This document shows positions 1-64,000 of a stretch of DNA of 64,000 nucleotides, piece after piece. Positions within the stretch are counted from its first letter, which is position 1; every line of letters begins with the position of its first letter. The translations under genes were made by a program, and so were the position numbers. The stretch is from contig JAIRPP010000008.1 of assembly GCA_031256955.1 (NCBI GenBank), positions 272,001 to 336,000 on the forward strand. The letters are read 5' to 3'. A model generated the notes under the pieces. That model saw nothing but the letters and a program-made list of their open reading frames with translations, ran no database searches and was not told the origin of the DNA. The DNA comes from Candidatus Methanoplasma sp. (GTDB lineage Archaea; Thermoplasmatota; Thermoplasmata; Methanomassiliicoccales; Methanomethylophilaceae).

Positions 1-2
1 TT

Positions 3-1238
3 CGGTCGGAATCCCTGGACTCCCGCGCCGTGAGGGATCTGGAGTCGGTGAAGCCCGGAGAGATCGCGCTCATAGATCAGAAGTGGCATCAGAAGCAAGA
101 CAAGGGGCGCGTCGACGGCCTCGTCAGGGACTTCATAGGCAAGGGGGGCGCGATCCTCGCGATAGGCGACCCCGGCATCTTCTCGAAGAACGGGAGCCTG
201 GCGTTCTCCGCCTTCTCGGACGACGCGGACGTATACGGCGCGTATTTCGATTTCGCGGAGAACAGATACGCGTGCCTGAGCGTGGACTGCGGCGATGCTG
301 CGGAGTCTCTGGACGAGGCGTGCTTCCGGGCGACGGATGCCGCGCGCGCATCGAAGGGCGCCGTCCTGGCGTCCGGCTCCGGGATCTCCTGGGGCCAGGA
401 GTATCAGAGCACCCTGATCCGCCATTACTCCGGATACGGGTGGCTGAACGTCATGACCATGTACACGGTAGTGGAGGAATCCAATGCCAGGTACAATTAT
501 TACCAGACCCATTACAGGCTGCAGTCCGTCCCCGAGTCCGGCGCCAGGACGGCGGACATGTACATATCGTCCCAGCATAACCAAAACAACATGGCCTTGG
601 TCGATTATTCGCCCACCACCTCGTCCGGATCCTCCACCGTGGGCGTGTCCGTGGGCGCCAGCGTGGCTACGGGCGGCACAGGCTCGATCAGCCTGACCGG
701 CAGCTGGCAGTACAGCGTGAGCGACGTCATGGTCATAGACCAGTCCAACTTCGGCACGAACTCCTTCAGCACATGGCATAACGTGGATGAGACGAAATCC
801 GTCGGCTCCGCCACATACGTCATCGAGCCCGGGAAGGTCACGAAGGTGGACTGCCAGTCTGGGGCGAGGGATGGCGCGTACCGCTGCTACGAAAACTATT
901 CCATCCAGTTCCAGAAGAACGGAGCCATGAAGAAATACAGCGAGAGGCTGAACGTGACGATCATCGGCCTGCCGTGCGAGATAACGTACGACACCAACGG
1001 CGCGGACGAGTATTTCGGACCGGAGGGAGCCATATATCCGATCGGATCCTTCAGCCCCGCGTATTCGGCGACGTATAGCAGAGGGACCACGGTCGCGCAC
1101 AGCAACCACAACTACTGGAAAACCGGATCCGTTTTCGCGGGATACTCCACGGATCCGAACGCGACGGCCGCGCAGTACGCCCCGTATTCGACCTTCGTGG
1201 CGACCTGCGACATGACTCTGTACATGGTGTGGATATGA
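3..1238 (+). CDS. Surface/secreted protein, C-terminal portion, with a terminal InlB B-repeat-like (Flg_new) unit; 5' end probably outside window
   Basis: Frame open from base 3; track start at 30 is an internal GTG. C-terminus ITYDTNGADEY...VFAGYSTDPNA...CDMTLYMVWI resembles the last B-repeat of such proteins. Confidence 0.6.
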   Translation, partial: RSESLDSRAVRDLESVKPGEIALIDQKWHQKQDKGRVDGLVRDFIGKGGAILAIGDPGIFSKNGSLAFSAFSDDADVYGAYFDFAENRYACLSVDCGDAAESLDEACFRATDAARASKGAVLASGSGISWGQEYQSTLIRHYSGYGWLNVMTMYTVVEESNARYNYYQTHYRLQSVPESGARTADMYISSQHNQNNMALVDYSPTTSSGSSTVGVSVGASVATGGTGSISLTGSWQYSVSDVMVIDQSNFGTNSFSTWHNVDETKSVGSATYVIEPGKVTKVDCQSGARDGAYRCYENYSIQFQKNGAMKKYSERLNVTIIGLPCEITYDTNGADEYFGPEGAIYPIGSFSPAYSATYSRGTTVAHSNHNYWKTGSVFAGYSTDPNATAAQYAPYSTFVATCDMTLYMVWI

Positions 1239-1492
1239 ATGCGAGCCGGGAAAGGCTGCCCCTGATGCTCGCCGTCGTCGGCTCGGCGCTCGTCCTGGGA
1301 GGCGTGGTCGCGTACGTCGGCTCGGCGATATATCGGATGCTGGACTCCTCCGGCGAGATGGGGCTGTTCGAACCAGAGTCCAGCAGATACGCCGCGATGG
1401 CGCATGCCCCGGAGATGTGCGCCATCCTGTTGGCGGCGGGGGCGCTGGCGTGGGCCGCGACGTTCTGGCTGGAACTCTCGCCCGCGAAGTGA
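1229..1492 (+). CDS. Small membrane protein (about 2 TM)
   Basis: ORF overlaps end of previous CDS; two hydrophobic segments (LMLAVVGSALVLGGVVAYVGSAIY; MCAILLAAGALAWAATFWL). Confidence 0.6.
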   Translation: MDMNASRERLPLMLAVVGSALVLGGVVAYVGSAIYRMLDSSGEMGLFEPESSRYAAMAHAPEMCAILLAAGALAWAATFWLELSPAK

Positions 1493-1501
1493 GACGATCA
1501 A

Positions 1502-1530
1502 GCGCGGGGAATACCCCGCTTCTTTCTTCA
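1502..1530 (+). terminator. Hairpin GCGGGG-AATA-CCCCGC followed by TTCTTTCTT
   Basis: Perfect 6-bp stem and pyrimidine tract just after the CDS ending at 1492. Confidence 0.55.
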
Positions 1531-1648
1531 TCCGGGCGCATGGGGACCTCTCGAAGCCGTAGCGGAGAATCTCCGAGACGCATGCGCAGGCCCGCGCCCA
1601 TGGAATCGGATACAGTTAGAAAAAACGAACGCCAGACGTGGTTTATGG

Positions 1649-1721
1649 TGGGCTCGGCCGGATTTGAACCGGCGACCTCCGCCATGTCAAGGCGACGTCA
1701 TAACCCCTAGACCACGAGCCC
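1649..1721 (-). tRNA. tRNA-Val (GAC)
   Basis: Reverse strand GGGCTCGTGGTCTAGGGGTTATGACGTCGCCTTGACATGGCGGAGGTCGCCGGTTCAAATCCGGCCGAGCCCA: cloverleaf, TTCAAAT T-loop, anticodon loop TTGACAT; CCA encoded at 1646-1648. Confidence 0.93.
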
Positions 1722-1847
1722 GGTGCCACTCGTATCCGCTTGCCGTTCTTAATACTTTCTAGGTTCCGACGGGAGGCTCCCCTCCCTGCCCGCCGCGCGG
1801 CCGCGGGCGGGGCAAACCCATATAACAAAACAAACGGATACGGGCTC

Positions 1848-2060
1848 ATGAACGCTTCCAGAGGCGGCGACGCCGCCAAACCCTGCGACGTGGCGGGCTG
1901 CGACAAGGATTCCGAACGGTCCATAAGCCTCAAGCAGGTCTCCAAATCGGATCTGACGCTGAAGAACCCCGACGCGAAGAACGTGCGCCTGTGCAAGGCG
2001 CACTACAGGGAGTTCAAGAAGGAGACCAAGTCCAGCAGGGACCTCGACAGGGTCTATTGA
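1848..2060 (+). CDS. Small conserved Cys/His protein (70 aa), putative zinc-binding
   Basis: MNASRGGDAAKPCDVAGCDKDSERSISLKQ...LCKAHYREFKKETKSSRDLDRVY; TATA-like catataac about 25 nt upstream of ATG. Confidence 0.65.
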   Translation: MNASRGGDAAKPCDVAGCDKDSERSISLKQVSKSDLTLKNPDAKNVRLCKAHYREFKKETKSSRDLDRVY

Positions 2061-2079
2061 ACCGGGGCCGGCGCGCGAG

Positions 2080-2991
2080 ATGCTGGAGATACTTTTCCTG
2101 GGGACCGGCGCCAGCGTCCCCTCCCGCGAGAGCGCGCCCTCCTGCATCGCCGTCAGGTGCGGGAGGGAGATCGCCCTCTTCGACTGCGGGGAGGGGTCCC
2201 AGAGGCAGCTGATGGTCTCCCCGTTCTCGTTCATGAAGATCTCCTGCATATTCATAACCCACATGCACGGGGACCACGTCCTGGGCCTCCCGGGCCTCGT
2301 CCAGACCATGTCCATGTCCGGGAGGTCGGAGCCGCTCACCGTGTGCGGGCCCCCCGGGATCAGGGGCTTCCTGGACGCGGTCTCCGACGCGTGCGAGGGG
2401 AGGGCGTCCTACCCCCTCGAGATAATCGAGGCCGAGCCGGGCTTCGAAGCGCGCTTCGAGGGCTTCTCCGTGTCCGCGTTCGAGACGGACCACGGGGTGC
2501 GCTCCCTCGGGTTCGCGCTGAGGGAGCATCCCCGCAGGGGGAGGTTCGACAGGGCCAGGGCGGTGGCGCTGGGCGTGAGACCAGGCCCTGACTTCTCCAG
2601 GCTCCAGAACGGGGAGAGCGTCGGCTCCGTCTCCCCCGCGGACGTGATGGGGGAGCCCCAGCCGGGGCTCTCGGTGGTCTACTCCGGGGACACCCTGCCC
2701 TGCGACGGGGTGAGGTCCGCCGCGATGGGCGCGGACGTGCTCATACACGAGGCCACTTACTCGGCGCGCGACGCGGGCCTCGCCGCGAGCCACGGGCACT
2801 CCACCGCCGAGCAGGCGGCGGAGATCGCCAGGGGGTGCGGGTGCGGGGCGCTCCTGCTGACCCACGTCAGCAACCGCTACGACGACAGGTCGGAGATAGA
2901 GGAGGAGGCGCGGAGGGTCTTCCCGGAGTCCCGCGCCGCGAGGGACATGGACCTGTTCGCGGTGTCGGCGGACGGGCTCAGATCAGCTTGA
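2080..2991 (+). CDS. rnz: Ribonuclease Z
   Basis: LFLGTGASVPS, FDCGEGSQRQL, FITHMHGDHVLGLPGL and YSGDT...HEATYS motifs. Confidence 0.92.
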   Translation: MLEILFLGTGASVPSRESAPSCIAVRCGREIALFDCGEGSQRQLMVSPFSFMKISCIFITHMHGDHVLGLPGLVQTMSMSGRSEPLTVCGPPGIRGFLDAVSDACEGRASYPLEIIEAEPGFEARFEGFSVSAFETDHGVRSLGFALREHPRRGRFDRARAVALGVRPGPDFSRLQNGESVGSVSPADVMGEPQPGLSVVYSGDTLPCDGVRSAAMGADVLIHEATYSARDAGLAASHGHSTAEQAAEIARGCGCGALLLTHVSNRYDDRSEIEEEARRVFPESRAARDMDLFAVSADGLRSA

Positions 2992-3565
2992 GCATGTCGG
3001 CGTTGGTTATCATCCCGACCAGCTTCCCCTTCTTGGAGACCAGGACCGCGTCGCAGTCGCTCATCATGGTTGTGACGGACGATATTGGCGTGTTCTCGCT
3101 CACCACCGGGAAGGACTCGTCCATGATGCTGGAGATCACCGTGTCCTTCAGCTCCTCCATGGTCTTGCCCTTCCTCATGAGGTCGAAGATCTTCTTCTCC
3201 GAGATGCTCCCGACGGGCGCGTCCCCGGACAGAACGGGGAGCTGCGAGAAGCCGGTGGACATCATCAGCTCGGACGCGGTGTGGACCCTCTCGTTGCATT
3301 GTATGGTCACTATGCTCTTGGACGAGACGTCCGCCGCGGTGGCGTCCCTGCGGCTGTCATTGTGTATGCGCTCCAGCGTCTCGAACAGCGCGACCACGGT
3401 GTCGTAGCTGGCGGAGATCCTCCCCCTCTCGATCTTGGCTATCGTGCTCTGGCTGACCCCCGAGTCGCGAGCCAGCTCCGTCTGGGTTATGTCCAGGGAC
3501 TTCCTCATCTTCCTTATGTCCGACGCGGGGGGGAACTTCATGCTTGCATGAGATAAAATATTCAT
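2978..3565 (-). CDS. HTH (XRE) plus tandem CBS-domain transcriptional regulator
   Basis: IRKMRKSLDITQTELARDSGVSQSTIAKIERGRISASYDTVVALFETLE then CBS pair. Internal ATG at 3541 is an alternative start. Confidence 0.85.
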   Translation of the reverse strand: MNILSHASMKFPPASDIRKMRKSLDITQTELARDSGVSQSTIAKIERGRISASYDTVVALFETLERIHNDSRRDATAADVSSKSIVTIQCNERVHTASELMMSTGFSQLPVLSGDAPVGSISEKKIFDLMRKGKTMEELKDTVISSIMDESFPVVSENTPISSVTTMMSDCDAVLVSKKGKLVGMITNADMLKLI

Positions 3566-3655
3566 ATATGATTATTTCTATCAATTCTTTTTTTAAACGA
3601 ACAGCGACGATGCGTTATGCATTGGATGCGCGCGAAGCGCAGCGAGGTAATATAG

Positions 3656-4885
3656 ATGGCAGCTAAAAAGAACATATACGTGAACGGGCTCGACGAGCTC
3701 CCCCTCCCCCTCAGGAAGATAGAGATCGTCGAGAGGAAAGGCATAGGCCACCCCGACAGCGTCGCCGACGCGCTGTCCGAGGAGGTCAGCAAGGCGCTCT
3801 GCAAGCTCTACGTGAAGGAGATCGGGCACGTGCTCCACCACAACACCGACGAGACCCAGATCGCGGCGGGATCCTCCGCCCCCAGGTTCGGCGGCGGGAC
3901 GGTCATAGACCCGTCCTTCATACTGCTGGTCGGGCGCGCCACCACCCACGTCGGCGAGGGCAAGGACCTCAAGTCCCTCCCCTGCAAGCCCACCGCGCTG
4001 GAGGCCGCCAGGAAGTACCTCAGGAAGACCTTCCCCAACCTGAACTCCGATTCCGGGGTCATACTCGACGCCAAGATCGGCATGGGGTCCGACGACCTCA
4101 CCGGCGTGTACAAGGCGTCCGGGCACAGGGCCAACGACACCTCCTTCGGCGTGGGGTACGCCCCGTACTCCATAACGGACAGGGTGGTCCTGGAGACCGA
4201 GGAGTTCATCAACGGCCCGCTCAAGAAGAAGCTCCCCGAGACCGGGCAGGACGTCAAGGTCATGGCGTCCAGGGTCGGCAAGAAGATCAACCTCACCGTG
4301 GCCTGCGCCATGGTCGACAGGCACATAGACGACGAGGCGGCGTACAAGTCGTCCATAGAGCAGCTGCACAACGCGGTGATGGACAACGCCCTGAAGATCG
4401 TCGGCCAGGAGGACGTGAGCGTCCACCTGGACGTCAACACCGCCGACGACTACAAGAAGAAGGTCTACTACCTCACCGTCACCGGCATGTCGCAGGAGAT
4501 GGGCGACGACGGGTCCGTCGGCAGGGGCAACAGGTGCAACGGGCTCATAACCCCGTACAGGCCCATGTCCATGGAGGCCACGTCCGGGAAGAACCCCATA
4601 ACGCACATCGGCAAGCTGTACAACGTCATGTCCAAGCTCATAGCGGACGAGGTTGCGGAGAAGGTCGTCTCCGAGGCGGAGGTCCACGTGAGGATCCTCT
4701 CGCAGATAGGGAAGCCCGTGTCCGAGCCCCTCAACGCCGCCATAGAGATCCGCCACCCCGGGATCGAGAAGGACCCGAACTTCAAGAAATGGAAGACGGA
4801 GGCCGAGTCGGTCGCGGAGGGCTGGCTGGATAATATTGATAAAGTGACGAATCTTATCATCAACGGCAAGGTCAGGACGTTCTGA
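3656..4885 (+). CDS. metK: Archaeal S-adenosylmethionine synthetase
   Basis: Archaeal MAT signatures: VERKGIGHPDSVADALSEEVS, HHNTDETQIAAGSSAPRFGGG, GVGYAPYS. Confidence 0.95.
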   Translation: MAAKKNIYVNGLDELPLPLRKIEIVERKGIGHPDSVADALSEEVSKALCKLYVKEIGHVLHHNTDETQIAAGSSAPRFGGGTVIDPSFILLVGRATTHVGEGKDLKSLPCKPTALEAARKYLRKTFPNLNSDSGVILDAKIGMGSDDLTGVYKASGHRANDTSFGVGYAPYSITDRVVLETEEFINGPLKKKLPETGQDVKVMASRVGKKINLTVACAMVDRHIDDEAAYKSSIEQLHNAVMDNALKIVGQEDVSVHLDVNTADDYKKKVYYLTVTGMSQEMGDDGSVGRGNRCNGLITPYRPMSMEATSGKNPITHIGKLYNVMSKLIADEVAEKVVSEAEVHVRILSQIGKPVSEPLNAAIEIRHPGIEKDPNFKKWKTEAESVAEGWLDNIDKVTNLIINGKVRTF

Positions 4886-4904
4886 CCGCGCCAAGGGTGA
4901 AAAA

Positions 4905-5498
4905 ATGAAGATAATCGAGGTTCCGCAGTTCGGCCCGATGTTCCGCTTCAGCGACGCGAACATATACTGGGCGCTATACCTCCTATCCGACGGGAAGAGG
5001 GTGGGGCGCAAAAAGCTCGCAGATTCCATAGGGATAGGCGAAGGGAGCATGCGCAGGATAGTGGACACGCTGAAGGAGCGGAGCCTCGTCACCATCAAGC
5101 AGACCGGCATGACCATAACCAAGGCGGGGATCGCCTACATGAACAAGATCCCCGTCAAGGTCGTGGACGTGCGCCTGGGGGACTCGGCCGTCGGCGAGCA
5201 CTCCCAGGGCGTGGTGGTGCTCGGGGTGGCCGGGAAGATACAGAACGGGATGCAGCAGCGCGACGCGGGGATAAAGGCGGGCGCGTCCGGCTGCACCACC
5301 GTCGTCATAAGGGACGGCGCCCTCATGATCCCCCCGGACTGGAACATCGACAGGGAGAACCCCGACCTGGCCTACAAGATACGGAAGGACACATGGCTGA
5401 CCCAGAACGACGTGCTCATAGTCGGCAGCGGGCAGACCCAGGCCCTGGCGATAGAGGCCGCCCTGAACGCGGCCTTCGAGCTCATACCGGACATATGA
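4905..5498 (+). CDS. Winged-helix archaeal regulator-like protein (DUF4443-like)
   Basis: N-terminal HTH (RVGRKKLADSIGIGEGSMRRIVDTLKERSLVTIKQTG) plus GVAGKIQNGMQQRDAGIKAGASGCTTVVIRDG. Confidence 0.55.
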   Translation: MKIIEVPQFGPMFRFSDANIYWALYLLSDGKRVGRKKLADSIGIGEGSMRRIVDTLKERSLVTIKQTGMTITKAGIAYMNKIPVKVVDVRLGDSAVGEHSQGVVVLGVAGKIQNGMQQRDAGIKAGASGCTTVVIRDGALMIPPDWNIDRENPDLAYKIRKDTWLTQNDVLIVGSGQTQALAIEAALNAAFELIPDI

Positions 5499-5520
5499 CC
5501 CGGCGGGAGACGGCGGCGGG

Positions 5521-6483
5521 ATGAAACACCTTTACAGCTATTCTTCATATCAGCCCCTGTCGGGGCTGCCCGGCGAGGGGACGGCGGCCGAGAGGGCCGC
5601 GGGGCTGGGCTGCGACGGCCTGGAGCTCCTGACCCCCTACGGGAATGTCCCGGGGCATTTCATCGGCGCGTCCGTCGCGGCGCACCTGCCGTTCGCGGCG
5701 GACTGGTACAGCGGGTGGGCCGGCAGGGCCGACCTGAGGGGGATGGACGAGGGCTGGGCGAGATACGTCTACTTCGGCAGGGACAGGGGCGAGATGGTCC
5801 GCAACGTGGCCCTGTCCATAGAGCGCGCGGCGGAGATCGATCCGGCGTACTGCGTCGTCCACGCCGGGAGCGCGAACCTGGGCGAGGTGACGCTCAGGAG
5901 GCAGACGGACGACAGCAGGGGCGTGCTGTCCGCGCTGGCGGAGATGATGAACGAGGTCGCGGCGTCGTTCAAAGGGGGGGAGCCCCCGGCGAGGCTCGCG
6001 TTCGAGAACCTGTGGTGGCCGGGCCTGAGGCTGAGGGAGAACTGGGAGAGGAGGCTCCTGGAGGACAGGCTGGAGTTCGAGAACTGGGGGCTCTGCCTGG
6101 ACACGGGGCACCTCATGAACACGCTCCCGGGCGCGGACGACGAGGAGAGCGCCATAGACGGCGCGCTCGAGGTCATAGACGGGTACGATTCGGGGACGAG
6201 GGAGCGCATATGCGCCATGCACTTCCACCTGAGCGCCAGCGCAGAATACCGCAGGTCTTTCAAAGAGGAGCCGAGGCCCGAGGGGGAGACCGTCCCGGAG
6301 ACAATGTCGAGGGTCTACCCGCACATAACCAGGATAGACCAGCACCGCCCGTTCTCGAGCCCGCGCTGCGTGGAGCTGGCGGAGGCGATATCGCCGGAGT
6401 TCCTGACCCACGAGATGATGGGGTCGGAGTCCGGGGACCCCATAGCGGACCTCAGGAAGCAGATCGCCCACTTCGGGCGGTGA
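5521..6483 (+). CDS. TIM-barrel sugar phosphate isomerase/epimerase (AP endonuclease 2 family)
   Basis: CLDTGHLMNTLPG and CAMHFHLSA motifs; overall xylose-isomerase-like TIM barrel pattern. Confidence 0.7.
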   Translation: MKHLYSYSSYQPLSGLPGEGTAAERAAGLGCDGLELLTPYGNVPGHFIGASVAAHLPFAADWYSGWAGRADLRGMDEGWARYVYFGRDRGEMVRNVALSIERAAEIDPAYCVVHAGSANLGEVTLRRQTDDSRGVLSALAEMMNEVAASFKGGEPPARLAFENLWWPGLRLRENWERRLLEDRLEFENWGLCLDTGHLMNTLPGADDEESAIDGALEVIDGYDSGTRERICAMHFHLSASAEYRRSFKEEPRPEGETVPETMSRVYPHITRIDQHRPFSSPRCVELAEAISPEFLTHEMMGSESGDPIADLRKQIAHFGR

Positions 6484-6620
6484 CGCCGCGAGCGGCGAGA
6501 GCCTCGCATGAGGATCGCGAGATGTGTCCGGCGGCCGCCGGGCGCTCCCCCGGGAGCGCGCCCATGATGACCGCGTATTCGAGGCGACGCATATGGGGGC
6601 CTGCGCCCGCGGCGCCTACG

Positions 6621-7259
6621 TCAATCCTTCCCGGGCGCGGTCATCCATCCCTTCGGCGGGTCCAGGTGCCTCGTGCGCAGGTACCGATGCGTCGCGAACG
6701 CCATGGCTACCGTCCAAATACCCCCGACGGCGGCGTACTGCCATGGGTTGACCATCCCTCCCGCGCAGACGATCCCAGCTATCGCGACCATCATGAACAG
6801 ATAGCCCGTGGCGGTCACCGAGAAATACGCCAGGCGGAACCTGCCGCGGGCGCCTCCCTCGAACACGTTTTCGATCATGACCTCCACATCCACCCCGGAC
6901 ATGAACATCAGCCCGAAAAGCATCGCCACGAAGTTGGATATCAGGAGGAGAACGTCCTCCGTCGCGGCGCACAGGGTCAGGGACGTGACCGTCAGCGCAC
7001 CCATGGAGAAGAACAGCATCGCCCTCCTCTTCATTCTAAGGTAGTAGTGCCCCAGCCCCGGGATCCTGGATATTACCGATGCCAGGTCCGTGTCCTTCTC
7101 GATGCGAACGTAGGGCTTCGCGAGGAGCGCCATCGCGGCGAAATAGGCGACGAAGATCAGGCTGAAGACGAAATACGGCGCGCCATGGGCCATTGCCTGC
7201 GCGATCGCCGGAATCAAGGCGAGCATCGCCGCGATCCTTCCGAGTCTTTTCATATCCAT
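6621..7259 (-). CDS. Multi-TM protein, PGLGHxY family (B-type paralogue)
   Basis: SRIPGLGHYYLRMKRRAMLFF and C-terminal ATHRYLRTRHLDPPKGWMTAPGKD shared with 9423..10055 and 10875..11453. Confidence 0.8.
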   Translation of the reverse strand: MDMKRLGRIAAMLALIPAIAQAMAHGAPYFVFSLIFVAYFAAMALLAKPYVRIEKDTDLASVISRIPGLGHYYLRMKRRAMLFFSMGALTVTSLTLCAATEDVLLLISNFVAMLFGLMFMSGVDVEVMIENVFEGGARGRFRLAYFSVTATGYLFMMVAIAGIVCAGGMVNPWQYAAVGGIWTVAMAFATHRYLRTRHLDPPKGWMTAPGKD

Positions 7260-7442
7260 ATGGGTCTCTCCTGTAAATTACTTCGACAGGCGATTGACAT
7301 CGCGGAAGGCTAGCGAGAGGATGTTAAAAAATCTATCGGAAAATGAGAATTTCATATAAAATGCTTTAAAAATGATGGAATGATCCGGATATCGCTATGC
7401 AGTTGGGAGGGCGCATAGACAAACGAAAGAAAGGGGGAAGAT

Positions 7443-7799
7443 ATGAAACGGAAGAGACGAGAACTGGTCATGCCTGTGAGGCACAGAGAGCTGAGGGGCG
7501 AAGAATGGGAGTATGAGGGAGGATTCCCCCACATAGTCGCAGGCTTTCTAGCTCAACAGGCGGCCTCTGCCGTTGCGAACAGGCTCGCAAAATCCAACAA
7601 TCCTTATCTGAAGGGCGCCGGGCTCACGCTTGGAGTGGCTTCGATCGCCATAGGGGCGGTGTCGGGCGCATCCGCGATATCTTTCGCAGTCAGCGGCGCC
7701 GATTCCATATTGAGGGCGGCGGTGGCGGCGGATGCGGTCTGCGAGTACACCGTCGCCCCGGTCAAGGGATCGATCGATCTCGCAAAATCCCTGGCGTAA
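7443..7799 (+). CDS. Small Gly/Ala-rich protein (118 aa) with amphipathic/hydrophobic segment
   Basis: GAGLTLGVASIAIGAVSGASAISFAVSGADSILRAAVAADAV; stop overlaps next start (TAATG). Confidence 0.6.
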   Translation: MKRKRRELVMPVRHRELRGEEWEYEGGFPHIVAGFLAQQAASAVANRLAKSNNPYLKGAGLTLGVASIAIGAVSGASAISFAVSGADSILRAAVAADAVCEYTVAPVKGSIDLAKSLA

Positions 7800-8548
7800 T
7801 GAAACGGAGGGATCTCGTGTCCGAAAGAACCCAAAATCCCGTTTTTCACCCGTCCGGGATCAGCCTTTCGGCATCATGCATCGCCATAGGGGCTTCCCTC
7901 CTCGCGCTCTATGGGATCCTGGCGATGTTGTCTTCGGGGTTCGGAAGGACTATGAAGCTGAGTTCCATGATCATGCCTCTGGTGATCCTCGCATACGGGA
8001 TAGAGATGCATAGAGGCGGCGAGAAATCGAAATCGGAGGAAATGATCCGCTCGACGGCTACTGTGCTGTCCCTCGCCCCCGGAGCGGCGCACGCATACCT
8101 TGGCAAAAAGAAGGCTGGCATCGCGATTTTCGTCGCTTTCATCGCCTCTCTGATCGCCATGTACTGCGGAGAGACGGTCACGGAATACTTCGAGTGTCGG
8201 CAAAACGTCGCGGACATGGCGTTCGTGTACGGCGGCATCTCTCTGTTCACGCTTTGGATCTGGTCTCCCGTGAGGGTCACCGAGATATGCAACGAGATGG
8301 GGCTTCCATATCGCCGCGCCGATCTGAAACTCGAGATTGATCTCGAGAGGACGGGGCCCGTGATCGCGGCCCTGCTCCTATCGGCATTTGCGCTGGCGAT
8401 GGCTTCATCGATCGCGATGCTGTACGCCGGGTTTCCATACCCCGAGCTAAGCGCGATCGCCATGGCTCTGTCCCTATGGCTCCCCGCCAGCTTGGCTCTC
8501 AGACGGAAGAGGAGGGAGGTCGATCGGAAAGGCGGCAGGGCGCGGTGA
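7799..8548 (+). CDS. Multi-TM protein, divergent A-type member of PGLGHxY family
   Basis: LAPGAAHAYLGKKKAGIAIF aligns with the family motif; EICNEMGLPYRRADLKLEIDLERTG parallels VCDRMGFPR...LNVRRGR of A-type paralogues. Confidence 0.7.
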   Translation: MKRRDLVSERTQNPVFHPSGISLSASCIAIGASLLALYGILAMLSSGFGRTMKLSSMIMPLVILAYGIEMHRGGEKSKSEEMIRSTATVLSLAPGAAHAYLGKKKAGIAIFVAFIASLIAMYCGETVTEYFECRQNVADMAFVYGGISLFTLWIWSPVRVTEICNEMGLPYRRADLKLEIDLERTGPVIAALLLSAFALAMASSIAMLYAGFPYPELSAIAMALSLWLPASLALRRKRREVDRKGGRAR

Positions 8549-8757
8549 GGTCCCGTCGCGGATTCTGGATAGCGGCAGGGAGACGCGATGAAAAGAGACG
8601 CACGGGCGGGGGATCTGTGACCTCTGGATGCGCGAAAGAAATATGGGTGAAGAAAGGCTGCGGAATGCGGGTCCCGTCCGGCGCGTCCGCAATCGCGTGG
8701 AACCTGTGATTCCAGGAATCGGGATTTCGAAAGAACCAAACCTCTTACCGACATCAT

Positions 8758-9426
8758 ATGAAGACCAATACTAAGCTGGCCATAGCATCCGCATCACTCT
8801 GCCTGGCGATGTGCGTAGCGGCTGTCGCCATGGAGGCGTATTACATCCTGGGGTCCGCCATAGTGGCCCTGTTCTCGTCTCTCGCCATGCTGTACGCCGT
8901 CGGCGGCGGAGAGGGGAAGTGCAGGCACACCGCCATGTATCTGTCTCGCGTGCCGGGCCTCGGGCACGTTTATCTGGGGTGCGGGCGCAGGAGCATACCT
9001 TTCTTCATCGGCGACGTGGCGTCTGTGTCTACGTTTGCTCTCATGGCTCTGTTTCCAGCGGACGTTCTATTCGGAGCGTTCTTATTCGTCGCGATCTTGT
9101 TTTACATAGCATTCGCATCCGTGGTGGATGTCGAGATGGTCTGCGACAGGATGGGGTTCCCGCGCATGATGTGCGGGTACGAGCTGAACGTGAGGCGCGG
9201 GCGCCTCGGCCTCCTGGTGCTGACCGTCGCGCTGACCGTTTCCACTGTCGCCGTGTCCTTGCTGATCTTTCTGGCATATCCCACGCCCGGGAACAACATG
9301 TGGCTCCATCTATCCGTATCAGGCGTCCTGATCGCGTTGACGGCGGCGCTGGCGGCGGATTATGCGGGGAATGGAGACGCCCCGCTGGAGAGAGCCACAG
9401 GCTGTGAAGGGGGCGGGGCGCAATGA
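8758..9426 (+). CDS. Multi-TM protein, A-type paralogue (copy A1)
   Basis: MYLSRVPGLGHVYLGCGRRSIPFFIGDVA; near-identical N-terminal half to 10157..10822. Confidence 0.8.
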   Translation: MKTNTKLAIASASLCLAMCVAAVAMEAYYILGSAIVALFSSLAMLYAVGGGEGKCRHTAMYLSRVPGLGHVYLGCGRRSIPFFIGDVASVSTFALMALFPADVLFGAFLFVAILFYIAFASVVDVEMVCDRMGFPRMMCGYELNVRRGRLGLLVLTVALTVSTVAVSLLIFLAYPTPGNNMWLHLSVSGVLIALTAALAADYAGNGDAPLERATGCEGGGAQ

Positions 9427-10055
9427 ATCTCAGGAAGCAGATGAAGATCGAGGCCACCCTGGTCACGCTGGGCGCCGCATTGATGATAGCGCTGTTCGTT
9501 TACATTGGCGCGCCTGTTTTTTCCTGCATCGTGATCCTTGTCTGCTTCGCAGCTTTGGTGCGCATAATCGGGCCCGACAGACCGACGGAGAAGAACGTTC
9601 TTTCAGCGGAAAGGTACGGCAAATTCCCAGGTCTGGGTCACATTTATGTTGGAAGATACATGAGATCCATCCCTTTCTTCGTCATGGATGCTCTATTCGT
9701 CGCGTCCATGCTCCTGTGCGCCGTGTCGGAGGACGATCTTCTATTGGTGTCGAACTCCATAGCGATGCTCTTTGGACTCTTGTTCATATCCATGGTGGAC
9801 GCAGGCAGGCTGTGCGAGGAGATGTACGAGGGAGGCGCCCGCGGCAGGTTCCGCCTGGCGTATTTCTCGATAATCGCCGCCTGCTATCTCTTCATAATGG
9901 TTGCGATAGCGGGGATCATCTGTACGGGAGGGATGGTCGATCCCCGGCAGTACATCGCCGTCGGGGGCATGTGGACTATGGCCATGACGCTCGCGACGCA
10001 CCGGTACCTGCGCACCAGGCACCTGGACCCGCCGAAGGGATGGATGACCTTATGA
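9423..10055 (+). CDS. Multi-TM protein, B-type paralogue (copy B1)
   Basis: KFPGLGHIYVGRYMRSIPFFVMDAL; ends ATHRYLRTRHLDPPKGWMTL; ATGA overlap with A1. Confidence 0.8.
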   Translation: MNLRKQMKIEATLVTLGAALMIALFVYIGAPVFSCIVILVCFAALVRIIGPDRPTEKNVLSAERYGKFPGLGHIYVGRYMRSIPFFVMDALFVASMLLCAVSEDDLLLVSNSIAMLFGLLFISMVDAGRLCEEMYEGGARGRFRLAYFSIIAACYLFIMVAIAGIICTGGMVDPRQYIAVGGMWTMAMTLATHRYLRTRHLDPPKGWMTL

Positions 10056-10156
10056 TCATCCGCCGCCTACGCGCTCCCCGCGCACACATCCGCGATTGCG
10101 CAGAACCTTTGGCCCCTGATCGGGATTTCGAAATAGCCAGGTCTCTCTCCGGTCAC

Positions 10157-10822
10157 ATGAAGACGAAAACGAAGCTCGCCGTCGCATCCGCATCTTTCTG
10201 CCTGGCGATTTGCGTAGCCGCGGTCGCCATGGAGGAGTACTACCTCCTGGGGTCCGCCATAGTGGCCCTGTTCTCGTCTCTCGCCATGCTGTACTCCGTC
10301 GACGACGGAGAGGGCAGGTGCAGGAACACAGCGATGTATCTGTCTCGTGTCCCTGGGCTGGGGCACGTTTATCTGGGATGCGGGCGCAGGAGCATACCCT
10401 TCTTCATCGGCGACGTGGCATGCGCATCCACGTTCGCGCTTATGGCCATGTTCCCCGCGGATTCGGAATTCGTGTTCTTCCTACTGTTCGAGATGATGTT
10501 CTTCGTATTCTTCGCGTCTATGATCGATGCGGAGATGGTCTGCGACAGGATGGGGTTCCCGCGCACCGCAGGGGGGTGCGGGCTGAATCTCAGGCGTGGG
10601 CGCCTGTGTCTCCTCGCCTTGGCGATGGCGATGGCGATACTGACGTCCGCGTCCTCCGCATGCGTCCTCTCCGGCCCGGGACACGGCAACAACCTGTGGT
10701 TGCACGCGTCCATAGTCGCATCGACGATAGCTCTCGCCGTCGCCATGGCGGCGGATTACGCGAGGAAGCGCGACAGCCCCCTTCCGAAGCTAGGATGCGA
10801 TCGCGGAGGCGGATCGGCGTGA
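10157..10822 (+). CDS. Multi-TM protein, A-type paralogue (copy A2)
   Basis: Internal ATG of ORF 9362..10822: MKTKTKLAVASASFCLAICVAAVAMEEYYLLGSAIVALFSS, matching MKTNTKLAIASASLCLAMCVAAVAMEAYYILGSAIVALFSS of A1. Confidence 0.8.
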   Translation: MKTKTKLAVASASFCLAICVAAVAMEEYYLLGSAIVALFSSLAMLYSVDDGEGRCRNTAMYLSRVPGLGHVYLGCGRRSIPFFIGDVACASTFALMAMFPADSEFVFFLLFEMMFFVFFASMIDAEMVCDRMGFPRTAGGCGLNLRRGRLCLLALAMAMAILTSASSACVLSGPGHGNNLWLHASIVASTIALAVAMAADYARKRDSPLPKLGCDRGGGSA

Positions 10823-10874
10823 CTCTCGCGGGGAAGGCGAAGGCGCGGGCGGCGGAGCCACCCTCGCCGCGGTC

Positions 10875-11453
10875 ATGATATCCGCGCTGTCCGTGATCCT
10901 CTACGCGCCGTATTGCATCGGATTCATATTCGCGGCCTATTGCGCCGCGATGGTGCCCATCCTGGAGCCCGACACGTACGTCAGGAAGAACGTGCTCACC
11001 GCCTCGTATATTGCCCGGTTCCCGGGCCTGGGCCACATCTACGTCGGCATGAGGAGGAGGGCGATGCTGTTCTTCGCCATGGACTCCCTGGTGCTCACGT
11101 CGCTTCTGCTGTTCGCCGTGTCCGACGACGACCTTCTCCTCCTGTCCAACTTTGCGGCGATGGCCCTGGGAGCATATTTCATGTCGGTCGTGGACGCGGA
11201 AAGGCTGTGTAACGAGATGTACGAGGGAGGAACGATACGCTCCAGGTTCCACCTGATGTATTTCTCGATAACCGCCGCGTGCTATCTGATAATAATGGCA
11301 GTCATAGCGGGGATCGCCTGCACGGGAGGCATGGTCGATCCGTGGCAGTACGCCATCGTCGGGGGCATGTGGACCGCCGCCATGGCGCTCGCGACGCACA
11401 GGTACCTGCGCACGAGGCACCTGGACCCGCCGAAGGGATGGATGACTGCGTGA
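10875..11453 (+). CDS. Multi-TM protein, B-type paralogue (copy B2)
   Basis: ARFPGLGHIYVGMRRRAMLFFAMDSL...ATHRYLRTRHLDPPKGWMTA. Start uncertain; frame open upstream. Confidence 0.75.
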   Translation: MISALSVILYAPYCIGFIFAAYCAAMVPILEPDTYVRKNVLTASYIARFPGLGHIYVGMRRRAMLFFAMDSLVLTSLLLFAVSDDDLLLLSNFAAMALGAYFMSVVDAERLCNEMYEGGTIRSRFHLMYFSITAACYLIIMAVIAGIACTGGMVDPWQYAIVGGMWTAAMALATHRYLRTRHLDPPKGWMTA

Positions 11454-11532
11454 GCCCCGGTCTGACGCGCGCCGCCCGCATGCGCGACAAGCAACCTTTA
11501 TAGAATGAACGGCATGAGGAGGCAGGTGCAAC

Positions 11533-12690
11533 ATGATTGACAGAAGCGAGGTCCTGGAGACCCTCGGGAAATACGATCTGGGAAGGGCGAAGGTCGGCGT
11601 CGTCGCCTCGCACTCCGCGCTCGACACGTGCGACGGCGCCGTGTCCGAGGGGTTCCGCACGGTCGCCGTCGCCCAGAAGGGCAGGGACGCGGCGTTCTCT
11701 AGGTACTTCAGGGCCTTCCGCGACGAGAGCGGGGAGGCGGTCAGGGGCGTGGTCGACGAGATTGTCCCCGTGGACAGGTTCGCGGACGTGGTCAAGCCCG
11801 AGGTGCAGGCCTCCCTCATAAGGGACAGCGTCCTGTTCGTCCCCAACAGGTCCTTCGTGTCCTATGCGGGCATAGACGCGGTCGAGGACTCCTTCAGGGT
11901 CCCGATAGTCGGGAGCAGGAACCTGCTCAGGTCCGAGGAGCGCGGGGGCGACAGGGACTACTACTGGATACTCGAGCGGGCGGGGCTCCCGTTCCCCAAG
12001 AAGGTCGAGAGGCCCGAGGACATAGACTCCCTGACCATCGTGAAGGTTCATCATAAAGTCAAGAAGCTGGAGCGCGGGTTCTTCACCGCCAAGGACCCAG
12101 CCCAGTTCGAGGAGAAGTCCGCCGAGCTCGTCAGGCAGGGCGTGATCGAGGAGGACTTCCTCAAGAGCGCGCGGATGGAGCAGTACGTCATAGGCCCCGT
12201 CTTCAACCTGGACTTCTTCCGCTCCCCCCTCGAGGAGAAGGGCGAGCAGATAGAGCTTCTCGGCGTGGACTGGAGGTTCGAGACCTCCCTGGACGGCTAC
12301 TGCAGGCTCCCCGGCAAGCAGCAGGTGGAGCTCGAAAACGACGGGATCATCCCCGAGTACACCGTATGCGGGCACAACTCCGCCACGCTGAGGGAGTCCC
12401 TGCTGGACAAGGCGTTCGACATGGCCGAGAAGTACGTGGCGGCCGCCAAGAAGTATTACGACCCGGGAGTCATCGGCCCGTTCTGCCTCCAGACCTGCGT
12501 GGACAAGGACCTCAACTTCTACATCTACGACGTGGCCCCCCGCATAGGCGGCGGCACGAACGTGCACATGTCCGTCGGGCACCCGTACGGCAACGCCCTC
12601 TGGAGGAGGGAGATGAGCACGGGCAGGAGGCTCGCCATGGAGATCAAGAGGGCGATAGCGCAGGAGCGCGTGGATGAGATCGTCACATGA
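11533..12690 (+). CDS. purP: 5-formaminoimidazole-4-carboxamide ribonucleotide synthetase (PurP)
   Basis: ATP-grasp archaeal PurP pattern: TLGKYDLGRAKVGVVASHSALDTCDGAVSEGF, DFFRSPLEEKGEQIELLGVDWRFETSLDG, APRIGGGTNVHM. Confidence 0.92.
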   Translation: MIDRSEVLETLGKYDLGRAKVGVVASHSALDTCDGAVSEGFRTVAVAQKGRDAAFSRYFRAFRDESGEAVRGVVDEIVPVDRFADVVKPEVQASLIRDSVLFVPNRSFVSYAGIDAVEDSFRVPIVGSRNLLRSEERGGDRDYYWILERAGLPFPKKVERPEDIDSLTIVKVHHKVKKLERGFFTAKDPAQFEEKSAELVRQGVIEEDFLKSARMEQYVIGPVFNLDFFRSPLEEKGEQIELLGVDWRFETSLDGYCRLPGKQQVELENDGIIPEYTVCGHNSATLRESLLDKAFDMAEKYVAAAKKYYDPGVIGPFCLQTCVDKDLNFYIYDVAPRIGGGTNVHMSVGHPYGNALWRREMSTGRRLAMEIKRAIAQERVDEIVT

Positions 12691-12700
12691 GGTGTAACAC

Positions 12701-13537
12701 ATGATCAGAAAGAGCATCTTGCTGGCCCTGGTCGCAGCGGTGGCGGTCTTCGCCGCCCCCGCGCTGGCCATCGCGTCGGAGGACGCGTACGGATACGTGG
12801 AGATAACAGACGCGTACGGCGACGGATTCACCACCAACGGGAGCGGGACGATGCACGTCATCCTGCACAACGCCGAGCAGACCGAGGCAGTGATCACGGT
12901 GACCATAAAAGAGGGGGGCAGGGTCCTCGCCGATCGCGTGGCGTTCACCGTCCCCGCCGGGGAGCAGAGCTACCGGGCGGACATATCGCTCAGGATCTCC
13001 GGGATCGGGGCCCACGAGCTGACCGTGTCCTGCGAATCCCAGGCGGCCTTCTTGGGAGATATAAGCGAGCTGACCGCGACCATAGAGGTCACCGAGTCCA
13101 TATGGTCCAAGTGGACCACCTACGTCGCCATAATCATAGTGGCCGCGATAATCCTCATAGGCGCGTACCTCGCCATGCGCGGCGCCCCGTCCAAGAAGGC
13201 GGACGTCACGTTCACCGAGCTGGAGAGGCAGAAGGCGGCCCCCAAGAAGGAGGAGCCCTCGCCCGCGCCGGCGACCGAGAGGAAGAGGTACAAGGCGGAG
13301 AAGGCGGCGGAGCCCCCTAAGAAGAAGGACGCCCCCGCCCCCAGGAAGGAGGAGCCCGCCCCTCCGGAGAAGAAGGCCGAGTCCTTCACCGAGCTGGAGA
13401 AGCGCAAGGCGGAGAAGGCCCCCGAGGCCCCGAAGAAAAAGGACGCCCCCGCCCCCAGGAAGGAAGAGCCCGCTCCCAAGAGGGAGAAGGCGGCGGACGG
13501 CGGCAAGATCAAATACAAGAGCGCCAGGAGAAAATGA
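12701..13537 (+). CDS. Signal peptide, extracellular beta-rich domain, TM and Lys/Glu/Ala/Pro-rich repeat tail
   Basis: N-terminal signal; TM YVAIIIVAAIILIGAYLAM; tail with duplicated KKKDAPAPRKEEPAP and FTELE(K/R)xKA units. Confidence 0.75.
   Translation: MIRKSILLALVAAVAVFAAPALAIASEDAYGYVEITDAYGDGFTTNGSGTMHVILHNAEQTEAVITVTIKEGGRVLADRVAFTVPAGEQSYRADISLRISGIGAHELTVSCESQAAFLGDISELTATIEVTESIWSKWTTYVAIIIVAAIILIGAYLAMRGAPSKKADVTFTELERQKAAPKKEEPSPAPATERKRYKAEKAAEPPKKKDAPAPRKEEPAPPEKKAESFTELEKRKAEKAPEAPKKKDAPAPRKEEPAPKREKAADGGKIKYKSARRK
13310..13500 (+). repeat. Imperfect direct duplication encoding KKKDAPAPRKEEPAP
   Basis: aagaaggacgcccccgcccccaggaaggaggagcccgc and aaaaaggacgcccccgcccccaggaaggaagagcccgc. 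Confidence 0.8.
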
Positions 13538-14241
13538 GCTCTCCCAGCCGCCCGCCCCCTCTCCGCCCGGGAGGGGGCGGGCGGTGCAGGGTCTTCGACG
13601 CGGGCGCCCTGGACCCCGGGCGAAGCGTCGCCCTTGACCGCGCCGTCTTCGAATCCAGGCGCCTGGGCCTCGTCCCGGACACGATATTCTTCTATTCGAG
13701 GGACAGGCGCACCGTGTCGCTGGGGAGGTTCGGGAGCGAGGGCGACGTGCTCCCGGGATCGCCCGAGGCGGCCGTCGTCAGGAGGATGAGCGGCGGGGGT
13801 ACCGTCCTCACCGGGCCCGGGACCCTCATCGCGTCGGTCGCGCTCGGAGGGGATATCCCGCCCAGGGCCGAATCGTTCGAGATGATCTGTGGCGGGATCG
13901 CCGACGCGCTCCGGTCCCTGGGGATCGACGCGGAGCCGAAAGCGCCCAACGACGTGTTCGCGGGCGGCGGCAAGATCTCCGGGGGGGCGCAATACAGGAC
14001 CGAGGGCTGCATGATCCACCACGCCACGGTGATCGTGGAGAAGGATCCCCGCACGTGGGAGATACTCGGGCGTAAGGCGGACTACGACCTGGCCTCCGTC
14101 GCGGAGATCCTCGGGCGGGCCCCGCCCAGGCGGGAGATCGCATCGGCCGTCGCCCGCGGGATCTCCCGGAGGCTCGGCATGGACGCCGTCCCGGGCGAAC
14201 CGACCGAGCGCGAGATGCGCGAATCCGGGATCAGAGCCTGA
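13534..14241 (+). CDS. Lipoate-protein ligase A / BPL-LPL family protein
   Basis: VVRRMSGGGTVLTGPG, APNDVFAGGGKISGGAQYRTEGCMIHHATVIVEKD; ATGA overlap with upstream CDS. Confidence 0.8.
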   Translation: MSSPSRPPPLRPGGGGRCRVFDAGALDPGRSVALDRAVFESRRLGLVPDTIFFYSRDRRTVSLGRFGSEGDVLPGSPEAAVVRRMSGGGTVLTGPGTLIASVALGGDIPPRAESFEMICGGIADALRSLGIDAEPKAPNDVFAGGGKISGGAQYRTEGCMIHHATVIVEKDPRTWEILGRKADYDLASVAEILGRAPPRREIASAVARGISRRLGMDAVPGEPTEREMRESGIRA

Positions 14242-14728
14242 GCTTGGGATCCTTCAGGTCCATCAGGGCCACTTCCCTGCGGTCCATGAAGAACCCTATC
14301 TTCTTATGGAGCATTATGGACGGGGCGTTGTCCGGCTGGATCATGCTGTGGGCCACGTCCGCGCCCATCTCCCTGCCCTTCCTGAGGGCCTCCCTCAGGA
14401 GCCTGTAGCCTATGGCGTTGCGGCGGGCGTACGGGTGCACCCCCATGTTCTCTATCCACAGCATGTTGTCCGAATCGGCCACATGGTGGAGCATCTGGGC
14501 GAATATGAACCCGTAGATCTCGCCGTCCTCCTCCGCCACGAAGCACAGCCCCCCGTCGAGGTACGCCTTGAAGCGGCCCCGGCTGCTCGCGCCCAGCCCG
14601 TCCCTCCACTCCTGGGGCAGCTCCTCCCACTTGTTCTTTATGGCGGTCGCGAAGTACTCGCGTATGAGCTTTATCTCCAGCTCCCTGACCTTCTCGGCGT
14701 CCTTCAGCTTCAGCGGGCGTATCTCCAT
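14231..14728 (-). CDS. GNAT-family N-acetyltransferase
   Basis: IRPLKLKDAEKVRELE..., MGVHPYARRNAIGYRLLREALRKGREMGADVAHSMIQPDNAPSIMLHKKIGF. Confidence 0.85.
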   Translation of the reverse strand: MEIRPLKLKDAEKVRELEIKLIREYFATAIKNKWEELPQEWRDGLGASSRGRFKAYLDGGLCFVAEEDGEIYGFIFAQMLHHVADSDNMLWIENMGVHPYARRNAIGYRLLREALRKGREMGADVAHSMIQPDNAPSIMLHKKIGFFMDRREVALMDLKDPKLRL

Positions 14729-14729
14729 G

Positions 14730-16445
14730 TCACATCTCCTCCGGGGCCTTCATGCCCATGCAGTCCAGCGCGTTGCGCAGGACCGTCCTGGCGCACTCCA
14801 CCAGGGTGAGCCTCGCATCGCGCAGCTCCCCCGAGGATATGACCGGCACCGCGGCGTAGAACTGGTTGAACGCGGACGCCACCTCGTGGGCGTACGCGGG
14901 GAGCAGGTGCACGCGCCTCAGCTCCCCCGCCGAGCGGACGACCTCCCCGAACCTGGACAGGCTCCTTATCAGCCTGGCCTCCAGCTCGTCGGTGAGCTTG
15001 GACGGGTCCGGGTCGGGGGAGTACGCCCCCGCCTTCCTGAGCATGCTGCACGCCCTGGCGTGCACGTACTGTATGTACGGCCCGCTGTTGCCGTCGAAGT
15101 TCAGCGCGTCCTCCCATCTGAAGACCAGCTGCTTCTCCGGCTGCACCCTGACTATGTTGTACCTTATGGCTCCCACCCCCACCGCCTCGGCGATCTCGTC
15201 CGCCTTCTCCGCGGGGATGTCCGGGCGGCGCGACAGCACCTCGGCGCGGGCGCGGTCCACCGCCTCGTCGATGAGGTCGTCCAGATAGACCACCACGCCC
15301 TTCCTGGTGGACATCTTGCCCTCCGGGAGGGACACGAACGAATAGAACATGGGCTCCGGGAGCCTGTCGCTCCCGAGTATCCTCAACGCGGAGCACAGCT
15401 GCTTGGACCCCAGCTTCTGGTCCTCCCCGAGCACGTCTATGACCCTGTCGGACCTGGAGAACTTGTCCATGTGGTAGGCCAGGTCCCTGGTGGTGTACAG
15501 CGTCGTCCCGTCGGACCTGGTGAACGTGAACCTGGTGTTCTTCCCCTGGATCCCGAAGTCCTTGAGGTCCAGGTTCCAGGATCCGTCCTCCGTCTGCTCC
15601 GCGTGCTCCGACGCCTTCAGCTCGGAGACTATCCTCGCGGCCGACCCGTCCGCTATGAAGTCCGACTCCCAGGTGTACCTGTCCAGCTCCACGCCTATGG
15701 CGGAGAGCGTGGCCCTCAGGCCGCCCAGCATGGCCTCGGCGGTCTCCCTGACCTTGCCTATGACCTCCGCGTCGCCCGCCTCGAACCTCCGGAGCATCTC
15801 GGCTATCCGCTCCTGCACCTCCGGCTCGCCCTCCATCCTCCTGTTGGCCTCCCTGTAGTAGGGCACCAGCCTGTGATCCGTCTTGTCGCGGTCCGCCCCG
15901 CCGGCGTCCGCCTCCGGGACGTTCTCGACCCCCCACGTCAGGACGACCACCTGCTTCCCCACGTCGTTCACGTAGTACTCGGTGGTCACGTCGTGGCCGC
16001 ACCTGGAGAGGCACCTGGCCAGCGTGTCCCCTATGATGGGGTTCCTGGCGCGCCCCACGTGTATGGGGCCCGTCGGGTTGGTGGAGGTGTGCTCCACGTT
16101 GACCCTCAGCCCGCTGGGCGGGGCGGACCCGTACCCGTCCCCCTCCCTGAGTATGTCTTCCAGGGTCTCCCTGGCCAGCGCCTCCGCGTCTATCGCGAAG
16201 TTCACGTAGCCGTTCAGGGGGCTCGCGCCCGCTATCAGCCCGGACGGGGATATCTCCCCCGCGATCCTCTCCGCCAGCTCCTTCGGGGCCATCCCGGCCG
16301 CCTTCGACATGGAGAAGCACGGCACGGACAGGTCCGCCCTGTCCGAGACCTCCGTCGCGACCTGCGCCGCCTCGACCCCCATGCGGGACAGCGCCGCCGA
16401 CACGGCCTCCGCCGCCTCCCTCGCGAATCTCTCTCTGACCTTCAT
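14730..16445 (-). CDS. argS: Arginyl-tRNA synthetase
   Basis: VEHTSTNPTGPIHVGRARNPIIGDTLAR (HIGH-like), KMSTRKGVVVYLDDL; start MKVRERF internal to ORF 14730..17312. Confidence 0.93.
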   Translation of the reverse strand: MKVRERFAREAAEAVSAALSRMGVEAAQVATEVSDRADLSVPCFSMSKAAGMAPKELAERIAGEISPSGLIAGASPLNGYVNFAIDAEALARETLEDILREGDGYGSAPPSGLRVNVEHTSTNPTGPIHVGRARNPIIGDTLARCLSRCGHDVTTEYYVNDVGKQVVVLTWGVENVPEADAGGADRDKTDHRLVPYYREANRRMEGEPEVQERIAEMLRRFEAGDAEVIGKVRETAEAMLGGLRATLSAIGVELDRYTWESDFIADGSAARIVSELKASEHAEQTEDGSWNLDLKDFGIQGKNTRFTFTRSDGTTLYTTRDLAYHMDKFSRSDRVIDVLGEDQKLGSKQLCSALRILGSDRLPEPMFYSFVSLPEGKMSTRKGVVVYLDDLIDEAVDRARAEVLSRRPDIPAEKADEIAEAVGVGAIRYNIVRVQPEKQLVFRWEDALNFDGNSGPYIQYVHARACSMLRKAGAYSPDPDPSKLTDELEARLIRSLSRFGEVVRSAGELRRVHLLPAYAHEVASAFNQFYAAVPVISSGELRDARLTLVECARTVLRNALDCMGMKAPEEM

Positions 16446-16447
16446 AG

Positions 16448-17677
16448 TCACGCCGTCCTGTATCTCAGTATCGCCGCCATGCCCCCGAACGCCTTCAGGA
16501 GCATGTCCCCCTCCTCCGAGTCCCCGGAGATCAGCTGCACATGGGTGCTGAACTTGTCGGCCGCCTCGAACAGGCCGTCTATCAGGTCCTCGCTGGAGGT
16601 CACCTTCGCCTGCGCCCCGCACACGGGGCAGGCCATCTTCGCGTCCGGGTCGTCCACGGTCGCGCCGGACGAGTGCCCCGACGCGCACTCCAGGGTGACC
16701 CTGGACCTGTCCAGGGTCTCCGACACCAGCAGCACGTCCACCGCGCCCACGTCCAGGGCCGCCCTGACGTCTCCCTCCCCGTAGGCGGAGAGGCCCCCGT
16801 CGGGCTTCCTGATCTCCCTGAACAGCCTCTGCATGTACTCCTTCTCCACGGTCAGCTGGATGTCCACCAGCGTGTCCTTGGCGGCGTCCACCAGCTCGCG
16901 CAGGCCGGACTCGTCCGTGTACCCGGTGTCGAAGTACGGGGTGACGACCTTCTTCCTGAGCTCGTGGTGCAGGTACTCCTCCTTGACGAAGAAGTCCTTC
17001 GTGGATCCCGGGCCTCCGACGAGTATGCCCTGCAGCCCCTCTCGGTTGAGGAAGACCTCGGTGGCGTTGTCCGCCACCTTCTTGTAGAACTCGTGCGCCG
17101 CGATCTCGATCAGCCTCTCGAAACGGACCGACGACTGCCCCCCCTGGTGGTGCTTGCTGGGGACCAGGGAGTCGAAGTGCTTCAGCACGGTTATCTTGCT
17201 GCCGGAGAGCATCCCCAGGGTCGCCTCCTTCCTGTCTATGGTTATCAGGCCGTACGACTTCTTCTCCAGGAGCATGGCGTCCAGGGGCTCGGTGAAGAAG
17301 GACGAGTCGCATCGATAATAGAAGGTGGATATGGCCTCGGGGGGCTCCAGGGTGTACTGGACCATCTTGGTCTGGTCGCCCGCGCGGGGGACCTCCCCGC
17401 AGAACACGACGATGCCCTTCTCCGGGACCGTCCTGTACGTCTTCAGCCTGGACATTATGGAGTCGATCGCGCTGGTGACGTTCTTCATCGTGGTCTTGGA
17501 CTTGATGTTGGTCGCCTGAGACTGCTCCTCCCTCAGGTACGCCATCACGTCGGAGATGAGCCTCCCGAAGGGTATGTACACGGAGATGAGCTCGGTCCCG
17601 CGGCCCTTGTATGCGGTTATCTCCTGCATGGCCTTCTTGAAATCGTACCTCGCCCTGTCAACGGAATTCTCGCCCAT
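16448..17677 (-). CDS. prf1: Peptide chain release factor aRF1
   Basis: Archaeal eRF1 features: LISVYIPFGRLISDVMAYLREEQSQATNIKSKTTMKNVTSAIDSIMSRL, GGQSSVRFERL. Confidence 0.94.
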   Translation of the reverse strand: MGENSVDRARYDFKKAMQEITAYKGRGTELISVYIPFGRLISDVMAYLREEQSQATNIKSKTTMKNVTSAIDSIMSRLKTYRTVPEKGIVVFCGEVPRAGDQTKMVQYTLEPPEAISTFYYRCDSSFFTEPLDAMLLEKKSYGLITIDRKEATLGMLSGSKITVLKHFDSLVPSKHHQGGQSSVRFERLIEIAAHEFYKKVADNATEVFLNREGLQGILVGGPGSTKDFFVKEEYLHHELRKKVVTPYFDTGYTDESGLRELVDAAKDTLVDIQLTVEKEYMQRLFREIRKPDGGLSAYGEGDVRAALDVGAVDVLLVSETLDRSRVTLECASGHSSGATVDDPDAKMACPVCGAQAKVTSSEDLIDGLFEAADKFSTHVQLISGDSEEGDMLLKAFGGMAAILRYRTA

Positions 17678-17729
17678 GGGACCCTCTCAATATTTATCTC
17701 TATTGCGCATTCGTATTAAAAGTATCCGA

Positions 17730-18440
17730 ATGAGCGAGAAAAAAGTAATCATATCCATCGGGGGGTCCGTCCTGGTGCCGGGAATCGACGACGCGTCGTA
17801 CATCCGCCGCCTGGCCGGGTTGCTGAGGGAGCTCTCAGAGAGCGCGCCGCTGATAGTCGTGTGCGGGGGCGGCAGGGTGTCCAGGTATTATTCTGAGACC
17901 GGGAAGGCGCTGGGAGGGAGCGAGTTCCAGCTGGACGAGCTGGGCATCGGGGTCACCAGGTTGAACGCGGCCCTCCTGTCCATCGCGCTGGGCGACGGGG
18001 CGGCCGGAGTGCCCGCGACCCCCGCCGAGGCGGTGGCCGAGTCGCAGCGCAGGAGGATCGTGGTCATGGGCGGCACGGAGCCCGGGCACACCACGGACGC
18101 CGTGGCGGCGATGGTCGCCAGGGAGGCGGGGGCGAGGCTCATAGTCAACGCCACCTCGGTGGACTCCGTGTACTCCGCGGACCCCAGGGCGGACCCGGGG
18201 GCGAGGCGCCTCCCCCGCCTGACCATAGACGAGCTGGGGGCCCTTGTGTACAGCGAGCACGGGGCCGGGAGGTCCGGCGTCTTCGACCCGCTGGGGGTGA
18301 GGATAGCTAAGGACTGCGGCATCGACATAGCCATAGTGGACGGGCGCGACGATTCCGAGATAAGGGGCGCCGTCCTCGGGACGGGGATCAGGGGGACCTA
18401 CGTGGATTCCCGGGCAGCGGCTCCAGATCGGACGACGTGA
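17730..18440 (+). CDS. pyrH: UMP kinase (archaeal PyrH)
   Basis: MSEKKVIISIGGSVLVPG, VVMGGTEPGHTTDAVAAMVA, INATSVDSVYSADPRADPGARRL-type region; start internal to ORF 17556..18440. Confidence 0.9.
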   Translation: MSEKKVIISIGGSVLVPGIDDASYIRRLAGLLRELSESAPLIVVCGGGRVSRYYSETGKALGGSEFQLDELGIGVTRLNAALLSIALGDGAAGVPATPAEAVAESQRRRIVVMGGTEPGHTTDAVAAMVAREAGARLIVNATSVDSVYSADPRADPGARRLPRLTIDELGALVYSEHGAGRSGVFDPLGVRIAKDCGIDIAIVDGRDDSEIRGAVLGTGIRGTYVDSRAAAPDRTT

Positions 18441-19239
18441 CCGCCTCCGCGCCAGCCGACTCGGCTATCCCGGCCAGCCTCTCCTCCTCCCGCCTGCCCA
18501 TGGATCCGCGGTGGATGTACGCGAGGCGGGTCCCGGACGCGGCCATCGCGGACCTTATCATCGCCTCTATCTCCCCGTCCTGCCTGCCCTCCATCTGATA
18601 TCCCGGGACCATGTGGCCGAAGCTGGCCCCGAACCCCAGGGCTATCTCCGTGAACCTCGGGGCGTAATGCCCCCCGCCCACCCCTATCACGGCGGGGTAT
18701 CCCTCGTCCGCGTCTTCCAGGAGGACCCTCGCCAGCGCCTCCGCCGCGATCTTGTCCCCCCAGGTCCGCTCGTCGCTCCCTATCTCTATGAAATACGTCG
18801 GCTTGGACAGCGACGGGCCGTGGTGAGTCGCCTCGAAGCACACCCTGAACCCGGGCGGGGCCCTCCTCGCGATCGAGCGCAGGGCGGACGTCATGGGGGA
18901 CGGCGCCGCCGGGACCAGCTCCCCCGCCCTCCCCCCGAACCTGTTCTCGCCGTAGTTGCCTATGGGGTGCACGGTGAGCGACGGCTCCCCGCTGGCGGAC
19001 GAGTGCCTCGACATGAACACGACCTCGTCCACCCGGAGCCCCATGGCCTCCGCCCTCGCGTCCGGGTCGTCCATGTATATGTGCAGGTCGGGGGAGGACA
19101 TGATCGCCGAGTCCCCGCGGGCGAAGAACCTGTCCCCTCCGGATCCCCCCAGGTCCTCCCACTTCGCGAGCGAGAGCAGGGAGTCCCTCATGTTGACCGA
19201 CGGGGCGTCGCCCTCGCTGCACACGAGCAGCCTTCTCAT
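18388..19239 (-). CDS. dtdA: Archaeal D-aminoacyl-tRNA deacylase (DtdA-type)
   Basis: MRRLLVCSEGDAPSVNMRDSLL, FEATHHGPSLSKPTYFIEIGSDERTWGD, GVGGGHYAPRFTEIAL. Confidence 0.87.
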   Translation of the reverse strand: MRRLLVCSEGDAPSVNMRDSLLSLAKWEDLGGSGGDRFFARGDSAIMSSPDLHIYMDDPDARAEAMGLRVDEVVFMSRHSSASGEPSLTVHPIGNYGENRFGGRAGELVPAAPSPMTSALRSIARRAPPGFRVCFEATHHGPSLSKPTYFIEIGSDERTWGDKIAAEALARVLLEDADEGYPAVIGVGGGHYAPRFTEIALGFGASFGHMVPGYQMEGRQDGEIEAMIRSAMAASGTRLAYIHRGSMGRREEERLAGIAESAGAEAVTSSDLEPLPGNPRRSP

Positions 19240-19299
19240 GGGGGGCGTATCGCCTCGAAGAGGATTTAAACGGATCACGCGATCCCTTCCGCGATCCCG

Positions 19300-20517
19300 A
19301 TGGAAAACGTCACATTGAGGGAGAAGGCTATGCTCCATCTGAGCCGCTTCCCCGACATGCACCCCAAGGAGGAGTTCAACGTCCCGTTCGACCTCACCCA
19401 GGACGGCATCGCCACGGTCCTGGGGATATCCAGGGCGCACGCGTCGCTGGAGCTGAAGAAGCTCAAGGCGTCCGGCAAGGCCGACGACTGGGTCGCCCGC
19501 ATACGCGGATCCGGCAACAAGCGCAGGGCGTACTACCTCCTGCCGGACGGGTTCGCCGAGGCGAGGGCGATAAAGGAGCGCATAGAGGCGTCCGGAGTCG
19601 TCATAGACTCGCTCCTGGACATGAAGCGCTGCGACCCGAAGGTCATGTGGATGAGCCTCAGCCCCGGCGACAGGGAAACGTTCGGCCTTGCGTGCGTGAT
19701 CAGGGCGCCCATACAGAGGAAGACCCTGCCCGACACCGCCACCGGGGTGATCCCCACCGACTTCTACGGCACGGTGTGCATAGGGGACCGCGTCCGCGAG
19801 AACTACCTCTCGGTGGTGGACCCGGAGAAGGTGAGGACGTGGCACAGCGCTGCCGCGGACTGGTGGATGGAGAACGGGGACGACCATGCGGAGAGGCTGC
19901 ACCACCTGGTCCGCGCCGGGAGGCACGGGGAGGCGTGCAGGCTCGCGCTGAAGTGCTCCGACGAGTTCCTGGACGGCGCCTGCGAGGACATACTGGAATC
20001 CATGAAGGGGCTGGCCCCGCCCCCCAGGCACAGGGAGTCCATGTACGGCATGAGGTCGAAGATAGCCCTGTCGTGCGGGGACGTCCGCGACGCGCTCGCA
20101 TGCGCCGATGCGCTGGACGAGTACGGCGCGGGAGAGGGCGACATGGTCAGGGCGGAGGCCGCCCTGGCGTCGGGCGACCTCGACGGCGCGTTCGAGAAGG
20201 CCTCCGCCATATTCGCGGAGAGGGGGTGGACCAGGGCGGCCCTGGCCGCCGCGGGGGCGCTCCTGCGCGCGGGCAGGCTGGCGGAGGCGGACTCCTTCCT
20301 AGCGTCCGCCTGCGAGGCGATGGAGAGGGAGGGGGACGCGACGGGCGTCGGAGAGGCCCTCTTCCTGAGGGCCGCGGGAGCCTACGGGCGCGGGAAGAAG
20401 AGCGAGTGCGCCGGATACCTGTCGAAGGCGCTCCGCGCATGCGGGAGAGGGCGCCTCAGGGGGCGCATAGAGTCCGCCTCGGAGGCGCTCCGCGACGGGC
20501 GCGAGCCCCGCTTCTGA
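19300..20517 (+). CDS. Winged-helix plus helical/TPR-like repeat regulator
   Basis: DLTQDGIATVLGISRAHASLELKKLKASG HTH, followed by TPR-like alpha repeats. Confidence 0.6.
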   Translation: MENVTLREKAMLHLSRFPDMHPKEEFNVPFDLTQDGIATVLGISRAHASLELKKLKASGKADDWVARIRGSGNKRRAYYLLPDGFAEARAIKERIEASGVVIDSLLDMKRCDPKVMWMSLSPGDRETFGLACVIRAPIQRKTLPDTATGVIPTDFYGTVCIGDRVRENYLSVVDPEKVRTWHSAAADWWMENGDDHAERLHHLVRAGRHGEACRLALKCSDEFLDGACEDILESMKGLAPPPRHRESMYGMRSKIALSCGDVRDALACADALDEYGAGEGDMVRAEAALASGDLDGAFEKASAIFAERGWTRAALAAAGALLRAGRLAEADSFLASACEAMEREGDATGVGEALFLRAAGAYGRGKKSECAGYLSKALRACGRGRLRGRIESASEALRDGREPRF

Positions 20518-22032
20518 TCACGCGGACCTGTTGGCCTTGAGGGAGTCCAGGTCGGAGATGTACAGGTCCCGGATGTCCTTTATGCCCCACTTGAGCATGG
20601 CCAGCCTCTCGAACCCGAACCCCCACGCCAGGACGGGGTGCCTCACGCCGAACGGGGCCACCACCTCCGGCCTGAATATGCCCGCGCCCCCCAGCTCCAT
20701 CCACCTGCCGTTGAAGAAGACCTCCAGCTCCAGGGACGGCTCGGTGTACGGGAAGTAGGCGGGCCTTATGCGTATCTGGTCGAACCCCATGCGGGAGTAG
20801 AACTCCCTGATTATGGAGACCAGCATGTCGAAGCTGCCGTTCTCGTCTATGACGATCCCCTCGATCTGCGTGAACTCCGGCAGGTGGGTGGCGTCGATGG
20901 ACTCGTTGCGGAATATGCGGGATATGGAGAACGCCTTCTGAGGCGCGTCGGGGTGCTCGGCGATGTACCTTATGCTGCTGACGGTGCTGTGGGTCCGGAG
21001 AAGGGCCGCCTCGGCCTTCTCCCTCGACCATGTCCCGCCCCAGCCGGTGGAGCCCGTGCCCCCGCCGCTCTCGTGGATCTCCCTCACCCTGGAGACCAGG
21101 GCCTCGTCCTCTATCCTTATGCGGGGCGGGTCGGAGAGGTAGAACGTGTCCTGCAGGTCCCTGGCGGGATGGTCCTGCGGCGTGTACAGCGCGTCGAGGT
21201 TCCAGAACGCGGGCTGGACGTACTCCGACGACATCTCGGTGAACCCCATGTCCGTGAACATCCTGCGGACCTCCGCCCCCAGCCTGGACAGGGGGTGCTT
21301 CTTGGCCGGGTGCACCGCCTGGGCGGGCACGCTCACGTCGTACCTCCTGAACTCCGCGCCCCTCCACTCGCCGCTCTGTATCAGGCGGTCGGTTATGTCG
21401 GTGACCTGCTTCCTGAGGCTCAGCCCCGAGCGGGCGGCCGATTCCCCGGCGGGGGTCAGCGAGACCTCCCTGCGGGATTCCGCGATCTCCCTCACGAGCC
21501 CCTGGCGGCCCTTCAGGTCCCTCAGGGCCTTCGCGTCCGCCTCCGCCTCGGGCACGGGGCCGGACATCATCCTCTCTATGAGGATCTCGTCGGGGCCCTT
21601 GGCCCCCAGGGCCGCCACGCCCGCGTCCGTCAGCGACAGAATGGTGGAATCCCCCTCGCGGGATATGTCCGCCAGCCCCTTCCTCTTGAGCCAGCCGACC
21701 GCTATCTTGTCCCTGCCCCCGGGCATGGCCTCGGCCAGGGCCGCCAGGCTCATCCTCCCGCCGGCGCGGGATACGATCTCCAGCGCCGCCCTCTCGGGCA
21801 GGGGGGACGCCGCCTCGCGGTCGGCGACCTCGTACAGCTTGGAGGAGGTTCCCTCGACGATCGCCAGCCCCTTGGATTCCAGGGACATGGCCGCGCGCAT
21901 GACCTCCACCTCCGCCTCGAAGCTCCCTCCGGACACCAGCCCCTTCGGGGAGCTCCTCCCGCCGGACGCGTCCAGCGCCAGCAGCAGCCTCTTCTCGTTG
22001 TGGCTCAGGCCTTCTATGATGGGGTCGCTCAT
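20518..22032 (-). CDS. pheS: Phenylalanyl-tRNA synthetase alpha subunit
   Basis: N-terminal HTH repeats then class II core: MGFTEMSSEYVQPAFWNLDALYTPQDHPARDLQDTFYL, GVRHPVLAWGFGFERLAML. Confidence 0.94.
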   Translation of the reverse strand: MSDPIIEGLSHNEKRLLLALDASGGRSSPKGLVSGGSFEAEVEVMRAAMSLESKGLAIVEGTSSKLYEVADREAASPLPERAALEIVSRAGGRMSLAALAEAMPGGRDKIAVGWLKRKGLADISREGDSTILSLTDAGVAALGAKGPDEILIERMMSGPVPEAEADAKALRDLKGRQGLVREIAESRREVSLTPAGESAARSGLSLRKQVTDITDRLIQSGEWRGAEFRRYDVSVPAQAVHPAKKHPLSRLGAEVRRMFTDMGFTEMSSEYVQPAFWNLDALYTPQDHPARDLQDTFYLSDPPRIRIEDEALVSRVREIHESGGGTGSTGWGGTWSREKAEAALLRTHSTVSSIRYIAEHPDAPQKAFSISRIFRNESIDATHLPEFTQIEGIVIDENGSFDMLVSIIREFYSRMGFDQIRIRPAYFPYTEPSLELEVFFNGRWMELGGAGIFRPEVVAPFGVRHPVLAWGFGFERLAMLKWGIKDIRDLYISDLDSLKANRSA

Positions 22033-23159
22033 CCTTTCACCCACTCGAACCCGTCGAACGCCATCCCGTCGATCACGTCCCTGGCCTTCTCCCTCTTCTC
22101 CTGATGGGACTCCAGGAACGCGTTTATCCTGTCCGTCAGGATGGACTTGCACTCGCCGCAGAGGATCTCCCCCTTCCTGCACCTGTCGGCGGTCTCGCTC
22201 AGCTTGGAGTCGTCGCTCTCGAACAGGCAGTAGTTGTACTTGTGGACGGCGCAGACGTCCGGGTTCCCGCCGCACCTCCTCTGCTCCTCCACGGAAACCC
22301 TGCCCCCGGTGAATGCCCTGCCGACCTTCTTCTTGACGTCTTTCGGGCCGTCGGTGGTGTATATTGTGCCCATCTCGTCCGTGGACGACATCTTGTCGCC
22401 GCCGCCGAGGCCCGGGAACATCTTGCAGTACAGCATGACGGGCTTGGGGTACCCCAGCCCGGGCGCTGCGTCCCTGGCGACCCTGAAGTGCGGGTCCTGG
22501 TCTATGCCGCACGGTATCAGGCAGGGGACCTGCCTCCCCTGCTGCTCCGACGGGAGGAACGCGGGGGCGGCCTGTATCGTGGTGAAGAATATGGAGCCTA
22601 TGTTGGTGGAGTTGTCGAATCCGAACACCGCCTTCGCGGTGGAGAACGTGACCTTCTTGGCCACCTTGAGGGCTATGGGGTACAGCGTGGAGATGTTCTC
22701 CGTGTCCAGGATGATCCTGGTCTTGGCGGGGTCGAACCCCAGCGCGACGAAGTCCAGCGCGTTCTGGTACGCCAGGCTCTTGGTGTCCCTCAGCGTGAGG
22801 TCCTTAAACAGGAACTTCTCGTCGTCCGTCATCTGGAACAGCATCGGGACGTCGAACACGTCCTGCACCCACTTGTTGAAGATCCACGGCATCATGTGCC
22901 CGAGGTGGGTCTGCCCGGACGGGCCCCTCCCCGTGTACAGGACGAACCTGTTCCCCTTCTCATACTCGTCGAGGAGCCACCCCATGTCCCTGTGGGTGTA
23001 GAACACGCCCCTCCTGAGCATCGGGTGTATCTCCCCGTGCCTCCCGATCCTCCTGAGGAGCGCGTCGTCCACGGGGGCCGTGCCGAACCTCTCCATGAGG
23101 AGGCCGTAGTCAATGTCCCCGCTGACCTCCCAGGGTGTCACAGTGAAATCGTCCGCCAT
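22029..23159 (-). CDS. trpS: Tryptophanyl-tRNA synthetase
   Basis: YTGRGPSGQTHLGHMMPW, FQMTDDEKFLFKDL, GGDKMSSTDEMGTIYTTD. Confidence 0.94.
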   Translation of the reverse strand: MADDFTVTPWEVSGDIDYGLLMERFGTAPVDDALLRRIGRHGEIHPMLRRGVFYTHRDMGWLLDEYEKGNRFVLYTGRGPSGQTHLGHMMPWIFNKWVQDVFDVPMLFQMTDDEKFLFKDLTLRDTKSLAYQNALDFVALGFDPAKTRIILDTENISTLYPIALKVAKKVTFSTAKAVFGFDNSTNIGSIFFTTIQAAPAFLPSEQQGRQVPCLIPCGIDQDPHFRVARDAAPGLGYPKPVMLYCKMFPGLGGGDKMSSTDEMGTIYTTDGPKDVKKKVGRAFTGGRVSVEEQRRCGGNPDVCAVHKYNYCLFESDDSKLSETADRCRKGEILCGECKSILTDRINAFLESHQEKREKARDVIDGMAFDGFEWVKG

Positions 23160-23259
23160 GCGGTACCGACAGCGGCACCATCGCTTTTAAACTTTCGAGG
23201 CCGGAAGGGGCTTGGAGAAAATCGGGCGCGGGGCGGAGCCCCGCGCATTGGCGTTTGTG

Positions 23260-23589
23260 TCAGCCCGACGGCGACGGGCCGCACCCGCCGCATCCGTGGG
23301 ACTGGTACGCGCAGTACCCGGTCTGGGCGTAGTAGTCGGCGCAGTAGCCGTGCCCGCACGGGGCGGACGGCGCGGAGAGGACCGCCGCGGGAGCGGGCGA
23401 GACGGAATCCGCTGCCTCTTCCGCATACGGCGCCCCCAAGGGGCTGTCGACGATCGTGCAGGTGCATCTGTCGTTGTGCGCCGCATAGGCGGCGTACGCC
23501 GCCATGAGGAGCGCCAAGAGCAGTATTATTATCAGAACCGCCAGCAGCAGCGGCCACCTCTTGTCTTCCTTCTTTTCTTCATCTTTCAA
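23260..23589 (-). CDS. Small single-TM protein with Cys-rich C-terminus
   Basis: MKDEEKKEDKRWPLLLAVLIIILLLALLMAAYAAYAAHNDRCTCTIVDSPLG...CGHGYCADYYAQTGYCAYQSHGCGGCG. Confidence 0.6.
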   Translation of the reverse strand: MKDEEKKEDKRWPLLLAVLIIILLLALLMAAYAAYAAHNDRCTCTIVDSPLGAPYAEEAADSVSPAPAAVLSAPSAPCGHGYCADYYAQTGYCAYQSHGCGGCGPSPSG

Positions 23590-23696
23590 AACTAATCCCC
23601 CTTAAGGACTATATGGAACATGGCATAGCGGATTTAAAAAGGATTTGATGCTGGCGTGCGGATCCGAGCCCGATCGGGGAGCGGCCCGCCCCCTCA

Positions 23697-24188
23697 TTGG
23701 ACGCGGAGGCTCCTTGGGAATCGCTTAACTACGATGACGGCGTTGCGCGGGGCATGTGGAGCATACTCGGCGCGGACGCGCTGTACCTTGACATCCCCCA
23801 TGTGCTGAAATCCAGGTTGGCGGAGCTGTCCGGCGAGGGCGATGCGGGGGAGAGGTTCAGGGGGTTCCTGGGCTCGTCGGAGGTCATGTTCCTCCTGAAC
23901 GGCGAGACGGAGGAGTGCTCTTTCTTCATAACCGTCCCTGACGAGCTCGGCCCGGAGGACATACAGCTGATGGCGGACGCGATACTGGATATAGCCAGGT
24001 CGTCGGAGCTCCCGTTCGTGGCCGCAGGCGGGGCGGAGCAGAGGTTCAAGGTCATAATCAACAACCAGAGGGAGCCCGAGCTCGTGGGGCTGAACAAGAC
24101 TCCCGGGATGTCCTCCGCGGAGGTCTTCAAGCCCATCTTCCGCGCCCTGGACTCGCCCGGGCGCATGAACAGCCGCTTCGACCTCTGA
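23697..24188 (+). CDS. Hypothetical protein (163 aa, TTG start in track; ATG at 23754 alternative)
   Basis: Open frame with protein-like composition; no recognised family. Confidence 0.5.
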   Translation: MDAEAPWESLNYDDGVARGMWSILGADALYLDIPHVLKSRLAELSGEGDAGERFRGFLGSSEVMFLLNGETEECSFFITVPDELGPEDIQLMADAILDIARSSELPFVAAGGAEQRFKVIINNQREPELVGLNKTPGMSSAEVFKPIFRALDSPGRMNSRFDL

Positions 24189-24190
24189 AC

Positions 24191-25306
24191 TCACCCGCCG
24201 AGGCGCATCCCGCCGAAGTCGCTCTCGTCCCTCTTCGGGGTCCCGGGCACCGGGGCCTGCGGCTCCCCCGCCCTGTCGAGCCTGGCGAACACGGGCACCG
24301 GGCGGAACTCCGCCCATCTCGACGCTATGTCGCTTATGATGGCGGACTCGAACGCGAGGTAGTACAGCAGGGACGATGACGCCACTATCGCCGCCACCAT
24401 CGCGGCGGAGAGGCCCAGGTAGTACAGCACGGACAGGTACCCCGACGACCCTATGGCGGAGAACACCAGCAGGAACGCGGCCACTATGGGCACGGCCATC
24501 GTCTTCACGGTGGAGACGACCCCGTTGTACACCCTGTAGTCGCGGTGATGGGTCTCCACCCTCGCGTTCAGGGACCTGAACACAGACCACGGCAGCACCA
24601 TCACCGGGATGTACAGGATCAGGGAGAATATCAGGAAGTGGACCGAGAGGATGTTGTCGGCGTCCATCTCCCCGCTCAGGTCCATTATGGCGGGGTTCAT
24701 GGATATGTATATCCACACGAACATGCCGACCACCAGCCCGAGGGATATGGTCCCCCCCATGTCCCTCCAGGGGATCCTGCGCCTGCGGGCCTCGCAGTCT
24801 ATGGTTATGTTCCTGGTGTCGAGGTCCTCGGGTATCTTGAACACGAACGCGACCGCCCTTTCGAACATGGTGTGGGACTCTTTCACGTTGTAGTATTCTA
24901 TGGACCTCAGGACGCGGTAGAACATCCACCTCTGCATGGCCTCCACCAGGGAGGCCATCCCGGGGGCGCCCACCATGACCACCAGCGCCAGCACGACGAG
25001 GTTGGGGGGGACTCCCAGGAGCCACAGGGCGGCCGCGATCGCGGCAGGGGCCGCCAGCAGCCAGAACCTCTTCCTGAGGTAGTACGTGACCCCGCTCGCT
25101 ATGAACGGGGACGATAGCCACGGGGCCGCGTCGCGGACGGACATGGACGACGACGCGGAGGAGTACAGGAGGAACGCCACCGTGGCGATGAGCGCGACCG
25201 TCGCGGCGGCCGCGGACAGCCTGTCGCACGGGCGCGCCAGCGACAGCCCCTCGGGCTCGGTTGCCCAGAACTCCCTCTTCGCTCCCTTCTCTATGCGCGG
25301 CCTCAT
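24191..25306 (-). CDS. Multi-pass membrane protein of unknown function
   Basis: At least six hydrophobic segments; start MRPRIEKG at 25306 overlaps stop of 25303..25638. Confidence 0.65.
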   Translation of the reverse strand: MRPRIEKGAKREFWATEPEGLSLARPCDRLSAAAATVALIATVAFLLYSSASSSMSVRDAAPWLSSPFIASGVTYYLRKRFWLLAAPAAIAAALWLLGVPPNLVVLALVVMVGAPGMASLVEAMQRWMFYRVLRSIEYYNVKESHTMFERAVAFVFKIPEDLDTRNITIDCEARRRRIPWRDMGGTISLGLVVGMFVWIYISMNPAIMDLSGEMDADNILSVHFLIFSLILYIPVMVLPWSVFRSLNARVETHHRDYRVYNGVVSTVKTMAVPIVAAFLLVFSAIGSSGYLSVLYYLGLSAAMVAAIVASSSLLYYLAFESAIISDIASRWAEFRPVPVFARLDRAGEPQAPVPGTPKRDESDFGGMRLGG

Positions 25307-25638
25307 CTCTTCTCCATCCATATCTCGGCGTCTATCGTCGCCTTCTCCCCCGCGAACACGCCGAATATGGCGCTCATCTCGGAGTCCCCCCCTGTCTCGA
25401 CCTCGAAGGACGCGTCCGTGACGCGGCCCCTGTGCGCCAGAGGGGCTCCCGATCCGCCGGTCACCGCCACGTCGACGGGGGCGTCGGAGCGGACGCGCAC
25501 GTGCAGGACGGACTTCTTCCTGACGCTCAGCACGAACGGGGCCACGTTCCTGTAGAAGCCGTCGGCGGAGGGGTCGAACTCCCCGATGAGCCTCCCTTTC
25601 AGTTCCAAGACGAGAGTCCTTTTCTTAAACAGCGGCAC
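25303..25638 (-). CDS. Hypothetical beta-rich protein (111 aa)
   Basis: MPLFKKRTLVLELKGRLIGEFDP...; ATGA coupling to downstream membrane protein. Confidence 0.6.
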   Translation of the reverse strand: MPLFKKRTLVLELKGRLIGEFDPSADGFYRNVAPFVLSVRKKSVLHVRVRSDAPVDVAVTGGSGAPLAHRGRVTDASFEVETGGDSEMSAIFGVFAGEKATIDAEIWMEKR

Positions 25639-25701
25639 GGATTCACCGTCCCTTCCCCATCCGCGAGTATGTAGATAGATATTTCGCGGCCGCGGGGCCC
25701 G

Positions 25702-26697
25702 TCACTCGGGCGGGCCCTCTGCCTCGGGGAGGTCCAGGTCCGTGGAGTACTTCCACATCCTGGGATAGTGGCCCCGCTCCATCAGCACCCTCTCCGCGAC
25801 CGCGGCGACCCCGCTGTCCGAGGCCATTATCTTCTGCGACGACATCGCCGCCTTGGCGAGGGCTATCAGCTCCCCGCGGGCGGTCATGAGCGCCACCAGG
25901 GCGTTCTTCCTGATCTCCTCGTCCAGCATGTGGACCCCGCGGACGCTCAGGTCCGCCCCGTGGCATATGGCGTCCACCGCGGTCGCCTTGACTATGATCT
26001 TCGGCAGAGGCTCCAACAGGGCCTCCATGGGCATCACCATGCCCCTGAGCCACGCCTCCCTGCCCATGCGCTGCCAGAACACGTACGCGTCCGTCGCGTC
26101 GTGCAGCGTGGCGGCGCGGCCCTCCCCCATCACTCCCGAGCGGGTCCTCCTGAGCTCCGCCATGCTGGCCCCGCACCCCATGGCCTCGCCCGCGTCGGTG
26201 CATATGGTCCTTATGTACGTGCCCGCGTCGCACGAGACCCTGAACAGCACGTCCCTGTCCCTTATCTCAAGGATCTCCAGCTCGCCGACCGTCCTTATGC
26301 GCATCTGCCTCTTCACGGCGGACCTGGCGGGGGGCGTCTGGTATATCTTCCCGCGGAACCTGCCCAAAACCTTCCTTATCTTCTCCTCCGGCACGTCCCC
26401 GTGCAGCCTCATCAGGCACACGTACTCCTTGTCCGACGACAGGACGATGTCGGTGAGCCGCACCGCCTTGCCCAGGCATATGGGCAGGACCCCGCTCACG
26501 TGGGGGTCCAGCGTCCCGCCGTGGCTTATCTTCTCCACTTTGAGCGAATCCCTGGCCCACGCCGTCGCCTGATGCGACGTCGGCCCCTTGGGCTTGTCCA
26601 GGGCTATGACCCCCGCCTGCATCAGCTCCCCCATGGTGCGGTCCGAGGGGCGCTTGCCCCATCTGTCCTTTATGGCCGACGGGTCCTTTATCAGCAA
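25702..26697 (-). CDS. cbf5: tRNA/rRNA pseudouridine synthase Cbf5 (TruB/dyskerin family)
   Basis: VIALDKPKGPTSHQATAWARDSL, HGGTLDPHVSGVLPICLGKAVRL, PUA-like C-terminus. Confidence 0.94.
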   Translation of the reverse strand: MLIKDPSAIKDRWGKRPSDRTMGELMQAGVIALDKPKGPTSHQATAWARDSLKVEKISHGGTLDPHVSGVLPICLGKAVRLTDIVLSSDKEYVCLMRLHGDVPEEKIRKVLGRFRGKIYQTPPARSAVKRQMRIRTVGELEILEIRDRDVLFRVSCDAGTYIRTICTDAGEAMGCGASMAELRRTRSGVMGEGRAATLHDATDAYVFWQRMGREAWLRGMVMPMEALLEPLPKIIVKATAVDAICHGADLSVRGVHMLDEEIRKNALVALMTARGELIALAKAAMSSQKIMASDSGVAAVAERVLMERGHYPRMWKYSTDLDLPEAEGPPE

Positions 26698-27227
26698 GCC
26701 GCGCCCCCCATCCCCTCGATTATCGCGTCGGCGACCTCGCCGGGGCTGAGCTCGTCGGTGTCGATCACCATGTCGTAGACGCTCTTGTCGCCTATATCGA
26801 TCCCATAATATCTCATGTAGCGCAGGGCCTCGGACCTCTGCCGCTCCACGGTCTCGCGTCGCGCATCCTCCGCGCTCTCCCCCTCGCGCAGGCCTATGCG
26901 GGCTATGCGGACGTCGGGGGACGCGTCTAAGTATATCTTGAAGGCGGGTATCCCGTTGCCGGACAGCATGTACGCCGACAGCCTGGATTCGAAGATCATG
27001 TCCGGGTTGGCCTTGGCCACCTCGACTATCTTCGCGTCTATGTCGCGGTCTATGCCGGGATCCCTCTCCGCCAGGGCGCCCAGCTCCGCCAGGGTGAGGC
27101 CCCTCTCGGCGGCCATCGCCCGGAACATCTCCCCGAACACGGCGGCCCTGATCCCCAGGCGGTCCGACAGCATCCTGCAGACCGTGGTCTTCCCGGACCC
27201 GGGGGGCCCGCTTATGGTTATCCTCAT
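26691..27227 (-). CDS. cmk: Archaeal cytidylate kinase
   Basis: MRITISGPPGSGKTTVCRMLSDRLG, IYLDASPDVRIARI, YGIDIGDKSVYDMVIDTD. Confidence 0.92.
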   Translation of the reverse strand: MRITISGPPGSGKTTVCRMLSDRLGIRAAVFGEMFRAMAAERGLTLAELGALAERDPGIDRDIDAKIVEVAKANPDMIFESRLSAYMLSGNGIPAFKIYLDASPDVRIARIGLREGESAEDARRETVERQRSEALRYMRYYGIDIGDKSVYDMVIDTDELSPGEVADAIIEGMGGAAC

Positions 27228-27229
27228 GC

Positions 27230-27922
27230 TCAGACCTTTTCGACCGGCTCCTCTCCGAGGCGCTTCTTGATCAGGATGTATCTGATCAGCCTGTTCTCGA
27301 GCTGCCCTATGGGCAGGCTTATCATGGTGTACACCACGATCCAGATGGGCATGATCCAGAGGCTTTCCATGAGGTTGACGGGGCCCCAGGGGATGTTTAT
27401 GACGAGCAGCTCCGGGGACGCGGCCATGACCGTAGTCCCCAGGAAGTACCTGACCCAGGCGTAGATGGGGATTATGACGATCATGGTTATGGGCATGACC
27501 TTCATCATCTGGCCCTGCGCCTCCATGCTCTTGGCCATCACGACCGGGCGCTGCTCCTCCAGCTTCTTCAGCTTGTAGAGGTTGTTCTCGATCCTGGCCT
27601 TGCGCATCTCCTTGTTGAGCTCGCTGCTCATGTGCTGGTTCCGGGCCTGGGCGACGAAGTCGGTCATGTAGCTCCTTATGACGGTGCTGATCGTTATCAT
27701 CGTCAGGCCGGCCAGTATCAGGGTCAGGACGGGGTACCTCCCGTCGAAGGCCATGACCTGGAACACGGTGTTGAGGGCCATCCCGACAGGCTCCCAGAAC
27801 TGGGTTATGGCCAGCATGATCATCATCGCGAACATCATGCCGATCATGGTGCCCTTGGGCATGGCGGGCATAGGCTGCTGCTTCATGCTCTGGGGGCTGC
27901 CGGGGTTGGGCATCTCACTCAT
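27230..27922 (-). CDS. EMC3/TMCO1 (DUF106) membrane insertase-family protein
   Basis: Three TM regions with cytosolic coiled segment; position next to secY as in archaeal spc operons. Confidence 0.8.
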   Translation of the reverse strand: MSEMPNPGSPQSMKQQPMPAMPKGTMIGMMFAMMIMLAITQFWEPVGMALNTVFQVMAFDGRYPVLTLILAGLTMITISTVIRSYMTDFVAQARNQHMSSELNKEMRKARIENNLYKLKKLEEQRPVVMAKSMEAQGQMMKVMPITMIVIIPIYAWVRYFLGTTVMAASPELLVINIPWGPVNLMESLWIMPIWIVVYTMISLPIGQLENRLIRYILIKKRLGEEPVEKV

Positions 27923-29453
27923 CTCCGCCGAAGAAGCCTCTCAGCACCGGGTTCATCTCCATCATCTGCTCGCGGCCCATGGCCTCGTAGAAGTGGATCA
28001 GTATCCCCACTGCCAGCAGCAGGCCCGTCCCGGTGGCGTTCCCCGTGGTCCCGATCATGTCCGCCCCCGTGGCCAGGGCGCCTATCATGGCTCCCGACAG
28101 CACGGTGATGGCCGGGATGTACCTCTCCAGCACCCTCTTCAGGACGCGGGGGTCCCGGCGGAACCCTGGGATCTGCATGCCGCTCTTCTGGATCTGCTTG
28201 GCCACGGCCTCGGGGCCGAGGTTGGTGGTCTGGACCCAGAACTTGGCGAACATTATGGATCCCATGATCATCACGGACCCGAATATCGCCACGTGGCCCA
28301 CGTTCTGCAGCACGGTGTGCCCGTTGCCGTACCCGGACGGATCCAGTATCGGCATCAGCCAGCTGGACACCCCCATCGGCGACGACAGGTACCACGCCAG
28401 CCCGCCCGAGGCGGTGGTGGACCCTGATTCGAACATCCCTATGGAGCTGTTCCCCCCGATGAAGGGTATGCTCCCCAGGAAGCTGTTGCTGTACAGCAGG
28501 AGCGCCACCATGCTGACGTTGGCCAGCAGCGCGCTCATCAGGATGACCGGTATGTTGCTGGCGTACATCAGCTTGAGCGGGTACCTGCCCCTGGCCCCCC
28601 TGGCGTTGCCATGGGAGAGCGGCAGCTCTATGCGGCTGGATTCCAGGTACACCACCAGCAGGAATATCGCCAGGGTGCCCACCAACGCTATCATCGGGTT
28701 GGGCTCCCCCAGGAATATCAGCTCGTACCCGCCGTTCGCCATCTCGCCGGACGACGTGTGCGTGAGCACGTATATCGCCTTCGGTATGGTTCCCGCCGGC
28801 GGGTTGCTGAGCGACATCTCGGCGCCCGCGCTCACAGGGTACCAGTTCAGCGCGCCCGTGAACACGGACTGCGCCACCCCGGCCGCTATGAACAGGGATA
28901 TCCCGCTCCCGATGCCCCACTTGGAGACCACCTCGTCGAACAGGAACACCAGGTACGACCCGACGCAGAGCTGCAGTATTATCAGCAGCCTCGCCCCGCC
29001 CGAGCCCCACGCGGATTCCAGCGAGGAGGACGGGACCAGGTATCCGAACACCTGGGGCACCGCCTCGATCACTATCATCACTATGACCAGGAGCTTGAGC
29101 ACCGACTGGTAGCACGCCTTGTCGTTGCGGTTCGTCAGGTCCAGCTTTATGATCTTGGCTCCGACGAAGAGCTGCATTATGATCGACGCCGTGACGATCG
29201 GGCCGATCCCCAGCTGCATTATCGTGCCGGACGCGCCGGCCATTATCGTCCTGTACTGCGCGAACAGGTCGAGCGACTTCGACTGGTCCAGGCCGTACAG
29301 GTACACGTTCGTCATCACGAAGTACAGGACCACGATGACGACGACCCACATCATCTTGGTCCGGAAGTGCACATGGCCTTCCGGGCGCTTGACGGCGGGG
29401 AGCTTGTCGCTCACGGGCTTGAACTTGTACAACAGGCTGAGCTGCTCTTCCAT
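27915..29453 (-). CDS. secY: Preprotein translocase subunit SecY
   Basis: Ten-TM SecY pattern: GASGTIMQLGIGPIVTASIIMQLFVGAK, KWGIGSGISLFIAAGVAQSV, KSGMQIPGFRRDPRVLKRVLERYIPAITVLSGAMIG. Confidence 0.95.
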   Translation of the reverse strand: MEEQLSLLYKFKPVSDKLPAVKRPEGHVHFRTKMMWVVVIVVLYFVMTNVYLYGLDQSKSLDLFAQYRTIMAGASGTIMQLGIGPIVTASIIMQLFVGAKIIKLDLTNRNDKACYQSVLKLLVIVMIVIEAVPQVFGYLVPSSSLESAWGSGGARLLIILQLCVGSYLVFLFDEVVSKWGIGSGISLFIAAGVAQSVFTGALNWYPVSAGAEMSLSNPPAGTIPKAIYVLTHTSSGEMANGGYELIFLGEPNPMIALVGTLAIFLLVVYLESSRIELPLSHGNARGARGRYPLKLMYASNIPVILMSALLANVSMVALLLYSNSFLGSIPFIGGNSSIGMFESGSTTASGGLAWYLSSPMGVSSWLMPILDPSGYGNGHTVLQNVGHVAIFGSVMIMGSIMFAKFWVQTTNLGPEAVAKQIQKSGMQIPGFRRDPRVLKRVLERYIPAITVLSGAMIGALATGADMIGTTGNATGTGLLLAVGILIHFYEAMGREQMMEMNPVLRGFFGGDE

Positions 29454-29475
29454 CCGGATCTACCTCACAGGGACG

Positions 29476-29898
29476 TCACTCGACGATGCTGCCGCCAGCG
29501 GCCGCGATCTTCTCGCGGGCCTTCTCAGACGCCTGGGCGACGGTCACGTTCACGGGGACGCCTATGTTCCCGTTACCGAGCAACTTGTCTATCCCCGCAT
29601 CTGTTAGGTTGATATTATACGTATCCCCTGTTTTGGCCGCGAACCCGAGGGAGACGAACCTCTCGATGCCCTCTTCGAGCTCCGCCACGTTGATGGTGGC
29701 GTTGGCCGTCACCATGCACTGCGGCCTCTTGAAGCCGTGCCTCCCGAAGTGGTCCCTGTCGTATTTCAGCATGTGTATCTTGCCGGTCTTGCCCAGGCCC
29801 GCCTGCCCGCGGCCGCCGATTATGCCGGCGCCGCGGCCGGACTTCTTCCCGCGGCCGTGGGTCCTGGAGCCTCTCATCTTCTTAGTTCTGCTTGGCAT
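29476..29898 (-). CDS. rpl15: Ribosomal protein L15 (uL15)
   Basis: KKMRGSRTHGRGKKSGRGAGIIGGRGQAG. Confidence 0.94.
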   Translation of the reverse strand: MPSRTKKMRGSRTHGRGKKSGRGAGIIGGRGQAGLGKTGKIHMLKYDRDHFGRHGFKRPQCMVTANATINVAELEEGIERFVSLGFAAKTGDTYNINLTDAGIDKLLGNGNIGVPVNVTVAQASEKAREKIAAAGGSIVE

Positions 29899-29907
29899 AG
29901 CACCACC

Positions 29908-30372
29908 TCACAGCATCCTGGCGATGAGGTCGTTGATGGCCTCTCCCCTGTATCCCAGCGCGCCGCCGTTCTGGTACGAGCGCTTGTTGCCCTCGTATCC
30001 CTTCACGGGCGGGTGCAGGCGGAACACGGGCTTGGCATCCGCCACATCCCTCATTCTGCATTCGCTCTCCGATATCGCCTTGGCGAGGTCGCCCACGGTG
30101 GCGAACCCGCTGTTCTCCCTCAGGTACTCGTCGGTGACCTCCCTGTCCCCGGAGAGCCTCCCGCGGACCCTGATCATGTCGGCCAGGGTGTCCGCGCTGA
30201 CCTCTCCCCAGGTGCAGAAGTCCTTCACCTTCTGGAGCATGCCCTTGGTGCACGGGTCCTCCGGGACCACGGTGCAGTGGTTGACCCTCGTCAGGCCGAG
30301 GAGGGCCATCGTGTGCTCTATGTCCCCGTTGACCTCGGGCCTACCGCGGACGCGTATCACGGCGTATGCCAT
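29908..30372 (-). CDS. rpl30: Ribosomal protein L30 (uL30)
   Basis: MAYAVIRVRGRPEVNGDIEHTMALLGLTRVNHCTVVP; start internal to ORF 29908..30837. Confidence 0.93.
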   Translation of the reverse strand: MAYAVIRVRGRPEVNGDIEHTMALLGLTRVNHCTVVPEDPCTKGMLQKVKDFCTWGEVSADTLADMIRVRGRLSGDREVTDEYLRENSGFATVGDLAKAISESECRMRDVADAKPVFRLHPPVKGYEGNKRSYQNGGALGYRGEAINDLIARML

Positions 30373-30374
30373 GC

Positions 30375-31043
30375 TCAGTCCTCCTGGTATTCTGCCGAGG
30401 GCATGGGCCCGATCGGCCCCGGGACGATGTTCAGCCTCTGGGCCTGCTCGTCGGTGACCCTCATGCGGGCGGTCTGCTTCAGCGCCTCGAAGGTCGCCGT
30501 GGCGTAGTTGACCTTGGTCTTGGTGTTGCCGGTGGCGAAGCCCCATGCGTCGCGGACCCCGGCCATGGTGAGCAGGCTCTTGGCCACGTCGCCCACCGCC
30601 AGGGACACGCCGCGCGGGGCGGGCCTGATGTAGACTGTGACGGAGCCGGTCCTGCCTATGACCTCGAAAGGCATCGTGTGGGGCTCTCCGCACCCGCACT
30701 CCCAGGACCCGCAGCCCCTCTTTATCTCGATGATGTTCAGCTTCGCGTTGTCGATGGCCTTCTTGATGGAGAGGCCCACCTCCTTCCCCTTGGCGCGGCC
30801 TATGCCGATGAAGCCGTCGCCGTTCCCGACGATGCACGTCGCGGCGAACCTGACCCTCCTCCCGGAGTCGGTCATCCTCTGAACCATGTTCATGTCGATG
30901 ACCTCGTCCTGGAGGTCGGGGATGAGTATGTCCACTATCTCCGCCTCGCGGAGGGGGAGCCTGGTGGCCAGCGCGTCGCTCATGGTCGTTATCTCGCCAT
31001 TGAGGACCATGCGGCCCAGCCTTGTCTTAGGAGTCCATTCCAT
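30375..31043 (-). CDS. rps5: Ribosomal protein S5 (uS5)
   Basis: GDGFIGIGRAKGKEVGLSIKKAIDNAKLNIIEIKRGCGSWECGCGEPHTMPFEV. Confidence 0.95.
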   Translation of the reverse strand: MEWTPKTRLGRMVLNGEITTMSDALATRLPLREAEIVDILIPDLQDEVIDMNMVQRMTDSGRRVRFAATCIVGNGDGFIGIGRAKGKEVGLSIKKAIDNAKLNIIEIKRGCGSWECGCGEPHTMPFEVIGRTGSVTVYIRPAPRGVSLAVGDVAKSLLTMAGVRDAWGFATGNTKTKVNYATATFEALKQTARMRVTDEQAQRLNIVPGPIGPMPSAEYQED

Positions 31044-31044
31044 G

Positions 31045-31545
31045 TCACTCTGCCTCCACTTTCTTCTTCACGCTGTTCACGGCCGCCTCGATGGCGGCGT
31101 CTATGTGCTTCCCGAGGATGCGGTCCTCGGAGGGGAGGACGGCCTCGCTGTGCGGGACCTCCAGCCCCGCGTCGGCCATCCCCTTCACGGCGGAGAAGAG
31201 AACCCCGCCGTGCTTGGGCGCCTGCATCCCTATGTCCAGCACGGCGTACTCTATGCCGGCCTTGGCCGCGCGCCTGCCCGCCAGGTATCCGACGAGGTAT
31301 GCGGCGGGTATGGAGGAGCACGAGTGCTCCCAGCCGTACTTCTTGAGCTCCCTGGTGGTGGCCGAGGCCTCCACCACGTCGCCCGCCATGTCGAATCCGA
31401 TGAACTGGACTGCGACGTTCTTGTTCGACCGCCTGACGACCGCCCTCGGCTCCTGGCTCGCGAGGAGCTTGCGGCGGGCGTAGTAGTCTGTGCGGTTCTC
31501 CCTCCTCCTGCGGAAGGCGACCCTGTATCTCGGTCCTGTTGCCAT
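31045..31545 (-). CDS. rpl18: Ribosomal protein L18 (uL18)
   Basis: MATGPRYRVAFRRRRENRTDYYARRKLLASQEPRAVVRRSNKNVAVQ. Confidence 0.95.
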   Translation of the reverse strand: MATGPRYRVAFRRRRENRTDYYARRKLLASQEPRAVVRRSNKNVAVQFIGFDMAGDVVEASATTRELKKYGWEHSCSSIPAAYLVGYLAGRRAAKAGIEYAVLDIGMQAPKHGGVLFSAVKGMADAGLEVPHSEAVLPSEDRILGKHIDAAIEAAVNSVKKKVEAE

Positions 31546-32006
31546 CAGATCTCCTCCTCTTTAAGGTGCCCCGCGGCCGCCATGTGCTGCTTGAGGTTCC
31601 TGCGGGATTTGTAAACCCCTCCCTTGGCCCTCCTGTAGTACAGCCTGTACACCGAGGGCGTTATCTTCCCGTCGGCGCGGAGCGACTTGAGCTCCTCGCG
31701 GATCGGGCGGATGGTGGCCATCCACCTGCTCTTCTCGGACACGCGGGCGTTGGCGGATCCCTTCCTGCTGCCGGGGCCCTTCCTCTTGCCCGCGGCCTTC
31801 TGGCCCGCGACGTGCCTTATCCTGCCCCTGGACGTGCCGTTCTTGGGCTTCGCCTTTATCAGGCCGGAGCCGATGGCCATGCGGATGTCGGCGCGGGTTA
31901 TGCACTCCTCCACCTCTTCCGTCTTGTCCGGGTTTATCCATACCCTGTTGGCGCCGCATTTGAGGATCTCCGCGGCCATCCTTCTCTGGTTGCTGAGGTC
32001 GGTCAT
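31545..32006 (-). CDS. rpl19e: Ribosomal protein L19e
   Basis: MTDLSNQRRMAAEILKCGANRVWINPDKTEEVEECITRADIRMAI; ATGA-type overlap with L18. Confidence 0.94.
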   Translation of the reverse strand: MTDLSNQRRMAAEILKCGANRVWINPDKTEEVEECITRADIRMAIGSGLIKAKPKNGTSRGRIRHVAGQKAAGKRKGPGSRKGSANARVSEKSRWMATIRPIREELKSLRADGKITPSVYRLYYRRAKGGVYKSRRNLKQHMAAAGHLKEEEI

Positions 32007-32008
32007 GG

Positions 32009-32707
32009 TCACACCATCCTGTTGAGGACCCTTATGCCGAGCTCGGCCGCCCTCTCCTGTATGACGATCCTCTTCCTGGTGCCGACCGTCCTGCCTATGC
32101 GGACCGCCTGGGACTTGGGGTCTATGCCCTCGAGCCCGTCCACGTTGTATACCAGGACCTCCCTGAACCCGGACGGGTGGAGGCCCCTGGCCTCGGCGGG
32201 GCCGCCGTATCCGACGTCCACCATGGGCGGACGCCTCTTCAGCTGCCTCTTCATCTTGGAGTGTATGCCCTTGGGCTTCCTCCACTTCTCGCCCAGCTTG
32301 GAGTATCTGAACCACTCCTGCCTCTTGAACGCGGGCCTCCTCCCGGAAATCAGCGCCCTCTTGGCGAGCGCGTCGGCGGTCTCGCCGTCGAGCTCGGGCT
32401 TGATCTTGACGGCGTAGCCGCCCTCGTCCACGATCTCCGTCTCGGGCTCGGCTTTCGCCTCCGCCTTGGCTTCCTTGGCCTCGGCCTTGGGCTCGGCTTT
32501 CGCCTCGGGCTCGTCCGCGAGGAGCTCCTTCCAGCGTTCGACCGTCTTCGGGCCGACGCCGGAGAGGCTCATTATGACCTTCTTGGCCCCCTCGGGGTCG
32601 CGGACCGCGTCCCTGAGCTCCGGCACGGAGGCTATGCCGATCTGTTTAAGCTCGGCTATGTTCCCCTCTTTCAGGCCGGGGAGGTCCGTAAGCGTCTTGA
32701 TGCTCAT
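32009..32707 (-). CDS. rpl32e: Ribosomal protein L32e with N-terminal helix-hairpin-helix domain
   Basis: N-term LPGLKEGNIAELKQIGIASVPELRDAV...SLSGVGPKTVERW, EAKAEPKAEAK linker, then L32e core RRPAFKRQEWFRYSKLGEKWRKPKGIHSKMKRQLKRRPPM. Confidence 0.92.
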   Translation of the reverse strand: MSIKTLTDLPGLKEGNIAELKQIGIASVPELRDAVRDPEGAKKVIMSLSGVGPKTVERWKELLADEPEAKAEPKAEAKEAKAEAKAEPETEIVDEGGYAVKIKPELDGETADALAKRALISGRRPAFKRQEWFRYSKLGEKWRKPKGIHSKMKRQLKRRPPMVDVGYGGPAEARGLHPSGFREVLVYNVDGLEGIDPKSQAVRIGRTVGTRKRIVIQERAAELGIRVLNRMV

Positions 32708-33255
32708 TCTCTCACCTTGTGCGATTTGTGGACGATGTATATCCCGTCCTGGAAGGTCCTCTTGTCGAATCCGACCCTCGAGGTGGCCTTCTCGAGGTTC
32801 GCCGCGGTCTGCCCGCAGTCCTCGATGCTGTTGCCCTCGACGGTCACGTCGGTCCCGCTGACCTTGACCTTGCACGCGCCGGCTATGTTGGCGTAGCGGG
32901 GCGCGTGGCCTCCCATGTAGTTGCTTATCTCCACGCGGCCGTCCTTGACGGCCACCTTCATCGGGAAGTGGGAGAAGACGACCTTCAGCGTGTATGTGAA
33001 CCCGACGGTCACGCCCTTTATCATGTTATTGATGTGCGCGACGTAGGTTCCCACCATGGCCTTGTCTTCCGTCCTGGGGTATTCGCTGCTTACGGCGACC
33101 TCCCCTTCCGCTATGGAGATGCTGACGCGAGGGTACGCGAAGTTTCTGCTCAATTCTCCCCTGGGCCCTTTGACCGTAACGGTACCGTCATTCATCGTGA
33201 CGGACACCCCGCCGGGGATGGCGATGGTGCTTTCGATCTTCCCTGCTATTGTCAT
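32704..33255 (-). CDS. rpl6: Ribosomal protein L6 (uL6)
   Basis: IESTIAIPGGVSVTMNDGTVTVKGPRGELSRNF, MVGTYVAHINNMIKGVTVGFTYTLKVVFSHFPM. Confidence 0.94.
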   Translation of the reverse strand: MTIAGKIESTIAIPGGVSVTMNDGTVTVKGPRGELSRNFAYPRVSISIAEGEVAVSSEYPRTEDKAMVGTYVAHINNMIKGVTVGFTYTLKVVFSHFPMKVAVKDGRVEISNYMGGHAPRYANIAGACKVKVSGTDVTVEGNSIEDCGQTAANLEKATSRVGFDKRTFQDGIYIVHKSHKVRE

Positions 33256-33264
33256 CTCTATTCC

Positions 33265-33654
33265 TCAGTACACGTATGCCAGCAGCTTGCCGCCGATGCC
33301 CTTCTCCTTGGCGTCGTCCTGGGTTATGACGCCCGCCGTGGTGGTCAGTATGAGCACTCCGAAGTCCTGGGCGGGGAGGAACCTCGCCTCGAACCCCTCT
33401 ATCTCGCTCGCTCTGACCGAGTATCTCGGCTTTATCACGCCGCAGTTGTTTATGGCCCCTTTGAGGACCACGCGGAACTTGCCCGCCTTGCCGTCGTCGA
33501 CGTACTCGAACTGATATATATACCCGTGGTCCTGCATGACCTTCAGCACGCGGCCGATGAGTTTGGAGGACGGCTGGATGGTGCATTCGCTCTTTCCTTC
33601 GGTCGCCGCATTTTTCATGACGCACATCGCGTCGTTGAGTGGATCGCTCTGCAT
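33265..33654 (-). CDS. rps8: Ribosomal protein S8 (uS8)
   Basis: DPLNDAMCVMKNAATEGKSECTIQPSSKLIGRVLKVMQDHGYI. Confidence 0.94.
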   Translation of the reverse strand: MQSDPLNDAMCVMKNAATEGKSECTIQPSSKLIGRVLKVMQDHGYIYQFEYVDDGKAGKFRVVLKGAINNCGVIKPRYSVRASEIEGFEARFLPAQDFGVLILTTTAGVITQDDAKEKGIGGKLLAYVY

Positions 33655-33663
33655 TTTGTCACC

Positions 33664-33810
33664 TCACGAATACTTCTTGAAGCCCAGCTCCGGGGCCTTG
33701 TCCCTGAAGCACTGGCGACAGAGGTGCATCCCGTATCTCCTGATGATGCCCCTCCTGCGTCCGCAGCGAGTGCAACCGTCTACCCTTCCGAACTTCTTCT
33801 TTGGCTTCAC
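33664..33810 (-). CDS. rps14: Ribosomal protein S14 (uS14), zinc-ribbon type, 48 aa, GTG start
   Basis: Hand translation of reverse strand: [48 protein letters not shown]; absent from ORF track; GTG overlaps L5 stop. Confidence 0.93.
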
Positions 33811-34316
33811 TCGACCACCTCTACTTCATAGTTTTCCTTCATGTATCTTATGGCCTCGTCGCGGTCCACGCGGTGGCTCTTGGGGATCTTGCGCCTGAGC
33901 AGGGACCTCTTGGTTATCCTGTTCCCGGCCCTCCTGAGCACCACGCTGACGTCCATCCCGAATATGCCGATCTCGGGGTCGTATTTCATCCCCTCGAAGT
34001 CGGTGTAGTCGGATATGCCGAAGGACATGTTGCCCTCCCTGTCGAACGAGTAGGCGTAGACCCTCCTCTCCCTGATCGGGAGCGCCCTGCCGAGGAAGCC
34101 CTCGGCGGCCTCTCCCCTGAGGGTGACCTTGCACCCGAGCGGCATGCCGACCCTGATGCCCAGGTCCCTGTTGACCGTCTTGGAGATGGTCTGCACGGAC
34201 TTCTGGCCCGTGACCATCTCCAGCACCTTCTGGGCCTTGACGAGCCTCTCGCCGGCCTCTCCGACGCCTATGTTGACGGTCACCTTGTCTATGCGTATGT
34301 CTCTGGGGGAGCTCAT
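33807..34316 (-). CDS. rpl5: Ribosomal protein L5 (uL5)
   Basis: [59 protein letters not shown]. Confidence 0.95.
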
Positions 34317-35020
34317 TCGGACGCCTCCGGCAGCTTTATCTCCGGCTTCGACGAGCCGATGATGAACACGTTCCTGAGGACGGTCTCCAGGCCGCTCTCG
34401 AACCTGACGACGTTGGCCGCCGACCCGCTGACCTTGACCTTCTCGGATATCGTGAAGACCTTGCCGGCCAGCGCGCCGTGGACGATGAGCGCGGACGCCC
34501 CCTTGACGAGGGAGTAGCGCGCGAGCACCGCCTGGGTGGACACGTCTATCTTCAGGGTGTCCCCGGACTCGTAGTCGTTCTCGTCCAGGAGCAGGTTCCT
34601 GCCCCCGCTGAGGTTGAGCTGGATCTTGCCGCCCCTCACCTTGGTCTTGCCCTCGACGCGGACGAGCTTCCATCCGGCCTCGTCGGCGCTTATGGGGACC
34701 AGGGTTATCTTGCCCTTGTCGGTGAGGAGGACGCGGAAGCTCTGCCCGGTCTTGGGCAGGGACACCGTGTCCATCACGCCTATGGGCGCCTTCGGGCTCT
34801 TGACGGGCTTCCCGTCCACCATGAGCTCGCGGTTCCCTATGATCCTCTTCGCCTCCTTGGCGGTGTCGCACGCGCCGATCATGTCCCTGAGGACCACGGC
34901 CGCGGGAAGGCTGCTCTCTATGGAGTGCGCCCCGGGGGACTGTTTGGTCACCCAGACCGCCGCCTTCCTCTTTATCGGCCAGGTCCTGGGCGCCGTCAGC
35001 CTCTTCATGTGGTCGCTCAT
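34313..35020 (-). CDS. rps4e: Ribosomal protein S4e
   Basis: MKRLTAPRTWPIKRKAAVWVTKQSPGAHSIESSLPAAVVLRDMIG. Confidence 0.94.
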   Translation of the reverse strand: MSDHMKRLTAPRTWPIKRKAAVWVTKQSPGAHSIESSLPAAVVLRDMIGACDTAKEAKRIIGNRELMVDGKPVKSPKAPIGVMDTVSLPKTGQSFRVLLTDKGKITLVPISADEAGWKLVRVEGKTKVRGGKIQLNLSGGRNLLLDENDYESGDTLKIDVSTQAVLARYSLVKGASALIVHGALAGKVFTISEKVKVSGSAANVVRFESGLETVLRNVFIIGSSKPEIKLPEASE

Positions 35021-35391
35021 TGCCTACCCTCCTTGTTCTTCGATATCGAGTCCACCCTCCAGGGGTCCTCGGCGTTCAGCTTCGTGATCACCAGGTTGGA
35101 GGCGTGCACAGCGCGCGCCACCGCCGTCCCGTCGGCCTGGTTTATGGTCACTCCCTCCACCGAGACCCTGCCGGTCTTGGTGAAGACCTCTATGACCTTC
35201 CCCTCGGTCCCGCGCACGTCCTCGTCGCCGCGGAGGACCGCCACGGTGTCTCCCTTGCAAACCCTGGCCGAGCGGACCCCGTACTGCTCCCTCAGCTCGT
35301 GGCTGAGGGGGGCCGCGAGGGCCTTGCGCTTCACGTGGGCCGGCGCGTTGGCCTGCGCCTTCCTCTGTATCCTTGCCTTGCTGCTTGTCAT
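35017..35391 (-). CDS. rpl24: Ribosomal protein L24 (uL24)
   Basis: KRKALAAPLSHELREQYGVRSARVCKGDTVAVLRGDEDVRGTEGKVIEV (KOW). Confidence 0.94.
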   Translation of the reverse strand: MTSSKARIQRKAQANAPAHVKRKALAAPLSHELREQYGVRSARVCKGDTVAVLRGDEDVRGTEGKVIEVFTKTGRVSVEGVTINQADGTAVARAVHASNLVITKLNAEDPWRVDSISKNKEGRQ

Positions 35392-35400
35392 GCGGACACC

Positions 35401-35799
35401 TCACACTATGGACCCTGCGGTCGCCGCTATGCGGGGCCACCTCTCGGCGGCCTCTTTGGCCACCGGCCCCTTTATGTCGGTCCCTTTGGTCTCGCCGGTC
35501 TCTGTCACGATCACGGCCGCGTTGTCCTCGAAGTAGACCATCGTGCCGTCGGGGCGCCTGGTCGGGCGCCTCTGGCGGACTATGACCGCCTGCACGATCT
35601 GCCTCCTCATTGCGGGGGTCCCCTTCTTGACGGACGCTATGACCACGTCGCCGACTCCGGCGCAGGGCACCCTCCGGGCCACCCCGTGGTAGCCGGGGAC
35701 GGTTATGATCTCTATCACTTTGGCCCCGGTGTTGTCGATCACGTCGAGGCGGGACCCGTTCTGTAGCCCCCTTATCTGAGTCCCTGCGATTCCCTTCAT
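35401..35799 (-). CDS. rpl14: Ribosomal protein L14 (uL14)
   Basis: [52 protein letters not shown]. Confidence 0.95.
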
Positions 35800-35803
35800 G
35801 GAC

Positions 35804-36136
35804 TCACTCCCTCTTCTCGATCACTACGAAGGACACGGTCTTGGAGATGGGGCGGCACTCGGATATCCTCACGCGGTCGCCCACCTTGAGGCCGAGGCAG
35901 GGCGCCGCGTGGGACGGGTACCTGCTGGACCTCTTCTCGTATCTCTCGTATTTCTTCTGGTATTTCAGATAGTTGCGCTCAACTATCACGGTCTTGTTCA
36001 TCTTGACGGTCGCTACTACGCCGTCTATGATCTGCCCTCTGACCGACAGACTGCCGTGGAACGGGCAGTTGGGGTCGCCGCACTCTGAGGAGGGAGGGGT
36101 CACATCCAATCCTATGTCTCTGACTTTCGATGCCAT
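35804..36136 (-). CDS. rps17: Ribosomal protein S17 (uS17)
   Basis: [64 protein letters not shown]. Confidence 0.95.
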
Positions 36137-36143
36137 TAATCTC

Positions 36144-36398
36144 TCACCTAACCTTTTTTATCCTGTCTTCCGGCCGGTGCTGAATCTCTTCGCCTTTGAT
36201 GTCCAGGTATCCTTTGCCGCACGCGAATCTGAACTCGCCGCCCTGCTTGGGCACCATCCTGTCCGTCCCGGCGGACCTGACGGTGAACGTGTTCCTGGTC
36301 TCGTCGACTATCTTCCCGGATATCCCCGAGTAGGGCCTCGACAAGACCTCCACTTCCCTGCCTATGAGCTCCGACCTCATGAAATCGCTCCTGTTCAT
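36144..36398 (-). CDS. rnp1: RNase P protein component 1 (Rpp29/Pop4)
   Basis: [52 protein letters not shown]. Confidence 0.9.
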
Positions 36399-36399
36399 T

Positions 36400-36699
36400 T
36401 TACCTGACTTCCGTGCGGAACCCGATCTCTTCCAGGACGGCCTTGACCTTCTTCTTGTGGTCTCCCTGAAGCTCGATGCGCCCGTCCTTGCAGGTCCCGC
36501 CGGCCGCGCACTTGTTCTTTAGCTGTTTAGCCAGGTCTGCGATGTCGATGTCGTTCTCGTCGATGCCGTCTATGACCGTCACCATCTTGCCGTACCTGCG
36601 GCTGTCGACGGATATCCTGACGGTCTGTTGCTCGCGCGCGATCTCCTCGCACATGCAGAGCTCTTTTGGCAATCCGCATACCGGACATATGTCGACCAT
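36400..36699 (-). CDS. Translation initiation factor aIF1 (SUI1) with N-terminal zinc-binding Cys motif
   Basis: CPVCGLPKELCMCEEIAREQQTVRISVDSRRYGKMVTVIDG...LKNKCAAGGTCKDGRIELQGDHKKKV. Confidence 0.92.
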   Translation of the reverse strand: MVDICPVCGLPKELCMCEEIAREQQTVRISVDSRRYGKMVTVIDGIDENDIDIADLAKQLKNKCAAGGTCKDGRIELQGDHKKKVKAVLEEIGFRTEVR

Positions 36700-36908
36700 T
36701 AGTGTTCTTCCTCCCCCTTCTGGTTCTGAACGGTCAGGATGCGCGCTATGTTCGTCCTGAGGGCGCGTATTATCCCCGGGTTGGAGGGAGCCCCTCCCAT
36801 CGCGGAGACGCCCCTCTCGTGCATGAGCTCGTTGCGCAGCTCCTTCAGCTTCTCGTTGCGCTCCTCGTCGCTCATGCCCCTTATGTCGGCTGTCTTGAGG
36901 GAGGCCAT
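36699..36908 (-). CDS. rpl29: Ribosomal protein L29 (uL29)
   Basis: IRGMSDEERNEKLKELRNELMHERGVSAMGGAPSNPGIIRALRTNIARILT. Confidence 0.93.
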   Translation of the reverse strand: MASLKTADIRGMSDEERNEKLKELRNELMHERGVSAMGGAPSNPGIIRALRTNIARILTVQNQKGEEEH

Positions 36909-36909
36909 C

Positions 36910-37584
36910 TCACTCCGCCTCCTCTATGACGGGCTCCGCCTGCGGGGCGGGCTCGGCGAACAGCTCGGGGAACTTGGCGGCGGCGTCGGTCTTGCTGAGG
37001 ACGGTCGTGTCCGCAGGCAGCCTCGCGTCGGGCCTCATTATCTCGACGGTCACGCCGATGACTCCCATCTTCAGCTTCGCGACGGCGTAGCCGCGCTCGA
37101 TGAAGTTGATCCTGGGCTCGCCGCAGAACTTGATGTAGCCCTCCTTGAACTTCTCGGTCCTGTGCCTCTGCCCGGTGAGCTTGCCCGCCAGTATGACGTG
37201 GCACCCGCGGGCGCCGGAGTCCATGACCCTGCGGACGGTGGAGTGCCCCGCCCTGCGGAAGTGCCATCCCCTCTCGAGGGAGAAGGCCAGCTTCTCCGCC
37301 ATGATCTGGGCGTTGAGGTTCGCGTCCACGACCTCGCTCACCTCGATCTGGGGGTTCTCGAAGCCGTACTTCTCGCTTATCGCCTGCGTCAGGTTCTTTA
37401 TGGTCTGCCCGCGCCTGCCTATGACCAGGCCGGGCCTCTCGGTGGTGAGGAGCACGCGGGTCCCCATCGGCGTCCTCTGGACGTCGAGGCCACCGAAGCC
37501 CGCGCGGCTGACCTCCTTCATGAGGTACTCCTTCAGAAGGACCCTGCGGATGTTCTCGGTGACGAATTTCCTCTCTGATGCCAT
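36910..37584 (-). CDS. rps3: Ribosomal protein S3 (uS3)
   Basis: ERPGLVIGRRGQTIKNLTQAISEKYGFENPQIEVSEV. Confidence 0.95.
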   Translation of the reverse strand: MASERKFVTENIRRVLLKEYLMKEVSRAGFGGLDVQRTPMGTRVLLTTERPGLVIGRRGQTIKNLTQAISEKYGFENPQIEVSEVVDANLNAQIMAEKLAFSLERGWHFRRAGHSTVRRVMDSGARGCHVILAGKLTGQRHRTEKFKEGYIKFCGEPRINFIERGYAVAKLKMGVIGVTVEIMRPDARLPADTTVLSKTDAAAKFPELFAEPAPQAEPVIEEAE

Positions 37585-38046
37585 TTACTCGACCTCCTCG
37601 ATTATCACTTCTATGTTGGCCGTCTCCTGGTTCCACTGGGTCGCCCTGCCCTGGGCCCTGGGCATGTGCCCGGGGATGGTCTGGCCCCTCGCGACGGTGA
37701 TCGTGGAGATCGCCATGTTGGAGACGTCCAGGCCCTTGTACTCCGCGTTGGAGGACGCGCTCAGCACGACCCCCAGTATCGCCTTGGACGCCTTGACGGG
37801 GTATCTCCCCGGGCCGACGCCCTTCTTGTGGGACACGCGCTTGTTGTACCTCTTGAGGGGCACGGGCCTCTCCTCGGCGATGACCTCCTCGAGGGCGCGG
37901 ACCGCGGACTCCACCTTCATCCCGCGGATCATGCCCGCGACCTCGCGGGCGAACTTCGGGGACACGGGCTGGTCCTTGGCGCGGGCCTTGGCCGATACGT
38001 CGGGGTCCGATACTGCTGTGTAGCCTTTGTTGATCATGTCTAGCAC
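37585..38046 (-). CDS. rpl22: Ribosomal protein L22 (uL22)
   Basis: REVAGMIRGMKVESAVRALEEVIAEERPVPLKRYNKRVSHKKG. Confidence 0.93.
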   Translation of the reverse strand: MLDMINKGYTAVSDPDVSAKARAKDQPVSPKFAREVAGMIRGMKVESAVRALEEVIAEERPVPLKRYNKRVSHKKGVGPGRYPVKASKAILGVVLSASSNAEYKGLDVSNMAISTITVARGQTIPGHMPRAQGRATQWNQETANIEVIIEEVE

Positions 38047-38047
38047 C

Positions 38048-38512
38048 TCACTTCAGCGGCATGAACCTCGACGACCTCGTCGCGCCCACTCCGGGCCCGG
38101 AGTGCTGCGGCGCCCTTCTCGTGAGCACGAACTCGCCGATGTAGTGGCCGATCATCTCCGCCTTGATCTCTATGTCCTTGAACTCCTTCCCGTTGTAAAC
38201 GCTGACGGTCTTGCCGACGAACTGGGGGAGGACGGGTATGTCCCTGCGGTGGGTCCTGACCGGGCCCTCCGCCGACTTGAGCTTGTCCACGAGCAGCTGC
38301 TGCTCGTAGTTGAGGTCGCGGAGGTAGGTCCTCCTCGCCCTCGACGGCAGCAGCTCCAGGACCTCTTCCGTGGACATCGCCAGGAGCTCCTCCATGGTGA
38401 AGCCGCGGTACAGGAACTCCTTCTTCCTCCGGGCCTGGATCGCCGACGCCTTCTTCCTCGACTTCCTGCGGGTGGCCTTCGCCGACCCCATTATCTTGCT
38501 TTTAGCCATCAA
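38048..38512 (-). CDS. rps19: Ribosomal protein S19 (uS19)
   Basis: FLYRGFTMEELLAMSTEEVLELLPSRARRTYLRD...HRRDIPVLPQFVGKTVSVYNGKEF. Confidence 0.94.
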   Translation of the reverse strand: MMAKSKIMGSAKATRRKSRKKASAIQARRKKEFLYRGFTMEELLAMSTEEVLELLPSRARRTYLRDLNYEQQLLVDKLKSAEGPVRTHRRDIPVLPQFVGKTVSVYNGKEFKDIEIKAEMIGHYIGEFVLTRRAPQHSGPGVGATRSSRFMPLK

Positions 38513-38515
38513 GCA

Positions 38516-39205
38516 TCACTTCCTCTTCTTGGGCGCCAGGAACCCGACCTTCTGTCCCGGCGACGCGGTTCTCTTCTGGCAGTTCGGTCCGCCCACGTGC
38601 GGGTGGCTTCCTCCACCGTGCGGGTGATCGACGGCGTTCATCGCCACGCCCTTGACCTTCTTGTTCGCGGTGGACCTGGACCTCAGGGTGAGGTAGTTCT
38701 TCCCCGCCTTGGCCAGGGGCTTGTCGCCCCTGCCGCCCCCGGCGACCACGCCTATGGCGGCGCGGCACCCGGGGTTCAGCTCCTTCATGGCCCCGGACGG
38801 CATCAGCACGACGACCTTCTCGCCCCTGCTGACCACCGTCGCCGAGGACCCGGCGGTCTTGACGAACTTGCCGCCGTCCCCCGGCTTGGCCTCGATGTTG
38901 TGCACCGCGGTCCCCTCGGGTATGTTGGACAGGGAGGTTATGTTGCCCGCGGCGACCTCGGTGCCGCCGACGGCGAGCCTCTGCCCGACCTTCGTCCCCT
39001 GGACCGCCAGCTGGTAGTCCGTGACCCCGCCGAAGTCGACGACGGCCAGCGGGCTCGTCCTCCCCGGCGCCTGGATCAGGTCCTTTATGGTCCCCGCGCC
39101 CTCGTTGAACTGGGGCAGGCGGACGTCGTCGACGTGCCTGTGGCTGGGGGAGCGGTAGTGGGAGCCTCCGCGGCCCCTCCTCTGCGTTATAAGTCTCTTT
39201 CCCAT
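38516..39205 (-). CDS. rpl2: Ribosomal protein L2 (uL2)
   Basis: MGKRLITQRRGRGGSHYRSPSHRHVDDV...KGVAMNAVDHPHGGGSHPHVG. Confidence 0.95.
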   Translation of the reverse strand: MGKRLITQRRGRGGSHYRSPSHRHVDDVRLPQFNEGAGTIKDLIQAPGRTSPLAVVDFGGVTDYQLAVQGTKVGQRLAVGGTEVAAGNITSLSNIPEGTAVHNIEAKPGDGGKFVKTAGSSATVVSRGEKVVVLMPSGAMKELNPGCRAAIGVVAGGGRGDKPLAKAGKNYLTLRSRSTANKKVKGVAMNAVDHPHGGGSHPHVGGPNCQKRTASPGQKVGFLAPKKRK

Positions 39206-39214
39206 AAGATCACC

Positions 39215-39496
39215 TCAGAACACTCCGACCCTCATGCCGACGTCTTCGGCGGAGTAGCCTTCCTCCAGCTTGATTATGGCGTGCTTGCCGTCCTTCTGTA
39301 TCTTGGTCCAGACGCGCTCGACCTTGACCTCGAAGCGCTCCTCGAAGGCGTCCTTCACGTCGGACTTGCTGGCCTGCCTGTGCACGATGAACTCGATCTT
39401 GTTGCCGTCCTTGTACTTCTGCCTGGGGGTCCCGGACATGTAGTTGAGGGACTTCTCGGTCACGTACGGTCTGATGAGTATGTCGCTCTGCTTCAT
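39215..39496 (-). CDS. rpl23: Ribosomal protein L23 (uL23)
   Basis: MKQSDILIRPYVTEKSLNYMSG...KIEFIVHRQASKSDVKDAFEERFEVKVERVWT; internal start of ORF 39215..39964. Confidence 0.94.
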   Translation of the reverse strand: MKQSDILIRPYVTEKSLNYMSGTPRQKYKDGNKIEFIVHRQASKSDVKDAFEERFEVKVERVWTKIQKDGKHAIIKLEEGYSAEDVGMRVGVF

Positions 39497-40263
39497 TGCG
39501 TCCACTCCCCTATCTTCGCCATGGCGGACCTGGTGTACACCGCGAGCCTCCCCGCGTCCCCTCCGGGCGCGAGCAGCCCCGCGCTGAGGGACCCGACCGC
39601 CTCGACCTCCACGCCCGGGAGGTTGGCCGCGCCCTTGAACACGGGCGCGTCCCTCTCCGAGACGACGATCAGCACGGAAACGGGGGTCCTGTACCTCCTG
39701 TTCCTCATCTTTCCGCGGCCGGCGCGGATCTTGCGGCCGTCCTTGGCCCTCTCCAGGTCGTATCCGACGCCTATGACGTCGAGGACGCCGCTTATCTCGG
39801 ACGTGGCCGAGAGGTTCTGGAACTCGTCCTCCACCACTATGGGGAAGGACAGGGAGTCGTCGAACCTGTGCCCGCGGGCCTTGACGGAATCGGCGCTGCC
39901 GGTCGCGGCCAGCGCGGACGCGCGGGCTATGGCGAGCTCCTTCCTGTTGACCTTCTGGGCCCATATCTTCTCAACCTTCGGGGGGTGCGCCCTCCTGCCG
40001 CTCACGTTGTTGGGCGACTGGGTGGCCTTCCTCCCGTCCTTGAGCCTCTGGACGCGGGACACGCCGCGCCCCTTGCCCCAGGTGCTGACGGAGTGCCTCA
40101 TGCCCGCGCGGGGCGCGGACCCGTACGGCTGCCTGGCGTTGGCGGCGGCCGCGAGGACGGCCTTCTTTATTATGTCCGGCCTGTACTGCGCCGAGAACGC
40201 CGCGGGTACGTCGATGGTGCCTGAGACCTCTCCCTTCATCGAGTAAACGTTGGTCTGTGTCAT
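39493..40263 (-). CDS. rpl4: Ribosomal protein L4 (uL4)
   Basis: MTQTNVYSMKGEVSGTIDVPAAFSAQYRPDIIKKAVLAAAANARQPYGSAPRAGMRHSVSTWGKGRGVSRV. Confidence 0.94.
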   Translation of the reverse strand: MTQTNVYSMKGEVSGTIDVPAAFSAQYRPDIIKKAVLAAAANARQPYGSAPRAGMRHSVSTWGKGRGVSRVQRLKDGRKATQSPNNVSGRRAHPPKVEKIWAQKVNRKELAIARASALAATGSADSVKARGHRFDDSLSFPIVVEDEFQNLSATSEISGVLDVIGVGYDLERAKDGRKIRAGRGKMRNRRYRTPVSVLIVVSERDAPVFKGAANLPGVEVEAVGSLSAGLLAPGGDAGRLAVYTRSAMAKIGEWTQ

Positions 40264-40268
40264 CTTTC

Positions 40269-41267
40269 TCACGCTCCCTGCTTCGATTCGGTGGAGACGT
40301 AGGTTATCTCCGGCGCCGCGACGTCCGCCTTCTTGGGGGCCCTCGCCGCGTCTCTGAGCCTTATGAGCCTCTTGGTCGGGCCGGGGACGGACCCGTGGAT
40401 GAGGACGTAGGTGTTCCTCACCTCGCCGTAGTTGAGGAAGCCGCCCTTCGGGTTGACCTCCTCGCCGTCGGCTCCGACCTTGACTATCTTCTTGTTGAAC
40501 TCGGTCCTCTGGTGGTATCCGAGCTGGCCCGCCTGGGGGACGGTGCCCCTGACGTACCCGGGCCTCTTGGGCCCGAGGTTGCCTATCCCGCGGCGGTGCT
40601 TGCTGTTCCTGTGGGAGAGCAGCTTGACCCCCCAGCGCTTGGTGACGCCCTGGAAGCCCTTGCCCTTGGTGACCGCTATGACGTCGACGAAGGCGCCGTC
40701 GGCCGCGAACGCGGTCACGGGGACCTCCTGTCCGAGCAGGCCCTTGGCGTACTCCATCCTGTCCTTGACGGTCCCTCCGCCGATCCTGAGCTCCATGAGG
40801 TCGGGGACCTTCTTGGGGACCCCGGTGATCTTCTTGGGCTGCGTGTAGGCGAGGACGCGGACGTCCTCGAAGTCGGCTCCGGAATACTTGTCGAACCCCG
40901 CGGGCCCGTGGCCCGCCGGGGAGCTTATCCTCTTGGACAGCAGGGGGTCTAGGTCCTGCGCCCACACCTCGCCGGCGGTCTTGAGCCCTATCACCGTGCT
41001 CTCGTAGAATCTGACCGCGGCGACTTTCATCGGCGGCACCTCGACCACCGTGACCGGCACCTGGACCTCCATCCCAGAGGTGGTGCTCTTGGGCCTCTTG
41101 TCGACTATGAACGCATGCGTCATGCCGACCTTGTATCCCGCGAACCCCTGTATCTTAGGGGCTCCGCTGATGTCGGGCCATGAATCGAGCCTCGGGGTCT
41201 GCGACTGTGCTCTCTTCCTCGGGCCGAAGCCTTTGGATCCTCTCTTTGGACGTCTCCTTTGTGGCAT
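40269..41267 (-). CDS. rpl3: Ribosomal protein L3 (uL3)
   Basis: MPQRRRPKRGSKGFGPRKRAQSQTPRLDSWP...KGKGFQGVTKRWGVKLLSHRNSKHRRGIGNLGPKRPGYVRGTVPQAGQLGYHQRTEFNK. Confidence 0.95.
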   Translation of the reverse strand: MPQRRRPKRGSKGFGPRKRAQSQTPRLDSWPDISGAPKIQGFAGYKVGMTHAFIVDKRPKSTTSGMEVQVPVTVVEVPPMKVAAVRFYESTVIGLKTAGEVWAQDLDPLLSKRISSPAGHGPAGFDKYSGADFEDVRVLAYTQPKKITGVPKKVPDLMELRIGGGTVKDRMEYAKGLLGQEVPVTAFAADGAFVDVIAVTKGKGFQGVTKRWGVKLLSHRNSKHRRGIGNLGPKRPGYVRGTVPQAGQLGYHQRTEFNKKIVKVGADGEEVNPKGGFLNYGEVRNTYVLIHGSVPGPTKRLIRLRDAARAPKKADVAAPEITYVSTESKQGA

Positions 41268-41571
41268 ATGCTCACATTCCTGCGAGGGTCTCTTCGCTAA
41301 CCTCGCGCATTATAGACGAACGCGTCTTATGCTCCTACCGTGACGCCGATTCATCTCGAAAACTTCGACATGAGTGAATATGGGTTGCCTAGGCATTGCC
41401 CGTGCGTCTGGTCGGACATACAGCAGTCCAATCTTAGGTCTCGTATAATGGACAGGTATTTAAAGATGCGTTTTTCCGGGGCGGCTCCGCGCCGCGGAGG
41501 GGGGCGGGCCCCGTTAAAAGATGTCGAATCGCGCGCCCGGGCGCGACGCGCCCTCCCCCCCCCCCATCGGG

Positions 41572-41892
41572 TCAGAGCCCCTTCTTCGCCTTGTCCTGCG
41601 CCCTCTTCATGCGGGCCTTCGCGTCGAAGCCCGTCGCCTTCTCCGCGAACGCGTTGAGCCTCCTCTTGCTGTCGAGGATCTCGTCGTCCCCCATCTCCCC
41701 CTGCCTGTTGGCGGTGGAGATCTCCATCCTGTCCTTGGACGCCACCCTCACCTCTATCCTCGCCAGCACCCCGTAGGACGAGACCAGCGCCTCGCCCTCC
41801 CTGGAGACGTTGCCGAAGGTCTCCGCCATCAGCTTCTCCAGCAGGTCGCCGTCTATGTTCTTGAACCAGCCCTTCTTTATGTCGTAGTCCAT
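41572..41892 (-). CDS. Conserved archaeal hypothetical protein (DUF5611-like)
   Basis: MDYDIKKGWFKNIDGDLLEKLMAETFGNVSREGEALVSSYGVLARIEV. Confidence 0.6.
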   Translation of the reverse strand: MDYDIKKGWFKNIDGDLLEKLMAETFGNVSREGEALVSSYGVLARIEVRVASKDRMEISTANRQGEMGDDEILDSKRRLNAFAEKATGFDAKARMKRAQDKAKKGL

Positions 41893-41896
41893 CCTA

Positions 41897-42895
41897 TCAC
41901 ATCCTCATCATAAGATCGTTGAACATCCCGCGGTCCAGGTCGGACGGCGTCCCCAACAGGGACTCCGCCCTCATGTACGATTCCCACGCCGCCCTGCACC
42001 CGCACGGCGCGGGCGCGTCCAGGTCGCGCGGGTCCTGCGTGAACGAGAACCTCTCCACCGCGGCCAGCGCGGCCGCGTCGCACGCGCCGCAGTTGTGGGC
42101 CCCCCTGGCGGACCCTCCGCCGGACGGGGACGACATCACCCTGGCGCGCACCGTCCCCGACATCCTCCTCATGGCCTCGATCAGGGACCATATCCACGGC
42201 GGCCTCAGCTCGCCCTGGGACCAGAGCCTCTCCGCCCTGGTGGCCCTCTGCACGTTGAGCGGGTTGACGGATATCTCGTCGGAGAACTCGTCCGCGAACG
42301 CGGCCGACGAGACCGCGTCCTCTATCGCCCGCGATTCCGTCATGAACGGGGGCTTCAGCATCACGTAGGTGCGGACCGAGAGGCCCGCGCCCTTGACCGC
42401 CAGGGCCGCGCGGCGGCAGTCCCCGGGCCCGAAGCCCTTCCCTATGGACCTCTCCAGGACCTCCGGGTCGGAGCTCTCCAGCCCGAACGCCACGGTGGCG
42501 TTGCGGGGGAGGGACGCGACCGCCTCGGCCGTCACGAACTCGGGGCGGCTCTCGAACAGCAGGCGCTCGCACCCCGCGAACTCGGAGAATATCCTCTCGC
42601 GCACCGCGAGGGGTATCTCCGCCTCGTCCAGGAAGCTCCCGGACGTGTATATCTTGACGAACGGCTCGCCGGCGTACCGGGACAGGACCTCGCCGATCTG
42701 CGCGCTCAGGTCGCCCTCGGTCACCCCGCGGACCGACGCCCTGCCGTATCCGCACATGGAGCAGCCCCCCTTCTTCGCCCAGGCGCACCCGTCCGTCCTG
42801 AGTATGGCGACCATGGCGTCGACGGGGGCCCCTCCGGACATGTCCCTCTCCTTCCAGACGGCCTCCGGCCTGTCCGGCGACGGCGCCTCCCTCAT
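41897..42895 (-). CDS. Archaeosine biosynthesis radical SAM protein (RaSEA-like)
   Basis: CAWAKKGGCSMCGYG, LFESRPEFVTAEAVA, VAFGLESSDPEVLERSIGKGF, YVMLKPPFMTESRAIEDAV; Elp3-like radical SAM subset. Confidence 0.8.
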   Translation of the reverse strand: MREAPSPDRPEAVWKERDMSGGAPVDAMVAILRTDGCAWAKKGGCSMCGYGRASVRGVTEGDLSAQIGEVLSRYAGEPFVKIYTSGSFLDEAEIPLAVRERIFSEFAGCERLLFESRPEFVTAEAVASLPRNATVAFGLESSDPEVLERSIGKGFGPGDCRRAALAVKGAGLSVRTYVMLKPPFMTESRAIEDAVSSAAFADEFSDEISVNPLNVQRATRAERLWSQGELRPPWIWSLIEAMRRMSGTVRARVMSSPSGGGSARGAHNCGACDAAALAAVERFSFTQDPRDLDAPAPCGCRAAWESYMRAESLLGTPSDLDRGMFNDLMMRM

Positions 42896-43045
42896 CGCCG
42901 GCTCACGCCCCGGCGGGTGGGGCCGCGGGCCCCCGTGTCGCGATCGTTTTTCATCATAGCATGAGCTCCGGCGCCAAGCACGCCCCCTTCCAGATATTTA
43001 AGAAATATTAATAAAGTACTGTCCAATGGAGACTGCGGGCATATC

Positions 43046-44392
43046 ATGGCTCTCAGAATAATTGTGATCGGGTCCGGCGCGGCCGGGATGACCGCCGCGT
43101 CCGCCGCCAGGAGCGCGGACCCCGCGGCCGAGATAACGCTGTTCACCGAGGACGAGCACGTCTCGTACTCCCCCTGCGTCATACCGTGGGCTATAGAGGG
43201 CAAAGTCTCTTGGGAGGGCATGGTCATGCACGCCCCCGAATACTACGCCAGGGAGAGGAACATAAAGATATTCACGAAGACGGCCGCGACCGTGGACGGC
43301 GACGCGAAGAAGGTGTCCGCCGGCGGGAGGGAATACGAGTACGACTCCCTCGTCATAGCCGCGGGGAGCAAGCCGTTCCTGCCCCCGATACCCGGGGCGG
43401 GCCTGGACGGCGTGTTCACCGTCAAGACCGTCGGCGACGGGAAGCGCATCCAGAAGGCCGTCGGCTCCACCGACCGCGTCGCCATAGCCGGCGCCGGGGT
43501 CATAGGGCTGGAGATCGCCGCCGGGCTCGCGGGGATGGGCAAGAAGGTCACCGTCATCGAGATGATGGACCAGGCGATACCGCGCATAGCCGACAGGGAC
43601 ATGGCCGACCCGGTGCAGAGGCGCCTGGAGGAGATGGGCGTGGAGTTCGCGATGAGCGCCCCGGTGCAGAGCGTGTCGGGGGAGGGCTCGGTCTCCGGGA
43701 TCGTCGCGGGCGGGCGTGAATACCCGTGCGGGGCGGTCATATTCGCGACCGGCGTCAGGGCGTGCCTGGACATACCGAAGGCGATGGGGCTCGACATAGG
43801 GATCCTGGGCGGGGTGGCGGTGTCGCCGACCCTGCAGCCGTATAAGAAGGGGCGCCTGGTGCCCGGGGTCTACCTGGCGGGGGACCTCGTCCAGTGCGAG
43901 TCGGCCGCCGTCCCCGGGCCTACCATGAGCCAGCTCGGGTCCACCGCGGTGAGGCAGGGGGCGGTGGCCGGCAGGAACGCCGCGGGCGGGCGGGAGACGT
44001 TCGGGCCCGTCGCCAGCCCATGGGTGAGCGTCATAGGCGGGAAGCACATCGCGGGCGCGGGGATCTCCACCGGCCTGGCGTCCTGGTACGGGGTCGACGT
44101 CGTCTCGGGCAAGGCGACGGGGCTGACCAGGGCGAGGTACTACCCGGGGGCTGGCGAGCTCACGGTCAAGGTGCTGGCGGAGCGCTCGTCCCGCAGGATA
44201 ATAGGGGCGCAGATACTGGCGGACGAGGACGCCACGGGGCGCATAGACTGGCTGGCGTCCGCCATAGCGGCGGGGGCGTCCGCGGACGGGTTCCTGGCGC
44301 GCTCGGAGAACGCGTACTGCCCCCCGACCTCCATGGTCAGGGACGTGGTCGTGTCCGCCGTGGAGGACCTCGTCGCGAACCTGGGCGCGTGA
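43046..44392 (+). CDS. FAD-dependent pyridine nucleotide-disulfide oxidoreductase (NADH oxidase/CoA-disulfide reductase-like)
   Basis: IIVIGSGAAGMTAASAARSADPAAEITLF...YSPCVIPWAIEGKV; second Rossmann AIAGAGVIGLEIAAGLAGMGKKVTVIE. Confidence 0.88.
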   Translation: MALRIIVIGSGAAGMTAASAARSADPAAEITLFTEDEHVSYSPCVIPWAIEGKVSWEGMVMHAPEYYARERNIKIFTKTAATVDGDAKKVSAGGREYEYDSLVIAAGSKPFLPPIPGAGLDGVFTVKTVGDGKRIQKAVGSTDRVAIAGAGVIGLEIAAGLAGMGKKVTVIEMMDQAIPRIADRDMADPVQRRLEEMGVEFAMSAPVQSVSGEGSVSGIVAGGREYPCGAVIFATGVRACLDIPKAMGLDIGILGGVAVSPTLQPYKKGRLVPGVYLAGDLVQCESAAVPGPTMSQLGSTAVRQGAVAGRNAAGGRETFGPVASPWVSVIGGKHIAGAGISTGLASWYGVDVVSGKATGLTRARYYPGAGELTVKVLAERSSRRIIGAQILADEDATGRIDWLASAIAAGASADGFLARSENAYCPPTSMVRDVVVSAVEDLVANLGA

Positions 44393-44396
44393 TAGG

Positions 44397-45158
44397 ATGA
44401 ACTTCCAGGAATACAGGAGGATATACGACGGGCTGAGGCAGCCCGGGGACATAGACCGCCTCGTGGGCGACGGGTACGACAGGAGGCTGGTGGAGACGCT
44501 GTTCACGCAGAAGATGAGCAGGGACGTCAAGAAGAGGTACCACGCCGTCAAGAACCATACGGGGAAGATGCTGAGGGAATGGAGGAAGGGCAAGACCCTC
44601 ATGGAGATAGCGAACCACTACGCCTTCCCGCCGATCCTGACGGCCATGTTCATCTTCCAGGAGGACGGGACCACCAGGAAGCAGTTCTGGGAGTACATAA
44701 GGGAGCCGGAGCTGCTGGAGAGCGCCGAGACGGCGGACGAGGTGAGGGACGTCGTGAAGAACGACTACGTCTACTCCCCGTGGGCCAACGACCTGCAGAA
44801 GGAGCGGGGGATCTGGGGGGAGGAGCTGCTCCAGGGGTGGCTGGACTCCCAGGGGATAGGATACAAGACGGAGAAGGACCTCCGCGGCGGGGAGGGGCAG
44901 AAGACCCCCGACTGCCTCCTGGACGAGCCGATGGCCTACGACGGCAGGAAGATCTGCTGGGTCGAGAGCAAGGCGTCGTTCGGGGACAACGTCGAGTTCA
45001 GGTTCAACAGCAGGAAGCAGCTGATCCCGTACACCAAGCTGTTCGGCCCGGGCGTGGTCGTCTACTGGACCGGGTGCCTGGAGGACCTGGAGACCCCGGA
45101 GGGCGTATACGTGGCGGACATGTCCATACTGGACAAGAGGCTCGGGAAGATCGAGTGA
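44397..45158 (+). CDS. HTH plus TPD-motif PD-(D/E)XK nuclease-like protein, archaeal relative of CDIN1/C15orf41
   Basis: EKDLRGGEGQKTPDCLLDEPM...KICWVESKASFGDNVEFRF...QLIPYTKLFGPGVVVYWTG; TPD motif and E-x-K core. Confidence 0.75.
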   Translation: MNFQEYRRIYDGLRQPGDIDRLVGDGYDRRLVETLFTQKMSRDVKKRYHAVKNHTGKMLREWRKGKTLMEIANHYAFPPILTAMFIFQEDGTTRKQFWEYIREPELLESAETADEVRDVVKNDYVYSPWANDLQKERGIWGEELLQGWLDSQGIGYKTEKDLRGGEGQKTPDCLLDEPMAYDGRKICWVESKASFGDNVEFRFNSRKQLIPYTKLFGPGVVVYWTGCLEDLETPEGVYVADMSILDKRLGKIE

Positions 45159-45194
45159 GCGGGCGGCGCGGGCCCCCGCGCGCGCCCGGCCGGG

Positions 45195-46085
45195 TCAGCC
45201 CGACCCGGCCTCTCTGCGGATCTCGCCCATGGTGGCGGTCCTCTCCGCGAACGCGTTGTGCTTGTGGATGGATTCCTCGGACTCGCTCTCCACCCTGACC
45301 TCCACGTCGTCCGGCAGGCCCGGGCACTCCGACGCGAGCGACTTCAGCACATGGCGCACCACGTCCTCCACGAACTTGGGGTTGGAGTGGGCGTTTATGA
45401 CGACCTTGCCCTCGTCGTCCCTCTTCAGGAGCTCGTAGGTGGGGGACGAGAACGACCTCTCCACCAGGTCTATCAGGTCGTCCGCCTCCACGTCCACGGA
45501 CTCGTCCATGGACAGCGTCAGCCTGCAGACGTTCCTCTGGTTGTGCGACATCACCGGCGGGTCCGCGGCGCACGACAGCATCTCCCTCACGGTCTGCTGG
45601 GCGCACGGGCAGGCGGTCATCCCTATGGCGTCCACCCCTATGGACTTCCTGACGGGGGATCCCCTGGCGACGCGCCCCGCCCCGCGGAGGACGTACGCCT
45701 CCAGGGTCTCGCGGCCGAAAGGGGTCCTGCTCTGCTTGAAGTAGTCGGCCCTTATGTCGACGTCGGCGGTCAGGGCGTACTCGTGGTGCTCCAGGAGCTT
45801 CCCGCATATGTCCGCCGCGACGTTCTCCAGCCCGGACACCGGGCGGGAGAGGCTCTCCTCCAGGACCGCGGTGAGGACCTCCACGTTGCGAGACAGGTGC
45901 GACCCCTTCTGGGCCGCCGGCAGGTCCACCGACAGGTCGATGGTGCAGTTCAGCGCGCCGTTGAGCGCGCCGTTGACCCCGTCCCTCCTGACCAGGATCG
46001 GCTTGCGGACGCCTTTCACGCCGACCTTGGTCAGCTTGAAGCCGGTCTCGCCTTTTTTGTATTGGACGTCGCACTTGAGCGTCAT
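45195..46085 (-). CDS. mptA: GTP cyclohydrolase MptA (FolE2/GCYH-IB family)
   Basis: GMTACPCAQQTVREML, MSHNQRNVCRLTLSMDE; GVKGVRKPILVRRDG. Confidence 0.9.
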   Translation of the reverse strand: MTLKCDVQYKKGETGFKLTKVGVKGVRKPILVRRDGVNGALNGALNCTIDLSVDLPAAQKGSHLSRNVEVLTAVLEESLSRPVSGLENVAADICGKLLEHHEYALTADVDIRADYFKQSRTPFGRETLEAYVLRGAGRVARGSPVRKSIGVDAIGMTACPCAQQTVREMLSCAADPPVMSHNQRNVCRLTLSMDESVDVEADDLIDLVERSFSSPTYELLKRDDEGKVVINAHSNPKFVEDVVRHVLKSLASECPGLPDDVEVRVESESEESIHKHNAFAERTATMGEIRREAGSG

Positions 46086-46180
46086 GATGGCTCGTCAATG
46101 CTCTCATTGTTTAAAAGAGAGGGCCCCGGGGCGGGGGATGGCCCCTTCGGGGCCGCGCAAACCTATTAACCGCGCCGGCG

Positions 46181-46828
46181 ATGGGATGGCCGATGATGTG
46201 CGGGCTGGACGAGGCGGGCAGGGGATCCGTCATGGGGCCGCTGGTGGTCGGGGCCGTGTTCGCGGAATCCGACGACGGGCTCAGGGAGATGGGCGCGAGG
46301 GACTCCAAGAAGCTGACCCCGAAGGCGCGCGCCAGGCTCTACGGCGAGATCACCTCCGGATACGAATGGAGGGTGGTGGTCGCCTCCGCGGCCGAGATAG
46401 ACGCGAGGATGGGGCTCGCGTCCCTGAACGACATAGAGGCGGACATGTTCGCCGAGGCCGCCTCGGGGTCCGGCGCGGACGTCGTGTACGCGGACTGCCC
46501 GGACGTGAACGAGGACAGGTTCTCCAGGGCCATGACGGCCAGGCTCGGGGTCAGGACGGTGGCGGAGCACGGCGCGGACGACTCCCGCCCCATAGTGTCC
46601 GCCGCGTCCATCGTGGCCAAGGTCACCAGGGACCGCATGATGGCGGAGATCTGGGAGGAGCTGGGGGCGGACGCCGGCAGCGGGTATCCCGGAGACGCGC
46701 GCACCATGGGGTTCATAGAAAAATGGATAAGAGAGCACGGGAGTGCGCCAGAGCATGCGCGCCGCTCCTGGGAGCCCGTGAGGCGCCTCACGACGCTCTC
46801 CAAGGCTTCCAGGCTGAGCGACTGGTGA
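46181..46828 (+). CDS. rnhB: Ribonuclease HII
   Basis: CGLDEAGRGSVMGPLVVGAV, DSKKLTPKAR, IVSAASIVAKVTRDR, SGYPGDARTMGFI. Confidence 0.94.
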   Translation: MGWPMMCGLDEAGRGSVMGPLVVGAVFAESDDGLREMGARDSKKLTPKARARLYGEITSGYEWRVVVASAAEIDARMGLASLNDIEADMFAEAASGSGADVVYADCPDVNEDRFSRAMTARLGVRTVAEHGADDSRPIVSAASIVAKVTRDRMMAEIWEELGADAGSGYPGDARTMGFIEKWIREHGSAPEHARRSWEPVRRLTTLSKASRLSDW

Positions 46829-46832
46829 TAAA

Positions 46833-47165
46833 ATGAGCATGCAGGATTCGATCCAGGTCTGGATAGACAGGTTTCAGAGCAAGGTGGACTCGGACGAGGC
46901 CCTCAGGAAGGAGCTCATGCCCCTGAAGAAGACGTTCAACATGGACCTGGGGACGGAGCATTACTCCATGAGGCTGGAAGAGGGCGGCATACGCGGCTTC
47001 GCGCCCGTCCTGGCTGACGGCGCGGACGTGACCATACGCACGACCCCCGCCTCGCTGCAGGCGCTCATGGACGGTACGCTGAGGCCCATGAAGGCGTACA
47101 TAACGAAGAAGATCTCCGTCGAAGGAAAGATACAGGACCTCCTGTTCCTCAAAAAGTTCTTCTGA
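46833..47165 (+). CDS. SCP2 sterol-binding domain-like protein
   Basis: YSMRLEEGGIRGFAPVLADGADVTIRTTPASLQALMDGTLRPMKAYITKKISVEGKIQDLLFLKKFF. Confidence 0.75.
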   Translation: MSMQDSIQVWIDRFQSKVDSDEALRKELMPLKKTFNMDLGTEHYSMRLEEGGIRGFAPVLADGADVTIRTTPASLQALMDGTLRPMKAYITKKISVEGKIQDLLFLKKFF

Positions 47166-47461
47166 ACCCGCCCCCCGGTTCTCTCATCTCGCCGGCAATC
47201 GTGAGATTGCCAGCGAGGCCTATGGCATTTGGGGGGGGGGGGGTTATGCCATAGACCCGCTGACTGTGAACCTGCATGGCAGGCGTGTGAGCTCCCCGAG
47301 CCTCTCGGAGAGGGCATCTCCCTATCGGAAGATTGCCAGGAGACGGATCGCGTTGGGGGGGGGGGGGGGGAAGACCAAGGCGATCCGGTCTCTCTGACTG
47401 TAATACGCCCGTCCGGCTAAGCCGCCGGGCGACGACCCCTTTCATCTAGGATATAAAGGGG
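47164..47461. ncRNA. Structured non-coding region with two tandem G-tract hairpin modules (strand not proven, + favoured)
   Basis: Module 1 47194-47267 and module 2 47331-47401 share GATTGCCAG and CTGACTGT flanks around non-homologous but paired stems enclosing G13 (47231-47243) and G16 (47355-47370); further hairpins at 47406-47431 and 47436-47461. Confidence 0.6.
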
Positions 47462-47570
47462 CTTTCGTTTCGCATTTACGAAACCTAGACCAAATAAGAA
47501 GACATACTACTTAAAGTTTTGTATATCTTAGAGACGAATGCGAAAACGGCGGGACCGCGGGAACGTATGT

Positions 47571-47590
47571 AAAGTTTTTATACCATATAT
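47571..47590 (+). promoter_or_regulatory. Archaeal TATA-like element upstream of tRNA-Met
   Basis: gtaaagtttttatacc about 28 nt upstream of the tRNA 5' end. Confidence 0.55.
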
Positions 47591-47607
47591 GATTAAGCGC
47601 ATGCTAT

Positions 47608-47685
47608 AGCGAGGTAGGGTAGCCAGGATATCCCGTCGGGCTCATAACCCGGAGACCGATCGTTCAAATCGATCCCTCGCTACCA
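47608..47685 (+). tRNA. tRNA-Met (CAT), probably initiator
   Basis: AGCGAGGTAGGGTAGCCAGGATATCCCGTCGGGCTCATAACCCGGAGACCGATCGTTCAAATCGATCCCTCGCTACCA; A1:U72 and GGG:CCC anticodon stem typical of archaeal initiators; CCA encoded. Confidence 0.93.
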
Positions 47686-47779
47686 CTTCTCATTCCGATC
47701 TTCTCCGAGCGCGCCGCCTCGTCGCGAGAGTGGCGGGGAACCCGCCGCCCTCGCGGGCGCATGATGGCGGCCGATGCGC

Positions 47780-48292
47780 TCAGAGCAGGCTCTTGGCCTC
47801 TTCCGGATCCATCTCCAGGGCCTTGAGCATGTACGACAGGGCCTTCTTGGCGTACGGGGCGCGGGCCTTCGGGTCCTCCATTATCTCGCCGTACGTCGCC
47901 ATGACGTTGTTGTAATATTCTATAGCGAACTCCGCGAAGAGGGTGGACTCCATCGATTCGTCGGTCTGCGCCGCCTCGTTGTACGCCTTCTCCGCCTCGT
48001 CGTACTTGTTGACGGAGATGCAGAATAGGCCGTAGGACTGGTAGTAGTCCACCACGTCCCCGTCCAGCTCTATCGCCTTGCGGTAGGATTCCATGATCTC
48101 CTCCGGGGAGACTTTCGCGCCGAACATCCCCGACGCGTAGTTCCCGCATTCGGCGCGGTAATACCAGTACTCGGCGGTCTTGGGGTCGTCCTCGGTGAGC
48201 TTCTTGAACATGGGGTACGCCTTCTTGAAGTCCCCGTCGTCCATGGCGTTCATAGCCGCCTGAAATTTCTTATCCTGCGCGTCGGTCGCCAT
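47780..48292 (-). CDS. TPR-repeat protein
   Basis: KAYPMFKKLTEDDPKTAEYWYYRAECG...ESYRKAIELDGDVVDYYQSYGLFCISVNKYDEAEKAYNEAAQ. Confidence 0.75.
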   Translation of the reverse strand: MATDAQDKKFQAAMNAMDDGDFKKAYPMFKKLTEDDPKTAEYWYYRAECGNYASGMFGAKVSPEEIMESYRKAIELDGDVVDYYQSYGLFCISVNKYDEAEKAYNEAAQTDESMESTLFAEFAIEYYNNVMATYGEIMEDPKARAPYAKKALSYMLKALEMDPEEAKSLL

Positions 48293-48427
48293 AATGTATC
48301 ATGCTATCAGAGTAGGCGCGGGATATAACACTTTCTCATGCGGCGGGCGCGGCCCCGAGCGCCCCGGCCCGTGCGGGGAAGGGGTCAAATATAAATCCGA
48401 ATCGCCCGATCGAGTCGCGATCAGAAC

Positions 48428-48700
48428 ATGGACCTCGAGACCGTCGCAAGAGTCGCCAGAGCCGCGCGCATATCGCTCACGGAGGAGGAGGCGGAGAGAT
48501 ACAGGAGGGACCTGACGGACATCCTGGACTACTTCAAGGTGCTTGACGAGGCCCCGGACGGATCGTCCGCGGGGGTCAACCCGGTGGAGGTGGCCGACGC
48601 CCTGAGGGACGACGAGCCCCGCGTATGCGCGGACGCGTACGCCATGCTGTCCGGCATGAAGACCTACGACGGGTACGTAAGGGGGCCCAGGCTCTCATGA
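48428..48700 (+). CDS. gatC: Asp/Glu-tRNA amidotransferase subunit C
   Basis: VARVARAARISLTEEEAERYRRDLTDILDYFKVLDEAP. Confidence 0.9.
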   Translation: MDLETVARVARAARISLTEEEAERYRRDLTDILDYFKVLDEAPDGSSAGVNPVEVADALRDDEPRVCADAYAMLSGMKTYDGYVRGPRLS

Positions 48701-50007
48701 GCCCCGACCGCCTGGCGGAGATCAACGCCAGATACCATATGTTCAGCGCGATATCCCCGGAGATCCCCGAGGATGCGGGGTTCCTGTTCTCCGCCAAGGA
48801 CAACCTCACGTCCGCGGGGATGGAGACCAAGTGCGGGTCCAGGATACTGGAGGGATACGTGCCCGTGTTCGACGCGGCCGCCATCGAGAGGATGAAGGCG
48901 GCGGGGGGCGCTCTGGTCGGGAAGACCAACATGGACGAGTTCGGGTTCGGGACGTTCTCGGTGAACTCCGCGTTCGGGGTCCCCCTCAACCCGTTCGACC
49001 CGGAGAGGTCGTGCGGGGGGTCCTCCGGAGGGAGCGCGTGCGCCGCCGCCGTCTTGGAGGGGCACGTGTCCCTGGGGGTGTCCACTGGGGGGTCCGTCTC
49101 CTGCCCAGCCAGCTTCTGCGGGGTGTACGGGCTCACGCCCACGTACGGGCGCGTGTCCAGGCACGGGCTCATCGACTACGGCAACTCGCTCGACAAGGTG
49201 GGGCTGCTGTCCGCGGACGCGCCCGTCCTGGGAAGGCGCCTCGCCGAGATATCCGGGAGGGACCCTAGGGACCCCACGTCCTGCGCCCAGCCCGAGCTTT
49301 CCCTGTCCGGGAAGAGGATCTCGTCGGTGGCGGCGCCCGAAGAGGCGCTGCGCGGGGTCTCCGGCGCGGTGGGGGAGGCGTTCAAGGCCTCTCTCGACAG
49401 GATCAGGGAGTCCGGGGCGGACGTCGAGACCATAAGCATGCCGTCGCTGAGGTACGCCATCCCCGCGTACTACGTCATAGCGACCTGCGAGGCGTCCACC
49501 AACCTGGCCAGGTACGTCGGCATGAGGTACGGTAGACAGGACGGCGACCTGTCCCTGGGGTTCGACGACTACTTCGCGTCCTTCAGGACGGAGTACTTCG
49601 GGGACGAGGCCAAGAGGAGGATCCTGCTGGGCACGTACGCCCGCATGGCGGGCTTCAGGGACAGGTACTACGCCAAGGCGCTCAGGGTCCGGGCGCACAT
49701 AATAGAGTCTTATAAGGAGGCGTTCGGCCGCTTCGACGCGGTCGCCACCCCGACCATGCCGTTCATAGCGCCCAGGTTCAGCGAGATATCCGCCATGAGC
49801 CCCGTCGATTCGTTCGCCGCCGACTTCCTGACGGTCCCCCCCAACCTGGCAGGGATCCCGCACCTCTCCGTCCCGTGCGGATACTCCGAGGGCATGCCCA
49901 TAGGCCTGCACGTATCGACGGACCACTGGAGGGAGGACCTGCTGGCCTCCTTCGCGGAGGACTGGTCGGAATCCTTCAAGGCGGAGAGGGCGGGGGTGGG
50001 GCAGTGA
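48697..50007 (+). CDS. gatA: Asp/Glu-tRNA amidotransferase subunit A
   Basis: FSAKDNLTSAGMETKCGSRIL, GKTNMDEFGFGTFSVNSAFG, SCGGSSGGSACAAAV; ATGA overlap with gatC. Confidence 0.93.
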   Translation: MSPDRLAEINARYHMFSAISPEIPEDAGFLFSAKDNLTSAGMETKCGSRILEGYVPVFDAAAIERMKAAGGALVGKTNMDEFGFGTFSVNSAFGVPLNPFDPERSCGGSSGGSACAAAVLEGHVSLGVSTGGSVSCPASFCGVYGLTPTYGRVSRHGLIDYGNSLDKVGLLSADAPVLGRRLAEISGRDPRDPTSCAQPELSLSGKRISSVAAPEEALRGVSGAVGEAFKASLDRIRESGADVETISMPSLRYAIPAYYVIATCEASTNLARYVGMRYGRQDGDLSLGFDDYFASFRTEYFGDEAKRRILLGTYARMAGFRDRYYAKALRVRAHIIESYKEAFGRFDAVATPTMPFIAPRFSEISAMSPVDSFAADFLTVPPNLAGIPHLSVPCGYSEGMPIGLHVSTDHWREDLLASFAEDWSESFKAERAGVGQ

Positions 50008-51341
50008 AGATAGGGCTGGAGATACACGTGCAGCTGCCGACCAGGTCCAAGATGTTCTGCGCCTGCCCCACGGAGGAGGCGGAGGCTCCGAACGCGCACG
50101 TGTGCCCCGTATGCCTGGGGATGCCGGGATCGAGGCCCGTGCTGAACATGAGGGCCCTGGAGTGCGGGATAGCCCTGGCCAAGCTCCTGGGGTGCGAGGT
50201 CGCGGAGACCACCTGGTTCTCCAGGAAGACCTACTTCTACCCCGACATGTGCAAGAGCGTGCAGATCACGCAGTACGACCACCCCGTCGGGACGAACGGC
50301 TCGTACGCCCTGGACGGCGGGAAGAGGGTGCGCATAGCCCGCATACAGCTGGAGGAGGACCCCGGCAAGACCAAGAGGGTGGGAGACCAGTCCTCCCTCA
50401 TAGACTACAACAGGTCGGGGATACCCCTGGCGGAGATCGTGACGGAGCCGGACCTGTCCTCCCCCGCGGAGGCGAGGGAGTTCCTGAAGAGGCTCATAGG
50501 CGACATACGCCACGCCCTTGGCCTGAGGGACGACGGCGAGCGCAGCATCCGCTGCGACTGCAACATATCCGTGGGATCCGAGAGGTGCGAGGTGAAGAAC
50601 GTGACCGGGCTCCGCAACGTGGAGAGGGCCCTGGCGTTCGAGGCCGTCAGGCAGACGAAGGTCCTGAGGTCCGGGGGGAAGGTCGTCAGGGAGACGCGCC
50701 GCTTCGACGAGGAGAGGGGCGTCACCATATCCGTCCGCAAGAAGGAGATGGAGGCGGACTACGGGTACATAGACGAGCCCGACCTGGGGATATTCCATAT
50801 AAAGGAGATGGCGGGGCGCGTGTCGGTGGGCGAGAGCCCCCAGGCCATGGCGGCGAGGCTGTCCGCCGAGTACGGGATGGGGGAGAAGGCGGCGAGGCAG
50901 CTGGTCTCGTCGTCCGTGGGCCTGGCGGCGCTGTTCGAGGAGCTGGCGGAGGCGGCCGGCGCGGAGGCGGCGAAATCCTGGATAGGGGAGATAGGGTCGC
51001 ACTGGAAGAGGGCGGAGGAGCGCGGGGCGGACAGGGCGGAGATCGTCAGGATCGTCTCCGAGGCCGCCGCGGGCGGGATGAACGACGTGGAGGCCCGCAT
51101 GGCGCTCCGCGCGCACATGACCGGGGAGGAGCCCCAATGCGCCGAGGGGGCCCGCCCGGACCTGGACGCGGTGATCCTGGGATACATAGATTCCGACCCG
51201 GGGATCCTGGACGAGATACGCAAGAACGGGCGCGCCTCCAACAGGATCATCGGCCACGCCGTGAAGGCCACCGGCGGCGCGTTCTCGTCGTCCGAGATCG
51301 TCTCCGCGGTGGGCAGGATAGTGGCGGAGAGGCTGGGCTGA
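50004..51341 (+). CDS. gatB: Asp/Glu-tRNA amidotransferase subunit B (GTG start)
   Basis: (V)KIGLEIHVQLPTRSKMFCACPTEEAEAPNAHVCPVCLGMPGSRPVLN; GTG overlaps gatA stop. Confidence 0.94.
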   Translation: MKIGLEIHVQLPTRSKMFCACPTEEAEAPNAHVCPVCLGMPGSRPVLNMRALECGIALAKLLGCEVAETTWFSRKTYFYPDMCKSVQITQYDHPVGTNGSYALDGGKRVRIARIQLEEDPGKTKRVGDQSSLIDYNRSGIPLAEIVTEPDLSSPAEAREFLKRLIGDIRHALGLRDDGERSIRCDCNISVGSERCEVKNVTGLRNVERALAFEAVRQTKVLRSGGKVVRETRRFDEERGVTISVRKKEMEADYGYIDEPDLGIFHIKEMAGRVSVGESPQAMAARLSAEYGMGEKAARQLVSSSVGLAALFEELAEAAGAEAAKSWIGEIGSHWKRAEERGADRAEIVRIVSEAAAGGMNDVEARMALRAHMTGEEPQCAEGARPDLDAVILGYIDSDPGILDEIRKNGRASNRIIGHAVKATGGAFSSSEIVSAVGRIVAERLG

Positions 51342-53153
51342 TCAGGCCTCTCCGTCCCCGTCCGTGGGGCCCAGGCCCTCTATGGACAGGGACATGATCT
51401 GCAGCTCCTCGAGCTTGGCGTCGTCCACCCTCTCGGGGGACCCGTCCAGCAGGGAGACCGCCTTCTTGTTCTTAGGGAACGCGATCACGTCGCGTATGGA
51501 CTCCCTGCCCAGCAGGATGGACACGAACCTGTCTATCCCCAGGGCCATCCCCCCATGGGGCGGCGCGCCGTACCCCAGCGCCTCCATGAAGAACCCGAAG
51601 TCCCTCTCGATCTTCTCGTCGGACATGCCGAGGCTCTTGAAGACCTCCCTCTGGACCTCGGGCCTGTGTATCCTGAGCGACCCGGACCCCAGCTCGTTCC
51701 CGTCGAGGCAGAGGTCGAAGCACGCCCCGCCGACGGACCCGTCGGGGTTCTCCACCGGGAGCACGAACGGGTGGTGGAACGCGTCGCGCTTGCCGGAGAC
51801 GGGGTCCACCTCGTACATGGGGCAGTCCACCAGCCAGAAGAACTGGTGGCGGTCCCTCGGGACCAGGTCCAGGTCCTCCGCCAGCTTCCTCCTGAGCGCG
51901 CCCCCGCCCTCGTAGGTGGATTTCCACGGGCCGGCGATCAGGAACACCAGGTCGCCCTCCTCCGCCCCGAGGGCGGACTTTATGGAGTCCAGCGTCTCGG
52001 GGGAGAAGTACTTGGCGATGTTGCTCTCGAGCCTCCCGTTCTCGCACCTCATCCAGGTCAGGCCTCCCAGGCCCGCCTTCTTGGCGAACGCGATGTAGCG
52101 GTCGACCCCGTTCCTGCCTATCCTCTCGGCGAGCGGGGCCTCTATCCTCATGCCGGCGACCACGCCGCCGGCGGCAAGTATCCTCTTGAATATCTCGTAC
52201 CCCGCGCCGCGGACGGCTTCCGTCAGCGCCTTGAACTCGAGCCCGTACCTCATGTCCGGCTTGTCGGACCCGAACCTCTCCATGGCCTCCCTGTAGCCTA
52301 TCCGGGGGAACGGGGTCTCGATCTCCTCGCCGTACAGCCCCCTCCACAGGTGCGACACCAGGCCCTCGAACAGGTCCTGTATGTCCCTCTCGCTCTCGAC
52401 GAAGGACATCTCCACGTCCAGCTGGGTGAACTCGGGCTGGCGGTCCTTCCTGGAGTCCTCGTCGCGGAAGCATCTGGCGACCTGGTAGTACCTGTCCGCC
52501 CCCCCGACCATCAGGAGCTGCTTGAACAGCTGCGGGGACTGGGGCAGGGCGTAGAAAGAGCCCGGGTGGAGCCTGGACGGCACGATGTAGTCCCTGGCGC
52601 CCTCGGGCGTGGACCTGGCCAGTATAGGGGTCTCTATCTCGAGGAACCCCTTCGACTCCAGGTACCCGCGGCAGAGGCTGGTGAACCTGCAACGGAACTC
52701 CAGGGCGCGGATCATCTCCGTCCTCCTGAGGTCCAGGTACCTGTACCTCATCCTGGTGTCCTCGTTGGGCAGGACCCCCTCCTTCTGGTCTCCCAGCTCG
52801 AAGGGGGGCGCGGCGGACCTGTTGAGGACCTCCGCCTTCAGGATCAGGACCTCGACGGCGCCGGTGGGGTTCCTGGGATCCTCCGTCCCGGGCACCCTCC
52901 TCCTGACGACCCCGTCCACGGACACGGCGGATTCGCGGGAGAAGCCCCTGACCGCCTCCGCTATGGCGGGCGCGTCGGACCCCTCGGGGACGTCCTCGGG
53001 GTCGAACACGACCTGCGTTATCCCGTACCTGTCCGCGAGGTCGATGAACGCGACCCCCCCGTGGTCCCTGGAAAACCTGACCCATCCCTGGAGGCACACC
53101 CGCCTCCCGATGTCGCTCTCCCCGAGGCCGCCGCAAGTATCAGTCCTTCTCAT
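51342..53153 (-). CDS. aspS: Aspartyl-tRNA synthetase, bacterial-type (long form with GAD-like insertion)
   Basis: 603 aa; EDTRMRYRYLDLRRTEM, QSPQLFKQLLMVGGADRYYQVARCFRDEDSRKDRQPEFTQLDVEMSF, GGMALGIDRFVSILLGRESIRDVIAFPKN. Confidence 0.92.
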   Translation of the reverse strand: MRRTDTCGGLGESDIGRRVCLQGWVRFSRDHGGVAFIDLADRYGITQVVFDPEDVPEGSDAPAIAEAVRGFSRESAVSVDGVVRRRVPGTEDPRNPTGAVEVLILKAEVLNRSAAPPFELGDQKEGVLPNEDTRMRYRYLDLRRTEMIRALEFRCRFTSLCRGYLESKGFLEIETPILARSTPEGARDYIVPSRLHPGSFYALPQSPQLFKQLLMVGGADRYYQVARCFRDEDSRKDRQPEFTQLDVEMSFVESERDIQDLFEGLVSHLWRGLYGEEIETPFPRIGYREAMERFGSDKPDMRYGLEFKALTEAVRGAGYEIFKRILAAGGVVAGMRIEAPLAERIGRNGVDRYIAFAKKAGLGGLTWMRCENGRLESNIAKYFSPETLDSIKSALGAEEGDLVFLIAGPWKSTYEGGGALRRKLAEDLDLVPRDRHQFFWLVDCPMYEVDPVSGKRDAFHHPFVLPVENPDGSVGGACFDLCLDGNELGSGSLRIHRPEVQREVFKSLGMSDEKIERDFGFFMEALGYGAPPHGGMALGIDRFVSILLGRESIRDVIAFPKNKKAVSLLDGSPERVDDAKLEELQIMSLSIEGLGPTDGDGEA

Positions 53154-53227
53154 CCGCAGTACCCTCTTTATATGGTCGCGGCTAAGCGGCGCGCGTATAT
53201 ATCGGTTTGCGACGAATCGCGCGCGCC

Positions 53228-53263
53228 GGGATCGGAGCCGGCGGCTTCGCGGCCGGCGATCCC
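53228..53263. repeat. Strong GC hairpin between aspS promoter side and lrp-like gene
   Basis: GGGATCGgagCCGGCggcttcgcgGCCGGCGATCCC. Confidence 0.5.
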
Positions 53264-53300
53264 TTTTCTCGCCAGCCCCCGCGCGCCCATCATGGCGGAC

Positions 53301-53768
53301 TCATCTGCCCATTATGGGCGGCACGAACTCGTTGGGGTCCTTCACTATGCTCAGCACGACGGACGTGTTCGTCTTCCTGACCCCGCCTATGGAGCTGATG
53401 GCCTTCACGGTGTCGGAGAACTCGCTCCTGTCCAGGCAGGATATCCACGCTATGCAGTCCGCGTCGCCGGTGACGTCGAACACCGCGATCACCTGCGGGA
53501 TCGCCGCTATCTCCTTCTGGACCTCCGTCACGCTGTCCGCGTACACGTGGACTATGCCCATGTACTCGAACCCCAGGGCCATGTAGTCCGTCTTGGCGCG
53601 GTACCCGTTCACGACGCCCTTGGATTCGAGCGCCTTCACGCGCTGTATGAGCGTGGTCGGGTGTATCTCGAGCTGCTTGGCGATCTGCCTGTACGAGCCC
53701 TGGCTCGACCTGCACAGGAGCTCGATTATCCTCCTGTCCAGCGCGTCGTAGTCCTCGATCTTGGCCAT
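53301..53768 (-). CDS. Lrp/AsnC-family transcriptional regulator
   Basis: DYDALDRRIIELLCRSSQGSYRQIAKQLEIHPTTLIQRVKALESKGVVNGYRAKTDYMALG plus RAM domain. Confidence 0.92.
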   Translation of the reverse strand: MAKIEDYDALDRRIIELLCRSSQGSYRQIAKQLEIHPTTLIQRVKALESKGVVNGYRAKTDYMALGFEYMGIVHVYADSVTEVQKEIAAIPQVIAVFDVTGDADCIAWISCLDRSEFSDTVKAISSIGGVRKTNTSVVLSIVKDPNEFVPPIMGR

Positions 53769-53831
53769 TTATGGATCCCTGTGCGTTAAGAGGGTCACAA
53801 TATATATTTCCTTACGGCTTAGCCCGCGGCG

Positions 53832-55025
53832 ATGACGGACGAGATCTTCAGGAGGGACGGCTACGCGTTCGAGTTCGAGGCGCGCGTGGCCTCGGTGGAC
53901 GGCGACCTCGTGGAGCTCGATTCGACCGCGTTCTACCCGGGCGGGGGGGGCCAGGCGTGCGACACCGGCGCCATCCGGGGGGTCCGCGTGGAGGAGGCGT
54001 TCTACGGAGAGGGCGGCGCGATAATGCACCGCGCCCCGGGGCACGGCCTGAAGCCGGGCGACCTGGCGTGGTGCACGGTGGACTGGGACCGGAGGTACGC
54101 GCTCATGCAGGGGCACACGGGGGAGCACCTGCTGTTCTGCTCGCTCAAGCGCCTGGACCCCGAGCTGGAGGTGGAGAAGATCTCCATCGCCCCCGAGGGC
54201 TGCCACGTGGTCCTGAACAGGGACGTGCCTTGGGACCTGGTGCGCGACGCGGTCCGCTTCGCCAACTCCGCCATAGGGGACAACCTCCCGGTGACCAGGT
54301 CCGTGATGGACAGGGGCGACCCCGAGATCGGCGGAGTGAGGGTCAAGCTGGACCGCATACCCGAGGGCGAGGAGATAACGGTCGTGTCCATAGGGGACAT
54401 AGACCACTCCGCGTGCAGCGGGATCCACGTCATGGAGACGGGGGAGCTGGAGATGATCGTGGCGGACCGCAAGACGTCGGCTGGTCCCGGGGTCGCGCTG
54501 CACTTCAAGGCGGGCAGGGCGGCGGCCGTGGCGGCGGCGGAGATGGCCTGCGAGTGCGCCCGCGCCGCGGACGCGGCGGGGAGCAAGCCCGCGGACCTCG
54601 CCCGCTGGGCGGCCAACGCGAGGAGGGACCTGGAGGAGCGCAGGTCCGCCCTGAGGATCCTCGCCAGGGAGAGGCTCGGATCCATAGAGCCCGAGGAGGC
54701 GGGCGGGGCGAGGGTGTTCTCCGCCATGCTCCCTGCGGTGGACCGCGACGTGCTGTCCGACGCGGCGGACGCCGTCCGCGCGGGAGGGGGCGTGGCGATA
54801 TACGCCTCCGCGGGCGGGTCGGCGTCGATCGTCCTCGCGTCTGGGGACGCGAGGGTGGACTGCGGGAGGATCGTCGGGAAGGTCCTGGGGGAGCTCGGGG
54901 GGAAGGGGGGCGGCAAGAGGGAGTTCGCCCAGGGAGGGGTCTCCGACCCGGGCATGGCGGGGGAGATGCTGGAGAGGGTCAGGAGGGAGGTCTCGTCCGC
55001 CCTGGGCGGGCGAGCCGATCCGTAA
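53832..55025 (+). CDS. Alanyl-tRNA editing protein AlaX-type with C-terminal DHHA1-like domain
   Basis: DSTAFYPGGGGQACDTG, MQGHTGEHLLFCSL, IGDIDHSACSGIHVMETGE. Confidence 0.87.
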   Translation: MTDEIFRRDGYAFEFEARVASVDGDLVELDSTAFYPGGGGQACDTGAIRGVRVEEAFYGEGGAIMHRAPGHGLKPGDLAWCTVDWDRRYALMQGHTGEHLLFCSLKRLDPELEVEKISIAPEGCHVVLNRDVPWDLVRDAVRFANSAIGDNLPVTRSVMDRGDPEIGGVRVKLDRIPEGEEITVVSIGDIDHSACSGIHVMETGELEMIVADRKTSAGPGVALHFKAGRAAAVAAAEMACECARAADAAGSKPADLARWAANARRDLEERRSALRILARERLGSIEPEEAGGARVFSAMLPAVDRDVLSDAADAVRAGGGVAIYASAGGSASIVLASGDARVDCGRIVGKVLGELGGKGGGKREFAQGGVSDPGMAGEMLERVRREVSSALGGRADP

Positions 55026-55109
55026 CGCTCCCTAGATTGATGATATATAGATTGTCATTTTAGAAATATGATCCTTTATCCGACTATGATATGAAGATTT
55101 TGACCGCGT

Positions 55110-58079
55110 ATGGACGCGCTCGCCCAACCAATCTCCCGCTTGTTTGATTCTCGCTTAAATAGTGCGATATTTCTCGTCGGATCGGGGTTCGGGGGGATTT
55201 TCATCCAGAACGATCAAAACGAAGACGAGAGGGACGGCAGGCGCGCCCTTGTGATCATCATAATTCTGCTGTTGCTTGCGACCATAGCCGTGTCCGCGTA
55301 CGCCATAGCCGAGGCGGAAGGCGGCAGGTGCGGGTGCTCGGGGGAGAGCCCCTACGCCCCGCCCGCGGCGGTGACCGTGAGCTACGACAGCCAGGGCGGG
55401 AGCTACGTGCCCTCGCAGAGCGTCTATGCGGGCTCGAAGGTCCCGCAGCCCTCGCAGCCGACCAGGCTGGGGTACTCCTTCAGCGGATGGTACAAGCAGC
55501 CCGCGTGCATCGATGCATGGGATTTCGACGTCGACGTCGTGAACGCGAGCCTCACGCTGTACGCCAAGTGGGACACCATACAGGATCCGTACGAGCAGTC
55601 GTACACCGTGACGTTCGACACCAGGGGCGGGTCGCCCCTGCCGCAGATAACGGGCGTGGACTACAACTCCCGCATCGTGGAGCCTCCCGCCCCGTCCTAC
55701 GGATCCCTGGTGTTCGGCGGATGGTACAGGGACGAGGCCTGCCTCCGCCCGTGGAACTTCGCCGCCGACCGCGTGACGGGGGACGTCACGCTCTACGCCA
55801 AGTGGACCCCCGCGACGCACACCGTGGAGTTCGACAGCAACGGGGGGACCCCCGTCGGCGCGATAGCCGGGATCGCCCACGGGGCGGCCATAGCCGCGCC
55901 CGCCCAGCCGACCAAGACGGGGCACGCGTTCGCCGGATGGTACAGGGACTCCTCGCTCAGCTCCGCATGGAGCTTCTCGGATCCCGTGGAGTCCAGCATG
56001 ACCCTGTTCGCCAAGTGGGACGTGCTCTACTATAACGTCGAGTTCCACAGCGCGGGCGGGTCCCCCGTGGAGTCGCAGCGGGTCGCATACAACGGCCTCG
56101 CATCGAAGCCGCTGGACCCGACTCTGGATGGATGCGCGCTCGTCGGATGGTACTCGGACCCGTCCTACCCGGATTCCGCCGCGTGGGACTTCGGCGCGAG
56201 CCGCGTGGTCTCCGACACGGAACTCTACGCCAAGTGGGAGGCCAACAGGTACGAGGTCTCGTTCGATTCCTGCGGAGGATCCGCGGTGCCTTTACAGCAC
56301 GTGTATCACGGAGACCCCGTCGCAGAGCCGGCCGAGCCCACGCGGGCGGGGCACGCGTTCAGAGGCTGGTACGCCGACTCGTCCTACTCGGTCGCATGGA
56401 ACTTCGGAAACCCTGTGACTTCGGACATGACCCTGTTCGCCATGTGGGTGGAGACGCGCACCATAACCTTCGACTATCAGAGAGCCACCGGAGGGAACGC
56501 GCTCCCATCGATCGAGGTCGTGGTCGGCGAGGCCTACGCCCTGCCGTCCCCGTCCCGCTCGGTCGGGCCCATAGGGTCGTACTCGTTCGGCGGATGGTAC
56601 GACGAGGTCGGAGGGATCAACTCCATACTGCCGTCCCGGGAGGACCCGTGGGCGCAGTCCGGGGACTGGGGTTACGACGGGGACCTCACGCTGCACGCTT
56701 ACTGGGAGGGCACCACGTACCTGAACTACTATTCGGATCCGGGCAAGGTGTCCCTGGACGGCCTGTCCAGCAGCCTGCCCGGGGGCGCGGTGCTGATACA
56801 GGAGTGGTACCGCGGGACGATGGTGACCGAGATAAATTACAGCGCGTTCGCCAGCTATGGCGCGATGACCGGGATCTACATCCCGGACACGATCGCCGCC
56901 ATCGGGGAGAGGGCGTTCGCCAGCTGCACCGGCCTGACTGCCGTGGATCTGCCGGACAGCGTGACTAGCATCGGGGACAGTTCGTTTATCTACTGCTCCG
57001 GCCTCGGCGGCATAGACATACCCGACGGAGTGACGAGCATCAGCGACTGGGCGTTCCATGATTGCTCCAACCTCGCCAGCGTCGATCTGCCCGCCAACCT
57101 GACATCCATCGGGCGGAGGGCGTTCTCGGGATGCGTGAGTCTGACGGGCATAGATTTGCCAGACAGCCTGGAGAGCATCGGGAAAGAGGCGTTCAACGGT
57201 TGCACGATCCTGAACAACGTCGTCATGCCCGAAGGCGTGACCGTGATCTCAGACTCGGTGTTCAACGGCTGCACGAGCCTGACGAACATAACCCTGTCCA
57301 GCGCGACCACGTACATCGGAGCGAGCGCGTTCCGCATGACTGGCCTGACCTCGATATCGCTGCCCGACACCGTCGAAAGCATAGGCAACATGGCGTTCGG
57401 GTGGTGCGGATCGCTGACGCATGTAACCATACCGGACAACGTGACCGTCATCGGGGAGGGCGCGTTCAGAAACTGCGCCTCGCTGGAAAGCGTGACCATC
57501 GGCGGCGGCGTGGAGACCATAGGCTATCGCGCGTTCGAATCCAGCGGCATCGCTTCCATAACCCTGCCTGACAGCGTGACCAGCGTAGGGGCGTCCGCGT
57601 TCTATAACTGCGCCAGCCTGGCCAGCGTGGTCATGTCCGCCAATCTGGCAAACATAGGGGATTACGCTTTCCAGGACTGCGTCTCCCTGGCCGCGATAGA
57701 CATACCAGGGAGCGTCGCCACCATCGGCATGCTCGCGTTCAGCGGGTGCACCCATCTGTCTAGCGTCACGCTGCACAGCGGGCTCGCGTCGATCGGGGCT
57801 AGCGCGTTCGCGGGCTGCACCGGGCTGGAGGCCATAGCCCTGCCCGACGGCCTGACCTCGATCGGAACCAGCGCATTCAGCGGCTGCGCCGCCCTCAAGA
57901 AGATCTTCATACCGATCTCCGTGACCGACATGGGCGCAAGCGTATTCTCCGGGTGCGCCTTGTTGCATGTATATGCGGAGAGGGACGGCAGGGGGTCTTG
58001 GCCCGCCTCCTGGAACGGATCCGTCACCACTGCGAGACAGCACTGGAACTCGACCAGGGCGATATACGACGCTGCCTGA
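55110..58079 (+). CDS. Membrane-anchored surface protein: InlB B-repeats plus BspA-like LRR_5 repeats
   Basis: N-term TM ALVIIIILLLLATIAVSAYAI; FSGWY...LYAKW repeats; then repeated IPDxVTSIGxxAFxxCxxL units. Start codon uncertain. Confidence 0.85.
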   Translation: MDALAQPISRLFDSRLNSAIFLVGSGFGGIFIQNDQNEDERDGRRALVIIIILLLLATIAVSAYAIAEAEGGRCGCSGESPYAPPAAVTVSYDSQGGSYVPSQSVYAGSKVPQPSQPTRLGYSFSGWYKQPACIDAWDFDVDVVNASLTLYAKWDTIQDPYEQSYTVTFDTRGGSPLPQITGVDYNSRIVEPPAPSYGSLVFGGWYRDEACLRPWNFAADRVTGDVTLYAKWTPATHTVEFDSNGGTPVGAIAGIAHGAAIAAPAQPTKTGHAFAGWYRDSSLSSAWSFSDPVESSMTLFAKWDVLYYNVEFHSAGGSPVESQRVAYNGLASKPLDPTLDGCALVGWYSDPSYPDSAAWDFGASRVVSDTELYAKWEANRYEVSFDSCGGSAVPLQHVYHGDPVAEPAEPTRAGHAFRGWYADSSYSVAWNFGNPVTSDMTLFAMWVETRTITFDYQRATGGNALPSIEVVVGEAYALPSPSRSVGPIGSYSFGGWYDEVGGINSILPSREDPWAQSGDWGYDGDLTLHAYWEGTTYLNYYSDPGKVSLDGLSSSLPGGAVLIQEWYRGTMVTEINYSAFASYGAMTGIYIPDTIAAIGERAFASCTGLTAVDLPDSVTSIGDSSFIYCSGLGGIDIPDGVTSISDWAFHDCSNLASVDLPANLTSIGRRAFSGCVSLTGIDLPDSLESIGKEAFNGCTILNNVVMPEGVTVISDSVFNGCTSLTNITLSSATTYIGASAFRMTGLTSISLPDTVESIGNMAFGWCGSLTHVTIPDNVTVIGEGAFRNCASLESVTIGGGVETIGYRAFESSGIASITLPDSVTSVGASAFYNCASLASVVMSANLANIGDYAFQDCVSLAAIDIPGSVATIGMLAFSGCTHLSSVTLHSGLASIGASAFAGCTGLEAIALPDGLTSIGTSAFSGCAALKKIFIPISVTDMGASVFSGCALLHVYAERDGRGSWPASWNGSVTTARQHWNSTRAIYDAA

Positions 58080-58086
58080 AACCCAT

Positions 58087-58119
58087 GGCGCCGGAGCCTT
58101 CCGGCGCCTTTCCCTTTTT
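58087..58119 (+). terminator. Intrinsic-like terminator after 55110..58079
   Basis: GGCGCCGGA-GCCT-TCCGGCGCC followed by TTTCCCTTTTT. Confidence 0.7.
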
Positions 58120-58169
58120 ATCCGCCCCCCTTCCTTAAGTTAATTAACTATCATCTTATTGGAGGCTCC

Positions 58170-58535
58170 ATGGCAGGCATGAGGGGCGTGAACCCGCGCC
58201 AGATGCAACAGGCTATGCGGAAGATGGGGATCAAGCAGACCAGCGTCGCCGACGTGATCGAGGTCGTCATAAGGACGAGGTCCAACGAGATCGTGATCCC
58301 GGGCGCAGACGTCGTGTGCGTGGACATGCAGGGCAGCAGGAGCTATCAGATCTCCGGGGCGGAGCACGTGCGCCCGCTGGGGTCCGCCCCGCAGGACGCG
58401 GGGCCCGCGTTCCCCGAGGAGGACGTGAGCCTGGTGATGTCGCAGACGGGCTGCGACAGGGACGCGGCGCTGAAGGCGCTGGACGCGGCCGGCGGCCAGC
58501 CCGCGGAAGCCATACTCAGCATCATGACGGGGTGA
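58170..58535 (+). CDS. nac: Nascent polypeptide-associated complex protein (archaeal NAC)
   Basis: MRGVNPRQMQQAMRKMGIKQTSVADVIEVVIRTRSNEIVI...C-terminal UBA EDVSLVMSQTGCDRDAALKALDAAGGQPAEAILSIM. Confidence 0.9.
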   Translation: MAGMRGVNPRQMQQAMRKMGIKQTSVADVIEVVIRTRSNEIVIPGADVVCVDMQGSRSYQISGAEHVRPLGSAPQDAGPAFPEEDVSLVMSQTGCDRDAALKALDAAGGQPAEAILSIMTG

Positions 58536-58540
58536 ATCGC

Positions 58541-58783
58541 ATGTGCCTCGCGGTTCCCGGGAAGATAATACGCATCGACGGCAGCGACGGGCAGATCGAC
58601 TTCGGGGGCGTGGTCCGCAGGGCGAACATGTCCCTCGTCGAGGCGAAGGTCGGCGACTGGGCGGTGGTGCACGCCGGGTTCGCCATCGAGATCATGGACG
58701 AGGCCGAGGCGGAGGAGACGATACGCCTTTGGAACGAGGTCCTCGACAGCGACAAGGCGGGCCGCGAGGGAAGTTTGAGATAA
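58541..58783 (+). CDS. hypC: Hydrogenase maturation chaperone HypC/HupF
   Basis: MCLAVPGKIIRIDGSDGQIDFGGVVRRANMSLVEAKVGDWAVVHAGFAIEIMDEAEAEET. Confidence 0.9.
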   Translation: MCLAVPGKIIRIDGSDGQIDFGGVVRRANMSLVEAKVGDWAVVHAGFAIEIMDEAEAEETIRLWNEVLDSDKAGREGSLR

Positions 58784-58795
58784 ATTTATATACTT
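58784..58795 (+). promoter_or_regulatory. TATA-like element of 5S rRNA directly abutting the hypC stop codon
   Basis: atttatatactt about 25 nt upstream of the predicted 5S 5' end. Confidence 0.55.
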
Positions 58796-58814
58796 TGTAT
58801 GTATGGCAGGAATT

Positions 58815-58938
58815 GGTCTGACGGCCATAGCGGCGGGGAAACACCCGGTCCCATTCCGAACCCGGCAGTAAAGTCCGCCCGCGTACCTGTCTGTACTGTA
58901 TTGCGCAAGCGTACGGGAACTCAGGCACGCTGTCAACC
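58815..58938 (+). rRNA. rrf: 5S ribosomal RNA (stand-alone)
   Basis: CTGACGGCCATAGCGGCGGGGAAACACCCGGTCCCATTCCGAACCCGGCAGTAAAGTCCGCC core; ends approximate. Confidence 0.88.
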
Positions 58939-58999
58939 ACTTTTCATTTTCTCTCTCCCAGCTTGCTCTGCGCCCTGTATCGCGCACGCGACGCTTTGA

Positions 59000-59031
59000 A
59001 AGAAAAACAAAGGGCCGCCCGCGAACGGGCG
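59000..59031 (-). terminator. Intrinsic-like terminator of 59051..61141
   Basis: Reverse strand GCCGCCCG-TTCG-CGGGCGGC then CCTTTGTTTTTC. Confidence 0.65.
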
Positions 59032-59050
59032 GCGTTTGGATCCAGCACGG

Positions 59051-61141
59051 TCAGCGCGGCTCGTCCCAGCTAACCGGGCACGGGTCCGGGTTCCATCCCG
59101 GATCCCATCCCGGCGCGGGCCCCGACGCCCCCGCGCGGATGGACAGGCTGGGACAGAACTGGAACGCGTTCCTGCCCATGACGGTCACGCCCGCGGGGAT
59201 GTATATGTCCGTCAAGGCGGAGCAGCCCTCGAACGCCTGGTACTCTATGGATCTGACCGTGTCCGGGATCGAGACGCCGTCGAGGACCCAGCAGTTTCTG
59301 AACGCCATCATCCCGATCTCCTCCACGCCGTCGGCGATGGTGACGGTCGCGAGCTTGTTGCATTCCTCGAACGCCCAATCCCCGATGCGCTTCAGGGTGT
59401 AGGGGATGGTCGCGCTGACGAGCTCTTGGCAGCAGTAGAACACGTTGGTGCCCATCTCCTCCACGCCGACCGGGATGTCGATCGATGTCAGGGAGGTGCA
59501 CATCACGAACGCGGCGTCCCCGATGCGCTTCAGGGACCCGGGCAGAGTCACGCCGTCGAGGGCCCAGCAGTTGTCGAACGCGTTTTCCCCTATCTCCTCC
59601 AGGCCGCGGCCCAGGGTCAGGTTGGAAAGGGAATGGCATTCGTAGAACGCGGAGTTTCCGATGACCGTCACGGTGTCGGGGATCTTCGCGCTGACGAGCT
59701 CTTCGCACCTGTTGAACGCCTCCTGCCCGATCTCGGTCACGCCGTCGGGTATGTCTATGCTGGCGAGAGCCCAGCAATTCGAGAACGCCAGATCGCCTAT
59801 CTTCGTGATTCCTGCGCCCAAGCCGGCGCTCTTCAGCTCGTTGCAGTCTTTGAAGGCCCCTTCCGGGATCTCGGTCACGCCGTCCGGGATGGATACGCCC
59901 GTGAGCTCTTCGCACATGCTGAACGCATACTCCCCGATGCTGACCAAGCTGTCGGGCAGATCTACGCTGACCATCTCCAAGCATGCCCAGAACGCGCTGT
60001 CCCCTATGTGCGTCACGCCGTCAGGGACGGATACGGCCTGTATCTCGCAGGCGTAAAACGCATCTTCGCCTATGATCCGCAGGGTGCGGGGCAGGCGGAT
60101 CTCCTTCAGCGTGTCCTCGTCGTAGAACGCTCTGTACGCTATGGATTCGACCTCCATCCCAAGACGGTATTCCGGTATGGATATCGATGGCTCGCCGGAC
60201 GCGCTCCCGACGGAGACCTCCAGCTTCCCGGGGGAGGTCTCCGCGTAGGCCAGACCCGCGGTGCCCAGCCAGAGCGCGTAGAGGCTCACCCTCCCCGAGT
60301 GGGGCCAGGACTGCCCGCTCTGCGGGATCGGAGTCACGTTGTCCGCCGCGGCGGACCCCGCCGCAGAGTTCACCCCGCCCGGCATCAGGAACCATCCGCC
60401 GAAGGAGTAGCCCGACCTGGTCGGGGCCGGGAGCGAGAACGGGTCGCCCTGCTCGAAGCCGTCCGTCGCGCGGGAGTCCCCGCCGTCCGCCCACTGGTAG
60501 TCGTACGCGACCGTGACCCTCTGGTCCCAGCCGGCGTAGAGGGTAGTATTGCTGTACACGAGGTCGAGCTGGAAGCTCCAGGGGTTCCTGCACCCCCTCT
60601 CCTTGTACCATCCCTTGAAGTCGTAACCCGTCCGCGTCGGCTGAGCCGGCTCGGATATGGCAGACCCCTCGGTCGCGGCGACGCTTGGAACGGGCGATCC
60701 GCCCATGCTGTCGAACGCGACCTCGTACGTCTCGTAGGGGTCTCCCCCCTCGACGTTCCCTCCGGAGTCTATTATGCACCACTTGGCGTACAGGGTCATG
60801 TCCCCCACGACGGCGTCCGTGGCGAAGTCCCACTCGTTGACGCATTCCGGCTCCCTGTGCCACTCGTCGAAGGCGTAGCCGTCCTTCTCCGGCGGCCTGG
60901 GCGCATGGATCTTCTCGTTGTACCCGGCGGTCTCCGAGCCCACCGCGGTCCCGCCCTGGCTGTCGAAACGGACGGTGTACCTCTCCCCCGATCCGCCTCC
61001 GCCGTCTCCCCCGCCTATGGGCCCGTCCTCTCCGCCGGATCCGCCCGAGAGCGCGATCCACGCGCCGCACGCGACAGCCGCGACGAGCAGCAGCGACAGG
61101 GCGGCGATCAGCCTCTTGTTTCCCCCTTTTTCTCCCCTCAT
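59051..61141 (-). CDS. Surface protein: N-terminal TM, InlB B-repeats, BspA-like LRR_5 array
   Basis: RLIAALSLLLVAAVACGAWIALSG; YAFDEWHREPECVNEW...LYAKW; repeated IPDGVTHIGDSAFxxC units. Confidence 0.87.
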   Translation of the reverse strand: MRGEKGGNKRLIAALSLLLVAAVACGAWIALSGGSGGEDGPIGGGDGGGGSGERYTVRFDSQGGTAVGSETAGYNEKIHAPRPPEKDGYAFDEWHREPECVNEWDFATDAVVGDMTLYAKWCIIDSGGNVEGGDPYETYEVAFDSMGGSPVPSVAATEGSAISEPAQPTRTGYDFKGWYKERGCRNPWSFQLDLVYSNTTLYAGWDQRVTVAYDYQWADGGDSRATDGFEQGDPFSLPAPTRSGYSFGGWFLMPGGVNSAAGSAAADNVTPIPQSGQSWPHSGRVSLYALWLGTAGLAYAETSPGKLEVSVGSASGEPSISIPEYRLGMEVESIAYRAFYDEDTLKEIRLPRTLRIIGEDAFYACEIQAVSVPDGVTHIGDSAFWACLEMVSVDLPDSLVSIGEYAFSMCEELTGVSIPDGVTEIPEGAFKDCNELKSAGLGAGITKIGDLAFSNCWALASIDIPDGVTEIGQEAFNRCEELVSAKIPDTVTVIGNSAFYECHSLSNLTLGRGLEEIGENAFDNCWALDGVTLPGSLKRIGDAAFVMCTSLTSIDIPVGVEEMGTNVFYCCQELVSATIPYTLKRIGDWAFEECNKLATVTIADGVEEIGMMAFRNCWVLDGVSIPDTVRSIEYQAFEGCSALTDIYIPAGVTVMGRNAFQFCPSLSIRAGASGPAPGWDPGWNPDPCPVSWDEPR

Positions 61142-61251
61142 TGAAAAACCCCCCTTTGAAATGAACGGATATGCACCAGCATATCGGCTTATTATGCTTT
61201 GCCCGCGCCAGATCCCGGAGGGTGGATGGGGTATGGCTCCGGATAGCTATG

Positions 61252-61283
61252 AGAAAAAGACGGGTCGCCGGGTTCCCCCGGCG
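61252..61283 (-). terminator. Intrinsic-like terminator of 61319..64000
   Basis: Reverse strand CGCCGGG-GGAA-CCCGGCG then ACCCGTCTTTTTCTC. Confidence 0.65.
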
Positions 61284-61318
61284 GCCCTGGGAAGAGGTTT
61301 AGACCCCGAGCGGAAGCC

Positions 61319-64000
61319 TCACGGAGACTGGTTCCAAACGACCGTGTGAGCGTCCCGGTCCCAGTCCTGGTTCCAGCCAGGCTGCGGGCCTGTAGCCTGC
61401 GCCCGGATGACCAAACCTGACCAGCATCCGTCGAACACGCTCGACCCCATATTCTCCACGCTCGCGGGTATGAACACCGAGACGAGGCCTGTTTTCTGGA
61501 ACGCGTAGTTCCCTATGGTCTTCACGGTGCCGGGTATGTTCACCGAAGCCAGGCGGGTGCATCCCAGGAACGCGGATGTGCCGATCTCCTCCACGCCGTC
61601 GCCGATGGTCGCGCTCCTCAGGTTCAAGCATTTTCTAAACGCGCTGACGCCTATGGCCTTCACGGTGCCGGGTATGTCCACGCTGGCTATGGCGCACTCT
61701 AGGAACGCCTGGTCGCCTATGCGCTCCAGGCCGCTGTTCAGAGTCACGCTGCTGAGCGCGGAGCAGTACCGGAACGCGGCGTTGCCTATGGTCTTCACGG
61801 TGCCGGGTATGTCCACGCTGGCCATGGCGCACATTTGGAACGCATTGTCGCCTATGCTTTCCAGGCCACTGTTCAGAGACACTGTCGCGAGCGAGGAGCA
61901 ACCCGAGAACGCATCCGCGCCTATGAACTTCACGCTCCCGGGCATGGACACGCCCTTCAGTTTGGAGCAGGTTTGGAACGCCTCGTTGCCTATCGTCTCT
62001 ACGCCGCTGTTCAGAGTGACCGTCTCCATCTTGGAGCAGCCGAGGAACGCCGACGGGCCTATGAGCTTCACGCTCCCGGGTATGGTGACGCTCGGCAGAG
62101 ATGTGCAGCCCTTGAACATGCTTATGCCGATCATCGGGACTCCGTCCTCGATGACCAGGGTCTTGAGGCTGGTGCATATCATGAACACTTCCGATTGGAT
62201 CATTGTCACGGTCCGGGGTATGGTCACGCCGGTCAGGGAGGCGCAATCGTAGAAGGCTTTCCCGCCGAGTATCTCCAGGCCGGTCGCCAGAGAGAGGCTC
62301 GACATCTGGGCGCAGCCCTCGAACGCGCTGGAGCCGATGGTCTTCACGGTGCCGGGTATGGATACGCCCGATAGGGACGTGCACTCCTTGAACGCCGACG
62401 CGCCTATAGCTGCCGTCCCCGAGTTCAGGGTCAGGCTCTTGAGGCCCGTGCATCCCTGGAACGCATAGCCTTCGATAGTCTTGACGCTCCCGGGTATGTC
62501 CACGGCCGGGAGGCTGGCGCATCTGCAGAACGCGGAGGTTCCGATCGATCCGACTCCGCTCTCGATGACCAGGGTCTTCATGTCCTTACAGTCTATGAAG
62601 GCCTGCTCCCCTATGGTCTTCACGGTGCCGGGTATGGATACGCCCGTCAAAGACGTGCATCCGGCGAACGCGCTGTCCCCTATTTGTTTGGTGCCGCTGT
62701 TCAGGGTCAGGCTCTTGAGGCCCGTGCATCCCTGGAACGAACCTTTCCCTATCTTCTCGACGCTCCCGGGTATGTCCACAGCCGAGATGCTGGCGCATAG
62801 AGCGAACGAATACGTGCCTAGAACCTCCAGGTTCCTGGGCAGATCGATGCCGTTCAATTTAGAGCACCCGTGGAACGCGAACACGCTTATGACGCGGACG
62901 CTATCTGGTATCTTCGCTGTCGAGAGGCCCGTGCATCCGTAGAACGCGCCCGTTTCTATGGATCTGACCGTGTCCGGGATGTGCGCCTCCGTGACCCCTG
63001 TCTCGCCATAGAACGCGCTGTTCAAGATGGATGTGACCTTCAGGCCCAGATAGTATTCCGGTATGACGACCGCGCCCGAGAGGGTGGCCGTCTTGGACTT
63101 GAGCCCGCACTCGCCTGCCGGGAAATTGTCCGAGCGGTACTCCAGCCCGCCGGTCCCGAGCCAATGGGCGTACAGGACCATGTCCTTCTCGTACGGCCAG
63201 GCGTCTCCGTTCCGGAGCGCCGGCGCGATGTTGTCGGGAGACACGCTTCCGGTGGCGAAGTTGACTCCGCCTACCATTAGGTACCACCCGCCGAAGACGT
63301 ACGGGGACCTCTCGGGCGCCGGGAGCGGGAACTGGTCTCCCACGATGACTTTAATCGTCGCCGGTCCGGAAACCGCGGCCCTCTGGTAGTCGAAGGTGAG
63401 GGTGTACTCGTTCGCCCATTTGGCGTACAGGGTCACGTCGCTATCCACGCGGTCGGAAGAGAAATCCCACGCGTTGGAGCATGAGGGCTCCTTGAACCAT
63501 CCGCGGAAGTGGGCGTTGGCCTTGGTCGGGTCCGACGGCGCGGAGATCTTGGATCCCTTCTGCGCGGTCACGCTCGAGACCGGGGTGCCGCCCTGCGTGT
63601 CAAATGATACCGTGAACTGAGTCTGGCTTCCACCGCCAGTGTTGCCACCGCCGGTACCAGAGCCTCCTCCGGTGTTTCCGCCATTACCGCCAGTGTTGCC
63701 ACCGCCAGTGTTGCCACCGTTACCGGAGCCTCCGCCGGTGTTTCCGCCACCGTTACCGGAGCCTCCGCCAGTGTTGCCACCGTTGCCGCCGGTGTTTCCG
63801 CCGCCGGTGCCGGAGCCTCCGTTGCCCGATCCTGATCCGGATCCTCCATTGCCGGAGCCTTCTCCGTTCCCGGATCCTCCTGAGGCTTCGCCTTCGGAGA
63901 TCCATTTGGCGTACAGGGTCATGTCGCCCTCGACGCAGTCGATCGCGAAATTCCAACGGTTGGCGAGATCGGTCTCCCTGAACCATCCGTCGAAGACGTA
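61319..64000 (-). CDS. Large surface protein (5' end beyond window): InlB B-repeats, Gly/Asn/Thr/Ser-rich linker, long BspA-like LRR_5 array
   Basis: Reverse frame open through 64000 (YVFDGWFRETDLANRWNFAIDCVEGDMTLYAKW...); GGNTGGGSGNGG linker; more than 15 IPGTVKTIGxxAF-like units. Confidence 0.87.
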   Translation of the reverse strand, partial: YVFDGWFRETDLANRWNFAIDCVEGDMTLYAKWISEGEASGGSGNGEGSGNGGSGSGSGNGGSGTGGGNTGGNGGNTGGGSGNGGGNTGGGSGNGGNTGGGNTGGNGGNTGGGSGTGGGNTGGGSQTQFTVSFDTQGGTPVSSVTAQKGSKISAPSDPTKANAHFRGWFKEPSCSNAWDFSSDRVDSDVTLYAKWANEYTLTFDYQRAAVSGPATIKVIVGDQFPLPAPERSPYVFGGWYLMVGGVNFATGSVSPDNIAPALRNGDAWPYEKDMVLYAHWLGTGGLEYRSDNFPAGECGLKSKTATLSGAVVIPEYYLGLKVTSILNSAFYGETGVTEAHIPDTVRSIETGAFYGCTGLSTAKIPDSVRVISVFAFHGCSKLNGIDLPRNLEVLGTYSFALCASISAVDIPGSVEKIGKGSFQGCTGLKSLTLNSGTKQIGDSAFAGCTSLTGVSIPGTVKTIGEQAFIDCKDMKTLVIESGVGSIGTSAFCRCASLPAVDIPGSVKTIEGYAFQGCTGLKSLTLNSGTAAIGASAFKECTSLSGVSIPGTVKTIGSSAFEGCAQMSSLSLATGLEILGGKAFYDCASLTGVTIPRTVTMIQSEVFMICTSLKTLVIEDGVPMIGISMFKGCTSLPSVTIPGSVKLIGPSAFLGCSKMETVTLNSGVETIGNEAFQTCSKLKGVSMPGSVKFIGADAFSGCSSLATVSLNSGLESIGDNAFQMCAMASVDIPGTVKTIGNAAFRYCSALSSVTLNSGLERIGDQAFLECAIASVDIPGTVKAIGVSAFRKCLNLRSATIGDGVEEIGTSAFLGCTRLASVNIPGTVKTIGNYAFQKTGLVSVFIPASVENMGSSVFDGCWSGLVIRAQATGPQPGWNQDWDRDAHTVVWNQSP
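63625..63890 (-). repeat. Low-complexity tandem repeat encoding GGNTGGGSGNGG linker
   Basis: Reiterated ccgccagtgttgccaccg / gttaccggagcctccgcc units. Confidence 0.85.

Follow-up and report, generated by a model that had tools for sequence, protein, structure and literature searches.

On balance, the spacer between a tRNA-Met gene and an SCP2-like gene of the termite-gut methanogen Candidatus Methanoplasma seems to hold a lineage-specific noncoding RNA, which would be read from the minus strand, carry one or more hairpins with a C-rich loop and act in trans on G-rich sites. The hairpin occurs in six copies in three related genomes, its stems covary, and its stability is higher on the minus strand in every copy.

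Structure of the element in the window

The window, that is, the whole stretch of 64,000 nucleotides that was analysed, belongs to a genome of 1.56 Mb. A sequence-only reading had placed two tandem hairpin modules at 47194-47401, and inspection of the sequence found both exactly there. Module 1 runs from GGCAATC-GTGA-GATTGCC (47194-47211) through a CAG..CTG hairpin with a G13 tract (47231-47243) to ACTGT. Module 2 runs from GGCATCT..AGATTGCC (47313-47337, one bulge) through a hairpin with a G16 tract (47355-47370), two Gs of which were drawn as paired to CC in that first reading, and likewise ends in ACTGT. Folded singly as plus-strand RNA, both modules did better than dinucleotide shuffles, with z values of -2.1 (module 1) and -2.3 (module 2). 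The neighbours of the element are SCP2, RNase HII and tRNA-Met. The features of the region are as follows.

46833-47165, plus strand: SCP2-domain gene, convergent with the putative RNA and a conserved neighbour at locus A (Pfam SCP2, 3.8e-10; synteny)
47194-47211, minus strand: short flanking hairpin of module 1, GGCAATC/GATTGCC, overlapping the base of the main hairpin by 3 nt
47209-47264, minus strand: hairpin of module 1, GTCAG...[C13 loop]...CTGGC, with 17 Watson-Crick and 2 G.U pairs (sequence; covariance-model matches)
47231-47243, minus strand: apical loop tract of module 1, C13 (G13 on the plus strand)
47313-47337, minus strand: short flanking hairpin of module 2, GGCATCT..AGATTGCC, with one bulge, overlapping the base of the main hairpin
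47335-47398, minus strand: hairpin of module 2, GTCAG...[C16 tract in loop]...CTGGC (sequence; covariance-model match)
47355-47370, minus strand: tract of module 2, C16 (G16 on the plus strand)
47407-47430, minus strand: hairpin of the putative leader, GCCCG..CGGGC (sequence; minus-strand fold)
47436-47439, minus strand: GGGG near the presumed 5' end, at the position of the G-box of relatives (GGGGTT, AGGGGGCTT)
47451-47457, minus strand: TATA-like box TTTATAT (sequence)
about 47508-47520, minus strand: alternative, stronger BRE/TATA-like match, AAAACTTTAAGTA
47608-47682, plus strand: tRNA-Met(CAT), divergent from the putative RNA (Rfam RF00005, 58.5 bits; anticodon from ARAGORN on orthologous loci)

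Distribution and origin

Screening of 61 genomes with a loose pattern produced many chance matches and two hairpins with G tracts, one in genome G002 (G8) and one in genome G014 (G5), each immediately following the SCP2 gene, the same position as in the window. This site, from the SCP2-like gene to tRNA-Met, is referred to as locus A; in other members of the genus with a readable spacer, the element was not found at the SCP2 site. Covariance models, built first from four length-adjusted copies and then from five real copies, recovered the same module in these two other Candidatus Methanoplasma genomes and revealed a second site, locus B, divergent from an L7Ae-rps28e-rpl24e-ndk operon in both G014 and G002. 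The G002 copy beside L7Ae, the sixth, was matched with an E-value of 3.4e-6 while absent from the model-building set, and is orthologous to the G014 copy. The covariance search covered 17 genomes of the genus, 147 of the order and 390 sampled from the phylum and gave no other convincing match; no copy is present at the L7Ae site of the window's own genome, and nothing was found for the element in phage and viral collections.

Several other candidates were discarded. One in the window's own genome (L086 on contig C2, a G11 tract with GCCAG..CTGAC ends) has no stem and was attributed to chance, as were viral pattern matches, among which a comparable stem was not seen. Another in G002 (L226 on contig C100; 16 bits, E 2) was rejected as apparently coding.

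The six copies are thus shared by three genomes: the window genome (G000), G002 and G014. The tandem arrangement described earlier holds for the window genome with its two modules, but not for its relatives, whose loci each contain a single module. In a tree based on four concatenated proteins, the three genomes group as one clade with a support of 1.000. A single gain in the ancestor of this clade explains the pattern, with locus B arising later on the G002/G014 branch or disappearing from the lineage of the window. Although the divergence of proteins in the three genomes reaches roughly one third (RNase HII is 64-66% identical), GATTGCCAG and CTGACTGT are near-identical in intergenic DNA, which argues for selection.

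Conserved structure and covariation

With the six copies aligned so as to fit the structure, both partners have changed in 10 of the 16 pairs and 97.9% of cells are paired, against 77% in shuffles; slid alignment controls collapse to less than 43% paired. At locus B the hairpin base is CAG/CTG in one genome and CGG/CCG in the other (G002 and G014), and the seven pairs of the upper stem are maintained with a different sequence in each. Related genomes therefore keep the structure of the element and carry compensatory changes in it, as is the case for structured noncoding RNAs. The earlier suggestion of a selected RNA structure, with stems that differ and yet stay paired, is borne out by this covariation, and comparison of the sequences makes a structured noncoding RNA very probable.

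An assembly artefact of the homopolymer tracts, which the sequence-only reading had named as a possible refutation, is extremely unlikely. The genomes are assemblies and tract length rests on assembled sequence, and only the exact length could be wrong, whereas the stems and flanks recur at orthologous sites in three independent assemblies.

Strand of the RNA

The minus-strand stems of the six copies contain 83 Watson-Crick and 9 G.U pairs for a total of -145.7 kcal/mol, versus 76 Watson-Crick pairs, no G.U pair and -118.7 kcal/mol for the plus strand, the minus-strand stem being the more stable one in all six. Every copy has a C.A mismatch at the hairpin base on the plus strand where the minus strand has U.G, and further positions of this kind are found in G014 and module 1. 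All six copies have inherited the principal U.G pair indicative of the minus strand, which therefore counts as a single event, and there are few independent changes. Whole-RNA z values at five loci were -7.5, -3.8, -5.6, -4.3 and -1.6 on the minus strand and -4.7, -1.6, -1.3, -4.3 and +0.1 on the plus strand, lower on the minus strand at four loci with one tie. All five loci have TATA/BRE-like sites, scored with a crude consensus, upstream on the minus strand, and the spacing from the TATA-like box to the following TAATGGGGTT is equal in G002 and G014. The small flanking hairpin speaks for the plus strand, on which it has GNRA-like tetraloops in at least two copies and which is favoured by one of its G.U pairs. 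Weighing these features, we consider it probable that the RNA is read from the minus strand. Because stem energies and the asymmetry between G.U and C.A favour this strand, the RNA would present oligo-C, and not the oligo-G loops first proposed.

The alternative is a plus-strand RNA or an element of the SCP2 3' UTR, in which oligo-G loops pair with downstream C-rich or complementary segments or, as the sequence-only reading had envisaged, form G-quadruplexes with tract length as the switch. The modules do lie downstream of SCP2 on the same strand, module 1 and G014 have GTGA or GCAA as the plus-strand P1 loop, and pairing between the loop and downstream segments reaches p values of 0.004-0.04 at locus B. 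Such a plus-strand pseudoknot was fair at locus B and not significant at locus A, and is superseded by the minus-strand reading. At locus B, however, no gene lies upstream on the plus strand, and the 5-6 G tracts of the relatives are unsuited to a quadruplex; together with the weaker main stems in six of six copies, their C.A mismatches and the weaker or equal whole-RNA z, this renders a plus-strand RNA improbable.

As DNA the hairpins are symmetrical, and the window genome carries the unit in duplicate, as would suit a DNA-level element such as a palindromic repeat, a recombination site or a transposon-end relic, with the hairpin acting as single-stranded DNA. We hold this to be very unlikely, since only two fixed syntenic sites are occupied and inherited in one clade, dispersed copies were not found, phage and viral collections were negative, and the one-sided G.U pattern and promoter-like sites point to RNA.

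Loop tract length

On the minus strand, the loop tracts of the six copies are C5, C6, C6, C8, C13 and C16, a variation easily explained by slippage. The suggested G-quadruplex switch is unlikely as a conserved one, because the orthologous loops have only 5, 6, 6 and 8 Gs, each in one run, and long enough G tracts are thus not present in all members. The window contains 20 oligo-G runs of 8, roughly the number predicted from composition (14.8). In the genome as a whole, 42 G runs reach a length of 9 or more, which is not above base composition by a simple independent-base estimate, and at least five runs of 13-16 where the independent-base estimate gives about one. G tracts alone are not special in this genome; long tracts within conserved, covarying hairpins are.

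Other homopolymer tracts were observed in passing. The minus strand of the window has a G11 tract outside the element (41555-41565; C11 on the plus strand). In genome G012 (L046, about 2197), a G12 tract followed by AAATTATAATTTCCCC lies in the same neighbourhood, some hundreds of bases downstream from SCP2, and is unrelated to the hairpin. Several oligo-G tracts of 9-10 in the window's own genome directly follow a sequence for a signal peptide or membrane helix early in an open reading frame (L132/L137, L139, L148, L158), where they decide the continuing frame; these are candidate phase-variable surface proteins.

Comparison with known RNA families

Searches of Rfam identified only tRNAs and 5S rRNA in the whole window at gathering score and nothing relevant to the element in 47100-47700 at E-values up to 10; no Rfam match to H/ACA, C/D, RNase P or SRP RNAs was found. 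The absence of a known family, asserted earlier, thus agrees with Rfam, and the hairpin would represent a clade-restricted and previously undescribed structured RNA family. The resemblance to cobalamin riboswitches had been described as partial, and RF00174 matched neither the window at gathering score nor 47100-47700 at E-values up to 10. On the plus strand the two have short strings in common, CCCGCTGACTGTGA among them, whereas the better strand of the element is the minus strand and its neighbours include no cobalamin gene (SCP2, RNase HII and tRNA-Met at locus A, the L7Ae operon at locus B). This identity was rejected, with neither a covariance-model match nor the position of a cobalamin-gene leader.

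A sub-threshold match to drum RNA (RF02958) in the AT-rich 5' part of the locus in G002 scored 25.4 bits against a cutoff of 43, includes several mismatched pairs in an AT-rich stretch and is absent from the orthologous region of G014. Like other sub-threshold Rfam matches, it was treated as chance. A 163-bp AT-rich probe from G002 convincingly matched only itself.

Long stems with a single-stranded loop containing C-rich target-binding regions are described for PmaR of Agrobacterium (PMC6234868), and RsaE of Staphylococcus is proposed to act through a UCCC motif (PMC9266662). The element is likewise predicted, on the favoured strand, to have the long stem and single-stranded C-rich loop of such small RNAs. 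Unlike these bacterial RNAs, it is archaeal, has an uninterrupted C tract of variable length and a candidate pairing with a 5' G-box, and belongs to no Rfam family. A precedent for a trans-acting small RNA in a methanogenic archaeon is sRNA162 of Methanosarcina mazei (PMC3510493), which comes from a different lineage than the host of the element; a comparison through Rfam gave no match.

The 5' G-box and the surroundings of locus B

The C loop is complementary to a G-box at the presumed 5' end of the minus-strand RNA, which reads GGGGTT at locus A and AGGGGGCTT at locus B. With the 5' end shuffled, pairing of this G-box with the loop gave p values of 0.012 and 0.008 for locus B in two genomes and 0.03 for locus A of G002; it was not significant at locus A of G014 (p 0.33) or in the window genome (p 0.81), and support was weaker when the loop was shuffled in place of the 5' end. 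Because C tracts pair with any G run, the pairing is only a suggestion outside locus B.

The minus-strand RNA of locus B heads toward L7Ae, and a cis-regulatory, riboswitch-like leader of a nearby gene such as the L7Ae operon may be considered. At locus A, however, the minus strand has only antisense SCP2 downstream. In the genus, L7Ae is preceded by a TATA-like site of its own and by a conserved leader that separates it from the element, and no Rfam riboswitch match was found. A cis-acting leader is accordingly hard to credit.

Upstream of L7Ae in Methanoplasma genomes (L227-L241), a leader carries a conserved block, GAGCCGATGAATGATGACGG, on the strand of the gene. The block resembles the L7Ae-binding k-turn leader described for autoregulation (PMC5539422). 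Downstream of one locus B copy (L074, positions 551-569 and 740-752), ACTTTGTGTGGATTT occurs with its reverse complement TCCACACAAAGTG; the former is also found once at the matching place in G002, and these are possibly terminal repeats of a small mobile element.

Proposed function and significance

As we infer its transcription and ends, the trans-acting minus-strand RNA proposed here would be about 200-300 nt long, with one long hairpin (two in the window genome) and a C run in the apical loop. The C-rich loop would pair with G-rich, Shine-Dalgarno-like sites in mRNAs, and the 5' G-box may mask it by a pseudoknot, which is clear only at locus B, the paralogous site beside L7Ae. Slippage would vary the tract length, and any register of Cs would still pair. 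We put this C-loop mechanism forward tentatively, as a possibility that is in some doubt. It would be a long shot to go further and propose a new archaeal family in which a slippage-prone C-tract loop is reversibly masked by its own 5' G-box, tract length tuning a small RNA that mimics an anti-Shine-Dalgarno sequence and controls many mRNAs.

The open literature searched contains almost no description of small RNAs from Methanomassiliicoccales. A clade-restricted, duplicated and covarying RNA with two defined loci provides a test case for the origin of structured RNAs in archaea, as well as for the question of whether an RNA with a homopolymer loop can act as a variable regulator.
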